This document shows, one piece after another, positions 1 to 55,114 of a DNA stretch of 55,114 nt. The DNA is taken from NCBI GenBank assembly GCA_033549065.1, contig JAWSUE010000014.1, positions 10,573-65,686 of the forward strand, in the 5' to 3' direction. The position numbers were made by a program, and so were the translations under genes. The DNA comes from Bacillota bacterium. GTDB taxonomy: Bacteria; Bacillota; Dethiobacteria; DTU022. The number at the start of each line of letters is the position of its first letter. Within the stretch, counting starts at the first letter, position 1. The notes beneath the pieces are model-generated. The model was not told where the DNA came from. It saw only the letters and a list, made by a program, of their open reading frames with translations, and made no database searches.

Positions 1-543
1 TATATAAAAACCAGGATGAATGTAACAAATTATATCGATGCTTTGATCGCCCAGATGTTTTTTGCCCAGACAGACCAGGGCAATATTCGTTACTGGCGGG
101 AACAAAGCGACGAAGGCCGCTGGCACTGGCTCGTTTATGACCTGGACTGGTGTTTCTGGCCCAGCCACCTGCACCACAATACCCTGGCCAGCATGACCAA
201 CCCGGCAGGCACAGGTTATAATAATGCGGTAAGTACAACTCTCACGGTTAATCTACTTAGAAATGAGGAATTCAAAAAGGAATTCATTGAAAGGTTTGCC
301 TATCACCTGAACAACACGTTTACAGCGGAAAAGGTAATTGCCAGGATTGATGAGCTTGCATCCAAGATCGAGCCGGAAATGCCCCGCCAGGTAGAGCGTT
401 GGGGCGGCTCCATGGAACGCTGGTACAGGGAAGTTGAACATTTACGAAATTTTGCCAGGCAGAGGCCGGCAATCGTAACAGAACAGATCAGGCGAAAGTT
501 TAACCTGAGTGATCAAGAGATGACGATTTTCGGGAGGTATTAA
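1..543 (+). CDS. cotH: CotH-family spore coat protein kinase, C-terminal part (5' end outside window)
   Basis: The reading frame is open from the first base, so only the last 180 codons are present. The fragment resembles the C-terminal part of the CotH family, atypical protein kinases that phosphorylate spore-coat proteins. Seen here: an N-terminal stretch like the family's D-x-x-N-Y-I-D-x-L-I-A-x-M block, and a hydrophobic, tryptophan-rich segment ending in the core D-L-D-W, which fits the Mg-binding acidic motif. The stop codon is one base before the next gene, so cotH, the DUF4956 gene and the VTC gene form one operon. The kinase assignment is inferred from family resemblance; the ATP-binding half is outside the window. 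Confidence 0.75.
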   Translation, partial: YIKTRMNVTNYIDALIAQMFFAQTDQGNIRYWREQSDEGRWHWLVYDLDWCFWPSHLHHNTLASMTNPAGTGYNNAVSTTLTVNLLRNEEFKKEFIERFAYHLNNTFTAEKVIARIDELASKIEPEMPRQVERWGGSMERWYREVEHLRNFARQRPAIVTEQIRRKFNLSDQEMTIFGRY

Positions 544-544
544 T

Positions 545-1225
545 ATGTGGCAGCAGATAATTGAATCATTTGCAATACCCGGAGAGTTGACTTTAAGCCT
601 TCTAACAGCCCTGATAATGGCGCTGGTCTTATCATTTATAATTGCCATGATCTACCGCAACACACATCGGGGGATGAATTATGAGCCGGCCTTTCTGACA
701 ACCCTGGTTCTGATAGCTCCGGTTGTCGCGCTGGTTATGTTTTTCATTCGTGGTGATCTTGTTTTATCCCTGGGATTGATCGGTTCCCTTTCCATCGTCC
801 GCTTCAGGACACCGATAAAGGATACACGGGATATGGTTTACCTCTTCTGGGCTATTGTAGTCGGCCTGGGCTGCGGAACGGAAAACTGGACTATAGCGCT
901 GTTGGCAACATTGTTTATCTCCATAATCATCTTCTTCCTGTTTATTATCGAATATGGACGTCCGAAACATTCAGATTTTGTCCTGGTTGTATCGGGGCAT
1001 AGTGAACATTCACCCCAAGGCGCCGGTGAGCTTATCCAGCAGTACGCTTCGCGTTTCAGGATTCGTTCTCATGATATCGTAGACGGTGGATGGGAAATTG
1101 TATACGAACTGCGATTCACAAAAGAGCAGGAACAGCTGACAGAACAGTTTATTACAGAATTAAAATCATTGGAAGGCGTAAACAAAGTATCCCTTCTGGC
1201 CCCCCAACTGGCCTTACCGATGTAA
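545..1225 (+). CDS. DUF4956 family integral membrane protein
   Basis: A 226-residue protein with about four hydrophobic segments in residues 15-140 and a soluble C-terminal domain (about 145-226). The stretch around residues 78-110 (G-S-L-S-I-V-R-F-R-T-P, then D-T-R-D-M) is the hallmark of DUF4956. The soluble tail looks like a small alpha/beta, ferredoxin-like fold. GGAGGT lies 6 bases before the ATG and overlaps the end of the cotH-like gene, so the genes are co-transcribed and probably coupled. The biochemical role of DUF4956 is not known to me. Its constant company with CotH and VTC-domain proteins suggests a membrane component of the same pathway. Confidence 0.85.
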   Translation: MWQQIIESFAIPGELTLSLLTALIMALVLSFIIAMIYRNTHRGMNYEPAFLTTLVLIAPVVALVMFFIRGDLVLSLGLIGSLSIVRFRTPIKDTRDMVYLFWAIVVGLGCGTENWTIALLATLFISIIIFFLFIIEYGRPKHSDFVLVVSGHSEHSPQGAGELIQQYASRFRIRSHDIVDGGWEIVYELRFTKEQEQLTEQFITELKSLEGVNKVSLLAPQLALPM

Positions 1226-1241
1226 TTGGAGATAAATATTG

Positions 1242-1982
1242 ATGAACTTATTTAAAAAACCTGAACAAACGGTTATTCCCTGGCGGTTCGAATACAAGTA
1301 CCGCATTTCTCTTTCGACTTATTACCAGTTCAGAAATGCCCTTGCGCCACACATGGAACAGGATCATTATACCCGCCGGTCACCAAGTAACCGTTACCTT
1401 GTGCGCAGTCTCTATTTTGATAATGACCAGTACCAGGCTTACTATGAAAAAATTGAAGGAAACTTTGGCAGGATTAAATGCAGGATCAGAACTTACAGTG
1501 AGGCAATGGAAGAAAATACGGTTATCAAGGCAGAACTCAAGAACCGGTGGGGTGAATCAATTGAAAAATACAGCACGTTGATAAGCCCTGACGATTACAA
1601 ATTTTTCATGAAAAACCGGCACTGGCCTGATCAGGATAACTCTATTTTGCAGGAATTCGAACGCATTTATTACCTGAGGGCTATGAAACCGAAAGTGCTG
1701 GTTGAATATTATCGCGAAGGGTATATTCCCCGCAACCGGGAAGACGTACGGATAACCCTTGATCATGATGTGCGCAGCTGCAGCACCGATAGTTTATTCC
1801 CGAAACCTGCACATTTTAAAAGACACTATTTCCATCTGGTGATTTTAGAGATAAAATGCAGAAAGCAGCAGCCTTACTGGCTAAGCAGGCTGATCCGCCA
1901 ATATGGTTTAAAATATATTGCAAACAGTAAATACACCCAGGGGATTGATGCTGTCCGTCCCGATTTTATAAGTCCATATTGA
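1242..1982 (+). CDS. VTC-domain polyphosphate polymerase family protein
   Basis: A 246-residue protein with the layout of the VTC domain, the catalytic tunnel domain of the yeast Vtc4 polyphosphate polymerase. Seen in order: an N-terminal R-x-E-x-K-Y-R motif (about residue 18), S-L-Y-F-D-N (about 54), R-x-R-x-Y (about 80), K-A-E-L-K (about 93), V-E-Y-Y-R (about 150) and L-E-I-K-C-R (about 202). These basic and acidic tunnel residues fit nucleotide and phosphate binding. An in-frame TTG at 1239 is an alternative start; the ATG at 1242 is 10 bases after GGAG. It is the third gene of the cotH operon. Whether it makes polyphosphate or another phosphate polymer is not shown by the sequence. Confidence 0.85.
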   Translation: MNLFKKPEQTVIPWRFEYKYRISLSTYYQFRNALAPHMEQDHYTRRSPSNRYLVRSLYFDNDQYQAYYEKIEGNFGRIKCRIRTYSEAMEENTVIKAELKNRWGESIEKYSTLISPDDYKFFMKNRHWPDQDNSILQEFERIYYLRAMKPKVLVEYYREGYIPRNREDVRITLDHDVRSCSTDSLFPKPAHFKRHYFHLVILEIKCRKQQPYWLSRLIRQYGLKYIANSKYTQGIDAVRPDFISPY

Positions 1983-1998
1983 AACAGGTGAAAACTAA

Positions 1999-2919
1999 AT
2001 GCCCTACAACAAAAACCTTACTATCCTTTCATATCTTACCGTCTGTATCGTCTGGGGTTCAACCTACCTGGCCATCCGTATCGGGGTTACCGATATGCCA
2101 TTCCTGGCTTTCGCCGGTATCCGTTTCTTTACCGCCGGAGTTATCATTCTGACAATTTCATTGATTAAGCGCTGGACTTTTCCTGAAACCTTTCAGGATT
2201 ACAAAACCCTGATCATAGCCGGAGCTTTACTGCTCTTTGTGAGCAACGGACTGATCTGCTGGGCTGAACAGTGGCTGGAATCAAACCTGACAGCACTGCT
2301 CGTAGCTTCTGTTCCTCTTTTCATGGCCCTGATTGAAACAATTTTTCCAAAAGATCAGAGAATAGGTGGATTGGGCTGGGTTGGGCTGGTAGTAGGTTTT
2401 ATCGGAGTTGCTTTTCTGGTCAGTCCCCATGTAACTATGGGAGGAAGAACATTCCCCGCCATGCTTGCTGTCCTTGGCGCTTCAATGAACTGGGCTATGG
2501 CTTCAATATATTTGAAGCGAAGAACAGTGAGCGGTTCCATGATGCCCAATGTAGGTATCCAGATGACTTCCGCCGGGCTGGCTTTCCTTTTAAGCGCATT
2601 TTTCTTTGGAGGCATATCGATTGCCGGAGCATCTTCGAGAGGAATAGCCGCACTTATCTACCTGATCATCATCGGCTCGATTATTGCCTATACGGCATTC
2701 AACTATATGATCAAGGCTCTGCCGGCTTCAAAAGCAGGAACCTATGCCTATATTAATCCGGTAGTAGCTGTAATTCTGGGAGCGCTGATTCTTCAGGAAG
2801 AGATTACATTGAGAAGCATTATTGCAGCAGCAGTGATCCTGGGCGGGGTAATTCTTGTCCAGATCTCCAAGGTTAAATATATCGCACCGGCAGCAGTTGA
2901 GCAGGCAAGTAAAGGATAA
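1999..2919 (+). CDS. EamA/DMT superfamily transporter
   Basis: A 306-residue, very hydrophobic protein with about ten membrane segments arranged as two EamA repeats (about residues 8-145 and 155-293), typical of drug/metabolite exporters of the YedA/RhaT type. The N-terminal W-G-S-T-Y-L-A-I-R block and the C-terminal A-Y-I-N-P-V-V-A-x-x-L-G block are characteristic. The gene starts 16 bases after the VTC gene, with AGGTG upstream, so it may be read through from that operon. Substrate unknown; amino acids or other small metabolites are usual for the family. Confidence 0.85.
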   Translation: MPYNKNLTILSYLTVCIVWGSTYLAIRIGVTDMPFLAFAGIRFFTAGVIILTISLIKRWTFPETFQDYKTLIIAGALLLFVSNGLICWAEQWLESNLTALLVASVPLFMALIETIFPKDQRIGGLGWVGLVVGFIGVAFLVSPHVTMGGRTFPAMLAVLGASMNWAMASIYLKRRTVSGSMMPNVGIQMTSAGLAFLLSAFFFGGISIAGASSRGIAALIYLIIIGSIIAYTAFNYMIKALPASKAGTYAYINPVVAVILGALILQEEITLRSIIAAAVILGGVILVQISKVKYIAPAAVEQASKG

Positions 2920-2944
2920 ATTTGCTGGTTATATAATTCAGATA

Positions 2945-3382
2945 TCAGTGGAGTGTTTCATCTCCACCGCCATCGCGGGCGATTATATCCTGGTAATCAT
3001 AGGTAAACTCAACCATCTTGGTGGCCATAAATATCGGTGCTTCTACACGCAAAGCAAGGGCAATTGCATCGCTCGGTCTTGAATCGAAAATTAAATCCAC
3101 ACCATTATGCTTCATATAAATTTCTGCATAAAAGGTGCTATCCTTGATATCTGTAATTACTATCTTTTCGACAACGGCCCCGAGTTGTTCACAAAATGTC
3201 TTTAATAGATCATGAGTTAACGGACGTGGTGGTGTTTCTCCCTGCAGTACAAGGGCAATGGCCTGTGCCTCAAGAGGACCGATCGATATGGGCAAAACTT
3301 TTTTTTCTTCGTCATCCATTAACAGGACCAGAAAATTGCCGCCCTGATCCGCCGTAACAGTTTTTACTTCCATTTTAATCAC
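2945..3382 (-). CDS. Bifunctional nuclease family protein (DUF151)
   Basis: A 145-residue protein of the DUF151/BFN domain family. Conserved blocks seen: L-P-I-S-I-G-P-L-E-A-Q-A-I (about residues 30-42), R-P-L-T-H-D-L (about 54-60) and the S-R-P-S-D-A-I-A-L-A-L-R segment (about 101-112). Some members have DNase/RNase activity; many are uncharacterised. The start is a GTG with a strong GGAGGA 8 bases upstream; an ATG three codons later is less well spaced. It converges with the EamA gene with only 25 bases between the stops. Single-gene transcription unit as far as can be seen. Confidence 0.85.
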   Translation of the reverse strand: MIKMEVKTVTADQGGNFLVLLMDDEEKKVLPISIGPLEAQAIALVLQGETPPRPLTHDLLKTFCEQLGAVVEKIVITDIKDSTFYAEIYMKHNGVDLIFDSRPSDAIALALRVEAPIFMATKMVEFTYDYQDIIARDGGGDETLH

Positions 3383-3494
3383 TGGATGTTTCCTCCCTCA
3401 GCTCTCTTTCCTGTATTCTATCACATAAAGCTCTGGGATCAAGTCAATAAGCTCTGTTAATTTCTTGCTGAATGGAATGATAATTAATTGAATT

Positions 3495-3523
3495 TTGACT
3501 TGTATATGAATTTTTTGTAAAAT
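3495..3523 (+). promoter_or_regulatory. Sigma-A-type promoter of the dodecin gene
   Basis: TTGACT, a 17-base spacer, then TAAAAT. It lies about 38 bases before the dodecin start codon with a strong ribosome site between. Confidence 0.75.
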
Positions 3524-3560
3524 AAAATTAAGCCAATTAATCTAGAAGGAGGAAAAGATA

Positions 3561-3764
3561 ATGAACAGCGTTTATAAAGTAGTCGAGATAATCGGAACCA
3601 GTGACAAGTCCTGGGAAGATGCTGCCCGGGGAGCTGTTGAAAAAGCCTCCAAGTCACTGAGAGACCTAAGGGTTGCAGAAGTTCAGGAGCTGGATCTGAA
3701 GATTGAAGATGGGAAAATTATCTTCAGAGTCAAGCTTAATGTCTCTTTCAAGTACGAAGATTAA
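3561..3764 (+). CDS. Dodecin family flavin-binding protein
   Basis: A 67-residue protein matching dodecins, small dodecameric proteins that store or buffer flavins in the cytoplasm. Typical features: the N-terminal V-Y-K-V-V-E-I-I-G-T-S strand, the helix W-E-D-A-A-R-G-A-V-E-K-A, and the final strand with K-L-N-V-S-F-K-Y-E. Full length for the family. AAGGAGGA precedes the ATG and a clear promoter lies upstream, with a terminator after the gene, so it is monocistronic. High flavin demand from the many flavoproteins in the window fits a storage role; that link is inference. Confidence 0.92.
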   Translation: MNSVYKVVEIIGTSDKSWEDAARGAVEKASKSLRDLRVAEVQELDLKIEDGKIIFRVKLNVSFKYED

Positions 3765-3798
3765 ATTTAAAAATTAAATAGAAACTAAAAATTTGGTA

Positions 3799-3828
3799 GG
3801 GCGGTACTGAAATATTGCAGTACCGCCC
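3799..3828 (+). terminator. Hairpin terminator after dodecin gene
   Basis: Perfect 11-bp stem GGGCGGTACTG / CAGTACCGCCC with an 8-base loop, followed by GTCTTT. The T-run is short. Confidence 0.75.
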
Positions 3829-3894
3829 GTCTTTGTGAATTAATAAACAATACATACCATTTATTTCCAGTCTTCAAAAAAAACAGTAATTTTT

Positions 3895-3923
3895 TTGACA
3901 AAATGAACGCTCAAGGTTAGAAT
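3895..3923 (+). promoter_or_regulatory. Near-consensus promoter of the Rrf2 regulator gene
   Basis: TTGACA, a 17-base spacer and TAGAAT. It is the strongest -35 box in the window, about 63 bases before the chosen TTG start. Confidence 0.8.
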
Positions 3924-3985
3924 TAGAGCGAATACTCCTATTAATGAAATCGATAAAATATTATTTTCACATGGAGGTAACTATT

Positions 3986-4411
3986 TTGAAGTTATCCACG
4001 AAAGTCCGTTATGCAACCAGGGCGATGATTGAACTCGCTATGAACTACAAGGTTGAACCGATCCAGCTAAATGATATAGCCAACAAACAGGGTGTATCAG
4101 TTAAATATCTGGAACAGATAATGGCTCCGCTGAGGGTGAAAGGTTATGTGAGAACCCAGAAAGGGAGTCGCGGGGGATATCACCTGAATATTGACCCTAA
4201 ACAATTAACCCTTTATCAAATTATTGAAAGTATTGAGGGTTCACTTGCTCCGGTAGATTGTGTTGATGATGAATCAACATGTGATCGCTCACCCATCTGT
4301 GTAACCAGACCGGTTTGGGTAAGTGTAAGAGACGCTATCAAGAATGAACTGGAAGCTCATACTCTGGCTCAGCTCGCTGCTGAACAGGAAAAAATATATT
4401 CCCGATTATAA
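3986..4411 (+). CDS. Rrf2 family transcriptional regulator, probably Fe-S sensing
   Basis: A 141-residue Rrf2-type repressor. The N-terminal winged helix is plain (L-S-T-K-V-R-Y-A-T-R-A-M, then Y-L-E-Q-I-M and the wing G-S-R-G-G-Y). Three cysteines follow in the order C-x6-C-x5-C at about residues 91-105. This is close to the cluster-binding cysteines of IscR (spacing 5 and 5), so an iron-sulfur or redox sensor is likely; CymR-type regulators lack these. The TTG start is preferred because GGAGG lies 8 bases before it; an upstream ATG would add 14 unrelated residues. No isc or cys genes adjoin it, so its targets are unknown. Confidence 0.85.
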   Translation: MKLSTKVRYATRAMIELAMNYKVEPIQLNDIANKQGVSVKYLEQIMAPLRVKGYVRTQKGSRGGYHLNIDPKQLTLYQIIESIEGSLAPVDCVDDESTCDRSPICVTRPVWVSVRDAIKNELEAHTLAQLAAEQEKIYSRL

Positions 4412-4418
4412 GTAATTA

Positions 4419-5543
4419 TTACCTGCTGTATGTATGATAACCGCGCTCGTTCAACAGATCGAGCGCTTTTTTATGCTGATCCCTGCTCCTGAAGCCGAGT
4501 CTGACACTACCTCCGGCAAGTTCTCTCACATGAACTATCTCGATTGCATCGATATTAATTCCTGCTTCTCCCAGCAAGGTCGCTACCTTGCCAATTATTC
4601 CCGGTGTATCACGGACAAGAACAGTCAGTTCGAAAATCTCGGGAAGGATGCCTTTGCCCCTGTGAGGTATGGATTTGCGATAATCCCGGGCTTGAAGCAG
4701 GTATTCCCGGACTGATTCGGCATCCGGTTCAGTCAGGTATTTTTCCAGGGTGCCCAGACTTTCTTTAAATGCTTTGAGGGCAGACAAGAGCGCCCAGCGG
4801 TTGCTGATAAAAATATCACGCCAAACATCAGGATTGCCCAGGGCAATTCTTGTACTGTCCCGAAATCCTCCTGCGGCAAGAGTCCGGACCAGTTCCATAT
4901 CAGGCTTTCCGGCAACACTGTTTACCAGTGCCGCCGCTGTCATGTGCGGCAGGTGGCTGATCAGGGCAACTACCGTATCGTGGGTTAGCGGATCGAGAAT
5001 GATCGGCTGAGCGCCGGCTGCTTCGAACAAGTCACTTAACTTATCAACAATCTCTTTTGGAGTATCCTCTTGAGGGGTCAAAACATAGATAGCATTTTCC
5101 AGTAATACCGGATCTGCGCCGTTTATACCGCTTTCTTCGGAGCCGGCCATGGGATGGCCGCCGATGAAAGTTGCGGTACCTGGTAGAAGCTGTTCTGCTG
5201 TTGCCATAACTGAACTCTTGGTGCTGCCAACATCGGTAATGACAACTCCTTTTTCCAGGTCGGGAAGGATCTCTTTTAACAGTTCAGGAGTAGTCATCAC
5301 CGGCACGGCAATGATGATTAATTCAGCCCCCCTGACTGCGGCAGATAGCGATTCTGCCCTATAATCTGCAGCGCCCTTGTCTACAGCCAAACGGGAAGCA
5401 ACATCGTCGATGTCGTAACAGGTAATGTTGCCAACCAGGTTATTTTCCCGGAGAGCCATTCCTATACTGCCGCCGATCAAACCGGTTCCCAGCAGTGCAA
5501 CTTTTTTGTAGAAGCTCTTTTTATCAGAGAATTTTTCCGACAC
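4419..5543 (-). CDS. tyrA: Prephenate dehydrogenase with C-terminal ACT domain
   Basis: A 374-residue enzyme converting prephenate to 4-hydroxyphenylpyruvate for tyrosine synthesis. The N-terminal Rossmann motif G-T-G-L-I-G-G-S is at about residues 19-26. The catalytic region has G-G-H-P-M-A-G-S-E and S-H-L-P-H. Residues from about 303 form an ACT domain, the usual site of tyrosine feedback control. The start is GTG with GGAG about 9 bases upstream, and it overlaps the end of aroF by 20 bases, which shows translational coupling. It is the last gene of the asd-to-tyrA run. Confidence 0.92.
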
Positions 5544-6537
5544 TTAGAGACACTCCTTTTAATTCGCTGACCAGGTCATTGAACTGTTGGGGGGTTAATG
5601 ACTGGGGACCATCAGAGAGCGCTTCCTGGGGATTGGGATGGACCTCGATCATCAGGCCGTCTGCACCGGCAGCAATTGCCGCTTTACTCATTGAAGGCAC
5701 CAGGCTGGATACACCGGTTCCGTGGCTGGGATCAACGATTATTGGCAGGTGGCTAAGCTGAGCTATGAGGGGCACTGCGCTGATATCAAGGGTGTTACGG
5801 GTGTAAGGTTCAAAAGTCCTGATACCCCGCTCACAGAGAATCACTTCATAATTTCCTCCGCTTAAAATGTATTCTGCGGCCATCAGCCACTCCTCAATGG
5901 TCGCTGACAGCCCTCTTTTCAACAACACGGGTTTGCGAATTTTACCCAGTTCCCGGAGGAGAAAGTAATTTTGCATATTCCGTGCGCCAACCTGGATTAT
6001 ATCGGCACATTCGACTACTTCACCGACGGTAAACTGATCCATCACCTCGGTCACAATCAGTAAACCTGTTTTTGATCTGACATCATCGAGAAATTGAAGA
6101 CCCTGTTTCTCCAGTCCCTGGAAACTGTATGGTGAAGTTCTCGGCTTAAAGGCTCCTGCCCTGAGTATTTTCGCTCCTGCTTTTTTAATGGCCTGGGCAG
6201 CCTGCATAAGCTGGTCCTCGTTCTCAACCGCACAGGGTCCGGCCATGATTACCAGTTCAGGGCCACCAATCGTTACTTCACCGATCTTGATTATCGTTTT
6301 TTCAGGATGGAATTCTTTACTGGCCAGTTTATAGGGCCGGCTAATAAATACAACCTTTTCAACCTCGGGCATTGCTTCCATCGCCTGGGCTACTTCTTCA
6401 CGGCGCTGGCCGATAACTCCGATTACAGTCCGGTTTTCACCAGTGGAAAGGTGTACCCCATAGCCCATTTTCTTTAATTTATCGGTGATCCTTGTTACTT
6501 CTTCTTTTCCGGCGCCGGGATTCATTACGACTATCAT
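5524..6537 (-). CDS. aroF: 3-deoxy-7-phosphoheptulonate synthase (DAHP synthase, type I-beta)
   Basis: A 337-residue enzyme for the first step of the shikimate pathway (phosphoenolpyruvate plus erythrose 4-phosphate). An N-terminal ferredoxin-like regulatory domain (residues 1-70) is followed by the KDPS-type barrel. Visible motifs: M-A-G-P-C-A-V-E (metal cysteine and PEP site), [15 protein letters not shown] and D-P-S-H-G-T-G. The N-terminal domain normally gives feedback control by an aromatic amino acid. GGAGGAG precedes the ATG. It is overlapped by tyrA and follows the dihydropyrimidinase-like gene by about 105 bases. Confidence 0.94.
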
Positions 6538-6573
6538 CTTCTATATCTCCTCCTGAAAAACAATTCAGATCAG

Positions 6574-6618
6574 CCCGGTTAAACTCAGCTGAAATCTGGT
6601 TGAATTGAAATAACCGGG
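6574..6618 (-). promoter_or_regulatory. Hairpin in the aroF leader
   Basis: In the gap before aroF an 8-bp stem CCCGGTTA / TAACCGGG encloses about 29 bases. There is no T-run and no recognisable T-box or leader peptide. It could be an RNA-processing or attenuation element, or chance. Confidence 0.3.
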
Positions 6619-6642
6619 ATTAGTGATTTCTATGATTAAAGC

Positions 6643-8025
6643 TTACAGACCGCTAAAAGGAGTACGGGGCTGGAAGCGGCCGTCGCCGACAGTACCCACG
6701 TAATTTCCGTTATCAATAACCAACTGTCCGCGTAGATAAACTTTAACTGGAACTCCCAGGCCTTCATAGCCTTCATAAGGGTTATAGTCGACATTCTGGT
6801 GCTGTGTCTGACTGCTGAAAGTAAACTTTTTGACGGGATCGAATATAACCAGGTCAGCGTCACTGCCAACAGCAATAGTCCCTTTTTGCGGGTATAGGCC
6901 GAACAGCTTGGCAGGAGCAGTGCTGACCAGGTCAACGAATTTATTAATGGAAAATCGTCCGGCCACTACTCCCCCGTTATAGGTTAACTGGACCCTTGTT
7001 TCAACTCCCGGAGCGCCATTTGGAATTTTGGTATAATCGCTTTTACCAAGATCTTTCTGCCCTTTAAGGTTGAAAGAACAGTGGTCGGAGGCGACAACCT
7101 GCAAATTGCCGGATACAAGGCCGCTCCAAAGATATTCTTCATTTCCGCATTCCCTGAGTGGAGGCGACATTACATATTTTGCTCCCCCAAAGTCGGGTTC
7201 ATAGTAGCGATCCAGATCAAGGAAAAGATACTGCGGGCAGGTTTCAGCATATACTGGCAGACCGCGCAGCCGGGCATCAGCAACCCTACCCAGGGCTCCG
7301 GCATCGCTGAGATGAACCACGTAAGCCGGAGATCCGCTTAATTCAGCCATGGTAATGAAGCGGTTAACAGCTTCTTCTTCGGCTTCGGGTGGTCTGCTAA
7401 GCGCGTGATAAACCGGGTCGGTCAAGCCGGCGGCAAGCATCTCTTTGGTCAGGACGTCGATGACATCGCCATTTTCGGCGTGAACCAAAACCAGCCCCCC
7501 TGCTTCCCCAGCTCTTTTCAATACTTTCAACAGCGTCGCATCATCTACCTGAAATACTCCCTTATAGGCCATGAAAACCTTGAAAGAAGGGTAACCCTTG
7601 TTAATCAATACTGGAATTTCATTCAAGACTGCATCGGTAAGATCGGTCACGGCAATATGAAAGCCGTAATCTACCGCACATTTACCTTTAGCTCTCTGAT
7701 GCCAAGCATCAAGGGCTTCCTGGAGAGTTTTTCCCGGTGTCTGCAGGGCATAATCAACTATGCAGGTAGTAGCACCCGCTGCAGCGGCGATTGTTCCGGT
7801 AGTAAAATCATCTGCTGTAACCGTTCCGCCGAAAGGCATGTCTAAATGGGTATGGACGTCGATAGCCCCGGGTATTACCAGTTTGCCTTCTGCGTCGACG
7901 ATCTCATCCGCCTCGGTTTTCAATTCAGACCCAATTGCAACTATCTTTTCATCCTCTACCAGGATATCAGCCTGGTAACCATCAGACGCTGTAACCACAT
8001 GCCCATTCCGGATCAATAGTTTCAT
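6643..8025 (-). CDS. hydA: Dihydropyrimidinase / D-hydantoinase
   Basis: A 460-residue cyclic amidohydrolase that opens dihydrouracil, dihydrothymine or hydantoin rings. Seen: the metal motif D-V-H-T-H-L-D at about residues 57-63, the carboxylated-lysine region F-K-V-F-M-A-Y-K-G at about 149-157, V-H-A-E-N-G-D near 182 and S-D-H-C-S near 313. The length is usual for the family. GGGAGG precedes the ATG. The gene directly follows a beta-ureidopropionase-like gene, so the two would carry out consecutive steps of reductive pyrimidine degradation. No dihydropyrimidine dehydrogenase (preA/preT) is in the window. The exact substrate (pyrimidine or hydantoin) cannot be read from sequence. Confidence 0.9.
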   Translation of the reverse strand: MKLLIRNGHVVTASDGYQADILVEDEKIVAIGSELKTEADEIVDAEGKLVIPGAIDVHTHLDMPFGGTVTADDFTTGTIAAAAGATTCIVDYALQTPGKTLQEALDAWHQRAKGKCAVDYGFHIAVTDLTDAVLNEIPVLINKGYPSFKVFMAYKGVFQVDDATLLKVLKRAGEAGGLVLVHAENGDVIDVLTKEMLAAGLTDPVYHALSRPPEAEEEAVNRFITMAELSGSPAYVVHLSDAGALGRVADARLRGLPVYAETCPQYLFLDLDRYYEPDFGGAKYVMSPPLRECGNEEYLWSGLVSGNLQVVASDHCSFNLKGQKDLGKSDYTKIPNGAPGVETRVQLTYNGGVVAGRFSINKFVDLVSTAPAKLFGLYPQKGTIAVGSDADLVIFDPVKKFTFSSQTQHQNVDYNPYEGYEGLGVPVKVYLRGQLVIDNGNYVGTVGDGRFQPRTPFSGL

Positions 8026-8069
8026 TGCATTAACCTCCCGGGTATTGGATTTTAAAAAATCATGCTACT

Positions 8070-8960
8070 TTAGGGAGCACAGATCTCTTTATAAAAATCA
8101 GGCCGGCGATCCCTGTAAAACTGCCAAACATTTCTTACTTCACGAATCATTTCCAGATCGGCATCACCGATAACAACTTCTTCCTGTTCCCGGCTGCCTT
8201 CAGCAACGAACTGGCCGCGCGGGTCGCAGAGATAGCTGCTCCCGTAGAAGTGTCCCATATCCCAGGGAGATTCTACACCAACACGGTTTATCGCCCCGAC
8301 ATAATAGGCATTTGCCACTGCATGCGCCGGCTGTTCAAGCTTCCAGAGATATTCTGAGAGACCGGCAACTGTTGCTGAAGGGTTGAAGACAATTTCTGCT
8401 CCATTCAATCCGAGAATTCTCGGTCCTTCCGGGAAGTGACGATCGTAACAGATGTAAACACCAATCTTGGCAAAGGCGGTGTTGAAAACAGGATGGCCCA
8501 GGTTTCCCGGTTTGAAATAATATTTTTCCCAGAATCCTGTTGCCGGGGTTTTTCCTGCCTGAACATGGGGGATATGGATTTTACGGAATTTACCCAGGTA
8601 TTTTCCGTCTGCATCAATGATTGCCGCTGTGTTGAAATATACGCCTGTAATATCTTCTTCATACATGGGCACGACCAGAACTATTCCATACTTTTTAGCC
8701 TGCTCCTGCATAAGCTTTGTTGTCGGTCCGTCCGGTATCTTTTCCGTTGATTCATACCACTTGGTATTCTGCTCGGCACAAAAATAAGGACCGTAGAAAA
8801 TCTCCTGCAGACAAACAATCTGCGCTTTCTTTTCAGCTGCTTCTTTAATCATTTTCAGATGTTTCTCTATCGCTGTTTCCTTGTGTTTCGCCACCGGTTC
8901 GTCGCCATTCACTTCATGTTTCGCCTGAATTAAAGCGATCCGTACCAACCTGCTCATCAT
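8070..8960 (-). CDS. Beta-ureidopropionase / N-carbamoyl amidohydrolase (nitrilase superfamily)
   Basis: A 296-residue carbon-nitrogen hydrolase. The nitrilase Glu-Lys-Cys triad can be placed: Glu in L-Q-E-I-F-Y-G-P-Y-F (about residue 53), Lys in K-F-R-K-I-H-I-P (about 126) and Cys in Y-I-C-Y-D-R-H-F-P-E-G (about 172). The sequence is closest by eye to beta-ureidopropionase and N-carbamoylputrescine amidase. Its partner downstream is a dihydropyrimidinase, which favours N-carbamoyl-beta-alanine as substrate. GGAGG stands 6 bases before tandem ATG codons. Confidence 0.87.
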   Translation of the reverse strand: MMSRLVRIALIQAKHEVNGDEPVAKHKETAIEKHLKMIKEAAEKKAQIVCLQEIFYGPYFCAEQNTKWYESTEKIPDGPTTKLMQEQAKKYGIVLVVPMYEEDITGVYFNTAAIIDADGKYLGKFRKIHIPHVQAGKTPATGFWEKYYFKPGNLGHPVFNTAFAKIGVYICYDRHFPEGPRILGLNGAEIVFNPSATVAGLSEYLWKLEQPAHAVANAYYVGAINRVGVESPWDMGHFYGSSYLCDPRGQFVAEGSREQEEVVIGDADLEMIREVRNVWQFYRDRRPDFYKEICAP

Positions 8961-8990
8961 GGAGTACCTCCCTAAAAGTTTATTCGGACC

Positions 8991-10016
8991 TTATCCAGAT
9001 ATCAGCAATTCTGCAATCTGTATTGAATTGGTCGCTGCTCCTTTTCGGATATTATCGGAAACAACCCAGAGATTTAAACCGTTTTTAACTGAAAAATCCT
9101 GGCGGATCCGTCCCACATATACATCATCGTAATCCGCGGCAGCAAGAGGCGTTGGGTATTCAAGTTGCTCAGGGTTGTCCAGAACCGCAACCCCTGGAGT
9201 TTCTTTTAATAATACTTTTGCTTCATCAGGTGAGATTGGTTCTTCAAACTCAACATTAAGGGCTATTGAATGACCTGTAACCACCGGAATCCTGACCGTG
9301 GTAGTGGTTATCGCCAGATCCGGCAGGTTCATTATCTTTCTGGTTTCGTTGATCATCTTGGTTTCTTCTTTGCAATATCCATTATCAACAAATATATCGA
9401 TCTGCGGAACACAGTTAAAGGCCAGCTGATAGCTGCGCAAAGCTCCCTTGTGGGGGATATATTCTGCATTGACCGCTTCTCCGGCCAGATGTGCCCTGCT
9501 CTGTTCAAACAGCTCTTCAACCGCTTCCTTCCCCGCGCCTGACACTGCCTGGTAAGTCGATGCAACAACCCGTTTCAAAGTAGCTTTGCGGTGAAGGGGC
9601 TCGAGGGCAACAACCATCTGGATTGTTGAACAGTTTGGATTGGCAATTATCCCTTTGTGGCTGAAAACAGCCTGGGGGTTAACCTCGGGAACAACCAGGG
9701 GAACATCCTTTTCCATGCGAAAGGCATTACTGTTATCGATGATGATCGTTCCCGCTTTCGCCGCTTCCGGGCTGTGTTCTTTACTGATAGACTCTCCGGC
9801 GCTAAAAAAGGCAAAGTCCACTCCATCAAGTGAACCTTTTGATAGTTCTTCTACTTTATATGATTTTCCATCGACTGTAACATTCTGATCTGCTGAACGG
9901 GAGGATGCCAGCAGTTTTAAGTTGTTGTAGGGAAATTTTCTTTCTACCAAAACCTCAATCATTTTCTGGCCAACCATGCCGGTTGCTCCGACCACTGCTA
10001 CATTGTAAGTCTTCAT
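8991..10016 (-). CDS. asd: Aspartate-semialdehyde dehydrogenase
   Basis: A 341-residue enzyme reducing aspartyl phosphate to aspartate semialdehyde for lysine, threonine and methionine. The nucleotide motif G-A-T-G-M-V-G (residues 10-16) opens the protein. The catalytic Cys is in N-P-N-C-S-T-I-Q at about residue 129 and the substrate-binding block is V-S-G-A-G-K-E-A at about 160. The cluster continues with ring-opening and aromatic-synthesis genes on the same strand, 30 bases to the next start, so it heads that operon. hom, the next step toward threonine, is about 29 kb away. Confidence 0.94.
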   Translation of the reverse strand: MKTYNVAVVGATGMVGQKMIEVLVERKFPYNNLKLLASSRSADQNVTVDGKSYKVEELSKGSLDGVDFAFFSAGESISKEHSPEAAKAGTIIIDNSNAFRMEKDVPLVVPEVNPQAVFSHKGIIANPNCSTIQMVVALEPLHRKATLKRVVASTYQAVSGAGKEAVEELFEQSRAHLAGEAVNAEYIPHKGALRSYQLAFNCVPQIDIFVDNGYCKEETKMINETRKIMNLPDLAITTTTVRIPVVTGHSIALNVEFEEPISPDEAKVLLKETPGVAVLDNPEQLEYPTPLAAADYDDVYVGRIRQDFSVKNGLNLWVVSDNIRKGAATNSIQIAELLISG

Positions 10017-10046
10017 AATGATGTATCCTCCTTATAGATCTGTCTA

Positions 10047-10505
10047 TTACTCATTCGGGGTGCAGAAGGGATCTTCTTCGATGATTTCGGTTATTACCGG
10101 TTTATATCTTGGATCATCTTTAACTCTCCGATCCCATGATCGAATCACAACAAAAACAATGACCATCAATAAAAGACCGGCAGCGACAGCAAATAGATCC
10201 TGACTGCCTTCAAGACCGATCAAATTCGCCAGTCCAAGCCAGACAAAAATTCCGGCCACGAGTCCACCCAGCGGGACCAGGTAGAGCATAAAGGAAAGGA
10301 AAAGTATCTGGCGGTCATTGCTTTCCATCATAACTCGCTGCCCTTTTTCGGCATCGATCGGGTTCAGGGCTTCAACAATCATCTCTTTTTTATTTGCTCC
10401 GCTTAATATCCCACAGCGACCACAATTCTCACAAACCAGGTGTCGTTGCAGACTAACCAAAGCGGTTTTCTCCTTATTCTCTAAAATCAGTCCATATTGT
10501 TCCAA
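10047..10505 (-). CDS. RseC/MucC family membrane protein (SoxR-reducing system type)
   Basis: A 152-residue protein of the RseC/MucC family. An N-terminal cysteine motif C-x2-C-x2-C (C-E-N-C-G-R-C-G) at residues 25-31 is followed by two membrane segments (about 70-92 and 104-121) and a short charged tail. In Rnf-containing bacteria such proteins accompany electron-transport chains and the SoxR-reducing system. The TTG start has GGAGGT 8 bases upstream. It is separated from asd by 30 bases and is probably co-transcribed. The exact role here is unknown. Confidence 0.8.
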   Translation of the reverse strand: MEQYGLILENKEKTALVSLQRHLVCENCGRCGILSGANKKEMIVEALNPIDAEKGQRVMMESNDRQILFLSFMLYLVPLGGLVAGIFVWLGLANLIGLEGSQDLFAVAAGLLLMVIVFVVIRSWDRRVKDDPRYKPVITEIIEEDPFCTPNE

Positions 10506-10575
10506 TATATCCTACCTCCAAAGAAGTTAAATAAATCTTAGCACAACAGTTGAAGAGTAACAAGAAGAAGATACC

Positions 10576-10786
10576 CCAGACAAGGGGACAGGGACTTGTC
10601 CGGCAATCTAACAAAAAACCAGACAGGGGGACAGGGACTTGTCTGGTGATTTATTAAAAAATAATTTAGATTATAACAAAAAGGAAATCAAGGAAGTTGT
10701 TAAGTATCAGACAAGTCCCTGTCCCCCTGTCTGAATCATTCTCAGGTGGTTAGGAACGTCAGACAAGTCCCTGTCCCCTTGTCTGG
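10576..10786. repeat. Four REP-like quasi-palindromic repeats in nested inverted arrangement
   Basis: The 284-base gap between the RseC-like gene and the FAD/NAD subunit holds four 26-28 base units built on GGGGACAGGGACTTGTC: 10576-10603 (+), 10619-10646 (+), 10708-10733 (-) and 10760-10786 (-). Each unit has CAGACA-type ends that pair with each other. The inner pair (units 2 and 3) is a perfect 26-bp inverted repeat, and the outer pair (units 1 and 4) is nearly so. The last unit ends three bases from the stop codon of the neighbouring gene. No coding capacity. It resembles the REP/BIME elements found between genes. Confidence 0.8.
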
Positions 10787-10789
10787 TGA

Positions 10790-11638
10790 TTAGGCGAAGG
10801 CTTCGGGGATGTCTTTTAGAACGGCGTAACAGAAAACGGGGCCGTCTTTGCAGACATACATGTTGCCTGCGTTGCAGCGGCCGCATTTGCCGATGCCGCA
10901 TTTCATCCGGTTTTCAAGGGTTGTGTAGATCTGTTCATCTTCGAAACCGAGTTTTTTCAGGTTTTCCAAAACAAAACGGATCATGATCGGCGGGCCGCAG
11001 GTAATGGCGATCGTATTTTCAGGTGATGGATTCAGGTCGAGAAGCATTTGGGGAACAAATCCCACATTATGCTCCCATTCTTCCTCTTCAACGTCAATAG
11101 TCAGGTGACAGGAGAGATCATCGGATTTGCTCATCTCTTCAAACTCGCCTTTAAAGCAGAGATCTCCCGAAGTCCTTGCACCGTAGATCATGGTCAATCC
11201 GGCATACTTATCCCGGTTGGCTTTTACAAATTCGACGATCGGCCTTAAGGGCGCCTGCCCGATCCCTCCTCCGATAGTCAGGATCTGTTTGCCCTGCCAG
11301 TCTTCAATGGGGAAGCTGTTCCCGTAAGGGCCGCGAACCATCATCTTATCTCCGGCTTCAAGCTGGTGAAGGGCCTGGGTAACTTTACCCATGCGCATTA
11401 CCGAGAAACGGAGAAATTTACCTTCGGTAGGTGAGCAGGATATGGAGATCATGCTTTCGCCTTCTCCAAGAACTCCGATCATGGCGCATTGTCCCGGACG
11501 ATGGCTCCAGGCTTCCCGAACCTTTTCTTCGTCAAATACGACTTTGAATGTCTTGATACAGCGCTCACCGCCGGTTTCATACCAAGTTTCCTCAACGGTA
11601 GCTAAATGAGGGATATAAGGATTACCTGTGGTTGTCAT
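10790..11638 (-). CDS. FAD/NAD(P)-binding oxidoreductase subunit (FlxA / AsrB-like)
   Basis: A 282-residue flavoprotein of the ferredoxin-reductase fold, like FlxA, AsrB and dihydroorotate dehydrogenase electron-transfer subunits. Seen: the flavin-binding block R-G-P-Y-G-N-S-F-P (about residue 105), the NAD-binding G-G-G-I-G-Q-A-P-L (about 128), and a C-terminal cysteine cluster C-x4-C-x2-C-x11-C (about residues 240-265) that fits a [2Fe-2S] site. It is the last gene of the Hdr-Etf operon and overlaps the preceding gene by ATGA. Expected role: exchange electrons with NADH or NADPH. Confidence 0.85.
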   Translation of the reverse strand: MTTTGNPYIPHLATVEETWYETGGERCIKTFKVVFDEEKVREAWSHRPGQCAMIGVLGEGESMISISCSPTEGKFLRFSVMRMGKVTQALHQLEAGDKMMVRGPYGNSFPIEDWQGKQILTIGGGIGQAPLRPIVEFVKANRDKYAGLTMIYGARTSGDLCFKGEFEEMSKSDDLSCHLTIDVEEEEWEHNVGFVPQMLLDLNPSPENTIAITCGPPIMIRFVLENLKKLGFEDEQIYTTLENRMKCGIGKCGRCNAGNMYVCKDGPVFCYAVLKDIPEAFA

Positions 11639-12648
11639 AGCGCCTCCTTCACCTGCCTTAGTATTTCAACAATGTCGATATTGACAGGGCAGAGGTTAAT
11701 ACACCGGCCACACCCCACGCAGGCTATAACATCAAACTTATCGACATAGTAGTTGTATTTATGATTAATTCTGTTCCTGGTCCGCTCCCGGCGGGTCGGC
11801 CGTGGATTATGCCCTGATGTATGAAGGGTATATTCTTCAAACATGCATGAATCCCACATCCTGCAGCGCCTGGCATCAAATCCTTCTATTTCATCCTGGA
11901 TATCGAAGCAGTGACAGGTCGGGCAAAGATAAGTACAGGTTCCACAGCCAAGACATGAAGCAGATACTCGTTTCCAGAGAGGGTCTTCCCATAATCCGGG
12001 CAGCCCTTCCGGGATTCCTTTCGTATCAACAGTTCTATTAATTTTTTTCTCAGCTGCCGCAACAAGTTTTTCCTTTGCTTTTGCACCATCACCCTTATCT
12101 TCCACCATTAGATCCCCGGCTTCACCAAGCAGTTTTTCACCCTTATTTGTGAGAGCTTCCAGGTAATAATTTTCACCCAGATCAGTGATCAATATATCCA
12201 GTCCATCGGTGGAAGCCGGTCCTCCGCCCACAGAAGGGCAGAAACAGTTCAAACCCGGTTCTGTGCAGGTTAGGCCGATCAGGGTAACCTTCTCCTGCCT
12301 CGCCAGAAAGTAAGGATCGTCCACATCCCATTTGAATAGTTTTTCAATTATTTTATTTGCCCTGGCATCGCAGGGCCGGATCCCCAAAACGACAACCTCA
12401 TCGTCTATTACCGGTTCTTCAATATTTGTGCCGCCCAGTTGAAAACGGTACATTGTTTCTGTTTGGGGGAATATAAACTTTTTCGGGGGAACCCTGGTAT
12501 TACCGAAATCAAGACCGGGAGTTTCACCCTCTTTTACCTGGGCAAAATGCATGGCGTCTCCCTCGGCCTGCGGCGCCCAGAGGTTTTTCCCGGCCAACTT
12601 TCCGATAAATTCCGGCCATTTCTCCTTATTTAACAGCATCGCTGACAT
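11635..12648 (-). CDS. 4Fe-4S dicluster electron-transfer subunit (AsrA / Flx-type)
   Basis: A 337-residue iron-sulfur protein related to the A subunit of anaerobic sulfite reductase and to Flx ferredoxin subunits. The N-terminal half carries an R-P-C-D motif and a cluster of scattered cysteines. The C-terminal part has two ferredoxin motifs, C-L-G-C-G-T-C-x3-C-P and C-V-G-C-G-R-C-x3-C-P. The ATG at 12648 is preferred: GAGG lies 8 bases before it, whereas the GTG three codons earlier overlaps the ribosome site. It lies 11 bases after the preceding gene. Cytoplasmic electron transfer between the flavin subunit and HdrA/MvhD is the expected role. Confidence 0.82.
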   Translation of the reverse strand: MSAMLLNKEKWPEFIGKLAGKNLWAPQAEGDAMHFAQVKEGETPGLDFGNTRVPPKKFIFPQTETMYRFQLGGTNIEEPVIDDEVVVLGIRPCDARANKIIEKLFKWDVDDPYFLARQEKVTLIGLTCTEPGLNCFCPSVGGGPASTDGLDILITDLGENYYLEALTNKGEKLLGEAGDLMVEDKGDGAKAKEKLVAAAEKKINRTVDTKGIPEGLPGLWEDPLWKRVSASCLGCGTCTYLCPTCHCFDIQDEIEGFDARRCRMWDSCMFEEYTLHTSGHNPRPTRRERTRNRINHKYNYYVDKFDVIACVGCGRCINLCPVNIDIVEILRQVKEAL

Positions 12649-12659
12649 ATCACCCACCT

Positions 12660-13640
12660 CTAAAGAATGAAGTCCTCGGGATCATCAGGCTTGTAGCTGG
12701 CCTGGAACGGTTCACCCTCGGGATCTATGCCGGGTTCAAAACCGTATTTTTCCCGCACTTCCCTGGCAAGCTTACGATTCAATTTTCCCAGGGGTATATT
12801 TGCCGGGCATACCCGCTCGCATTCACCGCATTCAATGCAGCGTCCGGCAAGATGAAATGCCCGTGAGATATTATAAGCAGTATTCTCGGAAAAGTTGACT
12901 GCACGATTGATCCAGGTCGGGTTTAGACGATCCAGTATACAGTCCTGGCAGTAGCATAATGGACAGACATTTCTGCAACTGTAGCAGCGTATACATTTGT
13001 CGAATTCTTCCAACCAGTAAGACCAACGTTCCTGTATACTTTTTTCTTCAATTTCCACCACTCCGCTGTCTTCCGGAACATCCCAGGGCTTAACCGGTTC
13101 ACCAAGCATTAGATCGCTGATGACAGGGTTGGGATAGCGGCAGAGGCGGCATTTTTCGGCCAGAACTTCATCCCGTGCTATCTTGATCTCTTCACCACCA
13201 CGGATCAGCAGAAAGCCGTCTCCATTCCACTTAACCTCTGCAGCTTCCTCCGTCTCGGGATATTTCTCCGCCAGCAATTTGGCATCAACAACTCCGGGAC
13301 AGGGGCAGCCGATAACCACAACATCTTCCCGACTTATGCCTTTTTCAACTATCAGCTGGGTTACAGCCCTGCTGTCACAACCCTTTACCATCAAGGCTAC
13401 TTTTCGGGTATCGGGTTCCTGGCCTCGGGGTACCGGCAGTTTTTCAACCAGAGTCAGGTATGTAGCCAGGTTAGCAGTACAGAGCGGTGAAAAAATAAGA
13501 TCAGCAGTTTCTTCAGTATCTTCCACAAAGGCGGGGGCTATTCTGTAACCGTAAGAACCCTTTTTCCAACCAATCAGGCATTTTACATCATCCCGGGCTA
13601 CTACTTCTGATGCAATTTTACGCAGCTGTTCAATATCCAT
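12660..13640 (-). CDS. 4Fe-4S electron-transfer protein (Flx / FrhB-like N-terminus)
   Basis: A 326-residue protein. The N-terminal half resembles FrhB/HdrA2-associated iron-sulfur proteins, with the segment V-K-G-C-D-S-R-A and then G-C-P-C-P-G, plus C-R-L-C-R-Y-P. The C-terminal half has two ferredoxin-like motifs, C-I-R-C-Y-S-C-x3-C-P and C-I-E-C-G-E-C-x3-C-P. It sits between the MvhD-like gene (13 bases) and the AsrA-like gene (11 bases). Together with the two following genes it would form the NAD(P)H-oxidising arm of the complex. The exact family name is uncertain. Confidence 0.8.
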   Translation of the reverse strand: MDIEQLRKIASEVVARDDVKCLIGWKKGSYGYRIAPAFVEDTEETADLIFSPLCTANLATYLTLVEKLPVPRGQEPDTRKVALMVKGCDSRAVTQLIVEKGISREDVVVIGCPCPGVVDAKLLAEKYPETEEAAEVKWNGDGFLLIRGGEEIKIARDEVLAEKCRLCRYPNPVISDLMLGEPVKPWDVPEDSGVVEIEEKSIQERWSYWLEEFDKCIRCYSCRNVCPLCYCQDCILDRLNPTWINRAVNFSENTAYNISRAFHLAGRCIECGECERVCPANIPLGKLNRKLAREVREKYGFEPGIDPEGEPFQASYKPDDPEDFIL

Positions 13641-13653
13641 AATTAATTACCCC

Positions 13654-14085
13654 CTACCAGTCGATCTTCCGCCGCCTGAAACCATCGAAAGGTCCGGCTT
13701 CACGGGCGTCTTCAACCGTTTTTTCTACAACTTCTTTCCATTTGTGCCCCTCAGAAGCGGAAACCCAACTCATATGAAACCGGCGGGGATCCACACCGAC
13801 GAATTCCATCAGATCTTTGAGAATTCCGAAACGCCGGCGGGCATAGTAATTGCCTTCCATGTAGTGGCAATCACCGGGGTGGCAACCTGAAACAAGCACA
13901 CCGTCAGCACCCTGCTGAAGAGCATTCATTACATAGAGCGGGTTAACCCTCCCGGAGCACATAACCCTGATTACATGAATATTCGATGGATACTGAGTTC
14001 GGCTGGTTCCAGCCAGATCAGCACCGGCATATGAACACCAGTTACAGAGAAAAGCTACAATGTTAGGTTCACCGTTTGCACTCAT
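13654..14085 (-). CDS. mvhD: Hydrogenase iron-sulfur subunit, MvhD/FlxD family
   Basis: A 143-residue protein of the MvhD/FlxD family, the small [2Fe-2S] subunit that feeds electrons into HdrA. Seen: F-L-C-N-W-C-S-Y-A at about residues 11-19, R-V-M-C-S-G-R-V near 40, and V-S-G-C-H-P-G-D-C-H-Y near 67. The ATG at 14085 overlaps the HdrA stop codon as ATGA and has GGGGG about 7 bases upstream. A longer frame exists but would extend 31 residues into hdrA. The coupling of translation to HdrA fits a tight subunit pair. Confidence 0.88.
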   Translation of the reverse strand: MSANGEPNIVAFLCNWCSYAGADLAGTSRTQYPSNIHVIRVMCSGRVNPLYVMNALQQGADGVLVSGCHPGDCHYMEGNYYARRRFGILKDLMEFVGVDPRRFHMSWVSASEGHKWKEVVEKTVEDAREAGPFDGFRRRKIDW

Positions 14086-16094
14086 TTCATGACCCCCAAT
14101 GCCGCTATCTGTGGTAAGATCTGACGATCGCGGAATGATTTTGGTTGTATAGAATCGGAAAGGCAGGCAGCCGAACAAGAGCCGCAGCCTTTACAGAGGG
14201 CTTCATTAACCCGGGCGACCTCAACCTCGTTACCAAATCTATTAATTGTTACCAACTCGATAGCCGTATAGGGGCATATGTTTACACAGAATGCACAGCC
14301 CCGGCAGGTTGCTTCATTAACGATGGCCACCTGGGCACCGATGGAAACCTTGCCCCGGGCCAGGGGAATCATGGCCGATGATGCAGCACCCTTGGCCTGA
14401 GCTACAGTGTCAGGTATATCTTTCGGCCCCTGGCAGCATCCGGCCAAAAACACACCGTCTGTCGCCGTATCAACCGGCCTCAGCTTCGGATGAGCTTCCA
14501 GGAAAAAGCGGTCCGGTGACTGGGAAAGCCTGAGCAGGTCCATTACCTGGCGCATATCAGCTCTCGGTTCGAGGCCAACGCCCAGCACGACCAGATCTAC
14601 TTCGTCTTCAAGGGGAGTGGAGGTTAAGGTATCCTCAACCTTTACTACCAGCTTATTGCCTCTCTTGAATATTTCTGAGGGATTACCCCTGATATAGCGG
14701 ACATTCTCACGGCGGACACGATCATAAAATTCCTCGTATCCCTTACCGAAAGCCCTGACATCCATATAATAAACCCGGATGTTGGCATCGGGCAGTTTAT
14801 CCCGGAGAAGATGTGCCTGCTTGGCCACATACATACAGCAGACCCGGGAACAGTACTCGTTACCCACACTGGCATCCCTTGAACCGACGCACTTGATAAA
14901 AGCGACCTCTTTAGGTTCGATCTCCTCTTCACCATTGAAGACCTTGATCTTACCTCCGGTCGGCCCGGATGCGGAAACCAGCCGCTCCATCTCCATGCCG
15001 GTGATCACGTTGGGATAATCACTGTAACCATATTCAGGTTTGCGCGATGCATCAAAGGGATCGAATCCTGTAGCAACAATGATTGCCCCGACCTTGAACT
15101 CAACAAATTCATCTGTCTGTTCAAAATCGATTGCACCGGCCTGGCAAACCTCGGCACACTTGGGGTTTTTACCGCATTTTCCCTTGGTCAAAAAGAGGCA
15201 CTGTTCCGGATCAATGGTATACTTTGCCGGAACTGCCTGGGGGAAAGGCAGGTAAACAGCCGATCGTTTGCCCATTCCCTGGTCAAATTCACTGGGGAAG
15301 CGATCCTTAACCCGGCAGTTGGCTGCACAGTCGCCGCAGCCGGTACACCGGTCAAAATCGACATAACGCGCTTTTTGGCGCACCTTAACATCAAAATTGC
15401 CAATAAACCCGTTAATTTCCTCCACTTCTGAATAGCTCATCAGTTCAATATTGGGGTGATTGGCACAGTCAACCATCTTTGGTGTGAGGATACAGGCCGA
15501 ACAGTCAAGGGTCGGAAAAGTTTTATCAAGCTGGGCCATACGGCCTCCGACAGATGGACTTTTTTCGACTAGATAAACCTTGAATCCTGCATCGGCAATA
15601 TCCAGGGCTGCCTGAATTCCGGCAATACCGGCCCCGATAACCAGGGCTGACGGTTCGGCATCAACCTCCTTGGCTTCCAGAGGCTCAAGCACTCTGACTT
15701 TGGCCACTGAAGCAGCCACCAGTTTTTTTGCCTTGGCGGTAGCTTCATCAATATTCTCATGCACCCATGAACATTGTTCCCTTATGTTGGCCATTTCGAG
15801 GAAATAGGGGTTTACCCCCGCTTCCTGAATCGCTTTCCGGAAGGTAGGTTCGTGCATACGGGGCGAACAGGAGGCAACAACAACCCTGTTCAATCCCATT
15901 TCTTCAATGTCCTTCTTAATCAACGTCTGCCCCGGGTCAGAACACATATATGAATAGGTCCGTGCCACAGCCACGTTAGGCAGCTTTTTTGCATAATCTG
16001 CAACTGTTTCCACGTCAACCGTTGCGGCAATATTAATGCCACAGTGGCAAACATAGACGCCCACTTTCGGTTTCTCCGTCATCTGGTTATTCAT
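14082..16094 (-). CDS. hdrA: HdrA-like flavin-containing heterodisulfide reductase subunit A
   Basis: A 670-residue HdrA homologue of usual length. Order of features: an N-terminal C-H-C-G motif (residues 16-19), the FAD motif G-A-G-I-A-G (about 154-159), G-G-R-M-A-Q with the following C-S-A-C (about 182-200), an inserted ferredoxin motif C-T-G-C-G-D-C (about 249), C-C-x-Y-V-A (about 421), and two C-terminal ferredoxin motifs (about 598-645). HdrA is the flavin-bifurcating core of Hdr-Mvh and Flx-Hdr complexes. Its neighbours are etfA, 33 bases before, and mvhD, overlapping by 4 bases. An internal ATG at 16082 is an alternative start because GGGAGG abuts the first ATG. Confidence 0.92.
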   Translation of the reverse strand: MNNQMTEKPKVGVYVCHCGINIAATVDVETVADYAKKLPNVAVARTYSYMCSDPGQTLIKKDIEEMGLNRVVVASCSPRMHEPTFRKAIQEAGVNPYFLEMANIREQCSWVHENIDEATAKAKKLVAASVAKVRVLEPLEAKEVDAEPSALVIGAGIAGIQAALDIADAGFKVYLVEKSPSVGGRMAQLDKTFPTLDCSACILTPKMVDCANHPNIELMSYSEVEEINGFIGNFDVKVRQKARYVDFDRCTGCGDCAANCRVKDRFPSEFDQGMGKRSAVYLPFPQAVPAKYTIDPEQCLFLTKGKCGKNPKCAEVCQAGAIDFEQTDEFVEFKVGAIIVATGFDPFDASRKPEYGYSDYPNVITGMEMERLVSASGPTGGKIKVFNGEEEIEPKEVAFIKCVGSRDASVGNEYCSRVCCMYVAKQAHLLRDKLPDANIRVYYMDVRAFGKGYEEFYDRVRRENVRYIRGNPSEIFKRGNKLVVKVEDTLTSTPLEDEVDLVVLGVGLEPRADMRQVMDLLRLSQSPDRFFLEAHPKLRPVDTATDGVFLAGCCQGPKDIPDTVAQAKGAASSAMIPLARGKVSIGAQVAIVNEATCRGCAFCVNICPYTAIELVTINRFGNEVEVARVNEALCKGCGSCSAACLSDSIQPKSFRDRQILPQIAALGVMK

Positions 16095-16126
16095 CCTCCC
16101 GCAAAGATTGGGCCCAACAATTAAGC

Positions 16127-17101
16127 TTAGCCTTTCATCTCTTTCAACTTCTCGGTCAGCTTGGGCACAACCTTGAACATATCATCGACTATGGCGTAGT
16201 CGGCGACGGTAAAAATCGGAGCTTCCGGATCCTTATTGATGGCAACAACCGTTTTTGCCCCTTTCATACCGGCTATATGCTGAAATGCGCCGGATATACC
16301 CATAGCAATGTACAGCTTGGGTTTGACTGATTTTCCAGATGTTCCCACCTGGCGGTCATGAGGTATCCAACCGGCATCGGTAGCAGCCCTGGAACCGGCG
16401 ATATCAGCTTTAATTGCTTTAGCCAGTTCCTCGACCAGCGGCAGGTTTTTATCTTCCTTCAAACCGCGGCCTACGGCAACGAGAATATCCGACTGGGTTA
16501 TATCAACATCGCCTACCTCGGCTTCAATGTACTCAACAAATTTACGATAGGCTACATCTTCTTTCAGGGGGGAATCAAGTTTTTCTACCGCCCCTGCTGC
16601 TGACGGTTCCGGGGCTTCGACAACACCTTCCCGGATTGTCACCAAATATGTATCTGCAGGCTTGAAAACAACGGTTGCATTAACCTTGCCCGAATAGAGC
16701 TGGCGGGTTGCTTTTAAAGCCCCACCTTCATATTCAAGGGCAACTGCCTCGGCAACCAGGGGAAGTTTTTTCTCAACAGCCAGGGCAGGCATAAAATCAA
16801 CACCCTGGGAAGTATGACCGGTCATCACGACAGAAGGTTTGAGATCATCAATCAGGGCTGAAAGCACTTTTTGATACTTTTCAGCATTAAAGTTTTCAAA
16901 TAAAGGATCATCGATAACCGCTACCTTGACCCCGTATCCGGCAACCTTCTGGGCCAAACTGTCCATACCGCTACCGATAAGAAGAACCATTACTTCGCCG
17001 CCCATATCCTGAGCCAGTTTGGGAGCGACAGCAAGCATTTCAAATGAAACATCTCTCAGTGTTCCCTGGCGGTGTTCCGCCAATACCAGAATATTACCCA
17101 T
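16127..17101 (-). CDS. etfA: Electron transfer flavoprotein subunit alpha
   Basis: A 324-residue ETF alpha subunit. The C-terminal FAD-binding region is very clear: G-S-R-A-A-T-D-A-G-W-I-P, then Q-V-G-T-S-G-K-S-V-K-P and A-I-N-K-D-P-E-A-P-I-F. The ATG shares one base with the etfB stop codon (TAATG), so the two are translated together. The protein holds the mobile FAD that shuttles electrons, normally between acyl-CoA or other dehydrogenases and an acceptor. In this operon the acceptor or donor is likely the HdrA/HdrCB-like proteins. Confidence 0.94.
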   Translation of the reverse strand: MGNILVLAEHRQGTLRDVSFEMLAVAPKLAQDMGGEVMVLLIGSGMDSLAQKVAGYGVKVAVIDDPLFENFNAEKYQKVLSALIDDLKPSVVMTGHTSQGVDFMPALAVEKKLPLVAEAVALEYEGGALKATRQLYSGKVNATVVFKPADTYLVTIREGVVEAPEPSAAGAVEKLDSPLKEDVAYRKFVEYIEAEVGDVDITQSDILVAVGRGLKEDKNLPLVEELAKAIKADIAGSRAATDAGWIPHDRQVGTSGKSVKPKLYIAMGISGAFQHIAGMKGAKTVVAINKDPEAPIFTVADYAIVDDMFKVVPKLTEKLKEMKG

Positions 17102-17889
17102 TATACCAAGCCTCCTTTAACCAGTATGGAAGCCAGTTTTTCGGCTTTCTCGTCGGGTTCGCCTTCAATAAATTCAGCAGAGGATTCAACCTCCGGAATA
17201 TAGAGTTTCTCAAGGATGACCATCGAGGCATCACTGTCTACTTCTGCAGGATCGACCCCGAGATCTTCAAGTTTTACTACTTTAAGTTCTTTCTTCTGAG
17301 CTTCGCGAATACCGCGAATGGGAGCATAACGAGGTTCATTTATGCCGGTCTGGATGGTCAAAACTGCCGGAAGTTCAAGCTCAACGACTTCCATCAGTCC
17401 CCCTTCCAGCTCCCGGTGAGCTTTAACTTTTCCATCAAGAACCTCGACTTTCTTTACCATGGAAGCATGGTTTACACCGAGTTCCTCGGCAAGCGCAACA
17501 CCGGTAGACATGTGTCCGTCATCTGTAGCCATACACCCGGTCAGGACAAGGTCGAATTCTTCGCCTTTTACAGCACCGGCCAGCACTTTGGCCACCATAA
17601 GGGGATCATGGACGGCGACCCTGTCATCTTCGATCCGAACAGCACGGTCACAGCCCTTGGCCATAGCCATCCGGATCATTACATCCGACTGTTTTGGGCC
17701 AATCGAAACAACAGTGATCTCGCCACCCTTATTTTCTTTAATAAGAACAGATTCCTCAACGGCATAATTATCAGCATCGTTAATGTCAAATGAAAAACGG
17801 CTGCTGTCAACGGTTATACCGTCGGGATTGACCTTAACTTCAGCTTCTGAAGTATCTGGCACATATTTGATACAGACAAAAGTCTTCAT
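17101..17889 (-). CDS. etfB: Electron transfer flavoprotein subunit beta
   Basis: A 262-residue ETF beta subunit. The N-terminus has the family block around D-N-Y-A-V-E-E-S (residues 40-47). The segment T-G-C-M-A-T-D-D-G-H-M-S-T-G (about 114-127) corresponds to the phosphate-binding loop of the second cofactor. Bifurcating ETFs bind FAD here and ordinary ones AMP; I cannot decide which from sequence alone. A strong GGAGGTGG lies upstream. It follows the HdrCB-like gene by 34 bases. Confidence 0.93.
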   Translation of the reverse strand: MKTFVCIKYVPDTSEAEVKVNPDGITVDSSRFSFDINDADNYAVEESVLIKENKGGEITVVSIGPKQSDVMIRMAMAKGCDRAVRIEDDRVAVHDPLMVAKVLAGAVKGEEFDLVLTGCMATDDGHMSTGVALAEELGVNHASMVKKVEVLDGKVKAHRELEGGLMEVVELELPAVLTIQTGINEPRYAPIRGIREAQKKELKVVKLEDLGVDPAEVDSDASMVILEKLYIPEVESSAEFIEGEPDEKAEKLASILVKGGLV

Positions 17890-17923
17890 AAATCACTCCA
17901 CCTCCTGTCAATATTTAAGCCTA

Positions 17924-19060
17924 TCAGGCGTCAACAAAATCCCCCAGTAATTCCATAATTTCAGCCACCCTCATCTCTTCCTCATAACCGAGGCCTTTCA
18001 TGGCATCTTCCAGGGTTAGAACACAGAATGGGCAGGCCACGGCAACGATATCGGCACCGAGAGCTTTAGCATCCTTGATTCGTGTTTCGGCCAGCCGCTC
18101 TTTTTTCGATTGAGACTCAACCCACATCTTACCCCCGCCGCCCTCACAGCAGAGGCTGCGTTCACGACGGCGGTCAAATTCGAGAAGTTCAACGCCGGGT
18201 ATGCCCTGGAGCAGACGACGGGGCTCGTCAAATACTCCCCCCTGTTTACCCAGATAGCAGGGATCGTGAAAGACAATCTTCTTCTGGAGATCACCCTTCC
18301 AGGATAGTTTCCCTTCGGTTACCAGTTGATCGAGCAATTGGGTGTAATGAATAACCGGACTTTTCAGATCCGGGTAGTGGGTTCTGTATGTGGTAAAGCA
18401 ATGAGGAGATAATGTAACAATTCTATCAGCGGTAAATTCATTCAGAAACTCTGTATTATCCTCAACCAGCATTTCAAAAAGGCCTTCTTCGCCGAGGGTA
18501 AAGACCTCACTGCCGCAGCAGCTTTCATTCTCGTCAATGAAGGCATAATCGATTCCGGCTTTATTCAGGATTCGAACCATATTCTTGGCAATAGCCTGAA
18601 CCCTCGGGTCATAAGCAATGGTGCAGCAGACAAAGAAAAGGTTCTCAACGGCTACACCCGGCTCGGCTATTTTAACATCAAGACCTTCCATCCAATCGGT
18701 TCGGGCTGCTCTCGATTTTTCCCAGGGGTTACCTTCAAGCAAAACGCTCTGCAGCGCATCACGGACTGTCGGTTCAACTTTTCCGCTTTCAACAATCATG
18801 GTCCGTAAGCCAATCAAAACTTCCAGCGGCTTCAAGCCCTTGGGGCAGCGGACAGCACAGGTATGGCAGGCCGTGCAATCCCAAATTTCCGCCAGCCTGG
18901 CCAGTTCATCGAGCTTCTCTTCGTTATACGCGTCGTATACAAAGCGGCGCACATTGAGATCGGCCCGGACAGTAACCGGACAGCCCCCGGTACAGCGACC
19001 GCATTGGATACAACCAAGCAGATCATATTTTTCGGTGAATGTCTGGCTTTCGGTACTCAT
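17924..19060 (-). CDS. HdrCB/GlpC-like fused Fe-S oxidoreductase (two CCG domains)
   Basis: A 378-residue protein. An N-terminal HdrC-like half carries two ferredoxin motifs (C-I-Q-C-G-R-C-x3-C-P and C-T-A-C-H-T-C-x3-C-P). The C-terminal HdrB-like half has two CCG domains, each with a C-C-G or C-C-E signature (C-C-G-S-E-V near 188 and C-C-E-G-G-G-G near 305). HdrB-type CCG domains bind noncubane [4Fe-4S] clusters where disulfide or quinone chemistry occurs. There is no membrane part. The ATG at 19060 is chosen because GGGG lies 7 bases before it; further ATGs lie upstream. It is the first gene of the operon. Confidence 0.88.
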   Translation of the reverse strand: MSTESQTFTEKYDLLGCIQCGRCTGGCPVTVRADLNVRRFVYDAYNEEKLDELARLAEIWDCTACHTCAVRCPKGLKPLEVLIGLRTMIVESGKVEPTVRDALQSVLLEGNPWEKSRAARTDWMEGLDVKIAEPGVAVENLFFVCCTIAYDPRVQAIAKNMVRILNKAGIDYAFIDENESCCGSEVFTLGEEGLFEMLVEDNTEFLNEFTADRIVTLSPHCFTTYRTHYPDLKSPVIHYTQLLDQLVTEGKLSWKGDLQKKIVFHDPCYLGKQGGVFDEPRRLLQGIPGVELLEFDRRRERSLCCEGGGGKMWVESQSKKERLAETRIKDAKALGADIVAVACPFCVLTLEDAMKGLGYEEEMRVAEIMELLGDFVDA

Positions 19061-19085
19061 TAGCATACCCCGCATCATGAAATAA

Positions 19086-19139
19086 TTAGTTCAAAGTAGT
19101 CTCACCGGCATCAATAGAGCAATCGGCCGGTTCCGGCAT
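19086..19139 (-). CDS. Possible 17-residue small protein or leader peptide
   Basis: An ATG with a strong GGAGGT 9 bases upstream opens a 17-codon frame ending in TAA, 25 bases before the HdrCB-like gene start. The peptide is MPEPADCSIDAGETTLN; I do not recognise it. The good ribosome site is the only positive evidence. It could be a leader peptide for the operon, or chance. Confidence 0.3.
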   Translation of the reverse strand: MPEPADCSIDAGETTLN

Positions 19140-19207
19140 AGAAAAATAACCTCCGGCAACACCTCTCTTTAATAGCAATAAATTTAAATTGTATGACAAT
19201 TGCGATA

Positions 19208-19259
19208 AAAGCAGGCTATATTAGAGGATTTCGACATTTCTCATAATATATCCTGCTTT
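19208..19259 (-). terminator. Long hairpin between selD and the electron-transfer operon
   Basis: An AAAGCAGG / CCTGCTTT stem continues after one mismatch into TATATT / AATATA, around a loop of about 22 bases. Read on the minus strand it follows selD and ends in CTTTTAT, so it may terminate selD. It could equally be a leader element of the next operon. The T-run is weak. Confidence 0.45.
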
Positions 19260-19280
19260 AAATTTTAAATTCATAAATAT

Positions 19281-19309
19281 TTAACATGAACAAATATTTA
19301 CCCTGTCAA
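19281..19309 (-). promoter_or_regulatory. Possible promoter upstream of the Hdr-Etf operon
   Basis: A consensus TTGACA (19304-19309 on the minus strand) is followed 17 bases later by TGTTAA, a poor -10. The -35 is good and the -10 weak. The leader would then be about 200 bases and contain the long hairpin and the small frame. No other clear promoter is seen for the operon. Confidence 0.35.
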
Positions 19310-19351
19310 GCGATTTGACAAAACAGATATTATGTAATGGAGCATATAATA

Positions 19352-20410
19352 TCAGCAAATTGTAATTGTCCCGGGTTGTCCCTCCGTGATTCGTCCAATT
19401 ATAGTTCCGGCTTCCCCATTGCTCTTTAAAATCTTCCGGAATTGCTCCGCCTTCTCTTCAGGCAGGGCAACCAGAAGACCGCCCGAAGTTTGCGGGTCGG
19501 ATAATATCATCAGTTCATCGTCTTTTACCTCTTCCGGTCCTTTCCAGGTGATCTGCCCTTTCATATATTCAAGATTACGGTAAGCTCCTCCGGGTATCAT
19601 GCCCATTGAAACCATCTCTCTGACCGACGGATAGAGAGGCACTTTTTTAAATTCAATCTCAGCTGAAACCTGGCTGGAAAGAAGCATTTCATGCAGGTGA
19701 CCCAGCAGACTGAATCCTGTTATGTCTGTACAGGCCGAAACACCGATCTCAACCATTGCCCGTGATGCAGAGGCATTGAGGGCAGTCATCCCTTCAACCA
19801 CCACAGAAGCGTCTTGTTCCCGCAGAATCTCGCCCTTGATAGCAGTTGCAATGATTCCCGTACCCAGAGGCTTGGTTAATACCAGAATATCACCCGGACG
19901 GGCTCCACTGCCGGTAATAAGGCGGTCAATGTAAACCAGGCCGGTCACGGAGAGACCGTATTTCGGTTCCTGATCCTCGATACTGTGCCCGCCAACAACA
20001 ACCGCTCCGGCTTCGCTTACCTTATCATATCCGCCGCGCAGGATCTCTTCCATGATCTCCAGCGGCTGGCAGGATACCGGAAAACAGATGATGTTCAGCG
20101 CTGTTAACGGTCGGCCTCCCATGGCGTATACGTCGCTAAGCGCGTTGGCGGCGGCAATCTGCCCAAAAGTATAGGGATCATCTACAATCGGCGTAAAAAA
20201 ATCAACAGTCTGAACCAGGGCTTCAGTTTCGGATATACGGTAGATCCCCGCATCGGAAAAATGCTGTTCCCGGTTCAGGTAGTTGGGATCATCAAACTTA
20301 GGCAGGCGGCGCAGAACCTGCGCCAGGGCCTCAGGCCCGATTTTGGCCGCTCAGCCGGCGCTCGAAGTCATGCTTGTCAATCTTATCTCTTTGCGATCGA
20401 TTGTAATCAC
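19352..20410 (-). CDS. selD: Selenide, water dikinase, a selenoprotein (in-frame UGA = Sec20)
   Basis: Read through one TGA at 20351-20353, the frame gives a full 352-residue SelD, which makes selenophosphate from selenide and ATP. Translated upstream of the TGA: V-I-T-I-D-R-K-E-I-R-L-T-S-M-T-S-S-A-G, then U, then A-A-K-I-G-P. Sec20 sits at the catalytic Cys17 position of the E. coli enzyme, and Lys23 matches Lys20. The family's L-S-D-V-Y-A-M-G-G motif follows near residue 90. The start is a GTG at 20410, and selB ends 13 bases upstream. The shorter frame from 20122 would lack the whole catalytic N-terminus. Sec in SelD is known in several lineages. Confidence 0.93.
20308..20353 (-). promoter_or_regulatory. 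Candidate bacterial SECIS downstream of the selD UGA
   Basis: After the UGA (20351-20353) the mRNA holds a 7-bp perfect stem GGCGCAG / CUGCGCC with a GUU loop (20308-20324), its loop beginning about 33 bases after the UGA. A second, smaller hairpin, GGGCC / GGCCC, lies between (20326-20338). The loop-proximal GCAGGUUCUGC resembles the GCAGGUCUGC of the E. coli fdhF element. SelB binding is inferred. Confidence 0.6.
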
Positions 20411-20423
20411 CGCCTTTATCTTT

Positions 20424-22343
20424 TTATTTTGGAGCAAGCAGAACCCTGTAATCTTCAACACGCCTGGTGTACTTCACCTGATCAAAGTGCTCAAGAAGCG
20501 CCTGGGCAAACTTTCGGGAAGTGCCGCTCTTGTCCCTGAATTCAGCCAGAGTCATTTTAGCATTGGTCCTGAAATGTTCGGCAATTATCAAGCGGGCTTC
20601 CTCGTAAGCATCCTTATGAAAGAAGAGCTCGTCAGTTACTTTGTAAAGTACTTTTTTGCCCTGCAGGTAATTAAAGAACTCATCCTTACGATCCTGTTTC
20701 AACCCTGATTTTTCAAGAACTTCTCTTAAACCTGGAGGCTGCAGCCCGCTCTTTCGGTATAAATCAATTATTGTATCCAGTTTGTTCTGATCGACTGCCG
20801 AGGGTTCCGGTTGATAACCATGTATAGAAACATATTCTCCCCTGGATGCCACTTTCTTTTCCGTCTGCAGTTTATCCAGAAGGGCATCGTAATCACGCTG
20901 GCTGATCCCTCCCGGTAAAAACCCCTTCAGGCTTGCCCTCGACATGCCCGGTGAGAGCGGCTGTCGCGAATGTACTTTTTGTAGTTCATCTACCAATTTG
21001 TCAGCAACATTATTCAGAACAGCAGAAAGAACAAATGAACTGCCCAGCGGAACTGCTTCGTCATTTGAAACAAGCGTTTCAACCATTTTCCCTACTTTAG
21101 TTTGGTCAAGACGAGTTTCCCTGGCCAGGCGGTTTATGTCGGCAATGATCAGTTCTTCCAGCTTCCGGCGGACGATTACAGTATCATCGTCACCAGCAGC
21201 AGCAGAATCAAGTTCCAGCAGGCTGTTTATAACCTGTTCGCGAAAACGGCGGTGGCGCTGAGGGTAAGGATCAAGAACTTTCCCTCCACCAATCGTGGTC
21301 ATGGGCGAATAGGAGCGAATGACAAAAGGGTCTCCTCTTTCAGTAACCAGGGGCTTATCAAGGCGGCACTGGGCAAGAGTTTTTTCACCTGGTTTGAGTT
21401 CATCCCGGTCCAGCAGCAGTACCCTGGCTACGCTGCGGGCGGTGCCTAAAAAGAAATGAACGGGATCGAGGTTTTTCAATCCCCTCGCAGCCCGGGGGAG
21501 TAGTTCCACAGAAACATCGATCAATCCTGTTTCCCGGTAAAACCCGGGAACGCTGACCACGCTGCCACGCATAATCTGGCTTTTTTCAAGACCTGACAGG
21601 TTCAGGGCAACCCTGGTTCCGGCCCTGGCTTCCTTAAGATCATCATCATGAACCTGGATATTGCGGACCCTTGCTTCCACGCCAGGCGGGACCACAGCAA
21701 CAGTATCGCCTACCTTAACCGATCCCTGGATCAGGGTCCCGGTAATAACCGTTCCAAATCCGGCTATGACGAAGGAACGGTCAACAGGCAGGCGAAGCGG
21801 CCCGGCGGTATTTCTTGGTTTTATTCCTGTCGTCTGACGATCTATTAAATCTTTGAGCTCTTCGATTCCCTCGCCGCTGATCGCCGAAACAGCATGAATG
21901 GGAGCTTCCTCCAGAAAAGTTCCCTTAAGTTCTTCGCCGATCTCTTCCCTGACAAGTTCACGCCAATCTTCCTCGACCAGATCGATCTTGGTGATTACCA
22001 CTATACCGTTTTTTATGCCCAGAAGCTCCAAAATATCGAGATGTTCCCTGGTCTGGGGCATTACTCCTTCTGAAGCATCAACAACCAGCATAACCAGATC
22101 CATTCCGGCTGCTCCGGCCAGCATATTATGAATAAATCTTTCATGGCCGGGGACATCAACTACTCCGGCAAGCCTGCCCCCGGGCAGGCGGAATGGCGCA
22201 AACCCAAGATCGATGGAAATACCTCTCTCTTTTTCTTCCTGAAGGCGGTCAGTATCGACACCGGTCAGAGCCTTGATCAGAACCGTTTTACCGTGATCAA
22301 CATGGCCGGCCGTGCCAATAATCAGATCATCCAATATTCTCAT
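20424..22343 (-). CDS. selB: Selenocysteine-specific translation elongation factor SelB
   Basis: A 639-residue GTPase that brings Sec-tRNA to UGA codons marked by a SECIS. The N-terminal G1 motif G-H-V-D-H-G-K-T is at about residues 13-20, D-V-P-G-H-E near 63 and T-K-I-D near 117, followed by EF-Tu-like beta domains. The C-terminal 250 residues are winged-helix repeats that bind the SECIS hairpin. The ATG at 22343 is one base after GGGAG; a TTG three codons later is 10 bases away and may be the true start. It lies between selA and selD. Confidence 0.95.
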
Positions 22344-22364
22344 TCTCCCGTATGAAGGTTATCT

Positions 22365-23792
22365 TTAATCCAACCCTGCAAAAGCATCTTTCACAGCTTC
22401 AACCAGTAGATCTTCCTGCTCTTCAAAAATAGTCCGGGGATCAAAGAGCAGGCTTTCCTGCTGAAGGCGGGCGATCACCGGTGGATGGCCGGAACGGAGT
22501 TTTTCAACAACTTTTTCAGAGTTTAGATCACTGGCGCTGAAGCTGATAGAAACAAGTGATGTGGGCAGGTCGGCAGTAGGCAGGGCCCCACCGCCAACTT
22601 TCGAAAACCCTTCGATTACCGAAACCTTGAACCCGGGGATCGCTGCAGAAAACTGAGCGGCGATTTTACCGGCACGCTCGTTTAATAATTGCGGTTCAGC
22701 GGTCAGCATTCGCCAAACGGGTATATTATTCGCTGCTGTTTTTTCGTCAAGGTAGAGGCGCAGTGTTGCTTCCAATGCAGCCAGGGTAAATTTATCAACC
22801 CGCAGTGTCCTGGCAAGTTGATTACTGCGCATATAGGTAATCAGGTCCTTTCGTCCGACCAGAATTCCGGCCTGGGGGCCACCGAGCATTTTATCACCAC
22901 TAAACGTGACAATATCTGCACCATCTTTGATGCTGTCCTGAATCCGGGGTTCTGCCGGCAGTTTGAATTGTTCCAGATCCAGCATTACTCCACTGCCCAG
23001 ATCTTCAATAGATATAATGTTATATTTTTGGGCCAACGCTGATAACTCTGATGTTTCGACCTCTGCCGTAAAACCGATCATGTGGTAATTACTGGTATGC
23101 ACTTTCAACAATGCTGCGGTATTCTCGTTTATTGCCGCTTCGTAATCACGGAGGTAGGTCTTGTTGGTCGTACCAACTTCTACCAGGCGGGCTCCACTGG
23201 CTTTCATTATCTCCGGTATACGGAAGGAGCCGCCGATTTCTACCAGCTGACCGCGGGAAACGATTACTTCCCTTCCCGAGGCTATTGTATTTAAGGCAAG
23301 AAATACTGCAGCAGCATTGTTATTGACCGTTAAAGCAGCTTCAGATCCGCAAAGCTCACAGATCAGTTCTTCAACATGGACCTGACGTGAACCCCGTTTG
23401 CCGGTTTCCAAATTCAACTCGAGGTTGTTATAGTTTTCGGCAACTGCGATTAGCGCGTTGACTGCAGAACGGGCCAGGGGAACCCTTCCCAGGTTGGTGT
23501 GAATGACAACACCGGTTGCATTGATCAAGGCTTTCAGGTTTGTTTCAGCATATTTTCTGGCCAGTTCGAGAGCTGTTTCAGCTATTGAACCAGCAGAAAG
23601 ATCGATTTTTCCCAGCTGCCCGGGGTTATCTCTGTGTTCGTTAATCAGTTTGCGGTATAAATCCACTGCATCCTGAGCAGCCTGAAGAACCTGCCTCCTC
23701 GGGATATAAAGCAGCGCCTCTTCTAGAAGCGGATCACGCAAAAGGGAATCTATCGCCGGTAATTTTCTTAACAAGGTATTAAAGTCACTCAT
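22365..23792 (-). CDS. selA: L-seryl-tRNA(Sec) selenium transferase
   Basis: A 475-residue pyridoxal-phosphate enzyme converting seryl-tRNA(Sec) to selenocysteyl-tRNA. The PLP lysine is in F-S-G-D-K-M-L-G-G-P-Q-A-G at about residue 299. Other family blocks: G-V-V-I-H-T-N-L-G-R near 94 and N-N-N-A-A-A-V near 156. Length is usual. It is the first gene of the selA-selB-selD run, 21 bases before selB. No tRNA(Sec) gene (selC) was found within the window. Confidence 0.95.
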   Translation of the reverse strand: MSDFNTLLRKLPAIDSLLRDPLLEEALLYIPRRQVLQAAQDAVDLYRKLINEHRDNPGQLGKIDLSAGSIAETALELARKYAETNLKALINATGVVIHTNLGRVPLARSAVNALIAVAENYNNLELNLETGKRGSRQVHVEELICELCGSEAALTVNNNAAAVFLALNTIASGREVIVSRGQLVEIGGSFRIPEIMKASGARLVEVGTTNKTYLRDYEAAINENTAALLKVHTSNYHMIGFTAEVETSELSALAQKYNIISIEDLGSGVMLDLEQFKLPAEPRIQDSIKDGADIVTFSGDKMLGGPQAGILVGRKDLITYMRSNQLARTLRVDKFTLAALEATLRLYLDEKTAANNIPVWRMLTAEPQLLNERAGKIAAQFSAAIPGFKVSVIEGFSKVGGGALPTADLPTSLVSISFSASDLNSEKVVEKLRSGHPPVIARLQQESLLFDPRTIFEEQEDLLVEAVKDAFAGLD

Positions 23793-23916
23793 CTAAGTCA
23801 CTCATTTCAGCAAAAAGATAAAAAATAGACGGAAGTAACTGGTAATTACAGTCATTATACCCCGACAGAAAGCGGGTTGGCAACCGAACCCTTACATATC
23901 AAAAAGTGCAAATAAA

Positions 23917-24029
23917 TTATTCTTTCAGTGTGTAGCCAAGCTGCAGGTTAAGCGGTGAAGTTTCAAGATAACTGCCGGCGCAAAAACCGAGAAGCCTTGC
24001 TTTTGCCGGATTGATTTTTCCTTTTTCAT
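23917..24029 (-). other. Possible small protein gene with a one-base frameshift
   Basis: Between selA and the MBL gene, GGAGG stands 8 bases before an ATG. In the ATG frame the product is a 34-residue basic peptide ending at 23925. In the frame that one extra A in the A5 run (24022-24026) would give, it reads M-K-K-G-K-I-N-P-A-K-A-R-L-L-G and runs to a TAA at 23917, giving 37 residues with a more protein-like composition. The MBL stop codon is 25 bases upstream. I do not recognise the sequence. A true indel, a sequencing error and chance are all open. Confidence 0.35.
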
Positions 24030-24054
24030 CAGCGAACCCTCCTGTGATAATTAA

Positions 24055-24798
24055 TTATATAATACCTATACTGTATCTAGCTCCTTCACGGGCCAATTCA
24101 GCTCCAGGAAAGTATTTTTCAGCTTCTGCCAGTGCTAACTGAAGATCTCTTTCAGGATGGTGATGGGTTAGTATTAATCTTTTAACACCTGCTGCGGAAG
24201 CTGCCCGGGCAGCCTGAGCAGAGCTCAGGTGATTGGGCAAGCCAAGTTCAATATCTTCATTCAGATAATTTGCTTCACATAAAAAAAGGTCTGCACCTTT
24301 AGCCATCTCAAGCAGGCTATCATTGTATTCAGTATCACCGGAATAGGTCAGGATCCCCCTTGATGATTCAATTCGAACAGCGAGAGAGGGGACTGCATGC
24401 ACCCCAAAGCCTGTAATTACCGAAAAAGGTCCGATTGTTACTTTTTGTAGTTCGCCTAAGTTTACAACTTCGTAAGCATGTTTATAGGGAAGACGTGCGT
24501 ATTCACTCTCAGGCTCCCCGGGTGCGAACAGGGGCAGCGGCTCCTTTCTTAAACCCTCGTTAAAAGCCATTTCCAGGCCGTAGCGCATGATCATCAAGTC
24601 TGAAATATGATCGGCATGAAGATGAGACAAGATGACAGCATCAAGTGTATGAAAAGCGATCCATTCCTGCAAACGGCTAAGCACCCCATTCCCGCAATCT
24701 AAAAGCAGGTTTGTGCCCTCCATTTGCAAAAGGTAACCGGAACAGGCTGCTCCGGCTTTCGGGTATGGGCCGTAACAACCTAACACAGTAAGCTGCAT
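24055..24798 (-). CDS. MBL-fold metallo-hydrolase (RNase Z / YhfI-like)
   Basis: A 247-residue metallo-beta-lactamase-fold protein. The zinc motif H-L-H-A-D-H is at about residues 59-64, a later metal-ligand segment Y-S-G-D-T-E-Y near 152, and T-H-H-H-P-E-R near 212. The N-terminal L-G-C-Y-G-P-Y-P start is typical of YhfI-type hydrolases related to RNase Z and phosphodiesterases. It ends the long minus-strand run from gatC, 32 bases after the SbcC-like gene. The substrate is not evident. Confidence 0.85.
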   Translation of the reverse strand: MQLTVLGCYGPYPKAGAACSGYLLQMEGTNLLLDCGNGVLSRLQEWIAFHTLDAVILSHLHADHISDLMIMRYGLEMAFNEGLRKEPLPLFAPGEPESEYARLPYKHAYEVVNLGELQKVTIGPFSVITGFGVHAVPSLAVRIESSRGILTYSGDTEYNDSLLEMAKGADLFLCEANYLNEDIELGLPNHLSSAQAARAASAAGVKRLILTHHHPERDLQLALAEAEKYFPGAELAREGARYSIGII

Positions 24799-24830
24799 AT
24801 CCAGAAGCCTCCTTAAAACCTAACCGACGG

Positions 24831-27152
24831 TCATGAAATAGCAAATTCCCTGATTTCTTTCCTGTCTATTCTTTCCTGTAAGGTATTTTTTACTTCTCCC
24901 TTTGAACTGAAGTACAAGATCTGCCAGCCTGAAGAATTAATATCGGCCAGCATTTCCATCAGTAATCCTAACCGGACGGGATCTGCCTTAATAAAGGGAT
25001 CATCCAGGATTAAGAAACCCCTGTTCTCTTTGAGTACTGCTTCTCCCAGGGCAATTCTGACTGCAAAATATAGCTGATCAAAAGTTCCTCCCGACAGACT
25101 TGAAGCTTCAAGGATGTTTCCTTCAGTATTTACAACCATAATAGGGTTTTCACCACCCTGAAATCTTACTTCCCGGTAACGCCCGCCTGTTATCCTGGCA
25201 AAGTTTGCATGCAGAGAACTTTCCGGGCTGAAAAGCTGATGAACTTTCTCTTCTTCTTCATCCTCGAGTTCAGATAATATCTCCAGGGCAGCCAAAGCTG
25301 AATCCCTGTTCTGCTCAAGAACTTTAATCCATCCCAGTAATTTAATATTTATGGCATTCAGATCTACAGTGGTCTGACAGGGCAGGTAACCTCCTTCATA
25401 ATCAAATACTTCATTGACCAAGCGCTCAATTTCTCTCAGTTCTTCTTTACGCTCGCCAAATTTTTCATTAAGCAGGTTCAGCTTATTATTTACTTCTTCA
25501 AGTTCATCGGATAAACGGTCAACTTCTTTCTGATTATAAATGATTCCCTCAGCCGAATCGGCAAAACGGGCCAGATTATCAACCTTCTCCACCCAGTAAT
25601 TAATATCGTTGGCACCCCTATTGACGCTTTTATCCAATCCAAAATGACTTTCCAGTATATTCTTCTGCACTTTGATCTCGCTGTGCATTTTACCCTTTTC
25701 CCCGATCAGGGTTTCCAGCTCTGCAAGGGCGCTGACAGCATTCGCCTCTTTTAGATTATTAACCTTCGCTTCTTCAGACTTGATGCGCTGCATCAGATCA
25801 TCCAGATCTTTCTCAACCCGATCAAGTTCTTTTTGATGCCACTCAACTTCTTTTACAGCTTCATTCAGCCTGCTCTCTGCAATGACAAGCTCGCGACTCT
25901 TCGTGCCCAAAGCGGTACGGACAGCAGCTATCCCGGCAGCAGACAGTCCCAGTCTTTCAGCTTTTTGGCAAAGCGATGCTTCCTGTCCGGCCAGCCTTGC
26001 CTTTAACCCAAGAAGGTTAAAACGCAGCCAGCCAATAAAGAGGCCGTAGCCCAGTGAAACAGCTAAAAAGAGATGAAACCACCAGATGGGACGGATAATT
26101 AAACCTGTTACCGATATTGCAAAAAGGAGCAGTGCCAGCACAGATACACTCTTTAGTGTCTTACTGCCGGTAAGTACTTCCCTTTTCCTGTAAACCTGCG
26201 ACTGCTGGTCGTGTTGTTCAATTAAAGGGTTTAGCTGATTAAAAGCCGTTTCATATTCATGTTTGGCCGTGCTGTGAGCTAAGGATAAATTCTTACTTTC
26301 CGTTCCTGCCCTGGTCAGAGATTCCTTTGAGCGGTCATATTCTTCTTCATGTTTTTTCTTCTCAGCCTTCAAAAAATCGAGGGATGATTCCGACCGACGC
26401 CAGGATTCAAGCTCAGCCTCATCATAATTTTTATACTTCACCAGATTGTTTTCGATTTCATCAATCTTCCGCAGAGCTTCATTTCCTTTTTCATAACGCT
26501 CCCTACTCAAAGCAGCATCGTACATTTTTTTTAGCTCCACCATCCCTGAAGATCTTTCCTTCAGGAATGCCAGTTCTTCCTCAAAACTGCTGAAATTTTC
26601 TTCCTCGAGCTCTATTAGGAGGGATTCTATCCGATCGGTAAGGGCCAAAGCCTGTTGATAGCGATCTTTGAGCTTCTCCGGAGCAGTATTGCTTATTGCT
26701 CCTTTCTCTGTTATTCCTCCCAGTTCAGATAATTTTTTTTTGATATTAGCGATCTCTTCAGTGCGCATTCCTGTAAGACGGGCAGTGATATTTCGGTAAA
26801 AATCATCTTCACCTTTTATGGCCAGATCACTGTCACGGATAACAAATATATTGGAAAATTCGGCAGCACTAACCGGGTAAAAATCGCTTAATGACCCTGC
26901 TTCAGGCAGTTTAATTTCCTCTCCGTTTCTTTCACTCAGTAACAGGTAGCCTTCGGGATTTTCTGTTACCCTGTTCAGCGCTGAAAAATAACGGCCGGCT
27001 TTTTTCCCAAAGAGCATTTTCAGTAAAGCGTCGATGGTCAGGGTTTTACCGTCTTCATTGGAACCGTAAAAGAGGTTAAAACTGCCGAGCTTCAAGACGC
27101 CTATTTCTGACAGCGGTCCGTATCTTCCAATGGCAAATTCCTTCAGGAACAT
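24831..27152 (-). CDS. SbcC/YhaN-like AAA ATPase with coiled coils
   Basis: A 773-residue ABC-type ATPase of the Rad50/SbcC/YhaN type. The Walker A block G-S-N-E-D-G-K-T-L-T is at about residues 30-39. Long coiled-coil segments fill about 170-300 and 400-600, with two hydrophobic stretches between (about 335-375), as in B. subtilis YhaN. The ABC signature L-S-G-G-T-F-D-Q and Walker B L-I-L-D-D-P-F are near the C-terminus. It overlaps the metallophosphoesterase gene by 10 bases, so the two form a complex that presumably processes DNA ends. The membrane-like segments suggest it may be membrane-associated. Confidence 0.85.
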   Translation of the reverse strand: MFLKEFAIGRYGPLSEIGVLKLGSFNLFYGSNEDGKTLTIDALLKMLFGKKAGRYFSALNRVTENPEGYLLLSERNGEEIKLPEAGSLSDFYPVSAAEFSNIFVIRDSDLAIKGEDDFYRNITARLTGMRTEEIANIKKKLSELGGITEKGAISNTAPEKLKDRYQQALALTDRIESLLIELEEENFSSFEEELAFLKERSSGMVELKKMYDAALSRERYEKGNEALRKIDEIENNLVKYKNYDEAELESWRRSESSLDFLKAEKKKHEEEYDRSKESLTRAGTESKNLSLAHSTAKHEYETAFNQLNPLIEQHDQQSQVYRKREVLTGSKTLKSVSVLALLLFAISVTGLIIRPIWWFHLFLAVSLGYGLFIGWLRFNLLGLKARLAGQEASLCQKAERLGLSAAGIAAVRTALGTKSRELVIAESRLNEAVKEVEWHQKELDRVEKDLDDLMQRIKSEEAKVNNLKEANAVSALAELETLIGEKGKMHSEIKVQKNILESHFGLDKSVNRGANDINYWVEKVDNLARFADSAEGIIYNQKEVDRLSDELEEVNNKLNLLNEKFGERKEELREIERLVNEVFDYEGGYLPCQTTVDLNAINIKLLGWIKVLEQNRDSALAALEILSELEDEEEEKVHQLFSPESSLHANFARITGGRYREVRFQGGENPIMVVNTEGNILEASSLSGGTFDQLYFAVRIALGEAVLKENRGFLILDDPFIKADPVRLGLLMEMLADINSSGWQILYFSSKGEVKNTLQERIDRKEIREFAIS

Positions 27153-28213
27153 GATTTCACCACCCTGAAGGCATCTATAACCATTCTCAAAGCCTGCTCC
27201 TTTATTTCAGCGGGATTATCGCTTTTTTCCATTCGCTCTTTAAACCTCAGGTAAAGATCGTCTTCCAGTATACGGCTTATATCGATATAATCTTCCACAA
27301 TTTCGTCGACATTTAGCCCGGATAGTTTTTCCCTTATCTCTACCGATAAATCACTTTCAGTCAATCCAATTTCAGCGCTGTTAAAAAACCCGCTGATTTT
27401 GAGGATCACTCTGGCTGCCTGGTGTACATCGGCAATTTCATCAGCGAGGCTTTCAAGAGGGTTTTTCTGACTGAATGGATCCAGTTCAAGAAGAAGTTCC
27501 TGAAAATGCATGCTGTCCAACCCGAGTTCTACAGGAGCTTTATTACCATCGATCAGGTTAACGACCCGCCTGCCGCTTTCCCTCCTGGTAACTGCCACCG
27601 GAGAACCGGGATATATAAACAGACCGCCTCCGGGAAGGTTCCAACCTGCATAGCGGGAGTGGAAATGACCGGCCAACACATATTTCACAGGAAGTTTATT
27701 GAAGTAAGCCAGTTTTACCGGCATATAGCGATTGTTACCTTCATCCCCAAGATCATTCCTTGAAAAAAAAGCATCAAGTAGTTCACCGTGATAGAGCAGG
27801 ATATTAAAGTGATCCGGATCCATCTTTTCACCAAGATGGTGTAAATCTCTGACCAGCCTATCCCCGCTGATTGCTTTAAAGGGCAAGCCCCATATCACCA
27901 ACTCACCAAGTGAAACCGGTTCAAAGGGATTCCTGATTACCCGGACCTTGTCTCCAAAATAGAAACCGCTGCTGTATGCATTAAAATCATGGTTCCCCGG
28001 TAAAATAATTGTCTCAAAATCACCTCGGCTCAAATATGATCTGAGTTTATTTCTGAGTTTTTCCGCTTCAACATTATGATCAAATAAATCTCCTGAAATT
28101 GCCAAAACATCAACATTCTCAGCACAGGCGGCTTCAACGATATAATCCAGAGCTTCCCAGCGTTCAGCAGCATGCTCAGTTAAATGTATATCAGCGGTAT
28201 GAAGTATTTTCAA
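27143..28213 (-). CDS. SbcD/YhaO-like metallophosphoesterase (DNA exonuclease family)
   Basis: A 356-residue calcineurin-type phosphoesterase, like the Mre11/SbcD/YhaO nuclease subunit. Metal-binding motifs: D-I-H-L at about residues 8-11, G-D-L-F-D-H near 41-46, G-N-H-D-F near 75, and G-H-F-H-S near 197. The C-terminal part would bind the ATPase partner. It starts 27 bases after the alpha-galactosidase gene and overlaps the ATPase gene. DNA repair is the usual role. Confidence 0.86.
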   Translation of the reverse strand: MKILHTADIHLTEHAAERWEALDYIVEAACAENVDVLAISGDLFDHNVEAEKLRNKLRSYLSRGDFETIILPGNHDFNAYSSGFYFGDKVRVIRNPFEPVSLGELVIWGLPFKAISGDRLVRDLHHLGEKMDPDHFNILLYHGELLDAFFSRNDLGDEGNNRYMPVKLAYFNKLPVKYVLAGHFHSRYAGWNLPGGGLFIYPGSPVAVTRRESGRRVVNLIDGNKAPVELGLDSMHFQELLLELDPFSQKNPLESLADEIADVHQAARVILKISGFFNSAEIGLTESDLSVEIREKLSGLNVDEIVEDYIDISRILEDDLYLRFKERMEKSDNPAEIKEQALRMVIDAFRVVKSCS

Positions 28214-28240
28214 AATCGCTTGGATCCTCCACTCTTTTAA

Positions 28241-30370
28241 TTATACAGTTAAGTAATTGAAATCATTCTCCCTGGTCGCCCTGTATACCTGCCCGTTCAC
28301 GGTATAGCAACCTGAGAGATGAGGTACCGCAAAATAAATTTTGCTTTTGGGGTAAGCATCAGGAAACAGCCTGAAATCAATCTTACAATCATCTATGGCC
28401 AGGTATTCGATTTGTGCCCCGGGGAAAACATGACCTGACGTGCCAAGAAAAGTTACTTTCTCCCGATCATAGGCTGCTTTAATCAAGCTAACACTTTCAA
28501 ATGGCTCCAGCAAGATTTCAGCCCCCGGTTTTTGTAACAGTGTTTTTGCAGAAAAATAATACCCTTCCGGCAAGATTAATTTTTTCATTACCCTGCTCAT
28601 ATTTATATATGCCAGATAATTCCTTTTATTTAAAGCAAATTCAATACAATATACCATCTCAGAAAACCTTCTATCCTTAATTTCTGCCTCACAAAGTGGA
28701 TAACTTTCTGCAATCTGTTCAATCTGTTCCGAATTTAATTCATTGACATTATCAGAGAAGAAAATCAGGCCGCCGAAGAGATTATTAATTAAAAATAGCG
28801 TATTTCGCTGGTTAAGGGAAAGGCGGTTTTCGTTTACACCTCTGGTGCCATCCCGCAGAATAAAGACATCCGGATCATTACGGAAAAAAGTTGAGTCCAG
28901 GAAACTGCGGTTAATTACTGAAGTGATCGCATTTTCGGTCGAAACCCGTTCACGATAGTTGATATGCGCCAGGTAATCTTCCCAGTAAGGACTTACATCG
29001 CTTCCGATACGGCAGTAATCAAAATTACCCGCTGCAGAACCCAGAGGAACACCACAGCCCAATATGATACTTTTTCGCGTATGATGTTCAATAAAATTAA
29101 CAGTATCCCACATTACTGTTCCCCTGGATTTCCCATTTAATGGTAAAAGTGCTGCAGCATATAAAAAATCGAATTTGAGCATCCCGTAGCCCCAGTCTTC
29201 CTGAATAGTTTCAAATACCCGCTTCAGGTAATCCCGGACACCGGGGTTATAAATATCAAGGGCATAGAAGAATCCCTCCCAGCCGGGGTTAAACCCGGCT
29301 TTCAACGGTTTGCCGCGCTGATCGCGCAGTAACCACCCGGGATTTTTCTTAAATATTTCTGAAGAGGGCACGGCAATCAGGGGAGCCAGCCAGAGCCCCG
29401 GTTCATAGCCGAATGACTTGATTTCTTCGCAAAGAGATTTCATTCCCGAGGGAAATTTATCGTTACATCCAAGCCAATCACCGATGGCATTTTGCCAGCC
29501 ATCATCAATTTGAAAGTAGGTTAAAGGTATCTCTTTTTTTTTGAGATTTTTCAAATTTTCCCTGACAATAGATTCGGAAACACCGGTATAATAATTGTAC
29601 CAGCTGCACCATCCAGTTGCCTTTTTACCGGATTTTCTGGTAACCCGCAGGTTATTACCATATTCTTTAAAAAGTTTGTTTAAATTACCCCGGCCGATAT
29701 AGATTTTAAGGAGCTGAAAGCCATTTTTCACTTTTACGCCCAGGCAGTCCTTGTGAACCCTCATGACATTAAGATCAAAATCATATTCAAATATTGTGTA
29801 TCCTGTAGATTCTTCGAGAGAAGCAAGGAGTAATGCATCGTCTCGATGATGATGAAAGAGTGTATATGTCCAGGAATGAAAATGGCCGCGATCTCCGGGA
29901 GTGGAAAAGATATTGTAATCACCGTAAGGAGCTAGCAGCAGTTTGGCCGGAAAAAACAAAGGAGCGATGCGGTCATTCGCTCCAACTTCTTCACTGCGGC
30001 TCCAGGATTGAAAGCCGTTCACAGTCATTTTTGATCGGGCAGGAATCTCAGGCTCCAGCTCTATATAGAATCCTTTAAGATCTATAGGGCAAGATTCTTC
30101 GCCCTGCTCCAAAGCCAGGGTTAAAACAATGCCTTGTTCAAGGCTTTCTCTATTATCAACGGTTATTTTGACGGAAAGTGAATTATCCCCGGGCTGACCG
30201 GGTAGATGGAAGCTTTTTAACAGATGATCTTCATAGTAATCCAGCCGCAGGAAATTAATTATTTGCCAGCCTTGATCAGTAGTTTTGTTAACCTCAGAAT
30301 CAGCAAAAAAACTGTACCTGTTACTTTTTCTTCTTAAAAATTCGATCACCCCATATGGACAAAGCGACAA
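28241..30370 (-). CDS. Alpha-galactosidase, glycoside hydrolase family 36
   Basis: A protein of about 709 residues with the GH36 layout: an N-terminal beta-supersandwich, a central barrel and a C-terminal beta domain. The nucleophile is the Asp of L-K-F-D-F-L-Y (about residue 398) and the acid/base is the Asp of R-I-G-S-D-V-S-P-Y-W (about 461). W-C-S-W-Y-N-Y-Y near 252 and the D-D-G-W-Q-N motif near 288 are also typical. No signal peptide is seen, so it is intracellular. The start is unsure: TTG at 30370 overlaps the previous gene by 50 bases, GTG at 30349 is an alternative, and neither has a good ribosome site. Substrate: alpha-galactosides, inferred. Confidence 0.87.
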   Translation of the reverse strand: MSLCPYGVIEFLRRKSNRYSFFADSEVNKTTDQGWQIINFLRLDYYEDHLLKSFHLPGQPGDNSLSVKITVDNRESLEQGIVLTLALEQGEESCPIDLKGFYIELEPEIPARSKMTVNGFQSWSRSEEVGANDRIAPLFFPAKLLLAPYGDYNIFSTPGDRGHFHSWTYTLFHHHRDDALLLASLEESTGYTIFEYDFDLNVMRVHKDCLGVKVKNGFQLLKIYIGRGNLNKLFKEYGNNLRVTRKSGKKATGWCSWYNYYTGVSESIVRENLKNLKKKEIPLTYFQIDDGWQNAIGDWLGCNDKFPSGMKSLCEEIKSFGYEPGLWLAPLIAVPSSEIFKKNPGWLLRDQRGKPLKAGFNPGWEGFFYALDIYNPGVRDYLKRVFETIQEDWGYGMLKFDFLYAAALLPLNGKSRGTVMWDTVNFIEHHTRKSIILGCGVPLGSAAGNFDYCRIGSDVSPYWEDYLAHINYRERVSTENAITSVINRSFLDSTFFRNDPDVFILRDGTRGVNENRLSLNQRNTLFLINNLFGGLIFFSDNVNELNSEQIEQIAESYPLCEAEIKDRRFSEMVYCIEFALNKRNYLAYINMSRVMKKLILPEGYYFSAKTLLQKPGAEILLEPFESVSLIKAAYDREKVTFLGTSGHVFPGAQIEYLAIDDCKIDFRLFPDAYPKSKIYFAVPHLSGCYTVNGQVYRATRENDFNYLTV

Positions 30371-30818
30371 GCAGGATGCCGAAACTTGCTATACCGATTG
30401 CAGCTTCCCTGAACCTGTCCAGGGCTGTCTGTATATACAGCTGAGATACAACACCGGTAAATAGGAGGATATTGTCAAGAGAAGCGATCAATATAAAGGT
30501 GAGAAAAGCAGTAATTGCCAGGCATAACACTCCCGGTCCCATGAATCCGCTGAAGCTATGGTCTATAAAATAAAGGACTATCAGCATGAAACCCAGAGAG
30601 GCGAGGCATAACCAGAAAACATTATGAATGACCATGGGTTGTAAATCTGCATAAAAAACTACCATATCCCGCCTTAGACCTGTTGCTTCGGTTACAATAA
30701 GTCGGATTGTATCTTCAGCTTTTACCCCAAACAAAGAGAGTGTCAGAAATGTGAGGAGTACAGTAAGAGAAAATAGAAATCCGATTATGATTTTCACTGC
30801 AACTTTTAGACTGTGCAA
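30321..30818 (-). CDS. Hypothetical four-helix membrane protein
   Basis: A 165-residue protein with four hydrophobic segments (about residues 8-29, 64-83, 93-115 and 137-155) and a lysine-rich C-terminus, so both ends are probably inside the cell. I recognise no family. The start is a TTG with GGAGGG about 6 bases upstream. It follows purA by 120 bases and overlaps the alpha-galactosidase frame; the overlap suggests coupling if the upstream galactosidase start is right. Confidence 0.7.
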   Translation of the reverse strand: MHSLKVAVKIIIGFLFSLTVLLTFLTLSLFGVKAEDTIRLIVTEATGLRRDMVVFYADLQPMVIHNVFWLCLASLGFMLIVLYFIDHSFSGFMGPGVLCLAITAFLTFILIASLDNILLFTGVVSQLYIQTALDRFREAAIGIASFGILLVALSIWGDRIFKKKK

Positions 30819-30938
30819 AAAGATCCCTCCCTGAATTTATTGTAATCGAGAGCCCTATTCCGAAAATTTAAAATTGACCTTTACAATTCGCTTGTTTCTG
30901 CTTAGAATCCTGCCTGATTGAAATTTTTTATTTTCTAG

Positions 30939-32258
30939 TTAATCAGCACCGGAAATCCAGTTCTTAATATGTGAGTCCGAAGAGACAATTGTCTGTGAGC
31001 GATCCGGCCCGACCGAAACTATTTCAATTCTGACCCCAACAGTTTCCTCCAGAGCCTTTAAATAATGGCGGGCAGCTGATGGCAAATCTTCCAAAGACCT
31101 GATATGAGAAATATCCTCATCCCAGCCCTGAAAACTTTCATATACGGGAATACAATCTTCAAGTTCATCAATACCGCTTGGAAAATTCTTTAATATCTTT
31201 TCTCCACATCTATAAGCAACAGCAAGGTTGATCATTTCCATGCCGCTGAGAACATCAAGCTTGGTGATTGCTATCCCGGTCAGACCATTGATTATAGAGG
31301 CATAGCGGGCAACAACCGCATCAAACCAGCCACATCGCCTCGGACGCCCTGTTGTTGTCCCGTATTCATTTCCTCTCTGGCGCAGCTGGTTCCCGGCTTC
31401 TGAATGATCCTCGGAAGGAAAGGGGCCTTCTCCTACACGCGTGGCATAAGCCTTCATAACTCCCAGAACATTACTGACATATCCCGGACCAACCCCTGTG
31501 CCGGTTGCTGCAGCCCCTGCCACTGTAGAAGAGGAGGTAACAAAAGGGTAAGTACCGTGATCAATATCCAGTAAAGCACCCTGGGCTCCTTCAAATAATA
31601 CTAATTTCCCTTCTTCGAACTTTTCAAGAAGCAGGGTAGTGATATCAGTTACCATGGGCGCCAACTTCTCAAAAACAGGCAGATACCGGGCAACCATTTC
31701 TTCATAGTCAATACCTTCTACACCGTATATTTCCTTTAGTATTTTATTTTGCATGGGCAGTACCTCGGATATTTTTCGGCGAAATCCTTCAGGATCGGTC
31801 ATATACCAGGCCCTTATGCCGCGACGGAGCGCTTTATCTGCGTAAGCAGGTCCGATTCCCCTGCCGGTAGTCCCTATTTTTTGCCCTGCACGCATTGTTT
31901 CATCTGCCACATCAATCATTTGATGGTAATCCAATATGAGATGGGCTTTGCCGCTTATCCTTAAGTTTGCGGTGTTTATACCCCTCTTGGTCAACTCTTC
32001 AAGTTCTTCGACAAGAACCAATGGGTTTACAACCATTCCATTGCCGAGTAAACAGAGTGTATCGGGATAAAGTATACCCGAGGGCACATGGTGAAGCTTG
32101 AAAATATTGGCCCCGTAAACAACAGTATGTCCGGCGTTGTCTCCCCCCTGAAAACGGGCAACCACATCTGCTTCCGAAGCAAGATAATCAATAATTTTAC
32201 CCTTTCCCTCATCACCCCACTGGGCTCCGACGACCACCATACTGTTCATTTTATTCAT
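30939..32258 (-). CDS. purA: Adenylosuccinate synthetase
   Basis: A 439-residue enzyme joining IMP and aspartate with GTP, the first committed step to AMP. Seen: G-A-Q-W-G-D-E-G-K-G-K (about residues 11-21) with the catalytic Asp, G-G-D-N-A-G-H-T (about 38-45), the I-G-T-T-G-R-G-I-G-P block near 127 and G-R-P-R-R-C-G-W near 303. Length is usual. It is 11 bases after gatB on the same strand, so it is read from the gatC promoter. Confidence 0.96.
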   Translation of the reverse strand: MNKMNSMVVVGAQWGDEGKGKIIDYLASEADVVARFQGGDNAGHTVVYGANIFKLHHVPSGILYPDTLCLLGNGMVVNPLVLVEELEELTKRGINTANLRISGKAHLILDYHQMIDVADETMRAGQKIGTTGRGIGPAYADKALRRGIRAWYMTDPEGFRRKISEVLPMQNKILKEIYGVEGIDYEEMVARYLPVFEKLAPMVTDITTLLLEKFEEGKLVLFEGAQGALLDIDHGTYPFVTSSSTVAGAAATGTGVGPGYVSNVLGVMKAYATRVGEGPFPSEDHSEAGNQLRQRGNEYGTTTGRPRRCGWFDAVVARYASIINGLTGIAITKLDVLSGMEMINLAVAYRCGEKILKNFPSGIDELEDCIPVYESFQGWDEDISHIRSLEDLPSAARHYLKALEETVGVRIEIVSVGPDRSQTIVSSDSHIKNWISGAD

Positions 32259-32269
32259 TGGAACACCGC

Positions 32270-33709
32270 CTATTGCTGACTGATTTTTTCTCTGAGCAGT
32301 TTATTCAATTCCCCGGGATCGGCCCGCCCTTTGGTTAAGGCCATCACCCTTCCGACTAAAAAGGTTATTGCCTTTTCTTTTCCCTGCCGGTAATTCTCAA
32401 CAGCATCCGGATTTTCGGCAATGACCTGTTCAATGAGGGGAATCAGCTTCTCCCCTCCGGCAATACGCCCTAAACCCTTTTCTTCGACCAGTTCTTTCGG
32501 ACTGCTCCCATTCTGAATCATCTCTGCTAAAAGTTCCTTGGCAACCGGCCTGTTTATCTGCCCCTTCTCGAGCAGGGTAAGCAGTTCGACAAATAATTCT
32601 GGTTTAATTTCTTCAGGTTTTTTATCATTTTCTCTCAGCTGGTACAGAAAATCACCCTGGACCCAGTTGGCCAGGTTTTTGTAGTCATCATACTTTTCAG
32701 CGGCAGCTTCAAAGAAATCGGCCAACGGACGATTCTCTATAAAAATATCCAGTTCGCTCTCACCGAGTCCGTAATGTTCAGCCATACGGGCCCGGCGTTT
32801 ACCGGGCATCTCGGGAAGTGATTCCGCGATCCTGCTGATAAAATCTTTATCAAGTGTAAGCGGCAGCAGATCAGGCTCGGGAAAGTAGCGATAATCCGAA
32901 GAACCCTCCTTGCTCCTGATGGGAATCGTAATTTTTTCAGCCTCATCCCAATGGCATGTTTGCTGGATAACAGTTCCGCCTCCGGCGAGAATCTTTTCCT
33001 GGCGTTTGGCTTCATAGTATAATGCTGTTTCAACAGCACGGAAGGAATTCATGTTTTTCACTTCAGCCTTAACACCATAACCCTGGGAACCAACCGGCCT
33101 TAGAGATATATTTGCATCGCAGCGCAGGGATCCTTCTTCCATCTTGCAGTCAGATGCTCCTGAATAGAGTAGAATCGAGCGAAGTGTTTCAAGAAACTTT
33201 CTTGCTTCACTCCCGGAACGAATATCCGGAGCGGTGACAATCTCCAGAAGTGGTATGCCTGTTCTATTGTAATCCACCAGGGAGTAATCCGCTCCAAAAA
33301 TCGAGTCGCCGGCATGAATCAGCTTGCCCGCTTCTTCTTCAAGGTGGACCCGCTCAAGATTGATTCTGCGCAGTCCACTCTCAAACTCCACTTCCAGGTA
33401 TCCGCCTTTGGCCAACGGTTGCTCGTATTGAGATATCTGGTAAGCTTTCGGCAGGTCCGGGTAGTAATAATTTTTTCGATCGAACCGGCTCTGCAGTTGG
33501 ATATCACTGTTTAAAGCCAAAGCGGCGGTAACAGCCAGTTCAATAGCCCTTTTGTTAAATACAGGCAAAGTACCGGGAAGGCCCAGGCAAACAGGGCAGC
33601 AATTTGTATTCGCTTCCTGTCCGAATGAAGTGCTGCACCCGCAAAACAGTTTTGAAGAAGTTTGCAGCTCAAGGTGAATTTCCAGACCGATAATTGTTTC
33701 ATAATGCAT
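32270..33709 (-). CDS. gatB: Aspartyl/glutamyl-tRNA amidotransferase subunit B
   Basis: A 479-residue subunit that binds the misacylated tRNA and holds the kinase site. The N-terminal I-G-L-E-I-H-L-E-L, then the zinc-type C-G-C...C-C-P-V-C-L-G, is typical, as is the C-terminal YqeY-like domain. The ATG at 33709 has GGGAG about 8 bases upstream and begins one base after the gatA stop codon. A longer frame with 23 extra residues would run back into gatA and is rejected. Confidence 0.95.
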   Translation of the reverse strand: MHYETIIGLEIHLELQTSSKLFCGCSTSFGQEANTNCCPVCLGLPGTLPVFNKRAIELAVTAALALNSDIQLQSRFDRKNYYYPDLPKAYQISQYEQPLAKGGYLEVEFESGLRRINLERVHLEEEAGKLIHAGDSIFGADYSLVDYNRTGIPLLEIVTAPDIRSGSEARKFLETLRSILLYSGASDCKMEEGSLRCDANISLRPVGSQGYGVKAEVKNMNSFRAVETALYYEAKRQEKILAGGGTVIQQTCHWDEAEKITIPIRSKEGSSDYRYFPEPDLLPLTLDKDFISRIAESLPEMPGKRRARMAEHYGLGESELDIFIENRPLADFFEAAAEKYDDYKNLANWVQGDFLYQLRENDKKPEEIKPELFVELLTLLEKGQINRPVAKELLAEMIQNGSSPKELVEEKGLGRIAGGEKLIPLIEQVIAENPDAVENYRQGKEKAITFLVGRVMALTKGRADPGELNKLLREKISQQ

Positions 33710-33710
33710 A

Positions 33711-35192
33711 TCAGGCACTCCCTTCTTCAGTAAGCTGTATGCCAGGGCGTTTTGGATGATTCTCATTTCTCTGCTCAAGAAAATGAGCTATCTTCAGCAG
33801 CGTACCCTCTTGAAGCGGTGGCGCAGACAACTGTATACCCATCGGCAGCCCTGTTGAATGGATACCACTGGGGACTGAAAGGGAAGGAATACCGGCAAGA
33901 GCATCGTTCAGATTGCATATGTCACTTAAGTACATTTGGAGCGGGTCATCGACTTTCTCGCCTAATTTAAAGGCCGGTGTGGGTGTTGTAGCACCGAGGA
34001 GAAGGTCGTATTTCTTGAAAGCCTCTTCATATTCCCTGCGGATCAGTGTCCGGACCTTCATTGCCTGCAGGTAGTAGGCATCATAGTAACCTGCGCTGAG
34101 AGCATAAGTCCCGATGATAATTCTCCGTTTAACTTCGGGGCCAAAGCCTCGACCACGGGTATCACTGAACATGGACTCGATATCTTCACCTTCAATGCAG
34201 AGCCCGTAACGTACCCCGTCATAGCGTCCAAGGTTTGAACTTGCTTCTGATGGAGCAATCAGGTAGTATGCTCCCAAGCCACAATCGATCATTGAAAGTG
34301 ATATTTCTTCAATCTCTGCACCGGCGTCTCCAAGAAATGCAGCCTGTTTCTTTACAGCTGCTATAACTTCCGGATCAAAACCATCGGAGGGATCCTGCCT
34401 GATCAGCCCGATTCTAAGATTTTTGCAGTCAATTTCCAAATCAGAATGAAATTCGGGAACAGAATTTGGGAGAGACGTTGAATCCCGGAGATCATAACCG
34501 GAGATAACACTGAGCAAAAGTGCATTATCAAGTGCTGTGGTTGAAAAGGGGCCAATTTGATCCAGTGATGAGGCAAAAGCAATCAATCCATATCTCGATA
34601 CCCTGCCGTAAGTCGGTCTCAGTCCGGTTATACCGCAAAATGATGCCGGTTGGCGTACCGAGCCACCAGTATCTGATCCAAGGGCTAAAGGGACCATGGC
34701 TGATGCTACGGCCGCAGCGGATCCCCCACTTGAGCCACCGGGAACCATATCCGGATTCCATGGGTTCCTGGTAGCATGAAAAGCAGAGTTTTCTGTGGAT
34801 GAACCCATGGCGAACTCGTCAAGATTGGTTTTACCGAGCAGGGGCATCCCTGCTTTCTTTAGAGATTCAATTACAGCTGCATCATAGGGAGGTATAAAGT
34901 TTTCCAGTATCCGGGATGAACAGGTTGTCCTGATTCCTTCGGTACAAATATTGTCTTTTACCGCCACAGGGATTCCGGCCAGCGGGTGCTGCTCTTCTCC
35001 ACGCATCCGCTTATCATCAATGAATCTCGCCATTACAAGGGCAGACTCCGGCGTGTAACTCACAAAGGCTTTAATTTGAGGCTCAACCCGATCGATCCTG
35101 TCGATGAAACTCTGAACAATTTCAACAGAACTAACTTCGCTTTTTTTTAAAAGCAGGCTTAATTCAGCAGCACTCTTTTCATATAATTTCAT
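33711..35192 (-). CDS. gatA: Aspartyl/glutamyl-tRNA amidotransferase subunit A
   Basis: A 493-residue amidase-signature enzyme that releases ammonia from glutamine. The Ser-cisSer-Lys centre can be placed: Lys in A-V-K-D-N-I-C (about residue 79) and serines in the G-G-S-S-G-G-S-A block (about 151-158), followed by L-G-S-D-T-G-G-S-V-R-Q-P. It lies 43 bases after gatC and one base before gatB. GatCAB makes Gln-tRNA and possibly Asn-tRNA in bacteria lacking the direct synthetases. Confidence 0.96.
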   Translation of the reverse strand: MKLYEKSAAELSLLLKKSEVSSVEIVQSFIDRIDRVEPQIKAFVSYTPESALVMARFIDDKRMRGEEQHPLAGIPVAVKDNICTEGIRTTCSSRILENFIPPYDAAVIESLKKAGMPLLGKTNLDEFAMGSSTENSAFHATRNPWNPDMVPGGSSGGSAAAVASAMVPLALGSDTGGSVRQPASFCGITGLRPTYGRVSRYGLIAFASSLDQIGPFSTTALDNALLLSVISGYDLRDSTSLPNSVPEFHSDLEIDCKNLRIGLIRQDPSDGFDPEVIAAVKKQAAFLGDAGAEIEEISLSMIDCGLGAYYLIAPSEASSNLGRYDGVRYGLCIEGEDIESMFSDTRGRGFGPEVKRRIIIGTYALSAGYYDAYYLQAMKVRTLIRREYEEAFKKYDLLLGATTPTPAFKLGEKVDDPLQMYLSDICNLNDALAGIPSLSVPSGIHSTGLPMGIQLSAPPLQEGTLLKIAHFLEQRNENHPKRPGIQLTEEGSA

Positions 35193-35235
35193 GGGGATCC
35201 TCTTTTCTATCTGTCAAGGTCAATCTCAATGACAA

Positions 35236-35547
35236 TTAACCATCTTCCCGCTCGGTGGGAGAAGTTATACTCGGCACACGAAAGAAATTATCTTCCCGAA
35301 CAGGCGCATTCTGCAATACTTTATTTAATGGAAGAGAAGGTTGAATTAAATCTTCCCTTAATCGGGCAGGCATCGAGATTACGTGCGAAGTAGGTTCTAC
35401 ACCGGTAGTATCAATTTCCTGAACTTGTTTGACCGATTCAAGAAAATCATTAATCTGGACAGCCATTAAATCTTTCTCTGCAGATGTAAGGGTCAGGCGG
35501 GATAGACGAGCGACATATTCAACTTCTTTTCTGAAATCATCCGACAT
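35236..35547 (-). CDS. gatC: Aspartyl/glutamyl-tRNA amidotransferase subunit C
   Basis: A 103-residue GatC. The blocks V-A-R-L-S-R-L-x-L-T near residue 13 and L-R-E-D near 65 are typical. The ATG at 35547 has GGAGGA 7 bases upstream; five codons of open frame before it are not used. It is the first gene of gatCAB-purA, with a leader of about 160 bases to the promoter. Confidence 0.93.
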   Translation of the reverse strand: MSDDFRKEVEYVARLSRLTLTSAEKDLMAVQINDFLESVKQVQEIDTTGVEPTSHVISMPARLREDLIQPSLPLNKVLQNAPVREDNFFRVPSITSPTEREDG

Positions 35548-35589
35548 ATAATGTTCCTCCATTCAGGCACATCAATTGGAAACAATAAA

Positions 35590-35606
35590 CCGGCTACTCA
35601 AGCCGG
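35590..35606 (-). promoter_or_regulatory. Small hairpin in the gatC leader
   Basis: 6-bp stem CCGGCT / AGCCGG with a 5-base loop in the untranslated leader of gatC. Read on the minus strand it is followed by TTTATTG. It could be a weak terminator or attenuator. Confidence 0.4.
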
Positions 35607-35648
35607 CTTAAATGTAAAAATATCTACCGGGCAAAACAGAGATGCCAT

Positions 35649-35669
35649 ATGTCCGACATGCTGTCGGAC
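35649..35669. promoter_or_regulatory. Overlapping palindromes in the gatC leader
   Basis: An 8-bp inverted repeat GTCCGACA / TGTCGGAC with a 3-base centre (35651-35669) overlaps a shorter palindrome, ATGTCCGACAT (35649-35659). The shorter one matches the site in the M24-peptidase promoter at 13 of 14 bases when the flanking GC is included. It can be a protein-binding site or an RNA hairpin. Confidence 0.55.
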
Positions 35670-35715
35670 TTCTAAATTGCCTTATTCTCTTTAGAAATAA
35701 AGGTTTCACAGGACA

Positions 35716-35744
35716 ATTTTAATCTATTGGGCTGCCCGCGTCAA
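35716..35744 (-). promoter_or_regulatory. Promoter of gatCAB-purA
   Basis: On the minus strand: TTGACG (35739-35744), 17-base spacer, TAAAAT (35716-35721). The start of transcription would be near 35709, about 160 bases before gatC. Confidence 0.72.
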
Positions 35745-35762
35745 GGCAGGCTCATGCCGGTT

Positions 35763-35792
35763 TTGACTTCAGGTCAGGCCGGAGGCTATAAT
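35763..35792 (+). promoter_or_regulatory. Promoter of the geranylgeranyl-reductase-like gene
   Basis: TTGACT, 18-base spacer, TATAAT, 47 bases before the ATG. It is back to back with the gatC promoter, so the two transcripts diverge from within about 80 bases. Confidence 0.75.
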
Positions 35793-35838
35793 CAATAGTG
35801 ATCCTTCGTCAGACTATGGACTATCGAGGTCGCGAAAA

Positions 35839-36954
35839 ATGTCAATCATATCTCCTTTACACCAAAATTATGACGTAATTGTTGTCGGTGCCGGTCCGGC
35901 AGGAGCACTCTGCGCAGCCCTGACAGCAAAAGCAGGTTTGAAAACGCTGATATTGGAGAAGAGATCTTTGCCCCGGCAAAAGATATGCGGTGGATTCATT
36001 TCCAAACGCAGCCTGGCTTTGCTGCCTGCTGACTTTTCTACGCCACCCCAATGGTCTGAACCGATTAATGAAATTGCTGTATGCATGAGAAACAAGATAT
36101 ATAGCTATATTTCCGGAGAAGCACTGGGACTGATGGTAAAAAGAGAGAGCTTCGATCAGCAGCTGGCAGCTTATGCTGTGGAGTGCGGCGCCGAATTGAT
36201 TGAAGATAGTCCGGTAATCGATATCAGGGAAACAGCAGGAGAAGCAGATTATATTTACCACTACATGGTTAAGGCTGGCTTACCCGAACAGGTTCCATTT
36301 ATTGGCAGATTCCTGGTTGGCGCTGATGGTGCCAACGGTACTACAGCATATATTGCAGGGTTGCGGGGAACAAAAACAATCAATACCGGCTGGGGTATAT
36401 CAGAAATTATCAATAAGGATCCCGGAGATAATGGCCGGGCAATTTTGAAATTTTACCCCCTGCCCCTGCTCGGAGGAATGGCGTGGTCTTTTGAAACTTC
36501 GCATTGGGTTAATCGTGGTCTGGGCGGGCTTGTAAGCCCAAAAACCCTGCGGAACAAATATACTAAATTGTTTCATCAGTCCGAAAGCGTTTTAAAGGCC
36601 TGGCCCATTCCTTTCATGGGTCCATATCGAAAAGCGGCCAAAAACAACCTGGTTCTGATCGGTGACGCAGCCGGTCTGGCGGAACCATTTTCAGGCGAAG
36701 GATTATACAATTCTTTTTCCAGTGCTTGTTACGCCGCGTCAGCGATTATTGAAGCAGATGATACAGGTAGCATTGCCGGTCCGATCTATAACCGCTATTT
36801 TCTTTCTCACTTCAGATCAGGGTTTTTGCCGTCAATAGCAGGAACCTTTATTTTACACGGCCGGTCATTAATATCCCCGTCATTTCTGCCAAAAACGATA
36901 GCAACCCTGATGGATAACAAATTATGGTTTAATCGTTCATGCAAACTTTTCTAA
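35839..36954 (+). CDS. Geranylgeranyl reductase family FAD-dependent oxidoreductase
   Basis: A 371-residue flavoprotein of the GGR/FixC-like fold. The FAD dinucleotide motif is at the N-terminus (G-A-G-P-A-G-A-L-C, about residues 17-25), then Q-K-I-C-G-G-F near 47, and the second FAD motif G-D-A-A-G-L-A-E-P-F-S-G-E-G near 275. Members reduce isoprenoid double bonds in lipids or quinones; others are halogenases or nitrogen-fixation proteins, so the substrate is open. GAGG is 9 bases before the ATG. It converges with alr, and the two stop codons overlap by 4 bases. Confidence 0.87.
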   Translation: MSIISPLHQNYDVIVVGAGPAGALCAALTAKAGLKTLILEKRSLPRQKICGGFISKRSLALLPADFSTPPQWSEPINEIAVCMRNKIYSYISGEALGLMVKRESFDQQLAAYAVECGAELIEDSPVIDIRETAGEADYIYHYMVKAGLPEQVPFIGRFLVGADGANGTTAYIAGLRGTKTINTGWGISEIINKDPGDNGRAILKFYPLPLLGGMAWSFETSHWVNRGLGGLVSPKTLRNKYTKLFHQSESVLKAWPIPFMGPYRKAAKNNLVLIGDAAGLAEPFSGEGLYNSFSSACYAASAIIEADDTGSIAGPIYNRYFLSHFRSGFLPSIAGTFILHGRSLISPSFLPKTIATLMDNKLWFNRSCKLF

Positions 36955-38135
36955 ATTAAACAGTCTTCTATAAAGTCATGGACCGAATCGAGACGGTTAT
37001 TGTTGAAATAAAACCTTGAAACTCTTTTGTCAACAGCACAGAGCAGTTCATAGTTAACAGTGCCGATCAGCGAAGCAACTTCTTCAACAGTAATCTCTTC
37101 AGATCCCTGGCGGCCATACAGAACTACTTCGTCACCCAGGCGTGCAGCCGGAATACGGGTTACATCAATCATCAGGTGATCCATGCAGATCAATCCTACC
37201 ACAGGAGCGCGCTCTCCCCTGATCAAGACTACGCCCTTGTTGGATAACAATCGGCTGTATCCATCTGCATAACCAACCGGAACAGTAGCGATCAGTGCAT
37301 CATCAGCAGTGCGATAGGTACAGCCATAGCTTATTGATGTCCCTTTGGGTAGTTTCTTGACCATGACAACCTGGCTTTTAAGGGTCAGCGCAGGCTGTAA
37401 TTGAATTCCCGGCTCTCTTTGCCGGAGGGAGGGATAGTGTCCATAAAGGGATAAGCCTATACGGACAAGGTTGAACCTTGCTGCCGGACAGGATAAAGCT
37501 GCAGCGCTGTTAGCTGTGTGCAGGTAGGTAAAATCTATCCCCTGCTTTCTGCAATCATCGATTATTTGGCCGAAAAGAGCCAATTGCTCTTCTGTATATT
37601 GGCTGAATGCTTCATCTTCTGCTGCGGCAAGGTGGGTAAGCAGCCCTTCAACTTCCAGACCGGGTAGTTCAACAATTTGCATAATAGTTCCCAGGGCTTC
37701 CCCCGGTAGTAAACCTACCCGGCTCATCCCGGTGTCAACTTTAAGGTGCACCGGCAATTTAAGCTTCTTCTCAACTGCCATTTCTGATAGGGTTAAGGCC
37801 GTATCCAGGCTGAAAACTGTCGGTATTAAATCAAATTCTACCATTGTCTGAAACTCGGCAGGATCTGTATAACCAAGCAGTAAGATAGGGGCTTGAATTC
37901 CTTCCCGGCGCAGGTCAACCCCCTCCTCAACAAAAGCTACAGATAACCAGGTCGCGCCTGCAGCCAGGGCAGCCCTGGCAATCGCCGCCGCACCATGCCC
38001 GTATCCATCAGCTTTTACAACGGCCATTATTTCAGTGCCTTTGCCTATCAAGGAGATGATCTGTTTAACATTATGTTTAATAGCGTCGAGATCGATTTCT
38101 GCCCAGGCCGGGCGTGCGGAAAAAACAGGTTTCAT
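36951..38135 (-). CDS. alr: Alanine racemase
   Basis: A 394-residue PLP enzyme making D-alanine for peptidoglycan. The PLP lysine is in A-V-V-K-A-D-G-Y-G-H-G at about residue 41. The catalytic Tyr is in S-Y-G-C-T-Y near 275, with the later C-M-D-H-L-M-I-D block near 322. The stop codon overlaps that of the convergent flavoprotein gene. It follows hom by 18 bases. Confidence 0.94.
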   Translation of the reverse strand: MKPVFSARPAWAEIDLDAIKHNVKQIISLIGKGTEIMAVVKADGYGHGAAAIARAALAAGATWLSVAFVEEGVDLRREGIQAPILLLGYTDPAEFQTMVEFDLIPTVFSLDTALTLSEMAVEKKLKLPVHLKVDTGMSRVGLLPGEALGTIMQIVELPGLEVEGLLTHLAAAEDEAFSQYTEEQLALFGQIIDDCRKQGIDFTYLHTANSAAALSCPAARFNLVRIGLSLYGHYPSLRQREPGIQLQPALTLKSQVVMVKKLPKGTSISYGCTYRTADDALIATVPVGYADGYSRLLSNKGVVLIRGERAPVVGLICMDHLMIDVTRIPAARLGDEVVLYGRQGSEEITVEEVASLIGTVNYELLCAVDKRVSRFYFNNNRLDSVHDFIEDCLI

Positions 38136-38153
38136 AATCAGTAGCCTTCCTTT

Positions 38154-39443
38154 TTAACCTAAGAGGCGAATCATACTTGATTCCGGCTGGATTGCCGGTA
38201 TTTCCATCACTTTATTTAACGCTTTCCGGAAAGATTCTTCACGCACATCATGAGTAATTAGAACAATTTCGGCGAGATTTCCGACACGGCGTTTTTGTAT
38301 CACCAGGTCAAGACTTACCTGCTCATCTCCAAATACATTGGCCAGCGCCGCGAATACACCCGGGCGATCTTCAGCCAAAAACCGCAGGTAAAATCTGCTG
38401 TTAAGCTCATAAACAGGCACAACTCTCTTCTCACGTTTTGTATGGACCACAACATCAACCGACAGGCCGGAACTGACAGATCGGGCCGCCTCTATTACAT
38501 CGGCCAGGACTGCTGAAGCTGTAGGTTTTGCCCCTGCCCCACGTCCGTAAAACATGAGATCACCGGCTGCTGCTGCCTCAATAAATACAGCATTAAACTC
38601 ATTCTGAACAGAAGAGAGCGGATGTGATAAGGGCACCAGGGTAGGATGGACCCTCAAAGCAAGCCCATCAGATACATGTTCTCCGATGGCTAACAACTTT
38701 ACAGCATATCCCAGTTCGCGGGCATAGGCAATATCTTCATGAGTTACCTCTTTAATTCCCTGCACATAAATATCATCAGGGTTCACAAACTCTCCAAAAG
38801 CCAGGGAAGCCATGATAACCAATTTATATACTGCATCCAGGCCATCCAGGTCATTTGTCGGATTTGCTTCAGCAAACCCCAGTTTCTGAGCTTCTGCCAG
38901 CGCATCGGGCAGGCTCAAGTTGTCACGGTCCATGCGGGTAAAAATATAGTTGGTTGTACCGTTAACGATCCCTACAATGCGTTGAATGCAATCAGCACTA
39001 AGGCTGTATTTTAAAGGGCGGATAAGCGGAATCCCCCCTCCCACACTGCCTTCGTAGAAAAGGTTCCGGTTGTTTTCAGCAGCAGCAACAAAGAGTTCCG
39101 GACCATGAGATGCAAGCAGATCTTTATTGGCGGTGATAACATGTTTTCCATTTTTCAATGCAGCCAGAACGTAGGTGCGGGCAGGTTCAAGCCCGCCAAT
39201 CAATTCAATAATCAGATCCAGTTCAGGATTTTCAAGAACTGCAGAGGCATCTGTAGTAAACTGATCTCTGCCAAGTTTAACTGATCTCTGCCGGCCTGGG
39301 TCGCGAACCAATACTTTGTCAATTCTGATTTCAAACCCGGTTTTTTCTGCGATATCATTGCAGTTGGTATTGATAAGTTCGGCCACACCGCTTCCAACCG
39401 TCCCCATCCCCAACATGCCAATTCTGATCAATTGCTTTCCCAT
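38154..39443 (-). CDS. hom: Homoserine dehydrogenase with C-terminal ACT domain
   Basis: A 429-residue enzyme reducing aspartate semialdehyde to homoserine. The N-terminal G-M-G-T-V-G-S-G-V is the NAD(P) motif (residues 12-20); A-N-K-D-L-L near 105 and the G-G-G-I-P-L-I block near 137 are catalytic. Residues after about 350 form an ACT domain, the usual threonine-feedback site. asd, the preceding enzyme of the pathway, is elsewhere in the window. It is 18 bases before alr. Confidence 0.95.
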   Translation of the reverse strand: MGKQLIRIGMLGMGTVGSGVAELINTNCNDIAEKTGFEIRIDKVLVRDPGRQRSVKLGRDQFTTDASAVLENPELDLIIELIGGLEPARTYVLAALKNGKHVITANKDLLASHGPELFVAAAENNRNLFYEGSVGGGIPLIRPLKYSLSADCIQRIVGIVNGTTNYIFTRMDRDNLSLPDALAEAQKLGFAEANPTNDLDGLDAVYKLVIMASLAFGEFVNPDDIYVQGIKEVTHEDIAYARELGYAVKLLAIGEHVSDGLALRVHPTLVPLSHPLSSVQNEFNAVFIEAAAAGDLMFYGRGAGAKPTASAVLADVIEAARSVSSGLSVDVVVHTKREKRVVPVYELNSRFYLRFLAEDRPGVFAALANVFGDEQVSLDLVIQKRRVGNLAEIVLITHDVREESFRKALNKVMEIPAIQPESSMIRLLG

Positions 39444-39539
39444 AATTTATCCTGCAGCTCCTCTGTATACCTGATAATTATTCTATTATTACCGGATTTT
39501 TTATTTTTGTCCACTTTACCCTGTTGCTATTAGAATATA

Positions 39540-40778
39540 TTATTCATAAATCTTTTCCTCATCCCGGTCGGCTTCGGTTGCATCGAATTCTATATCGCGG
39601 CCTTTGAAACCATCTTTTAAAAACTCCTTATAGTATTCATGCTGAATGATCAGATCCATAATTTCATTTGTCCCGGTCCAGATCATGATCAGGCGAACAT
39701 CGCGAAGCATTTTCTCTATCGGGTATATATTTGTATAACCGATCCCACCCATAACCTGCATGGCATTGTTGACTACCTTCCAGGCGTTTTCAGTAGCCAC
39801 TTTTTTGGCTTCAGACACAAGGCGGCGCGATCTGCCCGGCAGATCTCCGGCATCAACAGACCTTGCTGCAAGATAGACCATACCACGTGCTGTGTCTAAA
39901 AGGGTTATGCTGTCGGCAACCTTGAAACTAACTGCCTGGAAGTTTTTAATCTCCGTTCCGAATGCTTTTCTCCTGGTACTGTAGCGAACAGCTACATCAA
40001 GGGCAGCCCTGCCCATCCCGATCGCTCCGCCGGCGCTGGTCATGCGCTCCGGAATCATCATTTGATAAAATATATTTGCCCCCTTATTTTCTTCACCTAA
40101 CAGGTTTGCCTTCGGAACAACTACGTCTTTAAATACAAGACGACCTGTTCCCCCACCTCTTGTCCCCATCAACCCATAGATATATTCAGCTTTTACCTGG
40201 GGACTGCGATCAACAAGGAATGTACTAATCGATTTATGGGGTGGTCCACTGGGATCTGTTCTGGCATAAACCATAAAGTAGTCTGCCCCTTCAGAACCAA
40301 CTACAAATCTCTTCTGGCCATTTAATATATAGCTGTCGCCTTCTTTTATTGCAGTGCAGGTTGCTCCAAAGAAATCTGATCCGCCTCGGGGTTCGGTAAG
40401 TGCTTCGGCTGCCGTCAAACGCCCCTCAATGGTCGGTTTCAGGTATTTTTCTTTCAAGTGATTAGAGCCAAATTTGTTGATCGCTTCTCCGACTATGCTT
40501 ACCAGGGAATAAAGGCAGCCCAGTGATGTTCCCAGTATCCCAACCTCTTCAAGGGCTATAATTTCGGAAGTCCAGGGCAGGCCTCTTCCCCCGTACTTTT
40601 TCGGAAACCGCAAGCCGAGCAGGTTTCGGGCAGCTGCCTTCTCGATAAATTGACGCGGATAGCGAATTTTATCTTCATCCATATCTCTCAGGAGCTGCTT
40701 ATCCACATCTTCTTTAACGAAGGCTCTTACTTCATCCCTTAATAATTTTTCCTCATGACTCATCATAAAATCAAGCAT
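39540..40778 (-). CDS. Acyl-CoA dehydrogenase family protein
   Basis: A 412-residue flavoenzyme of beta-oxidation type. Seen: A-L-T-E-P-x-G-G-S-D (about residues 125-134), the FAD/substrate block [14 protein letters not shown] near 276, and the C-terminal Q-V-M-G-G-I-G-Y. The catalytic Glu is expected in W-T-G-T-N-E-I-M near 382. The ATG at 40778 is chosen because GGAGGGG lies just before it. Such enzymes donate electrons to ETF; an etfBA pair is in this window, but no direct link is shown. Chain-length preference is unknown. Confidence 0.9.
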
Positions 40779-40797
40779 CGTAACCCCTCCCAAATTT

Positions 40798-42396
40798 TCA
40801 TTTGTGATAAATATTATTAACCGGCCTGATTTTTGCGAGATAGGGATTTAAATTAGCCTTATCTCCCGATTCATTAATAAATTGAAAAGTTCTTTGAAAA
40901 CATTCAAGGATGTCCGAAGCTGAATGACCACGGAGGGACGAAATAAGATCTCCGGCCAGGCCATGAATAAATGCCCCGGCTTTTACAGCATTTTCAGGGA
41001 TCATTCCCTGGGCTATTAAAGAAGCTACCAGGCCGGTCAGGAGATCGCCGGAGCCGGCAGTTGCCAATACGGGGCTGCCGGTTGGATTGATCGTTATTTT
41101 GCCATCCGGAGCAGCAATGATACTGTTGGCTCCCTTCAGCAGGATTATACAATTCCAGAGCCGGGCATTCTTTGAAGCTATCTCAATCCTGTTATCCTGT
41201 ACATGCTGTACAGTAGTTCTTTCCAACCGGGCCATTTCTCCCGGATGGGGAGTTATAACCGGTGGATGTTTTGCTGCTCTTAATACATTTATCTGCCTGC
41301 TTATTGCTTCCAACGCACCGGCATCGAATACAAGGGGGACCGGACAGAGTTGAACAAGTTTGTTGATTAATTCTGCAGTTTCCTCTCCGGTATTCAATCC
41401 CGGGCCGATGGCTAGCACATCACATAATTCGGCTTTTGCAATAATTTCTTTTGCCGCTGCAGGGTCTATAATCCCGGGAGCTGCCTCCGGAAGGGCAACG
41501 GTAATAACTTCAACCGTTTTCGCTTCCAATGTGGGACAAATACTTTCAGGAGCAGCAATATATACCAACCCCGAGCCACTTTTCAGGGCAGCCAGTGCAG
41601 ATAAAAGAGCAGCGCCGGTCATTCCCGGCGAACCGGCCACAAGCATAACTTTGCCCATTGTTCCCTTATGAGCATCAACCGGTTTTAACGGTAGGTTTTC
41701 TCTTACGAAATCAAGAGTCGTCAGATCAATTCTGCTCTCTTCAGCCAATGATTCGGGAACATAGATTTCACCCACATATACTTCACCAGCCAGGGCTGCC
41801 CCGGGATAAAGCAACAGACCAGGCTTTGGAAAAGCAAAAGTAACGGTCCATTTAGCTTTAATGGCAGCACCCATTATCTCCCCTGTGTCCGCATTGACAC
41901 CCGAAGGCAGGTCCACAGCGATTACCGGTAATTTTCTGCTGTTAATCTCATGAATCAAATTATCAAACAATCCTTCAATCTTGCGAACAGTTCCCAGACC
42001 CAACAAGGCGTCTACGAGCAAATCTGCATTATCCAGATCACTAAGAAATAATTGCAGGCTACCGCTGTCCAAAAGCCTGCTGATCTTGAAACCGGTATTC
42101 AAATGGTACTGCTCGTTTACTGCTGCCTCAGCTTTATATGTCCCGGGTTTGGCAGTGCTCCAGAGTGAAAGGTTTAAACCTGCCTTAGCCAACTGCCGGG
42201 CAACAGCCAAACCATCACCACCATTATTTCCCGGTCCGGCCAGAACTACCACCCGCTCAGGTTTTTCTGGTAAGTTTAAAATAAATTCTGTAACCCGTTG
42301 AGCGGCATTTTCCATCAAAACTATTCCGGGCAAGCCCAGCTGATTAATCGTTTTCCGATCCGCCTCTTTCATCTGGTCACTAGTTAAAATTTTCAT
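40798..42396 (-). CDS. nnr: Bifunctional NAD(P)H-hydrate epimerase / ADP-dependent dehydratase
   Basis: A 532-residue fusion repairing damaged NAD(P)H hydrates. The N-terminal YjeF-type epimerase domain (about 1-215) has [11 protein letters not shown] (about 54-64). The C-terminal ribokinase-like dehydratase (about 230-510) ends with [11 protein letters not shown] near 450. The ATG at 42396 has GAGG 9 bases upstream; a TTG two codons earlier is too close to it. It begins the nnr-acyl-CoA dehydrogenase-hom-alr run. Confidence 0.93.
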
Positions 42397-42545
42397 ACTC
42401 AATTACCTCAATTCAATATTTGTAAAATTAAGTACACCTTCTATTTCGCTGGCAAATCTGCTTACTCCTTCACGATAAGATTATTGCCAAAGCAGTATTA
42501 TTGTCCACATGCTGCCATAAATTCTATTTAATAAAATATTTGGAC

Positions 42546-42574
42546 TTGCATTTTACCGGCACTGATGTTAATAT
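42546..42574 (+). promoter_or_regulatory. Promoter of rpsT
   Basis: TTGCAT, 17-base spacer, TAATAT, about 37 bases before the rpsT start. Confidence 0.65.
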
Positions 42575-42611
42575 TTTAATGCCTTAATGGAATGGAAGGA
42601 GGTATTTTATT

Positions 42612-42881
42612 TTGCCCAATATTAAATCTGCTGCAAAAAGAGCAAGACAAAATATTACACGCGAAAATCGTAACCGCCGGGTGAAGAGTATCCTGAAAAC
42701 TTCAATCCGCCGCTTCGAGGAGTCTCTGCAGAGCGGAGATATGGAAGAAGCACAAGCCAAGTTTTATAATGCAGTGCGCCAGATTGATAAGGCTGCGGCA
42801 AAGGGAATTGTCCATAAGAATAATGCAGCCCGAAAAAAATCGCGGCTCAGCCGACTTTTAAGTGAAAATAAAGCTGTATAA
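42612..42881 (+). CDS. rpsT: 30S ribosomal protein S20
   Basis: An 89-residue, lysine/arginine-rich helical protein that binds 16S rRNA. The start is TTG with AAGGAGG about 8 bases upstream; the N-terminal P-N-I-K-S-A-A-K-R and C-terminal H-K-N-N-A-A-R-K-K-S-R blocks are diagnostic. It is alone on the plus strand, with holA on the other strand just beyond, a common arrangement. Confidence 0.96.
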   Translation: MPNIKSAAKRARQNITRENRNRRVKSILKTSIRRFEESLQSGDMEEAQAKFYNAVRQIDKAAAKGIVHKNNAARKKSRLSRLLSENKAV

Positions 42882-42912
42882 TCAAAAAAATATTTAAGGT
42901 GATTCTAAAGAC

Positions 42913-42943
42913 AGCCTTTTACCCCGATCGCGGGGAAAAGGCT
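42913..42943 (+). terminator. Intrinsic terminator after rpsT
   Basis: AGCCTTTT-ACCCCG / CGGGG-AAAAGGCT stem with a 4-base loop, followed by GATTTATTTT. The complementary A-run on the left gives bidirectional potential. Confidence 0.85.
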
Positions 42944-43021
42944 GATTTATTTTCCCGGTTTATTAACCAGACATATGGCGGACAGTATTAAGCATTATTA
43001 GACTCCTATTACTTTTTCCAG

Positions 43022-43549
43022 TTACTTTTTCAATGAAGGAATATTATTGGCCAACAGCATTTCGGCAAGCCAGGCTCCTGCCTGGCCGACAACATGAGCA
43101 CATTTTTCACTATGCCCGCCTGCTTCCTCATACTGCCTGTATTCATCACCATCGAGAAAGTGGTAAGCTTTCCCAAAAAGGTGCATCTGGATTTTACGGC
43201 AGGTATCACCACCATATGTAACATTGAATTTATTCCAGTATTCTCGGACCAGCGGTCCGGGACGGCGAAGCAGCCCGATGTTTGAAAATTCATCACGTGA
43301 ACGTCCAAAGAAATAGCTTAAAACTATAATGCCGCCGGTCAATGCACCACAGGGGCCTTCAATTGTTGAAGCGAAACCACCGGAAAATGATGTTGCCGCT
43401 TTAAACAAAACTTCGTTGATTGGAAAGAAATCCTGAATTGAACCGACTACACATTGAGCACAACCATAGTAGCGTTGTTCAAGTTCATAGCCCCTCTGGT
43501 ATACATCTCTGATCAATTTTTCTTCCAACACTGGACGCTCATCCTTCAT
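43022..43549 (-). CDS. C_GCAxxG_C_C family redox-type protein
   Basis: A 175-residue protein of the C_GCAxxG_C_C family. Seen: G-C-A-Q-C-V-V-G near residues 29-36, G-P-C-G-A-L-T-G-G near 67, and single later cysteines. The family is thought to be redox-active and some members carry selenocysteine, but here the positions are Cys. The ATG at 43549 has GGAG 8 bases upstream. It follows holA by 19 bases. The function is unknown. Confidence 0.82.
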   Translation of the reverse strand: MKDERPVLEEKLIRDVYQRGYELEQRYYGCAQCVVGSIQDFFPINEVLFKAATSFSGGFASTIEGPCGALTGGIIVLSYFFGRSRDEFSNIGLLRRPGPLVREYWNKFNVTYGGDTCRKIQMHLFGKAYHFLDGDEYRQYEEAGGHSEKCAHVVGQAGAWLAEMLLANNIPSLKK

Positions 43550-43568
43550 AGCCCACACTCCTCGTATT

Positions 43569-44639
43569 CTATTTGCTTTGGACCAGGTCAAGATATCCGA
43601 TTAGCAGATACAAAGCCTGCTCAGGGTCTAACAGGCCGGTTTTTATTTTCAGATCAAACTGTTGGAGTTCAATTAATATTTTTTCAAGGGTTTTCTGTTC
43701 ATACCTTGCAGCCTGCTCTCGTAACTTACGGGCAACAAAGGGATGGACTTCCAGCGCTTTAGGAAATTCGGAAGCAGGTATCCCTTCTTCCAGAAGGCTT
43801 TTTGCCTGAAGCATTAACCTGTAATGCCGAACCAGCATGAAAAAGATTAATAGCGGTTTTTCTCTTTTCCGGTATAGTAGTTCCAGCAGATGGTATGCTT
43901 TATTAAATTCACCTTCCGTTACAGCGTCGGAGAGCTTAAATACGTCTCCCTGGATATCTCCGGAATGCAAAAAATCCACTATCTCCGCTGTAATAACTTG
44001 CTCCTCCTCATCCAGGTAAGTGCAGTATTTTTCAAGTTCATTTGATATATTATACAGGTTTTGATTCCCGGCTAATAGCAATCTTTCAAGAGCAGGACGT
44101 TCAATTTGTTTACCAATCAACTGAACTTTGTTATTGATCCATGAGGTCAGGGCTTCTCCTTTAAGCGGCTCACATTCAACCGCAAGGCCGTTAGTGTCAA
44201 TATATTTATATAATCGCCTGCGTTTATCCGGTTTGACAGCTAAAAATACCACTATGGAATCTTGTGACCCTGCCTTGAACTGTTCCACAAAATTATTTAA
44301 AAGGTCCCAGGAAGGTTCTTCAGAAGGATCAGCCTCTTTTTCGGAAGCTGTCGACTCATCTTTTCTGCCCGAAGAAACCAGGAAAGGTGGATTATCTATT
44401 ACCAGCAGGTTACGACTGGCAAAGATCCCTGTTTCATTTGCCCTCGTCAACAGATCTTCAAGTTTGCAGCCTGCACCTTCGATCACTTCTTTTCCATAAG
44501 CATTATCCTGCCCAAGAAAAGAATCGGCAAGACTGTTGACCAACTCCTGCTGCAGGTATCTTTCTTCTCCCCATAAAAGGTAAAGAGGAGAATATTTTTT
44601 ATCAAGAATCCTGCGTACTGCCACCTGGTAAGGGATCAC
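43569..44639 (-). CDS. holA: DNA polymerase III subunit delta
   Basis: A 356-residue clamp-loader delta subunit. The N-terminal L-Y-L-L-W-G-E-E-R-Y-L block is typical, followed by an alpha/beta domain and a C-terminal helical collar domain. The GTG start is 11 bases after GGAGG. An intrinsic terminator lies only 45 bases before the start, so its expression may depend on the structured RNA described there. Confidence 0.9.
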   Translation of the reverse strand: MIPYQVAVRRILDKKYSPLYLLWGEERYLQQELVNSLADSFLGQDNAYGKEVIEGAGCKLEDLLTRANETGIFASRNLLVIDNPPFLVSSGRKDESTASEKEADPSEEPSWDLLNNFVEQFKAGSQDSIVVFLAVKPDKRRRLYKYIDTNGLAVECEPLKGEALTSWINNKVQLIGKQIERPALERLLLAGNQNLYNISNELEKYCTYLDEEEQVITAEIVDFLHSGDIQGDVFKLSDAVTEGEFNKAYHLLELLYRKREKPLLIFFMLVRHYRLMLQAKSLLEEGIPASEFPKALEVHPFVARKLREQAARYEQKTLEKILIELQQFDLKIKTGLLDPEQALYLLIGYLDLVQSK

Positions 44640-44683
44640 CTGCTAAAAAACCTCCTATAAAACATGTTAACCTAAAAAGAGGT

Positions 44684-44712
44684 AAAAAAAGAGACAGCGG
44701 CTACGCTGCCTC
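44684..44712 (-). terminator. Intrinsic terminator of the structured RNA upstream of holA
   Basis: On the minus strand: GAGGCAGCG / CGCTGTCTC stem with one mismatch and a 4-base loop, followed by seven T residues. It is the best terminator in the window and lies 45 bases before the holA start. Confidence 0.9.
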
Positions 44713-44830
44713 ATCAGGGAGAAAAAGTTAAAAATTTATATCCTGACCGGCAGCCTGACGGTTTTTACTTTATAACCGTAGGCCCCGCAAACATGCTAAA
44801 AGCAGTTTGCCTCTTGCGGTCTGATTAACT
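44684..44830 (-). ncRNA. Structured RNA of about 145 nt between ilvC and holA, riboswitch-like
   Basis: Read on the minus strand from a strong promoter. An outer stem GACCG / CGGTC (44817-44821 with 44745-44749) encloses two hairpins: 44787-44810, whose 6-bp stem GCAAAC / GTTTGC has an inner TGC / GCA step, and 44753-44783, whose stems are GCCT / AGGC and CGGTT / AACCG. Then comes the terminator. Bases 44742-44754 (GCTGCCGGTCAGG) can instead pair with 44705-44718 (CCTGATGAGGCAGC), which would break both the outer stem and the terminator. No recognised class fits; GGCAAAC and GGCCTA recall c-di-GMP-I riboswitches but the rest does not. Confidence 0.6.
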
Positions 44831-44836
44831 ATTAAA

Positions 44837-44865
44837 ATTATATACTATCAGGCGCCTGATGACAA
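44837..44865 (-). promoter_or_regulatory. Strong promoter with a palindromic operator in its spacer
   Basis: Minus strand: TTGTCA (44860-44865), 17-base spacer, TATAAT (44837-44842). The spacer is almost filled by the perfect 14-base palindrome ATCAGGCGCCTGAT (44847-44860). This position is typical for a repressor or MerR-like operator. Confidence 0.82.
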
Positions 44866-44915
44866 CACCATTTTTTAACCTTTTCACAATTCTTTCATTT
44901 ATTCGATCAGTCGGA

Positions 44916-45911
44916 TTAACCCTGCTGCAGCCAGGGCATCATTTTTCTTAGATCTTTTCCTACTTTTTCAATCAAATGTTCCTGATCGATCTTCTTCAAA
45001 GCATTATACTTGGGACGGTTAGCCTGGTTTTCCAAAACCCATTCCAATGCAAACTGTCCGGTCTGGATTTCTTTTAATATTTTCTTCATTTCAGCTTTAA
45101 CGTCATCGTTGATCAATCTCGGACCCCTGGTTAAATCACCATATTCCGCGACATCACTAACAGAATAACGCATATATTCAAGCCCGCCTTCATAGATCAG
45201 GTCCACGATAAGCTTAAGTTCATTTAAGCATTCAAAGTAAGCAATTTCCGGCTGGTACCCGGCTTCCACCAGAGTCTCGAACCCAGCTTTGATCAGAGCA
45301 GTAACTCCTCCACAGAGCACTACCTGTTCGCCAAGCAGGTCTGTTTCAGTTTCTTCCTTAAAGGTTGTTTCAATAACACCAGCCCTGGTACAGCCTATCC
45401 CTTTGGCAAATGCAAGGGCCAGTTCTTTAGTTTTTCCGGTGTAATCCTGGTACACTGCCAGCAATCCGGGTACTCCGGCGCCATTTTTATAAAGCCTTCT
45501 TAAGATATGTCCCGGGCTTTTCGGAGCAACCATAAATACATCCACATTTTCCGGGGGCACTACCTGGTTATAGATAATATTGAAACCATGCGATACCACC
45601 AGAGCTTTACCTTCAGTCAGATAGGGAAGAACCTCGTCTTTATAAACAGCGGGCTGCACATTATCTACTATAAGCATTTGGATGATATCAGCTTTTTTCG
45701 AAGCTTCACTGACCGAATAGACTTCAAACCCGTCTTTTTTGGCCTGATCGCGACTCTTGCTCTGTGCATGCAAGCCGATGATTACATTCAAACCACTTTC
45801 TTTTAAATTCAAAGCCTGGGCATGCCCCTGGCTCCCGTAACCGAGAACAGCAATACTTTTGCCTTTCAAATTTGAAATTTCCGCATCCTGGTCATAATAT
45901 AACTTGGCCAA
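44916..45911 (-). CDS. ilvC: Ketol-acid reductoisomerase
   Basis: A 331-residue class I (short) enzyme of branched-chain amino acid synthesis. The NADP motif G-Y-G-S-Q-G-H-A is at about residues 24-31, V-A-P-K-S-P-G near 131, and the Mg-binding D-L-L-G-E-Q (Asp, Glu) near 191 with a further Glu later. It is not next to other ilv or leu genes. It lies between the FadR-type regulator and the structured RNA. Confidence 0.96.
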
Positions 45912-45997
45912 AGATCCAACCTCCCTTTTCAGATTTTTTTACAAACTGTTTATGTCACACTTTGGCAACCTATGTATGTTATGCAGCCAATCCTGTC

Positions 45998-46711
45998 TTA
46001 TTTTAAATTGCCCAGCACCTGCTTCCGGTACTGCTCGATCAGAAACGCCAGGTGTTCTTTGATCAACTCTTCCGCCTTATCTTCATCCTGAGCTTCAATT
46101 GCATCATATATTGCCTGATGCTGCTTGCTTGATGTTTTGACAATCTGGGGGAAATAGCTAATCAGATCGGTCAAACTCTCCGTCAGGGCTTTTCGAATGA
46201 CCTGGTAGGCTTCATAGAGGATAACATTTTGCGCCGCGCCGGCAATCGCTACGTGGAAATCGGCATCGGCCTGGATATATTCATCATATTTTTTTGATTT
46301 CATACGGCTTAGATGTTTACGCATCTCTTCCAAATCTTCTTCTGTCGCCCGACTGGCCGCCAGCCTGGCAATCATAATTTCGAAGATCATCCTCGCTTCA
46401 TAGAGCTGTTCTGTGCTGTGTTTTTTTATAATTAACTGCAAAAAGAGCTCTTTATAAGGTTCGCCTATCGCATTTCTGACAATGGTACCCTGCTTGGTTC
46501 GCTCGATCAAACCTATCGCATGCAAAGCTTTGAGCGCTTCCCGGACTGAAGTACGTCCGACTGAAAACATTTCTGCCATTGCGCTTTCCGAAGGCAGACG
46601 ATCTCCGGGAAGCAGCTTGCCTTCAACAATAAGTTCCTTTAACTGCTTTGCCACTTCATCAGCCAGGTTAATTTTTCTTACGGGGACTGTCTCCAGGGTT
46701 CTTTCTTCCAA
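45998..46711 (-). CDS. GntR-family regulator, FadR subfamily
   Basis: A 237-residue regulator. The N-terminal winged helix has L-P-S-E-S-A-M-A near residues 40-47 and S-V-G-R-T-S-V-R-E-A-L-K-A-L near 50-63. The C-terminal helical FCD domain (about 85-230) has the metal-site residues D-x-x-F-H and His further on, typical of FadR/LldR/PdhR-like proteins that bind organic acids. The start is a TTG with GGAG upstream. It diverges from the lyase gene at 47088, over a 376-base gap that holds a matching operator, so it probably controls that gene. Confidence 0.9.
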   Translation of the reverse strand: MEERTLETVPVRKINLADEVAKQLKELIVEGKLLPGDRLPSESAMAEMFSVGRTSVREALKALHAIGLIERTKQGTIVRNAIGEPYKELFLQLIIKKHSTEQLYEARMIFEIMIARLAASRATEEDLEEMRKHLSRMKSKKYDEYIQADADFHVAIAGAAQNVILYEAYQVIRKALTESLTDLISYFPQIVKTSSKQHQAIYDAIEAQDEDKAEELIKEHLAFLIEQYRKQVLGNLK

Positions 46712-46952
46712 TTTTTTCTCCTCTCGGGCAGAAAGACTTTAAAAGAAAAGTCGACTGATCTCATGCACCTGTATATTTAACTTACAGGATGAAATATTTT
46801 AGCTGTCCAAACGATCAGCTTTTGGAATATATTATTAAAAAAAACTGGTTAAGTCAAATAAATCAAGTAAATTCGCCGGAATTTAATAATTTTACACAAT
46901 AGATTCAGCAGGGAATTAAGCTCTGGATGTCGAATTTTCCTCGCATATCATA

Positions 46953-46981
46953 TTGTATGACATCATATAATCAGATATAAT
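46953..46981 (+). promoter_or_regulatory. Promoter of the lyase gene overlapped by a FadR-type operator
   Basis: TTGTAT (46953-46958), 17-base spacer, TATAAT (46976-46981). The -35 lies in TTGTATGACAT (46953-46963), close to the T-N-G-T-N3-A-C-N-A pattern of FadR-type regulators, one position off. A second TATAAT at 46966-46971 also exists. The rest of the 376-base gap (46712-47087) is AT-rich and holds nothing else that I can identify. Confidence 0.6.
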
Positions 46982-47087
46982 GAATATGTTGCTTCAGAAT
47001 AGTCCCGGAGTTAAATTTATTTTAACACTAATCCGGCGCATTCGAAATTAATAATATAAAAAATATAATCTCAAAGGAGGAAATTAC

Positions 47088-48317
47088 ATGGGAAAACCAT
47101 GGGAAACAAAAGATTGGTTTGTCAGTTTATGGAACTATGCACCGGAGGTTACCAGTGGTCTTAATTTTGCTCCAAAAATTAAGATTCACGATGTAACCCT
47201 TCGCGACGGTGAACAGCAGGCCGGTTTGGCTTTTAACTACGATCAGAAAATACGGATTGCCGAACATCTGGCCGAGCTGGGTGTGCATCGTATTGAAGCG
47301 GGAATGCCTGCTGTATCGGATGTAGACACCAAGGTTATCAAAGACATTGTTAAGCGTAACCTGGGACCGGAAATTTTCGTTTTCGGCCGCTGCATGGTCG
47401 ATGACGTTAAAAGAGCAGTAGATTGTGGTGCATCCGGAATTGTAATCGAAATTCCTTCCAGCGAACATATTATCAAGTATGCTTACGGCTGGTCACTGGA
47501 GAAAGCGATTGACCTATCAATTACGGCAACCCAGTTTGCCAAAGAAAACGGCCTTTACACCGTATTCTTCCCCATTGATGCCAGCCGCGCCGATATGGAC
47601 TGGGTTATTACCCTTCTTGAAAAAGTGGCTACCGAAGGCCATATGGATGCCCTGGCCCTGGTTGATACTTTCGGAGGGCTTTCCCCCCATGCCATTCCCT
47701 ACCTGGTATCTAAAATTAAAGCAAAAATTAATAAACCCCTGGAAGCTCATTTCCACAATGACTTCGGAATGGGGACAGCAAATACCATCATGGCTCTGGC
47801 TGCAGGCGTAGACGTTGCCCATACCACCATTATGGGTGTGGGAGAGCGTTGCGGTAATGCTCCATTCGAAGAAGTCGTGGTATCGCTGCTTGCACTCTAC
47901 AATAAGGATATTGGTATCAACACCAAGCATATCTATAAAACCGCAAAACTTCTTGAGGAATTCACCGGCATCAAGATTGCCCCGAACAGAGGGATCATCG
48001 GCGACAGGATTTTCCACGTTGAAGCTGGTATTATCGCCAGCTGGTTCAAAAACTGCATCGATAACCATCCCCTGGAACTCTTCCCCCTTAACTGGGAATT
48101 GGTCGGCCAGGAGAATCCTGATGTAGTTCTCGGCAAGAGCTGCGGAATAGATTCGGTTGCCATGTACCTCTCCAGAATTGGCAAATCAGATCAACTTGAT
48201 GAAGAGCAGAAGCTTGCCGTTGTTAATAAGATCAAAGCCAAGTCAATGGAAATAGGCGGCCTGATCAATATGGACGAGTTTAATGATATTGTCGATGAAG
48301 TAAAAGCAGGCCGGTAA
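47088..48317 (+). CDS. DRE-TIM metallolyase family enzyme (LeuA/NifV/HMG-CoA lyase-like)
   Basis: A 409-residue barrel enzyme of the isopropylmalate/homocitrate/citramalate synthase family. The signature D-V-T-L-R-D-G-E-Q-Q is at about residues 33-42, and the metal-binding H-F-H-N-D-F-G-M-G near 222 with a later N-A-P-F-E-E near 264. There is no C-terminal LeuA regulatory domain, so it is closer to homocitrate or citramalate synthase or to aldol-type lyases. GGAGG lies 7 bases before the ATG. The next gene encodes a 2-hydroxyacid dehydrogenase. The substrate cannot be read from the sequence. Confidence 0.85.
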   Translation: MGKPWETKDWFVSLWNYAPEVTSGLNFAPKIKIHDVTLRDGEQQAGLAFNYDQKIRIAEHLAELGVHRIEAGMPAVSDVDTKVIKDIVKRNLGPEIFVFGRCMVDDVKRAVDCGASGIVIEIPSSEHIIKYAYGWSLEKAIDLSITATQFAKENGLYTVFFPIDASRADMDWVITLLEKVATEGHMDALALVDTFGGLSPHAIPYLVSKIKAKINKPLEAHFHNDFGMGTANTIMALAAGVDVAHTTIMGVGERCGNAPFEEVVVSLLALYNKDIGINTKHIYKTAKLLEEFTGIKIAPNRGIIGDRIFHVEAGIIASWFKNCIDNHPLELFPLNWELVGQENPDVVLGKSCGIDSVAMYLSRIGKSDQLDEEQKLAVVNKIKAKSMEIGGLINMDEFNDIVDEVKAGR

Positions 48318-48349
48318 GGTTGACAAATAATCGATAAAAGGTGATGTTA

Positions 48350-49294
48350 ATGACTTTAAAAGTAGTGGTAACCGATAATATTTTCCCTGATCTTGATATC
48401 GAACGGGAAGCACTGAAGGCTATCGGGGCCACCCTGGAAGAATACCAGTGCAAGAATGTGGAAGAAATCATCGACAAGGTAAAAGATGCCGACGCTCTTC
48501 TAAATATTTACGCCATTGTCAGTAAAAAAACAATTGACTCCCTGGAAAAATGTAAGATAATCGCCCGATACGGTATCGGTGTCGATACGATCGATCTGGA
48601 GGCGGCCAGGGAACGTGGCATCTATGTAACCAATGTTCCCGATTACTGTGTGGATGAAGTTTCCGATCATGCCATGGCTCTTCTTTTGGCATCGGTAAGA
48701 AAGATTGTTCCCCTCCACCGGACTGTTCAGTCCGGTATCTGGAGCATCCAGGAACAGCGTCCCATGTATCGTTTAAGGGGTCAAACCCTTGGGTTTATGG
48801 GTTTTGGTAAAATTGCCAGACTGGTAAAGGAGAAGGCTGCTCCATTTGGCTTTAAATTTATAGCTTACGATCCTTTCCTGAAAGAAAGCCCCGACAAAGA
48901 GGTAGACCTGGTTGAACTTCAGGATCTTTTCAGCAGGAGCGATTATCTCTCACTCCATACGCCTTTAACCCCGGAAACACGGGGAATGGTTAATTACAGC
49001 CTCTTATCGTTGATGAAGCCAACTGCAATTATTATCAATACAGCCAGGGGTCCGGTTATTAATGAAGATGACCTGGTGAAAGCGCTGGATGAAAAGAAAA
49101 TCGGTGGAGCCGCTCTTGACGTGTTGAAACAGGAAGCTATCAGCAAGGATGATCCGCTCTTGGGCAGGGATAACGTAATAATCACACCACACGCTGCCTA
49201 TTATTCGGAAGAAGCTACAGTTGAACAGCGGAATAAAGCAGTAATGCAGATCATCAAAACCTTCCGCAATGAAAAACCTGATTATCTGGTGTAA
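48350..49294 (+). CDS. D-2-hydroxyacid dehydrogenase (CtBP/phosphoglycerate dehydrogenase-like)
   Basis: A 314-residue NAD-dependent enzyme. The Rossmann block G-F-M-G-F-G-K-I-A is near residues 147-155. The catalytic Arg is in N-T-A-R-G-P-V near 231, and the His in T-P-H-A-A-Y-Y near 278. C-terminal-binding-protein-like members and SerA share this fold. The ATG at 48350 is 6 bases after AAGGTG; upstream GTG and ATG codons are less well spaced. It is 32 bases after the lyase gene, so the two probably make and reduce the same 2-oxo or 2-hydroxy acid. Confidence 0.87.
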   Translation: MTLKVVVTDNIFPDLDIEREALKAIGATLEEYQCKNVEEIIDKVKDADALLNIYAIVSKKTIDSLEKCKIIARYGIGVDTIDLEAARERGIYVTNVPDYCVDEVSDHAMALLLASVRKIVPLHRTVQSGIWSIQEQRPMYRLRGQTLGFMGFGKIARLVKEKAAPFGFKFIAYDPFLKESPDKEVDLVELQDLFSRSDYLSLHTPLTPETRGMVNYSLLSLMKPTAIIINTARGPVINEDDLVKALDEKKIGGAALDVLKQEAISKDDPLLGRDNVIITPHAAYYSEEATVEQRNKAVMQIIKTFRNEKPDYLV

Positions 49295-49326
49295 TCTTAA
49301 TCACAATTTAACTAATATCTTGTATC

Positions 49327-49362
49327 ATATCCGGCCGGCTTTTTCTTATACCGGCCGGATAT
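49327..49362 (+). terminator. 12-bp hairpin after the 2-hydroxyacid dehydrogenase gene
   Basis: Perfect stem ATATCCGGCCGG / CCGGCCGGATAT with a 12-base, T-rich loop. There is no T-run on the plus strand after the stem, so it is a terminator candidate of uncertain strength, or a protein site. Confidence 0.5.
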
Positions 49363-49403
49363 CCCATACCAAAAAAATATAAATATCAACTAAGGGGTAC
49401 ACA

Positions 49404-50150
49404 ATGCCGGATTTAACAGACAGGATTATTGATTTCGCACGAAGCAAGGGGGCAGATCTGGTTGGTATAGCAGATGCTGATTCTTTTTTGATTCAGGATG
49501 AGCAGAACAAATTTTGCCCCCGATTTTACCTGCCGGAAGCTAAAAGCGTGATAGTGATTGGACTGAAGCTGGTAGACTCGATATGGGACCGTTTAACCGG
49601 AAATTACGACCCGTACAGTACCAATTTACACAGCTATTTAATGCACTACAATTATGATCAACTGGATTTCATCTCCTGCCAGGTTGCCCGATTTCTTGAA
49701 GATATTGGTTACGATGGTTATCCGATTGAAGCCAGGACTGAAACAAAAAGCGGTAAAGTTTTCGTCGGCCTTTTTCCATTTAAAGAAGCTGCTGTTCTGG
49801 CCGGCATGGGCAGAATCGGAAAAAGTTCTTTACTGATAACTCCTGAATTCGGACCACGGGTCAGGCTGACTGCAGTTATCACGGATGCACCGCTTGATAC
49901 CACAATTGAAGCAGAGCCGGGAACGGTCGAAGATGTATGCAATTCCTGTACACTCTGTATCGACCAATGCCCTGCCGGAGCCATCAGTTATGACAAAGAA
50001 AAAAAAGTCACTGTTATCGACAAGGAAATGTGCCAGGCGAGAATGGACTGGGCTCAATGTGCCCTCTGTCAGGGAGTTTGTATCCTTGGTCACAAGGCAG
50101 CAAAAAAAAGAAGAGAAAGAAAAACCAACATATACTACATGGGGTTTTAA
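49404..50150 (+). CDS. QueG-like 4Fe-4S protein (epoxyqueuosine-reductase family)
   Basis: A 248-residue protein. The ferredoxin motif C-N-S-C-T-L-C-I-D-Q-C-P-A-G-A-I is near residues 178-193 and C-Q-A-R...C-A-L-C-Q-G-V-C near 212-228, giving two cluster sites. The N-terminal half resembles the cobalamin-linked QueG/reductive-dehalogenase fold, but the B12-binding part is short. QueG is usually longer (about 380 residues) and is not normally found in such a cluster, so another reductive role is likely. It is followed by a second, related gene two bases downstream. Confidence 0.75.
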   Translation: MPDLTDRIIDFARSKGADLVGIADADSFLIQDEQNKFCPRFYLPEAKSVIVIGLKLVDSIWDRLTGNYDPYSTNLHSYLMHYNYDQLDFISCQVARFLEDIGYDGYPIEARTETKSGKVFVGLFPFKEAAVLAGMGRIGKSSLLITPEFGPRVRLTAVITDAPLDTTIEAEPGTVEDVCNSCTLCIDQCPAGAISYDKEKKVTVIDKEMCQARMDWAQCALCQGVCILGHKAAKKRRERKTNIYYMGF

Positions 50151-50152
50151 TC

Positions 50153-50950
50153 GTGAAGAAAAACAGGTTAATATCCATAATCGAAGCATTTGTAGCAGGC
50201 GACAGGGGAAACAATCTACCGGGCAAAAATATTCATGTCTTCGAAAAACCAATTGTTGCCTTTGCTTCTGCTGACGATCCTCTATTCGTTGAGCTGAAGG
50301 AACCTGATGTTGTCGGGCCTACTCATACCCTGCCTACTGACTGGGTCAGCGATGCTAATACAATTATATCTTACTTTTTACCGATTAATCATCAACTTGT
50401 CGAGACAAATTATTCCGGGACAAGCAGTTCTGAAGATTGGGTTTATGTGCGTTTTTATGGTGAAGACTTCAACAATCGTCTCAGGCAGGTAATCGTCTCT
50501 GCCCTTCAGGCTGAAGGATATAGCGCGGTAGCACCTTTAATTTCTTCGGGATATTCGGTAAAAAACTTTAGAAGTAATTGGTCCGAAAGACATGTTGCAT
50601 TCATTGCCGGAATAGGTTCCTTTGGGCTTAACCGGGGAATTATTACTGAAAAGGGATTGGCCGGAAGGCTTGGCAGCGTAATAACCAACCTCGTACTGGA
50701 ACCAACGGTAAGAACTTACAAAGAAATTAATGAACGCTGTCCCTGGTATGATCAAAACAAGTGTGGTGAATGTATAAAGCGCTGTCCCTCGGGAGCCTTA
50801 ACCCCTGAAGGAAAAGATATTGCCAAATGTGACAATTTCCTAAAGAATATTGAGGGTGAGAAAATCAGAGCTATTTATGGTTTTCCTTTCTCTCCCTGTG
50901 GAAAATGTTTTGTAAATGTGCCATGTGAAAGTCAAATCCCTGAGAGATAA
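50153..50950 (+). CDS. Second QueG-like Fe-S protein, divergent paralogue
   Basis: A 265-residue protein. The C-terminal motif C-G-E-C-I-K-R-C-P-S-G-A-L is near residues 204-216, preceded by N-E-R-C-P-W-Y; a second cysteine group (S-P-C-G-K-C-F, then P-C-E-S) closes the protein. The segment A-F-I-A-G-I-G-S-F-G-L-N-R-G near 147 parallels the G-M-G-R-I-G-K-S-S block of the upstream gene, so the pair are paralogues. The start is the GTG at 50153, two bases after the preceding stop codon; upstream codons of the frame lie inside that gene. Role unknown; coupled to its neighbour. Confidence 0.72.
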   Translation: MKKNRLISIIEAFVAGDRGNNLPGKNIHVFEKPIVAFASADDPLFVELKEPDVVGPTHTLPTDWVSDANTIISYFLPINHQLVETNYSGTSSSEDWVYVRFYGEDFNNRLRQVIVSALQAEGYSAVAPLISSGYSVKNFRSNWSERHVAFIAGIGSFGLNRGIITEKGLAGRLGSVITNLVLEPTVRTYKEINERCPWYDQNKCGECIKRCPSGALTPEGKDIAKCDNFLKNIEGEKIRAIYGFPFSPCGKCFVNVPCESQIPER

Positions 50951-50972
50951 CGAGTTTCTTTTTCCATACATA

Positions 50973-51073
50973 ATCGGGATAGGAGGCAGTCAATAGACCG
51001 CCGACCCTCCCACACTACCAAGCATGCCCACAGCTGACTTTCACTGTCAAGTTAACGCCCATGCCGAGCGCAC
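50973..51073 (-). mobile_element. Relic of a group II (class C-like) intron with internal deletion
   Basis: On the minus strand the segment starts with GTGCG at 51073, as group II introns do, and carries the early-domain-type bases GTTAACTTGACAGTGAAAGTC. It then jumps to TGTGGGAGGG, TCGGCGG and CTGCCTCCTATCCCGATT, which recall the domain VI end of such introns. The middle with the reverse transcriptase and domains II-V is missing. It lies 7 bases behind a terminator stem, the known insertion preference of class C introns. Family recall is by eye, so the label is moderate. Confidence 0.5.
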
Positions 51074-51080
51074 TAAATAA

Positions 51081-51111
51081 AGGGCAGGCACTCATATTCA
51101 AGGCCTACCCT
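51081..51111 (-). terminator. Terminator of the M24-family gene
   Basis: Minus strand: AGGGTAGGC / GCCTGCCCT stem with one mismatch and a 13-base loop, followed by TTATTTA. It lies 58 bases after the M24 stop codon. Confidence 0.8.
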
Positions 51112-51168
51112 TTTACATTTCTAACATATTTTAGCATTTATTATCGAACTGAGACGATAAGTGTTGAC

Positions 51169-52491
51169 CTAATAAACGCCAGGCAGTCCACAGACGATTA
51201 GATCTTTCTTAGGCCATCTATAGAATACATCAAAACCGTCATCAGTAATAACCCCACAATGTTCGACCTTCACACCATCCTTGGCCCAACGATCACCGAG
51301 CCAGGTAAAAACTCCAACTTCAACTGCAAAGGTCATATTCTTTTCGAGTTTACCGGCAGGGAAGGATCCCATAAACTGCCCGCTCTGTCCCGCTACGGTA
51401 TGTCCGGGGTCACCTGAGCGAAGACCGATTGGATGAGCAGTTGAGCCATAAAAATACCGACCCGGTTCAGGCCACTCGGGTATTCTGCCCCATAAGCCGG
51501 GTTCATCCCCTTTTGCCAACCATTCCTGCTGGACATCGCTGGTTGTAATGCCTGGCCTGAAACATTCCGTCATTGCTTTAAGACCTTCATAAGCTACATT
51601 GTATACTTCTTTCTGGAATTCGGTAGCCTTGTCACCGACAAGGTATGTATTATAAAATCACGTTCGATAACCATTGAAGCTCACACCGTTGATATCCAAA
51701 ATGACCATGTCACCAGGCCTGACTCGTCTATCGGTAGGCATATTCGGGACACCATAACCAGACCTTTCTCCGGAACATACAACAAAACTGGGACCTTCAA
51801 GTTCTTCTGCTCCATGCCTATAACAACCGTTTGCTGCTATACCGGCAATTTCCAGTTCAGTTATACCCGGACGCAAAGCCTGGCAAACATCCCAATGAGC
51901 AGCTTCCACAATTGTTCCAGCCATCCGCAAGCAATGAATTTCATCTTCAGTTTTAACACTGATAGCATCAGCCATGCAGGTATTACCATCAGTTATGTTT
52001 ATCCCCGCACGTTCACAGGCTTTTAACATGTTATGACTGGAAACATCAATTCCACAAGGTAAATCAAGAACATCATGTTTTTTCAGAAGCGCCTTAATTT
52101 CTTCGGCAGTTTCGTCAAAGTAGCCGGGCATAAATTCGGGAGCATCGGGACAGCCCTGGCACAATTTATAGACCTTCGAAGTCTTAAGAACCATTTTTCC
52201 TTCAAACCAGGGCATCCTTGGGCGTTCCCATTCGCCATTGAGGTGATCGACTGGCACATAGGGGAACCCCTGATCCCTGATTAAAAGAACAAAGGTGCCG
52301 AGACGGCGCCTTGCATACTGGTGGAAAGAGTAATAACCTAGATAACGATGGTAATCGTAATCATAGAGTATAAGCGCTCCCAACCCATGCTTCTTCATGG
52401 CCTGCTGCGCTTTTTCTACCCTTTCCCTGCGCATCCGCTCCGGGTTATACGGGCGATGCTCGTAATCTACCGCAAACTGTCCGTATTGCAT
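51169..52491 (-). CDS. M24-family (Xaa-Pro peptidase/creatinase-fold) protein with in-frame UGA, candidate selenoprotein
   Basis: One frame of 440 residues runs through a TGA at 51658-51660 (residue 278). Both halves fit one M24 protein: an N-terminal creatinase-type domain, then the pita-bread fold with a metal Asp near 266, a His near 353 (T-A-H-P-I-G-L) and Glu residues near 391 and 410. The UGA is in G-Y-R-T-U-F-Y-N-T and aligns with the second metal Asp of aminopeptidase P (G-Y-A-G-D-I-T-R-T); related proteins carry Cys there as I recall. A 7-bp hairpin with loop GGU follows the UGA. The alternative is a pseudogene or base error. GGAGG is 10 bases before the ATG, and the next gene diverges. 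Confidence 0.72.
51627..51660 (-). promoter_or_regulatory. Candidate bacterial SECIS downstream of the M24 UGA
   Basis: The mRNA after the UGA (51658-51660) folds into a perfect 7-bp stem CCUUGUC / GACAAGG with loop GGU (51627-51643); the loop starts 21 bases after the UGA. The UA / UA flank adds two more pairs beyond a bulged C. A G at the loop start and this distance fit the published bacterial SECIS rules. Confidence 0.6.
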
Positions 52492-52523
52492 ATCAGCTTT
52501 GCCTCCTTAGTCATCTTTTCTGA

Positions 52524-52553
52524 ATTATAGCATGTCTGACATGCATAAATCAA
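52524..52553 (-). promoter_or_regulatory. Promoter of the M24 gene with palindromic operator in its spacer
   Basis: Minus strand: TTGATT (52548-52553), 18-base spacer, TATAAT (52524-52529). The spacer holds the palindrome GCATGTC-T-GACATGC (52530-52544), the T-G-T-C-x-G-A-C-A type bound by FadR-subfamily regulators. Confidence 0.7.
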
Positions 52554-52673
52554 CACAAACCTATTGTCTGTTTTTTTCTCAAAGATAGAGGATTTAAACC
52601 GGCAAACCAGAATTATTCATTATGCTGAGTCTGAAATTTACACCGAGATTTAGAATAACCGAGGTGCGTATAA

Positions 52674-53972
52674 TTGACGAATGGGTCAAATAAATTTTCT
52701 TCTGCAAGGAACATATTCATTTATGCTTTGCAGTGGCTATGTGTCAATTTAGTCCTCTGTATAGTCCTCCCCCTGGTTATCGGCCCTTACCTGGGATTGG
52801 ATCAGGAAGGACTCCGCCAGCTCACCCAAAGGACTTTTTTTTACACTGGTCTGGCTACAATACTGCAAATTTACTTAGGGCATAAGCTCCCCATATATGA
52901 AGGCCCTTCGACAATCTGGGTCAGTGCTATCATCGCCTTGAGTGGAAATGCCTTGTTAAGCGGTAAACCGCTAACCCAGCTGCAGGGCGAACTGGCTCTC
53001 GGCTTCATTATCGGCGGTATACTTTATATCGTTCTTGCTTCTTTTAAACTGATGAATAGAATATCGAAACTCTTCACCCCGGCCGTAATGGGAACTTTCT
53101 TTGTATTGATCGTTTTCCAGATCGGTAAATCGGTCGCTTCAAATTTTATCAGGTTTCCCAACTATATTATTTCAGTAAATTGGATTAATATTACCCTGGC
53201 TTCCATTACCATTATTACCATTTTTCTATCTAACAAATATGGTAAGCTTTACCTTAGAAATTTTTCGCTGCTGGCCGGAGCGATCGCCGGTTGGCTCGCC
53301 CATCTGGTTATTGCAGCAGCCGGATTAATTCCGTACAGGCTGGCCTCTGCCTCCGGGCTACCAGCGATAGAATTTCCATCAGTTCTTGCCTGGGGTATGC
53401 CGAAGTTTGATCTGGTTGTAGTAATTACATCCCTGATTATCGCCTTCATGGTATTTGCCAATGTTATTGCTACGGTAAAAGGAATGGCAGACCTGACAGG
53501 GGCAAAAGAACCAGATATGGATCGGGCTGTTATGATCACCGGAACGGCAAATATTATCGGAGGGCTGGGAGGAACTATCGGATTTGTTCCGCAATCGCAC
53601 TGTATCGGTTTTGTTGAAGTAACCGGGAATCCTTCAAAGAATCCTCTGGTTCTGCATGCGGTAATACTGATGCTGATGGGCTTATTACCGGCAATGGGAG
53701 CTTTCTTTGCTTCTATGCCTCCGGCAGTGGGACAGGCTATTTTGATGGTGGTTCTCGCTAAAATGTTCGGACTCGGGCTAGCTCATTATTCAAAAGTTAC
53801 TGTGAGCAGGAAAAGACTCCCTGTAATTAGCATCCCCCTGGTAATCGGTATTGGATTAATCTTTCTACCGGCTCATTTCTTCAGCAGCCTGCCGGTGATG
53901 ATCAGCGGAATTGCCGGAAACGGGCTGGTTGTAGGGTTAATTGTTTCATTGTTACTTGATAATATTTTATAA
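52674..53972 (+). CDS. NCS2-type nucleobase permease (uracil/xanthine family)
   Basis: A 432-residue protein with about twelve membrane segments. The NCS2 fold is suggested by the tenth-helix region G-F-V-P-Q-S-H (about residues 305-311) and by the earlier P-I-Y-E-G-P-S-T-I-W near 73-82, analogous to the Q-H-x-x-A-M motif of uracil permeases. The TTG start has GAGGTG about 7 bases upstream. It diverges from the M24 gene and precedes the cyclase-family gene, so it probably imports that enzyme's substrate, a cyclic or aromatic compound. Confidence 0.78.
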   Translation: MTNGSNKFSSARNIFIYALQWLCVNLVLCIVLPLVIGPYLGLDQEGLRQLTQRTFFYTGLATILQIYLGHKLPIYEGPSTIWVSAIIALSGNALLSGKPLTQLQGELALGFIIGGILYIVLASFKLMNRISKLFTPAVMGTFFVLIVFQIGKSVASNFIRFPNYIISVNWINITLASITIITIFLSNKYGKLYLRNFSLLAGAIAGWLAHLVIAAAGLIPYRLASASGLPAIEFPSVLAWGMPKFDLVVVITSLIIAFMVFANVIATVKGMADLTGAKEPDMDRAVMITGTANIIGGLGGTIGFVPQSHCIGFVEVTGNPSKNPLVLHAVILMLMGLLPAMGAFFASMPPAVGQAILMVVLAKMFGLGLAHYSKVTVSRKRLPVISIPLVIGIGLIFLPAHFFSSLPVMISGIAGNGLVVGLIVSLLLDNIL

Positions 53973-53988
53973 AACGGAGGTTATCAGA

Positions 53989-54651
53989 ATGAAAATTGTT
54001 GATTTAAGCTTACCGGTTGACAGTAAAACTATTGTTCCCCCTTCTCAAAAACAGCCGATAGAATTTACCCGGGTTTACCGGGAGCCGGGACACTGGCAGG
54101 CAACATGGATTTCCATGGCTGCTCATACCGCCTCGCATGTTGACTCACCGCTGCACGTTATAGAAGGTGGACCGACAATCGCCCAAATACCACTCGAAAA
54201 AGTTGTCGGCGAGGCTGTTGTGCTTGATGTAACCGATCAGGGTGTGCCCGACGGCACTATCGATATCGATTGCCTCGCCAAGTATGACGGCCAAGTAAAA
54301 GAAGGCGATATTATCATCATCCGTACCGATTGGGGGGCAAAAATGTTCGGCACCGAGGAGTACTTTACCCAGTCCCCGATTCTGACTCCCGCAGCCGCAC
54401 ACTGGATTGTCAAGCAAAAACCAAATGCAGTAGCCTTTGATTTCTTTGAAGAATACTCGGCAAGGCTCAAGGATTTTAAACCCGATGATTTTGAGGTTCA
54501 TCAGATAATCCTTGGGCAGGGGATAATTATTATTGAAGGCCTGACTAACCTGAAGTCAATTACTACAGAGCGTTTTCAGTTTTTCGCTGCACCGTTAAAA
54601 CTTATGGAAGCCGAAGCCGCCCCGGCAAGGATCTTCGGTATCCTGCCTTAA
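53989..54651 (+). CDS. Cyclase family protein (kynurenine formamidase/isatin hydrolase-like)
   Basis: A 220-residue metal-dependent hydrolase of the cyclase family. The metal motif H-T-A-S-H-V-D-S-P-L-H is at about residues 42-52, the form H-x-x-S-H-x-D-x-P typical of KynB and isatin hydrolase; a later H near residue 170 and Glu residues complete the site. The ATG at 53989 has CGGAGG 8 bases upstream; the longer frame reaching back into the permease gene is rejected. It lies 16 bases after the permease gene. Substrate not determined. Confidence 0.85.
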   Translation: MKIVDLSLPVDSKTIVPPSQKQPIEFTRVYREPGHWQATWISMAAHTASHVDSPLHVIEGGPTIAQIPLEKVVGEAVVLDVTDQGVPDGTIDIDCLAKYDGQVKEGDIIIIRTDWGAKMFGTEEYFTQSPILTPAAAHWIVKQKPNAVAFDFFEEYSARLKDFKPDDFEVHQIILGQGIIIIEGLTNLKSITTERFQFFAAPLKLMEAEAAPARIFGILP

Positions 54652-54681
54652 TTTTTATATGCTCTCGATTAATAGATCAAG

Positions 54682-54707
54682 GGTGGGGATATATAATCTT
54701 CCCCACC
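54682..54707. terminator. Convergent terminator between cyclase and amidohydrolase genes
   Basis: GGTGGGGA / TCCCCACC 8-bp stem with a 10-base loop. On the plus strand it is followed by TTCTATTTTTT, a good terminator; on the minus strand the T-run is absent. Confidence 0.8.
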
Positions 54708-54716
54708 TTCTATTTT

Positions 54717-55114
54717 TTAAAGTTGAAAAAGATTATCAACATTTTTTCCTAAAACCAATTCTTCATCATAACTTTTCAGGTTTATATTTTTTACAGTGGA
54801 AACCGGATCCGGGTCAGCCATATCAAAGGGATAATCGCTGCCGAGTAAAATCTTTCGCGAGCCATGGCTCTCAACGAGATATTTCAAAGCCGGGGGCCAG
54901 TGGGTAATTGTATCGTAATAAATATTGTCGAAATAACGTGCCGGCAGTAGATCATTTAATATAATCTTTGTTTCCCCACGAACGTTAAATCCATGCTGTA
55001 ACCTGCCCCGCTGATAGGGGATATATCCGCCGCCATGGACAAAAATAAACTTCGAGGAAGGACACTCCCTGAGGACGCCTCCAAGAACCAGGCGCGAAAT
55101 ACAGATAGTAGTGT
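54717..55114 (-). CDS. Amidohydrolase-2 family protein, C-terminal part (runs off the window)
   Basis: The frame is open to the last base and ends with TAA at 54717-54719, so 132 codons are present and the N-terminus lies outside. Translated by hand: the segment H-G-G-G-Y-I-P-Y-Q-R-G-R is near the start, Y-Y-D-T-I-T-H follows, and the metal Asp is in L-L-G-S-D-Y-P-F-D-M-A. These are the C-terminal blocks of ACMSD-like amidohydrolases and decarboxylases (amidohydrolase 2). It converges with the cyclase-family gene. Confidence 0.82.
   Translation of the reverse strand, partial: TTICISRLVLGGVLRECPSSKFIFVHGGGYIPYQRGRLQHGFNVRGETKIILNDLLPARYFDNIYYDTITHWPPALKYLVESHGSRKILLGSDYPFDMADPDPVSTVKNINLKSYDEELVLGKNVDNLFQL

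Follow-up and report, generated by a model that had tools for sequence, protein, structure and literature searches.

The stretch of DNA analyzed in this study (hereafter, the window) comprises 55,114 nucleotides of a contig from a Bacillota bacterium. Its minus strand carries a gene of the M24 fold with an internal TGA codon, referred to here as the Sec-M24 gene, as well as genes for the synthesis and insertion of selenocysteine (Sec). The features relevant to the following analyses are:

51169..52491, minus strand: Sec-M24 gene, 440 codons with a lone internal TGA and TAG as final stop; the Pfam M24 domain spans the UGA
51658..51660, minus strand: UGA codon, putatively recoded as Sec at residue 278 (U278); Cys in relatives
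51627..51643, minus strand: candidate bacterial SECIS (bSECIS) hairpin CCUUGUC-GGU-GACAAGG, 7 bp, 3-nt loop GGU, -8.7 kcal/mol
52502..52509, minus strand: ribosome-binding site TAAGGAGG, ahead of the start codon ATG at 52491
52524..52553, minus strand: Sigma-70-like promoter match TTGATT-18-TATAAT, a consensus match only (10/12, TG before the -10)
22365..23792, minus strand: selA, selenocysteine synthase, identified from the ORF sequence, not by profile search
20424..22343, minus strand: selB, Sec-specific elongation factor, identified from the ORF sequence, not by profile search
19352..20371, minus strand: selD, read through its own UGA; start provisional, native stop TGA
20351..20353, minus strand: UGA (Sec) codon of SelD in the context SSAGUAAK; UGA used as Sec on this contig

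The TGA at 51660-51658 (codon 278) is the sole in-frame stop of the minus-strand frame 52491-51169, and the read-through protein places U278 in the context GYRTUFYNT. The Pfam profile PF00557 (Peptidase_M24) matched residues 187-417, across the UGA, with an E-value of 2e-32 and 113 bits (gathering score 23). Homology is present on both sides of the UGA within one conserved domain, as is required of bacterial selenoproteins. Thus, the reverse-strand reading and the Pfam result both agree with the initial annotation, which had described one in-frame TGA in an otherwise open 440-codon frame. A split gene without readthrough, encoding a 277-residue N-terminal and a 134-residue C-terminal protein, is extremely unlikely: both ORFs appear in the mechanical ORF list, but the catalytic domain would be severed between metal ligands, the C-terminal ORF begins at an internal Met well beyond the UGA, and no split homologue was found among the relatives examined. 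Since both flanking neighbours are oriented opposite to the Sec-M24 gene, the latter probably forms its own transcription unit; promoter-type consensus matches occurred in the region in numbers near those expected by chance. On the plus strand, the frames 49404-50150 and 50030-50950 overlap, the first featuring weak matches to 4Fe-4S domains and the second having no Pfam match; they may represent two related genes or one gene with a frameshift.

All four genes needed for Sec decoding in bacteria, selA, selB, selC, and selD, were found in the genome, with selC being located outside the window and scoring 72 bits (Rfam cut-off 47). The presence of SelA, SelB, and SelD on the contig, as previously claimed, was borne out by the ORF sequences and by the read-through of selD, whose UGA lies within the window and had gone unmentioned. 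Furthermore, two formate dehydrogenases (FdhA) with an in-frame UGA are encoded elsewhere in the genome (G000 contigs 8 and 9; L070 and L073). A reassignment of the genetic code, with TGA being a sense codon, was ruled out, as TGA terminates 10 out of 43 listed ORFs. Two further observations concern selenoprotein-related genes of the window: the standard ORF call places the start of SelD too late, at 20122, and a C_GCAxxG_C_C putative redox protein (PF09719; 43022-43591, minus strand), whose family has Sec forms elsewhere, is encoded here by a plain open frame.

The hairpin following the UGA was found as described in the initial annotation, with 7 bp, a GGU loop, and a beginning 15 nt past the UGA. 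It is separated from the UGA by 14 unpaired bases, and the spacing from UGA to loop is 21 nt. The bacterial SECIS model requires a loop of 3-9 nt, a stem of 4-16 bp, a spacing of 16-37 nt, a G among the first two loop bases, and a minimum free energy of at most -7.5 (PMC13188914), and the hairpin of the Sec-M24 gene complies with all of these rules (3 nt, 7 bp, GGU, 21 nt, -8.7). Under lenient bSECIS rules, 15-16% of coding positions pass. Due to this high background, the hairpin alone is weak evidence, the case being carried by the coincidence of UGA and Cys codon described below; the lenient rules were dropped as stand-alone evidence and replaced by a stricter test, in which the loop had to begin with GGU, the stem had to contain at least 7 Watson-Crick pairs, and the spacing had to be correct. 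Of the 6,247 other codon positions in the window, none had such a hairpin; among synonymous recodings, the share was 0.4%. The hairpin was absent from five close Cys-encoding relatives under the same test, and the Cys paralogue of the same genome, with a near-identical peptide at this site, forms only four such pairs. Loss of the hairpin in relatives had been named beforehand as evidence against a selenoprotein; the Cys relatives indeed do not have it, but this is to be expected because Cys forms need no SECIS, and the element in the Sec gene obeys the SECIS rules. The predicted apical loops of the two FdhA SECIS elements are GGUCU and GUCU (the latter being GGUCUU with its closing G-U pair open), so a loop beginning with GGU seems to be a trait common to the Sec-M24 gene and both FdhA elements. 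An Rfam scan of the window gave no match, this library scan being no test of bSECIS.

To a large extent, the interpretation of the UGA depends on the residue at position 278 in related proteins. Cys was found there in 26 out of 27 subfamily relatives, Asp occurring in the remaining one, rather than the random residue that would have spoken against the initial proposal. These relatives reach down to approx. 28% identity and include members from Actinomycetota, Alphaproteobacteria, a Haloferax plasmid, and several bacterial phyla; the plasmid tblastn search returned only relatives of approx. 30% identity, which were used in the Cys count. Wherever codons were read, Cys was encoded by TGT or TGC. 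In contrast, all 21 ordinary M24 relatives, sampled from the same family and order, featured Asp at this position. A paralogue on contig 10 of the same genome shares 79% identity, has no stop, and encodes Cys at 278, and the genome-contig scan yielded relatives in other bins with identities of 82, 83, 65, and 67%. The motif GYRTC[FY]YRT is present in the paralogue and in the close relatives from other bins. The Sec protein contains 13 Cys positions (U read as C), among which 278 alone is conserved family-wide.

The subfamily so defined, labelled no more precisely than 'Xaa-Pro peptidase family protein' where it is annotated, and bearing GY[RK][TS]C[YFV]YRT, matches the Sec-M24 protein in length and architecture, with the nearest members at 65-83% identity (examples are the own-genome paralogue G000:C10, L033, L034, L035, and L056-L060). 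Its D, H, E, E ligand positions are the same; it differs in encoding Cys (TGT/TGC) where the Sec-M24 gene has Sec (UGA). By sequence comparison, a Cys branch exists within M24, and the Sec-M24 gene is a Sec member of that branch. The branch is widespread (L056-L060, L063-L069, L079-L081), has haloarchaeal and plasmid members, and is without an NCBIfam model of its own.

These relatives also bear on the possibility that the UGA arose from a base-calling or assembly error in an ordinary Cys member, the true codon being TGC or TGT. A single base turns Cys into TGA, and the record consists of one assembly of 61 contigs. However, the Cys relatives offer 162-197 single-substitution routes to a stop, just one of which is TGA at codon 278, and the stop nevertheless falls on the invariant Cys codon. 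Taking into account that the adjoining GGU-loop hairpin of 7 bp occurs at none of the 6,247 other coding positions and that the genome decodes Sec, an error is considered very unlikely.

A second UGA-containing member was not found in 1,631 genome look-ups (overlapping draws from relatives, class, phylum, and other phyla), nor was a UGA copy present in the genome-contig scan that yielded the close relatives, and viral contigs contained no relative. Within the own genome, a degenerate pattern around the UGA matched nothing but the Sec-M24 gene and a second site on the contig. The UGA was therefore seen in one species, this genome holding the sole Sec member found in these look-ups. Conservation in more than one species is a supporting rather than a defining feature, because a single species may be the only one with a Sec form, and its lack only lowers confidence. 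The view that M24 is not an established selenoprotein family was supported: none of the 119 prokaryotic selenoprotein families or subfamilies catalogued in a 2026 review is an M24 protein or a peptidase (PMC13188914), and no M24 or creatinase selenoprotein was found in a search of open-licence papers.

In the maximum likelihood tree, the Sec gene and the Cys paralogue of its own genome were sisters (support 97/97), within a clade of six whose other five members are all Cys proteins. Both the Sec and the Cys copy are thus retained in one genome. According to this topology, Sec appears to have derived from a Cys ancestor and not straight from an Asp enzyme. The initial annotation had aligned Sec with a metal-binding Asp; the enzyme directly ancestral to the Sec form, however, carried Cys.

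The existence of an intact, 79%-identical paralogue raises the possibility of a recent pseudogene, in which a nonsense mutation struck a redundant copy while the contig 10 paralogue does the work. In addition, R281N, three residues after Sec, is the lone change at otherwise invariant columns of a 25-sequence alignment and could reflect relaxed constraint. On the other hand, the branch of the UGA copy is shorter than that of the paralogue (0.097 compared to 0.18), a second lesion is lacking, and the ribosome-binding site is intact. The pN/pS values relative to the paralogue were 0.147/0.821 upstream and 0.151/0.821 downstream of the UGA; judged by these ratios, purifying selection is equal on either side and the Sec-M24 gene is not decaying. 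Moreover, a chance stop would seldom hit the invariant Cys and bring a SECIS along, which renders pseudogenization highly improbable. R281N may alternatively represent co-adaptation, as Arg may promote the ionisation of Cys and no longer be required once Sec is present (pKa 5.2 for Sec and 8.3 for Cys; PMC13188914); this is only a suggestion, because Arg is also present in the Asp-type ordinary M24 members.

Regarding the metal site, residue 278 aligns with residue 271 of the Escherichia coli aminopeptidase P (APP). The structure 2bwu represents the Asp271Ala mutant of this enzyme, and the letter opposite residue 278 is the mutant Ala, in agreement with the previous placement of Sec on the second metal Asp. 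In Pa-PepP of Pseudomonas aeruginosa, Asp271 binds both Mn ions, MnA being coordinated by His354, Asp271, Glu384, and Glu408, and MnB by Asp260, Asp271, and Glu408 (PMC5723419). The ligand positions D266, H353, E391, and E410 are retained in Sec-M24 and in every relative covering them. Accordingly, four out of five members of the canonical D, D, H, E, E set are kept, and the replacement of the second Asp by Sec (Cys in the subfamily) sets the protein apart from canonical M24 enzymes. Sec at 278 stands where the bridging carboxylate is located, and metal binding by Sec is predicted from the Asp homologues. In formate dehydrogenase and [NiFeSe] hydrogenase, Sec likewise serves as a metal ligand, the role proposed for Sec-M24; these are Mo/W or Ni redox enzymes, none of which has the pita-bread fold (PMC13188914).

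Alternatively, Sec may act as a nucleophile or redox residue of a real selenoprotein instead of binding metal. In favour of this option, some creatinases have an M24 fold that lacks catalytic metals. Many catalogued selenoproteins are, furthermore, thiol-redox enzymes (PMC13188914). However, the four other metal-ligand positions are conserved in Sec-M24 and in the relatives covering them, the protein has no CxxU/UxxC motif, and position 278 corresponds to the bridging ligand in APP and to a ligand in the dimethylsulfoniopropionate (DMSP) lyase DddP. A nucleophilic or redox role is thus regarded as unlikely, and metal coordination is the preferred reading.

Among solved structures, the best profile match was obtained for DddP (4s01; E-value 1.7e-38). 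Foldseek, applied to a predicted model, also ranked DddP first, followed closely by prolidases, ectoine hydrolase, and creatinase; the model, built from five sequences, is of modest confidence (pLDDT 66), and only the fold match was used, not site distances. DddP is a di-iron enzyme of the M24 fold (PDB 4b28 and 4s01) and hence shares the fold of Sec-M24, but Asp307 occupies the Sec/Cys position and Asp297 serves as an additional ligand. In RdDddP, the ligands comprise Asp295, Asp297, Asp307, His371, Glu406, and Glu421, with iron as the metal (PMC4108388). DddP is a C-S lyase, and such an activity is not implied for Sec-M24. Aminopeptidase P and prolidase (M24B) share the fold and metal-ligand pattern at approx. 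20-30% identity, whereas their Asp271, which binds both metals, is replaced by Sec in Sec-M24. The NCBIfam equivalogs for DddP (61.4 bits, cut-off 600) and for Xaa-Pro aminopeptidase and dipeptidase (58 vs. 465 and 55 vs. 630 bits) all scored below their cut-offs, and no NCBIfam model claims the Cys/Sec M24 subfamily. By these matches, the subfamily appears at least as close to DddP as to peptidases, and 'peptidase' is best regarded as a putative label. Of the initially proposed creatinase/Xaa-Pro variant with altered metal or redox chemistry, the Sec form was upheld; the peptidase identity and the redox chemistry are to be taken as putative.

Genes for branched-chain-type ABC transporters, CN-hydrolase, metallo-beta-lactamase fold proteins, DUF362, UPF0261, PEP-hydrolase-like and HMGL-like proteins, and GntR/FCD regulators were found in the neighbourhoods of the close Cys members. 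A gene for an HMGL-like (homocitrate-synthase-type) protein of 409 aa is located near Sec-M24 (47088-48317) as well as near the L033 Cys gene (L033:1968-3197), and is a possible pathway partner of the M24 gene. Overall, these neighbourhoods are more suggestive of the catabolism of small molecules than of protein turnover.

As a working model, Sec-tRNA would be delivered by SelB at UGA278, and the complete protein of 440 residues would hold a one- or two-metal centre formed by D266, U278, H353, E391, and E410. A selenolate would take the place of the carboxylate that bridges both metals (Asp271 in aminopeptidase P, Asp307 in DddP), and this softer, fully ionised Se ligand might lead to a preference for metals like Fe(II) or Zn(II). 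In an anaerobic catabolic pathway, the Se-liganded centre could then tune the hydrolysis of a small substrate of the amide or amine type, or an elimination reaction on it. Most likely, a metal-bound water or base at the one-selenolate centre would attack a C-N bond of the small substrate; the main alternative would be a lyase reaction resembling that of DddP.

The UGA at a Cys codon, the SECIS-like hairpin, the Sec machinery, the purifying selection, and the conservation of the other ligands can be read directly from the DNA. Taken alone, the statement that the Sec-M24 gene encodes a true selenoprotein is very probably correct on these grounds, and the initial selenoprotein reading was largely upheld by the Cys relatives, the metal-ligand alignment, and the Sec machinery. 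The whole account, namely a real selenoprotein representing the Sec form of a Cys-type M24 (pita-bread) subfamily, together with the proposals for its metal centre and Cys origin, is considered likely. The further-reaching proposal, that Sec bridges a non-redox di-metal hydrolase/lyase centre of the pita-bread fold in a new selenoprotein family, beside an uncharacterised, widespread Cys-ligand M24 branch, has about an even chance of being right.

The majority of known selenoproteins are redox enzymes; if true, Sec in an M24 metal site would add a new fold to the list of selenoproteins. The widespread Cys-ligand M24 branch, whose members are annotated as Xaa-Pro peptidases, is probably misnamed, and automatic annotation tends to split or drop the Sec-M24 gene. 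The occurrence of a Sec and a Cys enzyme in one cell would permit a direct comparison of the benefit of selenium in a metallohydrolase-type centre.
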